This document shows positions 1-64,000 of a stretch of DNA of 64,000 nucleotides, in pieces. Below the pieces are notes generated by a model. That model did no database searches. It was not told where the DNA came from and saw nothing but the letters and a program-made list of their open reading frames with translations. The stretch covers positions 10,390,414-10,454,413 of the forward strand of contig NC_135211.1 of the NCBI RefSeq assembly GCF_052324685.1, written 5' to 3'. The stretch comes from Brachyhypopomus gauderio. Lineage: Eukaryota > Chordata > Actinopteri > Gymnotiformes > Hypopomidae. Position 1 is the stretch's first letter. Each line of letters starts with the position of its first letter. Both the position numbers and the translations under genes were made by a program.

Positions 1-211
1 TATAACATTATTTTTTCTTTAAAATAATATCTCCTTTTCCTCCAAAAGAGTTGACACCAGTAACCTCCATTAGCAACTGGAGTATCTCTCCATCCCTCTT
101 TACTCAAATATTTTGAGACATTTAAACTCTTTCTCTGATGTAATAAGTTGCTAGTACTCCATTATTTTGCTTTCTTTTGAAGCTATTTAATGTGATCTTT
201 CTTTTGGACAG
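1..211 (+). other. DNAH1 intron, 3' portion
   Basis: AT-rich sequence ending in a TTTTGGACAG acceptor before the first readable dynein exon. Nothing else is seen here. Confidence 0.7.
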
Positions 212-403
212 ATATAATAAGTTGTTAGCTGTGATCTCTCAGAGTCTGAGTGATCTGCTGAAGGCTCTGAAGGGTGTGGTCGTGATGTCATCTGAACTAG
301 AACTCATGGCTAACAGTCTGTTCATCAACGCTGTCCCAGACATGTGGAAAGCCAAGGCAAGAAGCTGTCCTTCACACTCCTGCATTCTCACTTTCTCTCG
401 CTC

Positions 404-477
<74 letters not shown>

Positions 478-2333
478 ACACACTTTATTTCTTGTAATGC
501 TTATGTTTTCTGTTATCTTGAGTGGCTGAATTACTCATTCAATATGTGGAATTCTTTCTGATATTAAACATTTCTAAAATGTGTGGGTGCATGGTGCTCT
601 GTGTGCACTGTGGTGTGCTGTGTGGACATGGTAAGGATTATGGCATAAGAACCTCATTCATATTTACTTCATTTAGCAGATGCTCTATGGCAGATTACAA
701 TATCTAACTATATATAGTAATATTGTGATGAGGTTCCCTATACCTGAGGTAGCAAAGTCCTACCTAATGGGGACGGGCTAGGGGGTGTATACGGGTGACT
801 GGGAGAAGAGAGAGGAGGCCCGATGGGCAAGCGTGCTAGGTAATGTTCCCTTGTTTTAAAGCCTACATATTGACATTGTCATAATCCACTTTTTATCACT
901 GACAAATTAAAGCACTTTTGAGCACTACAAAACTCTTGAAGACGTTCTTGCAGCCCTCTTAGGGAAGACTGCTAACCTCTGCGCCTGCCTATAACCCCTG
1001 GCTACATAACAAATGTATATAGTAATATATAATGTTAGAATTAGAAACATTATTTTGTTAATATAGTGATATATTGTATCTGGTGTTTAGTGTCCACACA
1101 GGTATGGTGTTATATGCCTGCAGCTCTGGGGTTTAGCGTCTCTTTTCCCATAGGCCTACCCGTCCCTGAAGCCACTGGCTTCTTGGGTGTTGGACCTGCT
1201 GCAGCGGTTAGCCTTCCTTCAGGGCTGGATGGCTGGTGGGATTCCTGTCGTGTTCTGGATCAGTGGATTCTTCTTCCCTCAGGCCTTCCTGACGGGCACA
1301 CTACAGAACTTCGCCCGCCGCTGCATACTCTCCATTGACACCATCAGCTTTGATTTTGAGGTGTGGGGCTTTGTATGTATGATGAACATTCATCTTGTGA
1401 TTAAGTGCTGTCCCTGTTGTCAATAAGCAACCTTCCATAAAAGAGTTCTAGAGTAGTGAAGCACTAAACTGTTCATCAGAGATGTAGACACTTGATGCAC
1501 ACCATCATACACAGCAGAATGTCACTTAACTCATATACTTATTATGTAACAGTGCTGATACTGATGTGAGTATGATCTAACAGTACTGCCAATCAGTGCT
1601 GTAACTGTTCTGCTTTTGATGTAACAATACAGCCAGTCTGCTATAGCTGTTCTACTTATGATGTAACAAAGATTCTATACAGTGATATGATCCTGGTATA
1701 CTTGACACTCCTCTACTCTGTTCCTCAGCTAGAGCCAAATCATAAGAAAACCTGTATTCTGTGGTTCTGTTCAGGTGATTCCTTCAGGCTGCCCATTTTA
1801 GGCAGTACAGATTGGACTATGATTTTATGCAACTATAGTGATGCATTTGTTGCACTGATAGGCTGGTGCTTGTATGACTTTTAAAACCATTAGACAAATT
1901 ACAGAGTGAATCTAAAAACAGATGCACAATTAAAAATATCCATAATCAGCCGTTTAAATGTTCCCATTTCATGTTCCCAACGAGTTTATGACTGTGGGAT
2001 TCTTCAGCAACCATGAATCTACCATGAAGGGCCATATATCCAAAGTTGTCATGTAGTTTTTTTCAGGACATGTAGGTTTGTCCTAATATTCAGGTGATGA
2101 AGGAGCCGGTGGAGGAACTGAATGAGCGGCCGGAGGTAGGCTGCTTCATCCACGGGCTCTTCCTGGAGGGAGCGCGCTGGGACCGGCAGGCCCATCAGCT
2201 TCTTGAGTCTAGGCCCAAGGAGCTCCACACGGACATGGCTGTCATTCGCCTGCTCCCCGTTGCCAACCGCAAGCCTCCGAACTCTGGCGTCTACATCTGT
2301 CCCATATACAAAACACTTACACGTGCTGGTGAG

Positions 2334-2383
<50 letters not shown>

Positions 2384-2904
2384 CTGCATGTGTATATGTG
2401 TATACACGTGTGTCTGGAGGTGTTTTTGTTGGAAACAGCAGTACAGTGTACAGTTTCAGAATGGTAAACGGTGCAGGTTTTCTGCCTGAAAGCTGACACC
2501 CCTTGTTCTGTTTGTGTCATGTACTGTGAAGCACACTCTAGAAGCTGACCATGCCATGACACTGTCGTTCCACAGTGGTAGTTTCACAATGGTAGTTTCA
2601 CAATGGTAGTTCCACAGTAAAAGTTTCACAGTAGCAGTTTCAGTTGTAGTTTCACAATGGTAGTTTCACAGTGGTAGTTTCATTCTTGCTGCTTTTTCTT
2701 TGTCTTTGTTTGCCTTTTTATCTCTATCCGCCTCTCCTTGTGTCTCTCTTCCTCTCCCTGTCTCTCTCTCTTTCTCTAACAGGAACTCTCTCTACCACCG
2801 GTCACTCCACAAACTATGTGATCGCAGTGGAGCTGCCCACAGACCAAAGCCAGAAGCACTGGATCAAACGAGGCGTGGCACTACTATGCGCACTGGATTA
2901 CTGA
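212..2904 (+). CDS. dnah1: Dynein axonemal heavy chain 1, C-terminal exons (partial, 3' end of gene)
   Basis: Four exons are readable: 212-356, 1154-1360, 2094-2328 and 2783-2904, with the stop at 2902-2904. They encode about 236 residues of the dynein heavy-chain C-terminal domain, which follows the AAA+ motor ring. The ending [10 protein letters not shown] and the stretch [18 protein letters not shown] are what I recognise from DNAH1, an inner-arm heavy chain of motile cilia and sperm flagella. The block [11 protein letters not shown] is typical of axonemal heavy chains generally. Exon phases agree at every join; the first exon opens with a split codon, so the gene continues upstream of the window. 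The first intron has a GC donor (AAG then GCAAGA) instead of GT. A long (GT)n tract follows the third exon's donor almost directly. Motor and stem regions are off the window. Confidence 0.93.
404..484. repeat. Compound (CT)n-(CA)n microsatellite
   Basis: About 40 bp of TC repeats run directly into about 40 bp of CA repeats, starting roughly 50 bp after the GC donor of the DNAH1 intron. The short ORFs across it are simple-sequence artefacts. Confidence 0.9.
655..705 (-). mobile_element. Possible degenerate L2/CR1-type LINE 3' tail
   Basis: The segment with catttagcagatgctct resembles the reverse complement of the tail of the L2-like element that ends at 32234 (agcgtctgctaaatgccg). Only about 45 bp match and several bases differ. 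The rest of this DNAH1 intron (706-1153) shows nothing recognisable. Confidence 0.35.
1361..2093 (+). other. DNAH1 intron
   Basis: Standard GT donor and CAG acceptor. It holds loosely repeated phrases around gatgtaac and acagtactgc (about 1550-1690). No gene or clear mobile element is seen. Confidence 0.7.
2335..2380. repeat. (GT)23 microsatellite next to a DNAH1 splice donor
   Basis: A pure GT run begins six bases after the GT of the donor at 2329. Confidence 0.95.
2574..2682. repeat. Short imperfect tandem repeat in the last DNAH1 intron
   Basis: About seven imperfect copies of a roughly 14-bp unit reading agtttcacaatggt. It is noncoding. Confidence 0.75.
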
Positions 2905-3278
2905 ACACACACACACACACACACGTACACACACACACACGTACACGGACACACACGTGCATACACTCACATACACAAACCTTATCTGTCACTGTCAATT
3001 TCTCACTATTCCTCACACGGATACAGTGTTTAGAGAACTGTAGATGAAAATGCATTGACAATATTGGCAGGACATTCATTTTATATTTCCAGTTTAAACC
3101 ATAGCTATTTAAGCAAATTAGCTAAGCATTTTTACATGGAAACTCCATGTTTCTCCACAGAAATTATCTCTCAGCCAAACTCAATTAGCTGTCCTTTGCC
3201 CTTTCAGCATTGACCTTCTGTGTTGGCCTGTCAAGAAATACATGCTTTGTTTCTCATATGGAGGTATACATTCATTAA

Positions 3279-3284
3279 AATAAA
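3279..3284 (+). promoter_or_regulatory. Polyadenylation signal AATAAA, DNAH1
   Basis: The canonical hexamer lies 375 bp after the DNAH1 stop and is the first good signal downstream of it. Confidence 0.7.
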
Positions 3285-3368
3285 GTTCAAAAACAGAACT
3301 TTAAATGCAAACCCTTGACCAGTTCTCTCCTATCCAACAGCTGCCTGAGCAAAGCATGTTGACGTAAT

Positions 3369-3385
3369 ACACACGCACACGCACG

Positions 3386-3471
<86 letters not shown>
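3369..3471. repeat. (CA)n microsatellite, about 50 units
   Basis: Interrupted at its left end by cgcacgcac and pure from about 3391. It lies between the DNAH1 poly(A) signal and MAPKAPK3. Confidence 0.95.
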
Positions 3472-21232
<17,761 letters not shown>

Positions 21233-21517
21233 GGGACGAGGAGGGCCTGGACAGTCTGCTGCATCCAAGGAGAGAGACAGCCAAGGAGGGACGAGGAGGG
21301 CCTGGACAGCCCACCGCATCTGGGGAGAGAGACACTGGTGGTAGTCCAGGGAAGAAGAGGAAACCAGGAGCAGTGATTGAGCAGAAGGAATGTGTTAGCA
21401 TGAAAGAAGAAGTGAAAGTATGACAGGAGAGAAAATTATGTCCTGACCACACCGCCAGTGACTCCACCATATCCCCCCTCACTATAACCAGCATATTGCA
21501 CATGTTAGTGTTGTGTA

Positions 21518-21548
<31 letters not shown>

Positions 21549-22280
21549 ATAGACACTTAGGTGTGTATATTTATGGACCCTGACTGGATGACAGGTGCAG
21601 TCACTCTACCATCTGTGGCACATTTGCAGCCTGAACTCTGAACCTTTATTTCTCTTCTACTCACTCTGAGTGGAGGAGTCTACTCTGAGAGGACTCTCCT
21701 GCCTACACACTCTGTAGTGGAGCTGTTGCAATTGTGTGTATATGAGTGTGTTGGTTAGTTTTTTCTTCAAAGGTCGGTTCCTCTGTTCTATAGATCAGAA
21801 GATCGTTCTGAATATGATCGCAGAATGGCACCGATGCCGTATTGCCTTATTCAGGAATGTCAGATCCCTATTTTTAGACACTGTGACAATGCTGTCCTTT
21901 AAATGTAACCAAAATAACTTTATTATGGATTTATATTTCAAGAAACGGCGTGTTTTTAAATATTTATTTCCATCTTAGCAGTATATCTGTATGATCATCC
22001 CATCCTCTTTGATTTCCCTTATTCAGATTAGTCATTATGTTCACAAATTCATGAATATACCGAGACAGCGAGGCACTGAACTGATGCAATATTGTTCAAG
22101 TTGCTTTGTTTAAAATGATGTCTCTGCAGGGAAAAAAAACATAAAAAGTATGTTTTTTTTATCGCCCCATTCTTATTCCAACCTTCGGTACACCGCCGCA
22201 GTAACGTGCCGTTAGATGGGGAGGTCTCATGTAAAATATGCCCAACCTTGTCTGCAAAATTTCCAAAGGAAAAAAATAAA
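21233..22280 (+). other. Probable MAPKAPK3 3' UTR
   Basis: From the stop codon to the poly(A) signal. It contains a (GT)n run at about 21520-21548. ORFs on either strand here lack family features. Confidence 0.6.
22275..22280 (+). promoter_or_regulatory. Polyadenylation signal AATAAA, MAPKAPK3
   Basis: Canonical hexamer about 1.05 kb after the MAPKAPK3 stop and before the tRNA gene. Confidence 0.55.
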
Positions 22281-22448
22281 CACATGGAAGTTCTGCTCAC
22301 TAAACAGTTTCCTCACCATCACTTCACAAAATAACACGTATAAAATGGGTAAAAACATTAAGATTCCTCTTTTCTGTTATGCTATATGTGCATCCTCTTT
22401 TCACGTCACGTACTGCCCGGTATTTCAGCAATTTGTCAGGTCCGCTAC

Positions 22449-22520
22449 TCCCTGGTGGTCTAGTGGTTAGGATTCGGCGCTCTCACCGCCGCGGCCCGGG
22501 TTCGATTCCCGGTCAGGGAA
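22449..22520 (+). tRNA. tRNA-Glu (anticodon CTC)
   Basis: A 72-nt cloverleaf without intron. The acceptor stem pairs TCCCTGG with TCAGGGA, followed by discriminator A. The anticodon arm reads CGGCG-CTCTCAC-CGCCG with CTC in the loop, and the T-arm holds the B-box GGTTCGATTCC. A T6 stop follows five bases later. There are no mismatches that would suggest a pseudogene. CCA is not encoded, as expected in eukaryotes. It lies between the convergent 3' ends of MAPKAPK3 and STIMATE. Confidence 0.97.
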
Positions 22521-22525
22521 TTAGC

Positions 22526-22531
22526 TTTTTT
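22526..22531 (+). terminator. Pol III terminator T6
   Basis: Six T residues just downstream of the tRNA, at the centre of the palindrome ttagcttttttaagctaa. Confidence 0.85.
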
Positions 22532-22604
22532 AAGCTAACAATGTTATACTCCAAGCTTGTATAAAAACGATTTAAAAAAGCAGTTCGTCGATACTTTTAC
22601 ATTT

Positions 22605-22610
22605 TTTATT
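22605..22610 (-). promoter_or_regulatory. Candidate polyadenylation signal, STIMATE
   Basis: TTTATT on the plus strand is AATAAA in the STIMATE direction, 1.78 kb after its stop and just before the tRNA. Other signals could be used. Confidence 0.45.
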
Positions 22611-24388
22611 GAAAAAGCATATATAATGGTAATGCAATGTATCTGTCAGTAATTTCAATTATATAGTTAATTTGAACACTGAAGCGACCGCTCAGTTTTG
22701 ATATCCAACTGCCAATTCCCACAGAATGACGAGAAAGTTTGATTCCATCTATTGCCATAATTGGTCCTCAGCGTCGTAAAAAATCATCACAGTAATCGTT
22801 TTGGTAAACGAGCACCCCGCCCCACGAACCAAGCGTTAATTCAACTTTGAGGTAACGGAGCGTACATAAGGTACGTACGGCCAGACGTACTCGGCCCCAA
22901 AAGACTCAGGACCGCGCATCAGCGTCTTACGTCACTTCCCCCGCAGGACCACAAAACAGTCTCGAGCAGGCAGCCCTCGCGCTACGGAGAAGGCATGGTG
23001 CAGAGGGAATGCCTTTAAAGTAGTATGTGCTGCATCCAAGCAGACGCTCACCAGTACCGAACCCCTCCCACTAGCACTTGAGCCTTTATATTAAGGAAAA
23101 ACGTAAAATTGGGTCGGGTGTTCAAATACGCGGCTACAGGAACAAAATGTAGAATACAGGAACAGAGAGGAGGAGAAAGCAGCCCTCTGAATGGGGTTTG
23201 GGAAGAGCCCATCACCATGGTGAGAGACTTGTGCAAAACAAAGAGGAAACCTGCATTGAGAATAAACGGACAAACATTGCAAATGCAGACAAGCACATGA
23301 GAGACTGCCCCTCCTCCGCCACACACAGCAGTGATGCACCATAGCGCGCGCGCGCACACACACACGACCTCTGAGGCACAGTCAACTATTACACAGCTAG
23401 CAATTCCACAATACAGCAGGCAAAGGGGCTTTCATGACCCAACAGCAGCTCCTGTGTGTTCTTCAAAAAGCTGAAACAACCGATCACAGCCATGAGGCTA
23501 AAAAAAATCAGTGTTAAATTTTGGGTAGTTTAGGTGTAATTTAGGTGTGTAATTACCTTTAAAGTCTTGCTTTAAGTAAGATTGATATTCCACAGTACTG
23601 CCAGACAAACCTTTGTCCTGAGTTCAACATTTAACACCCCCCACCTCTGCCAAAGCCAAGCCTGTCATCAGCACTAGTACATACGAAAAAAAATTGTATT
23701 AGTGACAAAGGTTAATGTAGTAATGAGAATAGGTTAAAAAATAAAAATAAAAAAGTAAAAATAAAACTAGACGTGTTGGGTACATGTGCTCAGATTCTGC
23801 TGCTCTGTACTGCTGCCAAATGCACACCCAGACTTGGCTGCCATGACAACAGCCTTGTAAGCTATACAGTGTGTGGTTATATCTAACCTACAGGGTTAAG
23901 CAACCAGCACCTCTTCCAGTGCAAAGACCCTCAAAGAGGATCCAGACAAACACATCCAATCACCCAGGACAACACAGTAAGCCCAACCCCATAGGACATC
24001 TAGTGTTCGTCTATCAAGATGCTCCAGAAACCACCCATAATCAATCATAGTAAGCCTCAGAAAGTGTGAGTGTGACAGTACAAATGTTTTACAAAGGAGA
24101 CGGATGCCTCTCCACGGTGACACCACAGAGGAAGAGTATCCTGATGTCACTCGATCATTTGCTGTTTTTAATCACGCCCCACAGTTCATGATGAGGATAA
24201 TGATGTGCCAAAAGCTTTGCTGACCCATGAAAAGTACACAGCACTGATTCCAACATGGAAGGCTGTACTCGGGGTGGCTGACTGCTCCTGTGTGCTGAGC
24301 CTCTTGTGGGGAGAGGCCTTGGCCAGCAGGGGGCAGCAGGGCAGAGTGGATGAGGTAGACGAGGGCGCCCCTGCGTCCGGCCCTGGCC
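22611..24388 (-). other. Probable STIMATE 3' UTR
   Basis: Unbroken sequence between the STIMATE stop and the candidate poly(A) signal. It contains a short alternating CG/CA run near 23345 and a CTCF-like motif at its gene-proximal end. No protein gene is seen on either strand. Confidence 0.55.
24323..24335 (+). promoter_or_regulatory. Perfect CTCF core motif
   Basis: CCAGCAGGGGGCA fits the vertebrate CTCF core CCASYAGRKGGCA at every position. It lies about 55 bp past the STIMATE stop, within the 3' UTR. Confidence 0.6.
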
Positions 24389-38469
<14,081 letters not shown>

Positions 38470-39465
38470 GTTCGCTCAGATCGACACAGCTGCAATATTT
38501 CCAGCCTGGGTCCAAACCAGATGTCAGGATATCCGAAAAGACTGCACAGGCTTCTTGAATGTGTTGTAGTGGCGTGCACAGATAATCAATATGCCTCAAT
38601 TATCGGCAACACTAGCTAATGGATTTTCCCTTTTATGCCAATCCATCCTACTACATACACACTATTATCACAACTTAACGCACATGTCCGTCAGGTTCGT
38701 CATCATGCACTCGTTAGCCACGTTAACGTCACTTAAGTGGTCATGGGGCAAACATCATCATTAATTACCAGTAACGTTAATGAGCCAGCGAACTTGATTA
38801 GGTTCATCTGCATCAAGCAAACACAACACAAGCTCTATAGCTAGCTGGGCTACTATAGACAAGTACCATTCATTTCAATAGTCAACTGTAACATGTCAAA
38901 GATCGGAGTCTACTGGTGCTCTAAGGAACGTTTCACCACGCCGAGCTGTGGGAGAAGTTGGTGGATGATCTAGACGTCCAGGAGGCTCACAACACCGGCC
39001 ATGCTGGTGCTCTCAGCCCGGCAGCAGCTGTGTGGCCCCGGGGTAGCGACCCTACCCTAGCAGCCAGGCCAAATGTACCAGCGCACACAGCACACATGAC
39101 GTTAGCCAACGCATGTCACAGAAAACCAGATCTGTAGTTGTAGTTTTACTAAAGCAGCTAAACAAAAACAACATATCCACACTGCTGGCTAGACAAGTTA
39201 AGCGTACGCGACGGTCTCATCAGAGTAATTCAAGTACATTTAAAACACCATCAACACGAAGCGCTTCTAAGTTGCTGCTTTGGGGCTGCGGAGTAGTCGA
39301 CGAGTAAGCTTAATAGGACGTAGTTAGCCAAAGGCTCGATACATAATCTTCTGAAAGTAATGCTAAATGAATAAATTTGGTTTGGGATCCCCGAAGGCGT
39401 TCACATCACGTTCTGCCCTTAAGTAACTCCCCTTGTTCCGCTCACTGCGTACCGGCCTTCACCGA

Positions 39466-39475
39466 TGACGTGTCA
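39466..39475 (+). promoter_or_regulatory. CRE-like motif upstream of STIMATE
   Basis: TGACGTGTCA, one base longer than a palindromic CRE, about 1 kb upstream of the STIMATE start codon and 18 bp from the ZNF143-type site. Probably part of the STIMATE promoter. Confidence 0.35.
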
Positions 39476-39492
39476 CCGTATACAAGTGCACC

Positions 39493-39511
39493 GCATGCTG
39501 GGATATGTAGT
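39493..39511 (-). promoter_or_regulatory. Perfect ZNF143/STAF-type motif, probable STIMATE promoter
   Basis: On the minus strand ACTACATATCCCAGCATGC matches ACTACAnnTCCCAGnATGC at all fixed bases. It lies between the SFMBT1 3' end and the STIMATE start codon and points in the STIMATE direction. Confidence 0.7.
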
Positions 39512-39726
39512 ATAATCTTTAGAGGCCAATACGATTTTTCCAGCTAAAGCAAACACGAGGTGATGTTTTTTTACATTGTCTGAACTAATATCAGTCAAAG
39601 ATTGATTAAAAAAGAAAACTCCGGATGAACGAAAGAAAACTGGATAAAATTGTTTTCATTTAACAGCTATTCTTATGAACAATGAAATACACTAATAAAA
39701 TACACCAATCAATTCAAGAAGTTCAT

Positions 39727-39732
39727 TTTATT
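39727..39732 (-). promoter_or_regulatory. Candidate polyadenylation signal, SFMBT1
   Basis: TTTATT on the plus strand (AATAAA for SFMBT1), about 1.13 kb after the SFMBT1 stop. This leaves roughly 1.2 kb to the STIMATE start. Confidence 0.5.
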
Positions 39733-40864
39733 TACAACATCTCTTTTGAAAGAGACATGACATTTGATCCAGTTTAGTTTACTTTTAAATAACATTTCAC
39801 AAACATATACATTTAAAAGATAAAACTAATATTGACCAAACCAAACTTGTAAAAACAAACAAAAAAAGGAATGAACAAAAATGAAGATGGCAAAGACAAA
39901 TTCACCATTTTATAATTGCTTCCAGAAAGAATAAGGGGAAAGGACACCAAATTAAAATGAGGTTTGTTGTGTTCCTCTCGATAGCTCTCCGATCATAGTC
40001 CATGGAACCTAGTCTTCAGTCACCAGCTTACAACACAAGTTTAAACCAATTTAAAATCTGAATAGACCCTGGAATCTGAACCATCAAAAGCTTTATAGCT
40101 ACAGTTGAATTACCTGAAACCTCTGTGTGCTTGAATCCTAACCACAACTGTCATAGCATTATGATAATCCACTATATTACATTTGATTTTTATTTAGCAA
40201 CACATCTCTGTTTGAACATGTAACTGTTAAACAGAAAAAGTGCTACTGGCATCTATACAAAATCCCACAGCGATACCAAATACCAGGCAAAACAGGCCTG
40301 AAAAATAAGGTTCCTGTTTACAGTGTAAACCTCAAACTTTGTAGAAAATCAAACAGGAACTGGGACATACCATCCCACTAAACAGGTGAATCTGATATTT
40401 ACAGTATGTACACACTAACTCTGTACACTTTTGCATACCACTTACAGTACATGGGCAATTGGTCTTTGTGCTTAAGATGGTTGCATTGTCATCCGCTCAA
40501 CAATTATTAAAGGTTCCAAAATCTGAAGAATCATATGGAAAACAAATGGGGTCATTTTAACCCTGAAAATAATTCTAATGCTGAACCAGATTTGTCAAGG
40601 GAGACTTGTGTATAGTGCATGACACTGTTCAGTCTACTGTGCTACTGATTTCCCTGGCTAGACATACAAAGGTCTTCAGTAGCAAATTTCTACCACATAA
40701 AGTACAAAAACAAGAAAGAAAATCCCAGAAAGCAGGAACAAAAAGCTTCTATGTGTTCAATTCATCATTGTGACAACCTGCAGAAGAGCACACACACAAC
40801 AAGAGACATACCCCCTCAAAATATCTTCAGCTACCTCTTCCAGCCTCCAGTGGGAATGCCACTC
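39733..40864 (-). other. Probable SFMBT1 3' UTR
   Basis: AT-rich sequence without protein similarity between the SFMBT1 stop and the candidate poly(A) signal. Confidence 0.6.
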
Positions 40865-43800
40865 TCAGCTTGCAAACTGCTGGTAAAACACCAGTTTCAC
40901 CCTCTCGATATGATGGCAGAGTTTTATGGCAGGGCCCAGCTTCAGGTCCATGCACTCCTGCACCGTCGGCAGGTTTAGCAGGAGCAGGGCCTGGCCATCA
41001 ATCTCCTGCAGGGAAAGAGAGAAGAAGAGAGAAGGAAAGAAAAGAAAAAAAGAAAGAAAGAAAGAAAAACAAACAGCAGAAAGATTTATTTCTTATTTCT
41101 ATCTGAGGCACTACAAGACCAAAACCCTACACGATATACACAACAAAATAAGTCATATGTAGTGTATGTGCACCACAGTAAGGAGGCCTGAACATGCGAC
41201 TGTGAAACAAAGATCAGCAGGGGGAGGTGAAATGCACCAGCGTTTCTTTTCCTCCGGAATATGCCCCCTATAGGCGGACCTGAAGGCAAACACTATGCAA
41301 ACATGGCTGTATTTATTAGGGATTCTGCCCTAAGTGATAATCTGTTTAAATGCAGCTGGAGGACAGTGATCCATGACAATGACCAGATAATCAGTGTATG
41401 GCCATCGACACGACAGACACTGGAAACTGGTTTTAATTTTTGTGATATGATAAGAATTTTTCATATGCAGGCCAGACTGGTTTAAATAGCCAAATAAGTC
41501 AGATAGCACATGGTAGTAAACCGTTTGACTGCAGATGTGTTCCATTGCGGCTGCTAATCTTATGCATGCATGAAATGTTTGGGGTTTTTTTTTTACATTT
41601 CGGCTTCGTGGTTAGCTAAAGTATCACGGGTAATAACATTCGACACCCAATGCCAAAGAAACACTGAGTGTTTGCTTCATCTGCAATTGTGTAATAAAAA
41701 TCAGCATTCCAAATATTGGCTTCATTTTGAACTTGAAGTTAAACAAAAATTGAAAATAATTGCATGTAGAATTCTAGGAATTCAGGTGTAGCTAGCTACC
41801 TAGATGAATGAAAACACTGCATAAATCTATATCTAGATAGTTGCCTACGGCGAAACCGCATCCTAAACTTTTTTTCAGATAGGTTTTAGTTATTTCTAAT
41901 AGGTTTTATGGCTGCCGCATCCTCCTAGGATCGTTAAGTAGCTAGCTGTCAAATTTATCTTAAGTAGAAACTAACTAGCTAAAATTATAGCTAGCGGACT
42001 CCACTTTATCAAGATGAAATTATACCGATGTGTCCGTTACAGTAGTTTCTCAGTTTAGGATGCAGTTTTGAAGTAGCTAGCGCTACTTAGGTATTCGTTT
42101 ACCTGTATGCACCTGGGTGCTGTATAATCGCATTATTAAGGCAAGCTGCAGTTTTTATGCTAATAGCTCAGTTTGAAGCGAGGTCCACATTCATGCACTG
42201 ACTTAATGATGGTTTAGTTACAAGTTGTACTTGTTTATTTGTTGAATACTGGGCAATGTACCTAGGCTTGAAGCAATAGTATTATTTGCACATTGTTTCT
42301 ATTCACAATATTATTAATTTGTTTAAATATTAGATAATTAAATGAAGGCAAGATATTTGGGACTTCTTAAATGCAATACAACCAGTGATTAAAAGCCCAT
42401 GGCTACATTATGTCTAAATACCTAATATTTATAATCAATATGTTGATGAAAGTAAATTAATGAAAGTAAAGTTTTTTGTTTTTTGTTTTTTATGGTGAGA
42501 GATTGATTAAGAGAGTGTAGCTGGTTGTGAAAATTAGACTCGTTTTGAAGTTGTCTGAAAAAAGGTTCTACATTTTCACTGCAACTGTTCTGCAGTCATT
42601 CTTCTTGCAATCAATGCAGTTAACATGAATGGAAAGAAACTGGTCAAATACTGTGAAACAGATTCAGTTTTGAAAAATACTGTGATATAGAATTTTGGTA
42701 ATACCACCCAGCACTATTAGATCGTGTAGCCCACAGAGCCGTAGTCAGTAGGTCATACAGCCCCCCAAGGCCTGGTTTTTAGGTCAAAGTTCAAGGTGAA
42801 AATACACTAATGTCTCCAATTTATACTGTGGTTGTATGTGACCAGGTTTTTACTACAGCTTTTATTTGGAAAACTGTGAGATAGCTAGTGCTACTTTTTT
42901 CATAGCCAACACCAACAATCAGTAAGATTCTATATTTGTGAAGGTAAAACCACTCCTCTGATGTTATCATTCAATAACATATATAAATTCTTGTCTCATT
43001 ATTGACAGCGATCCATTTCTCCACTCCAAGTATAACTAAAAAATCTACAAAGTCTTTTGGCTGACTGTCCAAGTCTTGGCTAGCTAACAGATCTTCTCTT
43101 TTCTTTAACTTTTGGCGGTCTACAATAAGATTGAAATTCTTGCAGAATTTATTGCCAGTCAGGTACACATCTCTTTCCCATTATTAATGCTTTCATGTTT
43201 GCATGACATTCACAGTAGCAGTCTGCTACTCAGTGGGCGTGTTCTACAAGCTTCAAATTGAAACCAGATATTTTGTAGCTAGTATGCAATTTAGCTATTT
43301 TTGTTCATTTGGTTATTTCATGTGTTTTCGAGTGCGTAAGTGTGAGAGTCTCAAGAATGATCACCTGGTCCATGAATATCCGTGCCAGTGGAGCACAGTC
43401 AGTGGTCCTGATGAACCGGACCACGTCCGTAACGCTCCACTCTAACGGACTGCTGTCCAAGCACAGCTTCTGAGGAGCCTCGCTGAACGGACTCTGCAGG
43501 AGACCAACAGACAAACCCGAGTTAGAGGTTAGGGGAATGTTTGTACTGTAGGTAGAGGTGCAGGGAGAAGCTGAGTGTGTTAAATCTATACTGGAAAAGT
43601 TGGCTGAGTCTAGGGTCATAGGTTAACATATAGGTTAACGCATAAACTTAGACTCAGATGGCTTCTCTAGAATGGTTTTAATATGCTCAGCTTCCCTCTG
43701 CAACTGACCACAGTACAGAATCTCACTGAATTTAAAACTGGCAACTGAGTCAATATACATATTTCTCATTATATGAAATTTTCCGCCTGTCCCAGCCCGA

Positions 43801-46194
43801 GTGGTGTGTTTACCTTGGGCGAGGGAGGCCTGTTCTCGTCGTCAGAGTAGGAGGGCGAGCGGGCTTTGCGGCGCCTGCGTGTGGCGCGTGGGGTTTCTGG
43901 GGGAGAGGGTGAGGGGGTCGGAGGCTGAGACTTCTTTTCTGAGTATTCAGAGTCGTCCATCAACTCGTCCTGCAGCTCTGAGCCCGAATCTTCGCTCAGT
44001 GAGTCATCTTCATCGAGGTCTTCCTCATCACCACTCCCCTTGAGTCAGACACATTCAAAACATAACCATTAATTCAAGCCAAGGCAGCCCATACACTGTC
44101 TGTACTTAAAAACATACACAGCAGCATATCACAGCAAGTGTGTTATACATCACTGTTATACATCACGTAGTGACACTGTTATACATCACTTGGTGACAAT
44201 GTGTTATACATCACACTGTTATACATCACTTGGTGACAATGTGTTATACATCACACTGTTATACATCACTTGGTGACAATGTGTTATACATCACACTGTT
44301 ATACATCACTTGGTGACAATGTGTTATACATCACACTGTTATACATCACTTGGTGACAATGCGTTTTGACATTTTTATGAATTAAGCACTAAGCACCATG
44401 TTAGGGGACCCTGGATACTACCAATAAATCAGAGTGGTTTAGTTACTTGATTAATGGACTTTTCACAGCATGTTTGTTTCAAATGAGACGCAGGCATTAC
44501 CTGAGGAGAGCCTGCAGGGGTGTTGTCCACAGAGGCTGACGAGCGCCTCTTCTTGTGGACGAAGAGCTGCTTCCTCCTCTTCCTCCTCCTGCCCCGCCTC
44601 TTCACACCCCCCTCCAGGTTGGAGTGGCCCCCTGGGGGGCGACCCACACGACGACTCTTCTTCTTCCCATAGTAATACGCTACATAAAACAACAACGGTC
44701 AGCACGTGGCACAGCAAGAACCAGCAGTCAAGGGGGTGGAGCAGGCTGAGTGGAGGAGGGGCAAGCGGGGGGAAGAGAGCAGGCTGAGGGGGTGGAGCAA
44801 GCTGAGTGGAGGAGGGGCAAGCTGAGGGGCCGACCTTCACATTCACTAAAACGACCACATCTTTGGAAAAAGCTAGCTAATGATGAGTCAAGGCTAGTAA
44901 GCACTTCTTAACGAGATCTCATTTGCATGATACCTATTAGCATATCGTTATGTGCACCAGCACCACCTAGCTCTGGCTCACCATTAACGAGGGTCGCAGA
45001 AGGGGATTTTTCGATCGAAGCCTCAGCGGAGGAAAGCGGGACCGAGCGGCACTCACTGTACTTGGTCTTGGTGAGGACGGAGCAGTTCTCGGAGCAGTGC
45101 TCCAGGACCATGCGCGGCCCGAACAGGTTGGGGCAGCACTCCAGCTTAATGCACGTCTTCCTGCAGAAGTCGGCCACGAGGTCCGCCGTGCGCACAATCT
45201 CCACCGTCGCCCTGTAGCTCTTCCCTTTGTACCTACGTGACAGCCGCATGCAGGAGTCAGCCTCAACCCGGAAGCAGTTCATTTGCAATGTGAAATGCTG
45301 GCCTGTTTTCCCCCACCCCCCTTTGCGGGCTGTGGTTCTCCATGATGAAACATAATAACTTCAGTCAAATGCAGGCCGTCCTTTACATACATCCATTTTG
45401 TTCAGCTGTAATAATGGGGGGCTGAGCAGGGGACGGAGCTTGGGGCGGGGACTCACTTGGCCTTGAGTGTCTCCCTGTGGCCCTGCCAGCAGTCCTCCTG
45501 GTCCAGCTGCAGCTCCCGCAGCACACGGCTGGGCTTGTACGCAGAGTTTATGAGCAACGTGAGCACCTGAGCGGAGGAGCAAACACACAACAGCAGACAG
45601 ACCCGCCGCGACAGTCAGACACGCCGCGACAGACAGACTACGTCAGGGCCGGGGTCCCTGTGCAGGTGCGCGCTCACCTCCTTCAGCACCAGGACACAGT
45701 TCCCGGGGCCCACGCACTGCGGCAGCTCGGCGATGCGGCCCTTGTTCAGGTACGGGCCCGAGAAACAGCGGTGGTTGAAGTAGATCTTGGGGCAGCTGTA
45801 CCTCCCATTTGCCTGACCTGCTGGACGGATCGGATTGCGTTAGAATGTGGCACACGGTCCCTCCCCAGACACGCCCCTCACTCCTCCTGCTTCACCACGC
45901 CCACTCCAGAGTCCGCTTGGAGTGTGTGAGTATGCAGACAGAGAAAGGAGTGTGTGTGTGTGTGTACTGATGTATTACTCACTCGTCTCCGTGTGGCAGG
46001 TGAGAGGCTGTTTGAGGGCGTCAGGCGAGGGGTCTTTGGATGGAGTACAGCTGCGTGTGCAGGACACAAAGCCATTAGGTCACCGTTCACAAAATGACAT
46101 GAATCTCAGGGTTATCGGTCACATTCATGCATTCACACTCATTACTTACTGCCTCTCAGGCTGAACCACAGCAATCTTCCTCTGTTTCTCAACT

Positions 46195-46260
<66 letters not shown>

Positions 46261-48408
46261 AATATGAAAGCCTAGTGTGCAACGCATTCTAAAACAGGAA
46301 CTTAACATATTTTATATTGCTTGAAAATCTACAACAGTCATTTTGGTCTGGGGGCCGCATACAACTTAATTGGATCTCAACAGGGCCAGACCAGTAAACT
46401 CATTTCAAAATTACATGGAGCTAGCAATAAGCCCACTTTTTTTTCTTTGTATTAGTGCAAAGAAGTAAATTATAAAAATAGTTATATGAAATGAATTTTA
46501 CTAAATATATTATGAACAACTTTTTACTTTTTAAGAAAAGTATGTGCAATTTCACTTTTTCACTTTTACTCAGTTAAACATTTAAGTGCATTATGCATAA
46601 AAACTGATCACAGTGATTTTTTCCACATCGAGGAAGCAATTCTGAAAACATGAACCTTCCATTTTTCTTGAAAAATCCAACACTGTGTCCACTTTTCTCT
46701 TTTTTGAAAGACATTTCACTTAAGAGGGTGCCAGGGTCAACAGAAAAAGCGGGTAAAGCGATAGAACTGACAAACAATATAGGAACTGCAGATTTTAAAT
46801 AAAAATGGGAGTTTATTCTTCTTTAGTAATGCAGGTTTATTCCACAGGCTGGACTGAACCCCCTGGCGGACCGGTTCCAGCCCACGGGCCGTATGTTTGA
46901 CACCCCGGGTCTAAAGGTCAGGAGTAGATTTGGGGAAGTCAGTGTGAATCCAACATGGCAAAACACTGAACACTCTGCTGGCAAGAATACGCAGGGCAGA
47001 GTAGAAGCTCTGAGCTTGAAGAGACATTACAGACGCTTAGACACAACAGACTGACCTTTGGGCTTGCAGGGATACTGGAGAGGGTAGCCATTAGTCTCAC
47101 ACCAACTAACAGGAAAGATGTCCATGGAGTCCACATGAACAATGATCTCTGGAGTGGGCTGCTTCACTCCTGCAGGGTGAGGGAGAGAACAGGGAGGTGA
47201 GACTTGAAGGAGCCTACAGCTCAAGATCCGTACTTCAAAGCGGAGTTCTGATCAAAGTCCATAATTTAATCTGCAACATCTAAACAGGCTCAGGCTCAGG
47301 CAGTCAGGCAGTGGCTTTGGGAAGCATGGAGTAAAATTCCCAATAACTACACCCAAATTCTCTCTTTACATGTTAAGGTCACACCTTCGAGTCGAATCCA
47401 GACATGTTGACCTTTGACCTTAGTGACCGTCGCCACGTGAATGTTTTCAGGACAGAGAGGGTTGACGGCTTCTAGCATCATGGACTCCTTGAAGCACTGA
47501 TCAGGTGGGTCCTGGAATAAATAAAACCAGATGAGCACACCTCACCTACCCCACCTCACCTCACCTCACTCCTCACACCCACAGCTCTGCATCATAACAG
47601 CATTTTTGAAAAACATGGGAGCATGGTGACGAGGAATACACTTTTCAGTGCACATCTAATGAGCGTGATGGTCAGTGTGTGTATGGAGTGATCTTACAGT
47701 GTGAGAGTGTGTGGGTGTGTGAGGCGAACACTCACCACAGGAAAGCAGTGCTGAGGTGCAGCTTCTGCCTCACACTGTTTCAGATACTCAGCCCAGTCAA
47801 AGTCCTGCGCTGGGTACCCTACACACACAGACGCAAACACACACACACAGATATAAACTTCTTTCACAAGCAGCGATGATGTCATCTGTGACCAAATCTC
47901 AAAACATCCTATTAGTTCCTTTAGTGTCATCAGTCTCGTATTCATACTTGAATAGAACAGATAGTGGCTAAGCTACAAGAATTATTCAAAACAGTATTAC
48001 CCATCCACACAGGGGCAGGACCATGGAGGTGACAGCACTTTATAATTATTTACTTTTACATAATTAACTCGTTATTAGAATCAATACTTATTATTCAACG
48101 TAACCACGTCTTCTTATTTTCTTACATGTGCAACAGACAATGAAAACATTGCCCACTAAATGAGAGGAGAGAGTGAAAGCTGACTGGGGAGTATCCCCTC
48201 CCCTCAGGGCGGAGCGAGGGGTGGAGCTCACCTGGAGGAGGGCGGAGTTTGACTCCATTCTTCAGGCTCCACTGGGCGGGGAAGATTCCGGGGCTGTTGC
48301 TGTGACACACGAAGGCCCGCCCCCCGCCCTCTCTCTGGCTTTCCTCCCGCATGTCCTCTATCTGCACCAGGAAGAACTGATCACCAAACACCTGTAACAC
48401 GTTTATGT

Positions 48409-48507
<99 letters not shown>

Positions 48508-51500
48508 ATTAGGGCTCTGATGCAAAGCAATCAAGTAAGATGGTTCTGTTCCACTCCATGCAACTCGTGTGGACGTCTGCTGAGCTACAGCTGCGGAGCT
48601 ACAACTTGACCCTGTTTAAGGAACACAGAACTGCACCCTGTTCTGACCCGTCATTAGAAAGCAGCATTACGGCATTGAACAACTTCCACTGACAGCAACA
48701 ACTAAACAAGAAAGTGGTTGTGGCACCAGCTGCAGTCACATCTACTTCCTGTCCAGCACTCGCAGGGACACAAATAATGTGGAAGCTTTTGTAGTACGCA
48801 CATACGAAGAAGACAGAGGGGGAGTGAGGGACAGAGACACCGGGGGAGAGAGGGTCAGAGACACTGGGCGAGTGAGGGTCAGAGACACTGGGCGAGTGAG
48901 GGACAGAGACACTGGGCGAGTGAGGGACAGAGACACCGGGGGAGAGAGGGTCAGAGACACTGGGGGAGTGAGGGAGAGAGAGAGGGCATAGAGTTCTGTA
49001 CATCTCAGTGATAGAGTCTCTGCTGCCTTGGGCTGAGTCAGTGATGTGTTAGATTTATTTTGTCTTCATTTATAAAGAAGCAATGAAACACACACGTTCA
49101 GTGGTGTCCTGTGGAACAGTACAAACAAAACGAGGTATAACAAAAAATCAAACTGGACTAAAAGCAGAACTGTCCACAACAGCTCTAATAGTGCATGAGA
49201 GTTCATACAGCATGACACATTCTTCCATTGTTATCATGGGGACAGTGGTAGACCTGTGGCAGGGCTGATGGGGAAGGGGGCAGGTGAATGTGTATAACCT
49301 TGGTAACGGTGGCGGGGCTGATGGTGAAGGGGGCAGGTGAATGTGTATAACCTTGGTAACGGTGGCAGGGCTGATGGTGAAGGGGGCAGGTGAATGTGTA
49401 TAACCTTGGTAACGGTGGCGGGGCTGATGGTGAAGGGGGCAGGTGAATGTGTATAACCTTGGTAACGGTGGCGGGGCTGATGGTGAAGGGGGCAGGTGAA
49501 TGTGTATAACCTTGGTAACGGTGGCGGGGCTGATGGGGAAGGGGGCAGGTGAATGTGTATAACCTTGGTAACGGTGGCGGGGCTGATGGTGAAGGGGGCA
49601 GGTGAATGTGTATAACCTTGGTAACGGTGGCGGGGCTGATGGTGAAGGGGGCAGGTGAATGTGTATAACCTTGGTAACGGTGGAGGGGCTGATGGTGAAG
49701 GGGGCAGGTGAATGTGTATAACCTTGGTAACGGTGGCGGGGCTGATGGGGAAGGGGGCAGGTGAATGTGTATAACCTTGGTAACGGTGGCGGGGCTGATG
49801 GTGAAGGGGGCAGGTGAATGTGTATAACCTTGGTAACGGTGGCGGGGCTGATGGTGAAGGGGGCAGGTGAATGTGTATAACCTTGGTAACGGTGGCGGGG
49901 CTGATGGTGAAGGGGGCAGGTGAATGTGTATAACCTTGGTAACGGTGGCGGGGCTGATGGGGAAGGGGGCAGGTGAATGTGTATAACCTTGGTAACGGTG
50001 GCGGGGCTGATGGTGAAGGGGGCAGGTGAATGTGTATAACCTTGGTAACGGTGGCGGGGCTGATGGTGAAGGGGGCAGGTGAATGTGTATAACCTTGGTA
50101 ACGGTGGCGGGGCTGATGGTGAATGTGTATAACCTTGGTAACGGTGGCGGGGCTGATGGGGAAGGGGGCAGGTGAATGTGTATAACCTTGGTAACGGTGG
50201 CGGGGCTAATGGTGAAGGGGGCAGGTGAATGTGTATAACCTTGGTAACGGTGGCGGGGCTGATGGTGAAGGGGGCAGGTGAATGTGTATAACCTTGGTAA
50301 CGGTGGCGGGGCTGATGGGGAAGGGGGCAGGTGAATGTGTATAACCTTGGTAACGGTGGCGGGGCTAATGGTGAAGGGGGCAGGTGAATGTGTATAACCT
50401 TGGTAACGGTGGCGGGGCTGATGGTGAAGGGGGCAGGTGAATGTGTATAACCTTGGTAACGGTGGCGGGGCTGATGGTGAAGGGGGCAGGTGAATGTGTA
50501 TAACCTTGGTAACGGTGGCGGGGCTGATGGTGAAGGGGGCAGGTGAATGTGTATAACCTTGGTAACGGTGGCGGGGCTGATGGGGAAGGGGGCAGGTGAA
50601 TGTGTATAACCTTGGTAACGGTGGCGGGGCTGATGGTGAAGGGGGCAGGTGAATGTGTATAACCTTGGTAACGGTGGCAGGGCTGATGGTGAAGGGGGCA
50701 GGTGAATGTGTATAACCTTGGTAACGGTGGCGGGGCTGATGGTGAAGGGGGCAGGTGAATGTGTATAACCTTGGTAACGGTGGCGGGGCTGATGGTGAAG
50801 GGGGCAGGTGAATGTGTATAACCTTGGTAACGGTGGCGGGGCTGATGGTGAAGGGGGCAGGTGAATGTGTATAACCTTGGTAACGGTGACGGGGCTGATG
50901 GGGAAGGGGGCAGGTGAATGTGTATAACCTTGGTAACGGTGGCGGGGCTGATGGTGAAGGGGGCAGGTGAATGTGTATAACCTTGGTAACGGTGGCGGGG
51001 CTGATGGTGAAGGGGGCAGGTGAATGTGTATAACCTTGGTAACGGTGGCGGGGCTGATGGGGAAGGGGGCAGGTGAATGTGTATAACCTTGGTAACGGTG
51101 GCGGGGCTGATGGTGAAGGGGGCAGGTGAATGTGTATAACCTTGGTAACGGTGGCGGGGCTGATGGTGAAGGGGGCAGGTGAATGTGTATAACCTTGGTA
51201 ACGGTGGCGGGGCTGATGGTGAAGGGGGCAGGTGAATGTGTATAACCTTGGTAACGGTGGCGGGGCTGATGGTGAAGGGGGCAGGTGAATGTGTATAACC
51301 TTGGTAACGGTGGCGGGGCTGATGGTGAAGGGGGCAGGTGAATGTGTATAACCTTGGTAACGGTGGCGGGGCTGATGGGGAAGGGGGCAGGTGAATGTGT
51401 ATAACCTTGGTAACGGTGGCGGGGCTGATGGTGAAGGGGGCAGGTGAATGTGTATAACCTTGGTAACGGTGGCGGGGCTGATGGTGAAGGGGGCAGGTGA

Positions 51501-54500
51501 ATGTGTATAACCTTGGTAACGGTGGCGGGGCTGATGGTGAAGGGGGCAGGTGAATGTGTATAACCTTGGTAACGGTGGCGGGGCTGATGGGGAAGGGGGC
51601 AGGTGAATGTGTATAACCTTGGTAACGGTGGCGGGGCTGATGGTGAAGGGGGCAGGTGAATGTGTATAACCTTGGTAACGGTGGCGGGGCTGATGGTGAA
51701 GGGGGCAGGTGAATGTGTATAACCTTGGTAACGGTGGCGGGGCTGATGGTGAAGGGGGCAGGTGAATGTGTATAACCTTGGTAACGGTGGCGGGGCTGAT
51801 GGGGAAGGGGGCAGGTGAATGTGTATAACCTTGGTAACGGTGGCGGGGCTGATGGTGAAGGGGGCAGGTGAATGTGTATAACCTTGGTAACGGTGGCGGG
51901 GCTGATGGTGAAGGGGGCAGGTGAATGTGTATAACCTTGGTAACGGTGGCGGGGCTGATGGTGAAGGGGGCAGGTGAATGTGTATAACCTTGGTAACGGT
52001 GGCGGGGCTGATGGGGAAGGGGGCAGGTGAATGTGTATAACCTTGGTAACGGTGGCGGGGCTAATGGTGAAGGGGGCAGGTGAATGTGTATAACCTTGGT
52101 AACGGTGGCGGGGCTGATGGTGAAGGGGGCAGGTGAATGTGTATAACCTTGGTAACGGTGGCGGGGCTGATGGTGAAGGGGGCAGGTGAATGTGTATAAC
52201 CTTGGTAACGGTGGCGGGGCTGATGGGGAAGGGGGCAGGTGAATGTGTATAACCTTGGTAACGGTGGCGGGGCTAATGGTGAAGGGGGCAGGTGAATGTG
52301 TATAACCTTGGTAACGGTGGCGGGGCTGATGGTGAAGGGGGCAGGTGAATGTGTATAACCTTGGTAACGGTGGCGGGGCTGATGGTGAAGGGGGCAGGTG
52401 AATGTGTATAACCTTGGTAACGGTGGCGGGGCTGATGGTGAAGGGGGCAGGTGAATGTGTATAACCTTGGTAACGGTGGCGGGGCTGATGGGGAAGGGGG
52501 CAGGTGAATGTGTATAACCTTGGTAACGGTGGCGGGGCTGATGGTGAAGGGGGCAGGTGAATGTGTATAACCTTGGTAACGGTGGCAGGGCTGATGGTGA
52601 AGGGGGCAGGTGAATGTGTATAACCTTGGTAACGGTGGCGGGGCTGATGGTGAAGGGGGCAGGTGAATGTGTATAACCTTGGTAACGGTGGCGGGGCTGA
52701 TGGTGAAGGGGGCAGGTGAATGTGTATAACCTTGGTAACGGTGGCGGGGCTGATGGTGAAGGGGGCAGGTGAATGTGTATAACCTTGGTAACGGTGGCGG
52801 GGCTGATGGGGAAGGGGGCAGGTGAATGTGTATAACCTTGGTAACGGTGGCGGGGCTGATGGTGAAGGGGGCAGGTGAATGTGTATAACCTTGGTAACGG
52901 TGGCGGGGCTGATGGTGAAGGGGGCAGGTGAATGTGTATAACCTTGGTAACGGTGGCGGGGCTGATGGGGAAGGGGGCAGGTGAATGTGTATAACCTTGG
53001 TAACGGTGGCGGGGCTGATGGTGAAGGGGGCAGGTGAATGTGTATAACCTTGGTAACGGTGGCGGGGCTGATGGTGAAGGGGGCAGGTGAATGTGTATAA
53101 CCTTGGTAACGGTGGCGGGGCTGATGGTGAAGGGGGCAGGTGAATGTGTATAACCTTGGTAACGGTGGCGGGGCTGATGGGGAAGGGGGCAGGTGAATGT
53201 GTATAACCTTGGTAACGGTGGCGGGGCTGATGGGGAAGGGGGCAGGTGAATGTGTATAACCTTGGTAACGGTGGCGGGGCTGATGGGGAAGGGGGCAGGT
53301 GAATGTGTATAACCTTGGTAACGGTGGCGGGGCTAATGGTGAAGGGGGCAGGTGAATGTGTATAACCTTGGTAACGGTGGCGGGGCTGATGGTGAAGGGG
53401 GCAGGTGAATGTGTATAACCTTGGTAACGGTGGCGGGGCTGATGGTGAAGGGGGCAGGTGAATGTGTATAACCTTGGTAACGGTGGCGGGGCTGATGGGG
53501 AAGGGGGCAGGTGAATGTGTATAACCTTGGTAACGGTGGCGGGGCTAATGGTGAAGGGGGCAGGTGAATGTGTATAACCTTGGTAACGGTGGCGGGGCTG
53601 ATGGTGAAGGGGGCAGGTGAATGTGTATAACCTTGGTAACGGTGGCGGGGCTGATGGTGAAGGGGGCAGGTGAATGTGTATAACCTTGGTAACGGTGGCG
53701 GGGCTGATGGTGAAGGGGGCAGGTGAATGTGTATAACCTTGGTAACGGTGGCGGGGCTGATGGTGAAGGGGGCAGGTGAATGTGTATAACCTTGGTAACG
53801 GTGGCGGGGCTGATGGTGAAGGGGGCAGGTGAATGTGTATAACCTTGGTAACGGTGGCGGGGCTGATGGTGAAGGGGGCAGGTGAATGTGTATAACCTTG
53901 GTAACGGTGGCGGGGCTGATGGTGAAGGGGGCAGGTGAATGTGTATAACCTTGGTAACGGTGGCGGGGCTGATGGTGAAGGGGGCAGGTGAATGTGTATA
54001 ACCTTGGTAACGGTGGCGGGGCTGATGGTGAAGGGGGCAGGTGAATGTGTATAACCTTGGTAACGGTGGCGGGGCTGATGGTGAAGGGGGCAGGTGAATG
54101 TGTATAACCTTGGTAACGGTGGCGGGGCTGATGGTGAAGGGGGCAGGTGAATGTGTATAACCTTGGTAACGGTGGCGGGGCTGATGGTGAAGGGGGCAGG
54201 TGAATGTGTATAACCTTGGTAACGGTGGCGGGGCTGATGGGGAAGGGGGCAGGTGAATGTGTATAACCTTGGTAACGGTGGCGGGGCTGATGGTGAAGGG
54301 GGCAGGTGAATGTGTATAACCTTGGTAACGGTGGCGGGGCTGATGGGGAAGGGGGCAGGTGAATGTGTATAACCTTGGTAACGGTGGCGGGGCTGATGGG
54401 GAAGGGGGCAGGTGAATGTGTATAACCTTGGTAACGGTGGCGGGGCTGATGGTGAAGGGGGCAGACGGGTCCACTGCCTCCAGCTTCATGCCCTCAGTGA

Positions 54501-55405
54501 AGCTGTGAGGACTGAGGGTCATCCGGTCCTGCGCACACACACACACACAGTCCATTGACATGTTCATAATGTCTGACACCTTAACCTTAACTGCAGAGGA
54601 ATCGACTGAATGGAAGGAGAGGATGTTTGATCTTCACCTTGTAGAACTCCTCACTGATGCTGGAGTCATGTGACTGGCTGGAGAAGCCGCGTCTCACCTC
54701 GTCCCACTGGTCCTGGCTACGCAGCGCTAGCAGAGCTGAGGGAGGGGACACACACACATGAGCTTACGTTAACACAGTCTCCTGTCACCTAAACAGGTAT
54801 CAAGGGTTAACTGCTTCAAGCCAGTGGACTCTGATCTGGGTTCAGCTATGTCCCCCCTGCCCCCACCCTATTGATCAGCTGAAGTGTGTAGTGTAACTCT
54901 GCTCATACTCCAGTGAAACACTGGCTGGAAGGAAAGTCACAAGGCGTAGCTGCCTAAAGCAGAGTGTCCAGCAGCAACCCACTCCCCCGCCATCACTATA
55001 AAGAACCTCCCACTTCTAAAGAACCTCCCCCGTAAAGAACCTCCCACTTCTAAAGAACCTCCCGCGTAAAGAACCTCCCACTTCTAAAGAACCTCCCACT
55101 TCTAAAGAACCTCCCCCGTAAAGAACCTCCCCCGTAAAGAACCTCCCCCGTAAAGAACCTCCCCCGTAAAGAACCTCCCACTTCTAAAGAACCTCCCACT
55201 TCTAAAGAACCTCCCCCGTAAAGAACCTCCCCCGTAAAGAACCTCCCCCGTAAAGAACCTCCCACTTCTAAAGAACCTCCCACTTCTAAAGAACCTCCCA
55301 CTTCTAAAGAACCTCCCCCGTAAAGAACCTCCCCCATTCTAAAGAACCTCCCCCATTCTAAAGAACCTCCCTCGTAAAGAACCTTTTCCTTCTAATGAAC
55401 CTCCT

Positions 55406-55468
<63 letters not shown>

Positions 55469-55838
55469 CTTAATGAAACTAAAACTTCTGGTTTTTATCA
55501 AAAGCGAACAGGGTTTACACAGTGCTGAGTGACCTGCTCTGGAATGAGCACTCTGGAACCTAGAGGAGCAGCACCCAGAACTCACCTGCTGGGGGCCTGA
55601 GGGTACAGCCGTGCTCCTTGGCCCAACCGGGCAGGTGAAGCAGGGGGCTCAAGTAGAACAACCAGGTGATGGAGTGGGCGTCGGCCAGCCCCTCTGTGCC
55701 TGCGTAGCGGAGGCGGAGCCTGCCACCTACATTATCCTCGATGGTAGCAGGCCAGGCCACTCCCACATTCTGGTAGTCCAGCAGCTCGACGCAAAGGCCT
55801 GGATTCAACAGATCTACAGGATTACAGCCACGCTGAGC

Positions 55839-55877
<39 letters not shown>

Positions 55878-55985
55878 ACAAATACTGTGTACTGTGGCAG
55901 TGCGGTGTGTGTACTCTGGTAGTACAGTGTGTGTGTGTGTGTGTGTACTGTGGCGCTGTGTGTGTGTGTGTGTGTACTGTGGCGC

Positions 55986-56017
<32 letters not shown>

Positions 56018-56236
56018 GTGGCGCTGTGTGTGTGTGTGTGTGTGTGTACTGTGGTGATGTGTGTGTGTGTACTGTGGCGATGTGTGTGTGTGTGTGTACT
56101 GTGGCGATGTGTGTGTGTGTGTGTGTACTGTGGCGATGTGTGTGTGTGTGTGTGTGTGTGTACTGTGGCGATGTGTGTGTGTGTGTGTGTGTACTGTGGC
56201 GATGTGTGAGTATGTGTGTGTGTGTACTGTGGCGAT

Positions 56237-56285
<49 letters not shown>

Positions 56286-56312
56286 GTGGGGATGTGTGTG
56301 TGTACTGTGGCG

Positions 56313-56353
<41 letters not shown>

Positions 56354-58713
56354 TCACCCCCTCCAGCAGGCTGGCCGGTGCACTGCGGGGCTCAGACAGT
56401 GCTTGCTCCAGCAGGGCCTCCCAGTCTGCGTGCTTGTCCCGCACTCCTGCACACACCGCTGGGCTGTCACCACACACACTGGCTCGCACACACCATGCTG
56501 GCTACAGCAGGTCAGCTGGAAAGGCTGCCATCTTGTCTTAGGTTAATATTTAAACTGCTGAAACTTTAACAGATTGTTAAATATCTGTATTAGGTATTTT
56601 CATCCGTGTTTTACTCTTCTGTTGTGATTTTTTTCCTTGGAAAATATTTGAAAACAAGTTCCCCTTTTTCATTAAACCCCTCCACAGAAGAATGCAAACA
56701 CAGCCAATACAGAATAAAGACAACTACCAGTACATAGTCCTTGTATAACGTTAACAACCAGGACACGGTGGCCATGCTGGAGTCCGAGTGATTGGTCTAC
56801 ACTGAAGCTGCTAGTTTCAGTCTGGAATTAGGCCAGTGATATCTGCATAAACTCTGGCGGTATTATTGAACAGAATGTTCTGTCCACATGTCCTTCCCCT
56901 CACCCCACGTCCTTCATACGGCCTGCCAGTCAAGAGTGAACTACCAGCTGCAGGATTTAGCACAGCGGTGCTAGCAGTGAAAACACCAGAGCCCAGACAC
57001 AGCACCAGGCCCAGTTCAGACCCAGCACCGGGTCCAGTTCAGCTGAAAGCAGCTATGCAGCCCCACCACAGATAACCTGTCACACCAACCCACGTCTGCC
57101 CAGCTGTACTGGAGGAGAAGCAAATACTGTATAGTGTAATGAATGAATGAGTGAATGATTACAGTGGACTTGTAATATGATAAGATTTCATTCCACATAG
57201 GGTCCATGAAGTGGAGGAAAGTGTCAATTGAGTAGACTTCAGATGTTATTCTTCTACTCAAGCGCTGTTTAAGTTCAGGGGGCGACACACCCGGCTCAGC
57301 TCGAGGGCAACACACTTGACACACAGGTGTGTGTCATAGCAACGCTCAAGCTCCACGTGAGTAATATACAAAAGGAGATACCCTGGTCCAGACGCAGTGT
57401 GCAGGCCTGACTCGACTGGCTGTTCTCAAACTGCTATACGCTATGATGAGGCAGACACACAGTTTCCTCACAAACCGTTACAACAGTACAAGGCTACTAC
57501 AGAAATAAATGAAACAACAGTAATCGATATAACAACATTAAAAGCCCCATTAATCCTTTCCCTTTGTCTCATGAAGATAATCAATGATTCCCATTATAGT
57601 CTTTGTTATCCACAGTTTTGGTATCCACTCTATACACTCATGCTCTACACAAGCAGGTCCTCCAAATTATTTTCATATCTTTTTTCAGATCTTCAACCCC
57701 TTTGACTTCCCTTTCCCACAATCCCCCCTGCTCACCGTCCGGCGGCCTCATCGGTTGACCATGCTGCCTGCTCCAGCCAATGGGGTGCAGATTGGCGGTG
57801 GTGATGTCACACCAGAAGTCGGCACGGCGATCGTCCTGGTAACCCTCGTAGCGCAGCAACAGCAGCTGGCCGCAGGTGGTGATGATGGCGGCCACCCAGT
57901 AGGCAGTGTCGTTGTCGCCAGCACGTACCTGCACCTCCAGCCGCATGCCCGGGGCCAGGCCGGTCTGCAAACCCTCGTCCATCTGCCAGAACACCAGCCA
58001 TGCGGTTAGCACCCCACGCATGGAGGCTCTCGACAGGCACAGCTGCGCCTGCCTGTTCTACCCTCATGACTGCAAGACCAAGTCCCACTAGAACTCAACA
58101 TGGCTGCCACGGGCACAAAGTTGACTTAAAATATCCCGTGACAGTTCGGTGTTATGGTAACGAGGCCGAGCACTGCGGCGCACGTCCCAGTGCTGCAGGA
58201 AGGCAGTGTCTGACACCAGCGCCGCCTCAGCAGGAGCTAAAAGAGGAGCGTGGCGTGGAGGTGTGGAGGAGGAGGTGCACTCACGTGTTTGAAGGCGTGG
58301 TGAGGCACGGACAGGGCACCGGTCTCCTCCAGGTAGTCATCCCAGTTAAACTCAGACCCATCCTGGCCAGAGTCCGCATCTGAAATGACACGCAAACGGC
58401 TCCTGCAGGCTCACTAATGATGACCATTCTAATATAAAACTATATTAGCACTATTATGTATCCAAACTCGGATGGGTTTATAAGAGCAGGTTCCAAAAAA
58501 AATTGCAATTTTATTGCAGGAAAGAAATCGACTGAATCCATTTGAGTTCAATTTGTATGTAAACACATAGAAATCTCTTAAATAGCAACCATAGTGTGAA
58601 GCCCGATACCGCTATCAAATGGGCAGATACAGTTAGCAGGTTAGCTGACAGTGGCATTTATTGAGAAAAATGTCTTCGCTCCCCTTACCGGACTCCAGTG
58701 CCTCTAGACTCAT
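40865..58713 (-). CDS. sfmbt1: Scm-like with four MBT domains 1, complete
   Basis: Twenty coding exons in transcript order: 58713-58689, 58379-58285, 57982-57736, 56446-56358, 55838-55586, 54735-54638, 54528-54427, 48391-48232, 47818-47736, 47511-47385, 47169-47056, 46192-46150, 46050-45983, 45817-45678, 45566-45457, 45232-45057, 44679-44501, 44038-43814, 43493-43365 and 41005-40865. All phases agree and give 867 residues (human 866). It is a Polycomb-related nuclear repressor that reads histone tails. Visible parts are four MBT repeats (residues about 24-123, 124-236, 256-356, 360-465), a SLED/DUF3588 domain (about 502-640; [20 protein letters not shown]), a basic stretch (GRRRKRRKQ), an acidic/serine linker, and a C-terminal SAM domain (about 790-867). 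The third MBT repeat is split by an intron made almost wholly of a minisatellite. Confidence 0.96.
41852..42069. mobile_element. Short inverted-repeat element
   Basis: Arms gaaaccgcatcctaaact (41852-41869) and agtttaggatgcagttttg (about 42052-42070) pair with one or two mismatches around about 180 bp. Neighbouring sequence has many agctagc motifs. Could be a MITE; no target duplication was established. Confidence 0.55.
42260..42720. mobile_element. Dispersed repeat related to the interior of hAT copy A
   Basis: Shares several long imperfect stretches in the same order with 8100-8625, including 'gggactt', 'caatacaacca', 'gactaaatacct'-like text and an end of the form accacccagcacta / accgcccagcacta. 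Confidence 0.7.
44143..44362. repeat. 40-bp minisatellite, about 5 copies
   Basis: Unit made of gttatacatcacttggtgac then aatgtgttatacatcacact, in an SFMBT1 intron. Confidence 0.93.
46199..46258. repeat. (CA)30 microsatellite upstream of an SFMBT1 acceptor
   Basis: In the gene's direction it is a (TG)n tract ending four bases before the TTTGCAG acceptor of exon 46192-46150. Confidence 0.93.
46340..46910. mobile_element. Probable non-autonomous hAT-like element (copy F)
   Basis: Left part ctgggggccgcatacaac and right part cccacgggccgtatgtttga then caccccgggtct resemble the ends of a common vertebrate hAT family with 'ggtgtcaaac' termini. The 8-bp target duplication is not convincing. No coding capacity. 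It lies in an SFMBT1 intron. Confidence 0.6.
47819..48231 (-). other. SFMBT1 intron after exon 48391-48232
   Basis: Noncoding; short CA run near the acceptor (about 47819-47850). Nothing else is seen. Confidence 0.6.
48412..48504. repeat. (CA)46 microsatellite upstream of an SFMBT1 acceptor
   Basis: Read as (TG)n in the gene's direction, it ends about 20 bp before the TTACAG acceptor of exon 48391-48232, at the far end of the intron that carries the 53-bp array. Confidence 0.95.
48820..48985. repeat. Minisatellite of 'gacactggg' units
   Basis: About seven copies of a 21-24-bp unit combining gagggtcagagacac with tgggcgagtg or cgggggaga. It is noncoding and in the same intron as the 53-bp array. 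Confidence 0.9.
49256..54464. repeat. 53-bp minisatellite, about 98 copies, containing an exon end and splice donor
   Basis: In SFMBT1 orientation each unit is 38 nt identical to the last 38 nt of exon 54528-54427 (coding for most of [13 protein letters not shown]) plus 15 nt of intron starting GTTATACACATTCAC. Copies are nearly identical. Common variants are a T-to-G change in gatggtgaag (24 copies counted), ctgatgg to ctaatgg (six copies), and a 13-bp deletion in one copy near 50118. The array fills most of a 6.0-kb intron. The copy furthest right is the real exon end; only it is preceded by the unique part of the exon. Confidence 0.96.
54427..54528 (-). CDS. sfmbt1: SFMBT1 exon 7 (third MBT repeat), source of the array
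   Basis: A phase-0 exon of 34 codons including [12 protein letters not shown] and [11 protein letters not shown]. Its donor, AAG followed by GTTATA, departs from GTRAGT at +3 and +5, so it is weaker than most other donors in this gene. The last 38 nt are the coding part of the 53-bp repeat unit. Confidence 0.93.
54996..55395. repeat. Mixed 16/18-bp minisatellite
   Basis: Two interchanging units, aaagaacctcccccgt and aaagaacctcccacttct, about 23 copies in irregular order. It is in the SFMBT1 intron between exons 55838-55586 and 54735-54638. The glycine-rich ORF opposite is an artefact. Confidence 0.93.
55408..55462. repeat. (TA)27 microsatellite
   Basis: Pure TA run directly after the 16/18-bp array. 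Confidence 0.97.
55842..56352. repeat. (CA)n and compound (GT)n-'actgtggcgat' array filling an SFMBT1 intron
   Basis: Starts with (CA)16 at the acceptor of exon 55838-55586, then about 11 blocks of GT repeats of variable length separated by actgtggcgat/actgtggcgct, running to the donor of exon 56446-56358. The whole 519-bp intron is nearly all simple repeat. Histidine/threonine- and cysteine/valine-rich ORFs here are not genes. Confidence 0.95.
56447..57735 (-). other. SFMBT1 intron between the first and second MBT repeats
   Basis: Noncoding; 57000-57060 has a short cagcaccgggtccagttcag-like duplication. No mobile element is recognised. Confidence 0.65.
57983..58688 (-). other. SFMBT1 introns flanking exon 58379-58285
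   Basis: Single-copy noncoding sequence apart from the exon itself. Confidence 0.6.
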
Positions 58714-58736
58714 CTTGGAACCTGAGCTCAGGGCTT

Positions 58737-60697
58737 CTGTGAGAGAAAGAAAGACTAACGATGAAGGAAGAAAAACAGACCATGAGACACAAACCTCTTT
58801 AAAAGACCATAAGCTGTGAAAATGTTTAGCGGTTGGAGTGACAAAGTGGGGGGCGGGGAGAAAGAATGAGAGAAAGAGAATCGCTGGCGCTGTAAAACCA
58901 CGTTTGACATGCAGAACGTCCCAGCATGTGTGGGAGGGGGAATCTAGAGAGTGTGGTTTTAACACACAAGCTGCCTCACTGAAACTGGTTCACAGGTTCC
59001 ACTATGATGCCTACCAGCAAGCCAATAGTTTAAAGAGCCAATCATAAATGCTCACAGCTTAAAGAGCCAATCATAAAGGCCCAGTGCTTTTCTTCTGCCA
59101 AACTATTTACAACATTCGTATATGAAACTGAATAAACTTTGAACATTCATCTATTATGAACAACCTAATCAAATAGGACACTGGGTTCAAAGAAGCATCT
59201 CCCACTTGTTCAGCAAATCAACAGTATACTGCCTAAAATACAGAGGTAAATTTAATCCTTGCTATTTTAAGAGCTTAAGAACAGCATATTTCTAAATCAA
59301 TTTAAGATTAGACATTTGTTCTGAAACAAGGCTCCTCACAACATCTCAGTGCTTGTTTTAAAAGCCACAAACATATATAAATGCATGTATTGAGACAAGA
59401 AAACTCCCATAACATCACATAGTTAAGCTTGCTGAAAACTGGGCTAGCAATTTCATTCAGTGTTGTGAGCAATGCAATCAGATGATGTTCAGAAGATCCA
59501 CAAGACCAAGAAAGGGCGAGGGGCTCTGCGTGGTTCAGCACCTGCCCCAGTTTTACCGCTAACCTACTTAACCAAACATTCTAGCAGAGCATGAATTCTA
59601 AGACACGAATACAGCACTTTAAACGCAGTCTGGCCAAATAGTCTAAAGCACGAAATGTCTGTCTATCAGCAACAAACAGGCATGTTGTATGCAGTGTTTT
59701 TTGGGTAATGTTATCATAACATCAAAACCTGGAGTGAAAAATAGTTACTCTTCATTACTGATGTCACTATATTAACATCAAAACATTTAAAAAACACAAT
59801 ACGAGCATCACATTTACAAAGACAACAGTAAATTAGAAGTTTTATATCAGACAATGAGGGAGTGAAAAATCAGCAGGAATCAATAAAATAAATAAATAAA
59901 TAAATAAAAACTATTTTATAATGGGTGTAACAGAAAAGACTTCGGTTTGCCCAATTCAACTCATTTAAACTCAACTCTGAGGAGAAAAGGCTGAGGTTTA
60001 AAAGCTTAGATAAAATGGCGGAAACAAAGTCACAACTTTAGAGGTCTCTTCAGCCAGAGCTGTCATACTGTCTTTGTGAGGCTTGACATCTCTATTAAGA
60101 GCAGAGACGAGAGTCAGACAAGCTCTCTGTGATGGGCACTTGCTGACCGCGACCTTCCCGCTCTGATGCGGCAACTCCACGACCCCACCACTGCCACCTC
60201 TACCCCCAGCAGCTAGGAACCCCCCCCCAACAAGCACTGCCTGGCCACAGAGACAATGTACTGGGGGGTGAGGGTGGAAGAGGAGGAGGGTGGGATGGGG
60301 GAGGATTGTATCACAGTGGCCTCTGATGGCAGACACGAAGAAAAGAGCAGTTAAGGCCAGCTACAAAGAGCTGTCTCAGTGAGGGCTGCACTCGCCACCT
60401 TTTTGCAGAAGTACTGAGAACATTCTAGACACCATTGTCTAGAACATTATCTAGAACATTCTCTAGAACTTCGAGAAAGAGTGAAAAAAGACAAGAAACA
60501 AAGGATAGAGGCAGAAATAAATGCAGTGTGAAGACAGCGGGTTGTGGGTCTGGGCCATGGGGCTTGAACAGAGTGGTTTCTGCTGGAATTTCTGTGAAAA
60601 CTTCTCTACACATTCCACTGCCCCAATTGCCACCCCATCACCAGACTACACAAGAGACAACAGGAAGGCCAACTACTTCCTGATAAAAACCCTCACA

Positions 60698-60757
<60 letters not shown>

Positions 60758-62636
60758 AAAAAGAAGTGGCCCAGGGCGGAGAGGAGAACCCTATCCAGTG
60801 ACTTCTAACTCTGTTGTTATCACTGGCAACACACCAGCAGATCGTAGTAGAGTGGATACTGAAGGAATCCTGGTCAGCCTGAGAGTGACAACACACTCAC
60901 AGGCACTTGGAAACATCTTATTCAGTCTTATAACCTGTAATGTGACTTTTAACCTCTAAAGGTCTTGAGTAATATGTCAGTTCCACAGTAGGCCAAAGTC
61001 CTGCAGTGATCCTGTTATTATAAGCAGTTTCTCATTTGTATTTGACTCAAATTCTATCCCAGATTGAAGAGTTTAAATCTTAAACAGATTCATTATCATT
61101 ATTATTGTTCAACTTCCTTCAGTACATTCAACATCCAAACAATGCACTGAAGAAAGTTCCTCTCATTAACGGGTGCAGGTGTACGTCATGCAGGTGCATC
61201 AACCAGGTACTGGCTACACAGCCTCCAACAAAGCCAAACCTTACACACACTGCACCACTATAAAGTGTAGGTGTTCTGAAGGCCCCTAATTCACTGGTTC
61301 AGGTGTGATCGATCAAATTAGGTCATTAGAGTTCAGGACTCATGGCAGAACCCCCAATTCCAAAAGTGACAATGACATACCACTGAGGAGAAGAGGACCC
61401 TGATGATGTCTCTGGACTTTACAAAGAGAGACCAAGTATGTCCTCTGTACGAGTAAGTCCTCTGAGACACTCGTAATGTCTGAATTCTCAATGCCAGCCA
61501 GGTGAAGGTATGTCCAGTGTTACTTTTACATTATGGCTAAATACATCGAAAGCAACATATTTAAAAATACATTTAGGTTAATTTTTTTTATACATATGTC
61601 TCCCTGGATTAGACACATTTTAGTTTCCATATGTAATATGTCAATTTGTAATGATTTTTGAATTTGTAGCCAAAAGGCCTAGTGACAGTACGACATGGGC
61701 ACAAGCGACTTTTAATCGAGCGCGTGTCGCTGTTCTGTTCAGCGCGTCATAAAGAAAATTCGTCTGTGTAAATTCTATTCGTAGTGTGCTGCGATTTATT
61801 TCTGTCGCCGAATACCATTAGTTTAGAAACGAAAGCTATTAGCACTGACGTAAAACTTGACAAGCCTCAGCGTATTGTCCAGCCAAAACAATAGACTGCC
61901 GCTGGCTTGCAGCATAGCTAACTTCAATTATGTAACGTGGCTAAATAAAACCTTATTGACTTGTCTAAAGTGGTTTATATTGCTTTTGCTGTGAGCCTAC
62001 GCTGAAGTTCCATTTGAAGGTGAATGAAATGGTCAAACAGCCAAGGTAGCTGGGAACTGCATGCATCATGGTCTTATGCAATCCAGTGCTGAACAGCTAG
62101 ATTTTGCTATAAGCAAAATCGTATATAGCTATATATAATAGATGTGATCAAAATACGTCGTCGGAAATTAATTCTGTTAATATCTACATTGTTCTCAAGA
62201 AAACTTGAGTCACTCATGGTTCACTAGCTGCCCAAAGGCAGAATTCGGCTAGCTGCATAACTGCTCATAGCATTTAAGACATTCGCGCCGATCAGACAAC
62301 TTTCATTCCTAAAGAGACGTCATCGTGACAGGTATCGGACATTACAAAGTAAACTCCGCATTTTCTAATGCACATTACGTTGCGAGGTGTTTTGCTAAGC
62401 AGAGTAGAGGATCGAGTGCGGCTGACTCTGCACATGCTAAAACCGCCTGTAACCAAGTCAAGTTACTGAAACGTCATAGCTTCAGCAGTACAGCTAGGGC
62501 GCTTCATTCGAGCACAAGTCATCTTTTTTGGAGACGGGAAAAAAGATGAAGACAGCACAAATTCGCTTATTAACAAAATGATCCGAAAGAGTAGATTGTA
62601 AAATATGCAAATATTAAGGCTTAGATCGTTTCTTAC
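58737..62636 (-). other. Probable SFMBT1 first intron
   Basis: An AG acceptor at 58737-58738 precedes the exon with the start codon, so a 5' UTR exon lies upstream. The 3.9-kb interval has a CA microsatellite (60702-60753) and a run of ctagaacatt repeats (about 60420-60470). No gene or clear transposon is seen. Confidence 0.5.
60702..60753. repeat. (CA)26 microsatellite
   Basis: Pure CA run in the probable first SFMBT1 intron. Confidence 0.95.
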
Positions 62637-62720
62637 ATGTAAGGAGTTTTTCCAAGTCGGTTTTAGATGCCGTATCTTTTTCCGCCTAGTCGTTCACGAC
62701 CTCATTCCAATATGGCACAA
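62637..62720 (-). other. Candidate noncoding first exon of SFMBT1
   Basis: A donor-like ACAT followed by GTAAGA on the minus strand at 62636-62631, just downstream of the NRF1 site, suggests a short 5' UTR exon. The 5' boundary is a guess. Confidence 0.3.
62708..62716. promoter_or_regulatory. YY1-like motif near the SFMBT1 promoter
   Basis: CAATATGGC fits the AAnATGGC core of YY1. A similar aatatggcgg lies at 63201-63210. Confidence 0.35.
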
Positions 62721-62728
62721 AGTAGTAC

Positions 62729-62740
62729 TGCGCATGCGCC
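62729..62740. promoter_or_regulatory. Perfect NRF1 site, probable SFMBT1 promoter
   Basis: TGCGCATGCGCC matches the palindromic NRF1 consensus and sits in the most CpG-rich patch of the region, followed by gccgcctaacc. Confidence 0.65.
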
Positions 62741-64000
62741 GCCGCCTAACCTCCCCATCCACGTTCTAAGCCCAGAGAGCCGATATTGTTGGCTTAAGCA
62801 AATAAAACAATGACCTGCTACGTTTATGAAAATAGACTTTAAAATATGACGTCGAAATAACGATATGAAATCCCGCAAGATTCCTCTTTTGCCAGCGATA
62901 ACGGTTATTGTTTAAACAATGCAGGAAGACTGTTCAATAGTGGGACGCGGCATTACATCGCATGCAACTGCCATAACCTGCTCAGGTTGTCGCGCACGTC
63001 AATTAACTATCTTCACGAAGTTCCCTAATGAACAGTTTAAAAAGCTTACACGGCGAATAATCACTAAAACTGATATGCGTTTCGTACCTCTTCCTCGCTT
63101 TTACCGGAGAAAGACCATCTTACAGACTGCGCTAATATAGCCACCTAAATCAAATGCAGAACGACAGTAAGAGCTACCAGATGGGGTCCGATTCAATGTA
63201 AATATGGCGGAATATCTCGTATTCTAATCGTATTTTCCAGCACAGAATTATTAAAATGTGTTGTACCTTTTAGCAATAGGCAGCATCACACGGAGACCTA
63301 GGAATTTAGACGATACAAATGATACATTAGTACGGTACAAACTTCTCACGGAATTCCCACAACCGAGCAACATTAACGATATTTACAACTACATACACTA
63401 GAAGAATTTTAGTCCACCATTAAGTAAATGTCAAACCAATAATAAGTCCAGATACATGTTTTGTCAAGTAGCGGAACAGCCTGCTTGCAAGTTACTGGGC
63501 TTTTATTATGCTCCCATGGTATTACCACATCCATTAGTTGCTTTTGCAGCAGAAATGTGTGTGTGTGTGTGTGTGTGTGTGTGATATATATGCATGCGCA
63601 TACACGTTTAAATTACATATTACATTACATACACACATACATATGAGATTTTTTATATAAACACACATGCGCCTTAGCATCTGCTCTTACTTCTATGAAT
63701 AATATCAATTCATAAATAAAGTACATTGAAGTATGTCCTACAGGTTTTACAGGTCACTCAAACCCCCTAATCTTGCAATGCCCTCACATGGCCATCTGGT
63801 GGCATCTCTCAAGCAATGCTTTGAATCAGTTCATTTAAAAAGAAAGAAATATAGGTACATGCACATCCGATGTAGTCTAAAGCTGTGTGTGTATATATCA
63901 TTTGTTTATATACACACACAAATATATATGTATGTGTATACAAACACTTTGTCAAAAGTATTTGCTCACCTTCCTTGACTCACATATGAGCTTAGGTGTC
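62741..64000. other. Upstream of SFMBT1
   Basis: No gene recognised. A 73-codon ORF at 62919-63140 (+) starts close to the promoter but has no family features I know. A (GT)n microsatellite lies at 63557-63582 and TA/CA-rich sequence runs at 63585-63665 and 63890-63945. Confidence 0.5.

Follow-up and report, generated by a model that had tools for sequence, protein, structure and literature searches.

The window analysed here, 64,000 nt of the Brachyhypopomus gauderio genome (contig NC_135211.1, positions 10,390,414 to 10,454,413), carries on its minus strand a gene of 17 modelled coding exons, the sixth of which ends inside the first copy of a 53-bp minisatellite that makes up most of the following intron. 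The features of the gene and the array, in window coordinates, are listed below.

40866..58379, minus strand: SFMBT-type gene, 17 coding exons, with the start-codon exon outside the model (hand-built model, domain matches, protein alignment)
54427..54528, minus strand: exon 6, first part of MBT repeat 3, whose last 38 nt (54464-54427) are array copy 1 (model, Pfam MBT)
54421..54429, minus strand: copy-1 donor (5' splice site), AAG|GTTATA, with 54427 as its last exon base and 54426 as its first intron base, joining exon 7 in frame (open join, protein alignment, paralogue intron)
48392..54426, minus strand: intron 6, 6035 nt, mostly array (model)
49256..54464, minus strand: minisatellite array of 53-bp units, 98 copies with a donor and one partial copy at the low-coordinate end (repeat finder, exact search)
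50079..50118, minus strand: the sole 40-bp unit, number 83, 13 bp shorter than the other units (exact search, unit spacing)
49256..49283, minus strand: partial last copy, 3'-most, about 28 nt, with two substitutions and without a donor (exact search)
48232..48391, minus strand: exon 7, second part of MBT repeat 3, acceptor GTTACAG|GTG (model)

Exon edges were placed by hand from translations, and translation of the joined 17-exon model was open over 821 residues and contained four MBT repeats (Pfam MBT) as well as SLED and SAM domains, a make-up that marks the predicted gene as an SFMBT-type chromatin gene, in agreement with the original prediction, and presumably as SFMBT1 rather than SFMBT2. 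Joining copy 1 to the acceptor at 48391 yields ...PATVTK|VFGDQFF..., which is open and aligns ungapped at the join to solved MBT proteins. An SFMBT-type paralogue in the same assembly (contig C358, 72.5 kb) is likewise split by a phase-0 intron at this K|V, and its donor, AAA|GTAAGT, is followed only by a GA tract and by no minisatellite; the array sequence ACCAAGGTTATA was absent from the 9,999 bases fetched around this paralogue, part of which was masked. The paralogue segments lie at about 3439-3991 and 4570-5208 of the fetched stretch, with a CATC-rich minisatellite nearby. The open ungapped join, the four-MBT/SLED/SAM model and the paralogue intron at the same place together support the donor position; the copy-1 donor appears sound in its position and is weak in its sequence. 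Creation of a new intron by tandem duplication of AGGT was considered as well and was rejected in view of the shared phase-0 intron.

Tandem Repeats Finder returned an array of period 53 with 98.5 copies and 97% matches between 49256 and 54464, and ACCAAGGTTATA had 98 exact matches on the minus strand, with neighbours 53 bp apart in 96 cases and 40 bp apart in one, which indicates that no mutated copy was missed within the array. On the gene strand, the full unit consists of 38 nt of exon end and 15 nt of intron start, and the exon-intron join ACCAAG|GTTATA is present 98 times on the minus strand with all 98 donors identical. The copy number of about 98, the 38 + 15 division and the 5' splice site within the unit had all been predicted from the sequence and were recovered here, with exon 6 at 54528-54427, its last 38 nt forming copy 1, and AAG|GTTATA in 98 copies; the predicted extent (49256..54528) was correct at its lower end and too long at its upper end, where the array stops at 54464 and 54465-54528 is unique exon. 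Among the 74 tandem-repeat rows of the window, this array alone extends into one of the 17 modelled exons, sharing 38 nt with exon 6. In the 796.5-Mb assembly of the species, where search counts of repeats are lower bounds, the 38-nt exon part was found at least 97 times with up to three mismatches, always inside the array.

The 97 full-length units differ at five positions, A>C at unit position 12 (23 copies), C>T at position 17 (6 copies), C>T at position 23 (3 copies), G>T at position 24 (1 copy) and C>T at position 25 (1 copy), and these variants, together with the single shortened unit, are distributed irregularly along the array. At one edge, copy 1 matches the consensus exactly, and at the opposite edge the partial last copy is doubly variant; the edges of tandem arrays are often cut short or diverged, as this last copy is. 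The unit end (TTCAC) shares a CAC with this copy (GCCAC|AGGTCT), which may therefore have been shortened by a small deletion. A block of 12 units that includes four variant units (units 33-44) recurs 36 units away at units 69-80, a recurrence reached in a fraction of 0.009 of 2000 shuffles with a four-variant threshold that was set after the block had been seen, and such a repeated block is the pattern that block exchange would leave. The position-12 variant showed a periodicity at lag 4 that a fraction of 0.026 of 5000 shuffles matched; as this was the strongest of 15 lags, without correction, no weight is placed on it. It had also been proposed that a TTCACC shared by both unit edges allowed the first duplication to slip; the word TTC[A/C]CC in fact recurs at alternating steps of 40 bp (98 steps) and 13 bp (97 steps) and thus does not lie at both edges. 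A slip between two such words would produce a 40-bp unit, as in short copy 83, and TTCACC-mediated slippage was rejected as the source of the 53-bp unit, since the spacing fits only that single copy. On the plus strand, no four-G3 quadruplex motif with loops of up to 7 nt was found, and 99 G2-type motifs were present.

To place the array in its genomic setting, we sampled twenty 10-kb stretches of the same assembly, chosen blind to content (two partly masked, 2,997 bases). Minisatellite-type repeats with a period of 7 or more occupied 21,090 bp of the 200 kb sampled, about a tenth, and arrays of 1 kb or more were present in 3 of the 20 stretches, including about 120 repeats of a 38-bp unit, 4557 bp in all, on contig C8. 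Long arrays are therefore ordinary in this genome, and this one stands out by beginning within a coding exon. The window itself contains further repeats: a second minisatellite in intron 4 of the same SFMBT-type gene (54999-55404, periods of 16, 34 and 84 bp, TAAAGAACCTCCC), a 426-bp GT/CA tract that starts 6 nt past the exon 3 donor on the gene strand (55927-56352), and two clean minisatellites at 13581-14253 (27 bp, 25 copies) and 10242-10529 (20 bp, 14 copies). In the part of the window inspected for genes, which begins after base 30000, open frames at 30264-30803 (plus strand) and 32382-32552 (minus strand) resemble the end of a LINE reverse transcriptase and the start of a Tc1-type transposase, respectively.

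We scored the donors of the gene model with a donor frequency matrix and by pairing with the U1 5' end. The unit contains the AG|GT of the 5' splice-site consensus, and the array donor was nevertheless the weakest of the 16 by both measures, with -1.25 bits against 2.80 to 8.51 bits and a U1 duplex of -4.1 kcal/mol against -5.2 to -12.2 kcal/mol for the other 15; the paralogue donor reached 5.12 bits but only -5.6 kcal/mol of U1 pairing. The fold of the RNA near the array donor has a lower stability than those of most shuffled sequences (z = +1.96). The donor is invariant across the 98 copies, but since no more than five positions vary in this homogenised array, the invariance is weak evidence of selection on it.

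The consequences of using a given copy follow from its position. Use of donor k would add 53(k-1) nt, save for the 13-bp shorter step at unit 83, and a stop-free in-frame message would result from only 6 of the 98 donors (1, 4, 7, 10, 13 and 16). The remaining donors would lead to a stop in exon 7 (11 donors) or inside the array (81 donors), the latter because the C>T change at unit position 17 makes a TAG in six copies, the first of them copy 18. If donor 4 or a later one were used in frame, MBT repeat 3 would gain 53 residues or more, and the messages predicted would thus carry an insert of 0 nt or, if insertions are tolerated, of multiples of 159 nt up to 795. A coding role for the array was rejected: the one frame that is open through it differs from the exon frame, the C>T change at unit position 17 makes TAG in six copies, and a shuffled unit was stop-free in 26% of 20000 shuffles, which makes such openness unremarkable.

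We consider it probable that the array is a passenger, a "mirage" minisatellite whose copy 1 serves as the working exon end while the other 97 copies leave with the intron. It would have originated in a tandem duplication across the exon-intron boundary that then grew into a minisatellite, with copy 1 still acting as the real exon end and the 97 intronic copies normally being removed; the copy-1 donor is the one expected to be used, since it is the donor closest to the remainder of exon 6 and the one whose use preserves the MBT3 repeat. The length of the array would change by unequal exchange or slippage, as minisatellites do, and the array would probably have no required function; instead of acting as a regulatory device, it would be likely to expose the gene to mis-splicing. 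The regularity of the 98 exon-intron copies, the identity of copy 1 to the consensus and the open joined protein with four MBT repeats, SLED and SAM all argue for this reading, as do the six stop-free donors among 98, the repeated 12-unit block and the share of minisatellites in the sampled DNA. Amphioxus mirages with AG/GT signals are also reported to leave regular splicing undisturbed.

The poor score of the copy-1 donor means that its exclusive use is not assured, and donor competition and exon extension are possible on this arrangement, in which only donors 1, 4, 7, 10, 13 and 16 keep the frame without a stop. Under such competition, several of the first copies would be used in 53-nt steps, yielding mostly out-of-frame, degraded messages, so that the array would lower or tune SFMBT1 output and its length would act as a dosage variable. 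We regard this as rather unlikely. It is favoured by the 98 identical donors, among which only position distinguishes one from another, and by the nearest alternatives, copies 2 and 3, which would shift the frame and run into a stop in exon 7; two downstream units of the human IFI6 minisatellite are also reported, in an excerpt from a citing paper, to be used as donors, which by analogy would weigh against a pure passenger. On the other side, the donor is weak in every copy, and the Adh and TnC mirages of amphioxus are reported to give no aberrant mRNAs (PMC3902484). Either way, 98 identical donors that differ only in position would constitute a natural test of spliceosome choice.

Most units also resemble a 3' splice site, in that TTCAC is followed by a pyrimidine-rich stretch, by ATCAG and then by a 19-nt stretch with the donor after it, the layout of a micro-exon. 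We gauged this resemblance, as distinct from strength, with a rule that required a YAG, at least 81% pyrimidine (a threshold taken from the unit itself after the fact) and a branch point of the form YTNAY 18-40 nt upstream. The rule picked out 96 of the 98 units (all except units 1 and 83) and the partial last copy, as against 26 of 3942 AGs outside the array, and 1 of the 17 acceptors of the gene model. By the same simple measures the true intron 6 acceptor at 48391 (minus strand) is poor, with a pyrimidine content of 50% and no YTNAY in the stretch 18-40 nt before it. Array copies may therefore be exonised, which counts against the passenger reading, and the hazard, if any, would concern acceptors as much as donors. 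In its full form, this alternative treats most units as potential micro-exons, each with TTCAC as branch point, then a pyrimidine tract, ATCAG|, 19 nt and AAG|GTTATA, and some of these micro-exons would be included between exons 6 and 7. The contrast in rule matches inside and outside the array speaks for it, but the rule is a crude one that finds only one model acceptor, the paired donor is poor, exon definition is hard for a 19-nt exon, and the intron from each donor to the next acceptor would measure 34 nt, too short for ordinary splicing. We judge it unlikely on this balance.

More speculative still is a length-dependent splicing rheostat, a long shot in our estimation, in which copy number would set the use of the weak copy-1 donor, SFMBT1 output would vary between individuals, and occasional in-frame inserts of 53, 106 or more residues in MBT repeat 3 would arise from donors 4, 7, 10, 13 and 16. 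That the array is an assembly expansion of one or a few real copies is very unlikely: the copy number is known from one assembly, but the copies differ irregularly, with five substituted positions and one shortened unit, and the 55-Mb length of the contig suggests a long-read assembly. Titration of U1 snRNP by the array, which the original prediction had raised and which the 98 sites per transcript might suggest, can be set aside as extremely unlikely, because the donor is the poorest of 16, because 441 of the 4293 minus-strand GTs beyond the array, roughly one in ten, are at least as good on both scores (672 by matrix, 908 by U1 pairing), and because the density of such sites, 18.8 per kb in the array against 7.5 per kb outside, is only 2.5 times background.

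The passenger reading places the SFMBT-type array beside minisatellites already known from exon edges. In the available parts of the amphioxus reports, mirage minisatellites lie at exon-intron boundaries of globin and Adh3 genes, many of their units carry AG/GT signals, and they show length instability, with somatic instability at Adh3 (PMC3087553); their interiors are homogenised and their boundaries excluded from homogenisation, units span 10-160 bp, BflGb6 has 6 and 3 units in two haplotypes, and BflGb9 has a duplicate unit (PMC3087553, PMC3902484). PGBD5 repeats have been likened to the amphioxus mirages of Adh3, BflGb6/BflGb9 and troponin C (excerpts of PMC3087553 and PMC3902484). Three features of mirages recur here: the array spans an exon-intron boundary (38 nt of exon and 15 nt of intron per unit, with a 38-nt overlap of exon 6), its repeats contain splice signals (AAG|GTTATA 98 times, 3' splice-site-like elements in 96 of 98 units), and a homogenised interior with the repeated 12-unit block adjoins a diverged edge in the doubly variant last copy, copy 1 being identical to the consensus. 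Both systems thus consist of tandem repeats over an exon-intron boundary with AG/GT signals, whereas the amphioxus arrays in those excerpts have 6, 3 or duplicate units and the present one has 98 of 53 bp in a vertebrate SFMBT-type gene.

In the human IFI6/G1P3 gene, Turri, Cuin and Porter are said to have described in 1995 a minisatellite with multiple splice donor sites, reportedly made of 12-bp units in about 26 copies close to the donor consensus. The likeness is that minisatellite units supply several 5' splice sites, two downstream units serving as donors in the excerpt of the citing paper; the difference is that the present unit is 53 bp long and its donor far from consensus. In duplicated human genes, variable internal tandem repeats located at exon-intron edges alter splicing and can form new introns, the variable repeats averaging 30-bp units and 4 copies (PMC2812944), whereas the intron position here is shared with the paralogue. 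No exon-edge array in fish was found in the literature searched, which does not show that none is in print; the excerpts of papers on DDX3Y, seabream myostatin-2 and earthworm metallothionein described no exon-edge array, and the excerpt of the myostatin-2 paper mentions minisatellites in seabream growth-hormone introns. The initial impression that no comparable case had been described therefore gives way to the amphioxus mirages, with far fewer copies in the excerpts at hand, and to human IFI6/G1P3. Collectively, since exon-edge minisatellites have been described in amphioxus and human, the SFMBT-type array is another case of a known kind, now in another vertebrate gene, and is notable for its 98 copies, a number far above those in the available parts of the amphioxus reports.
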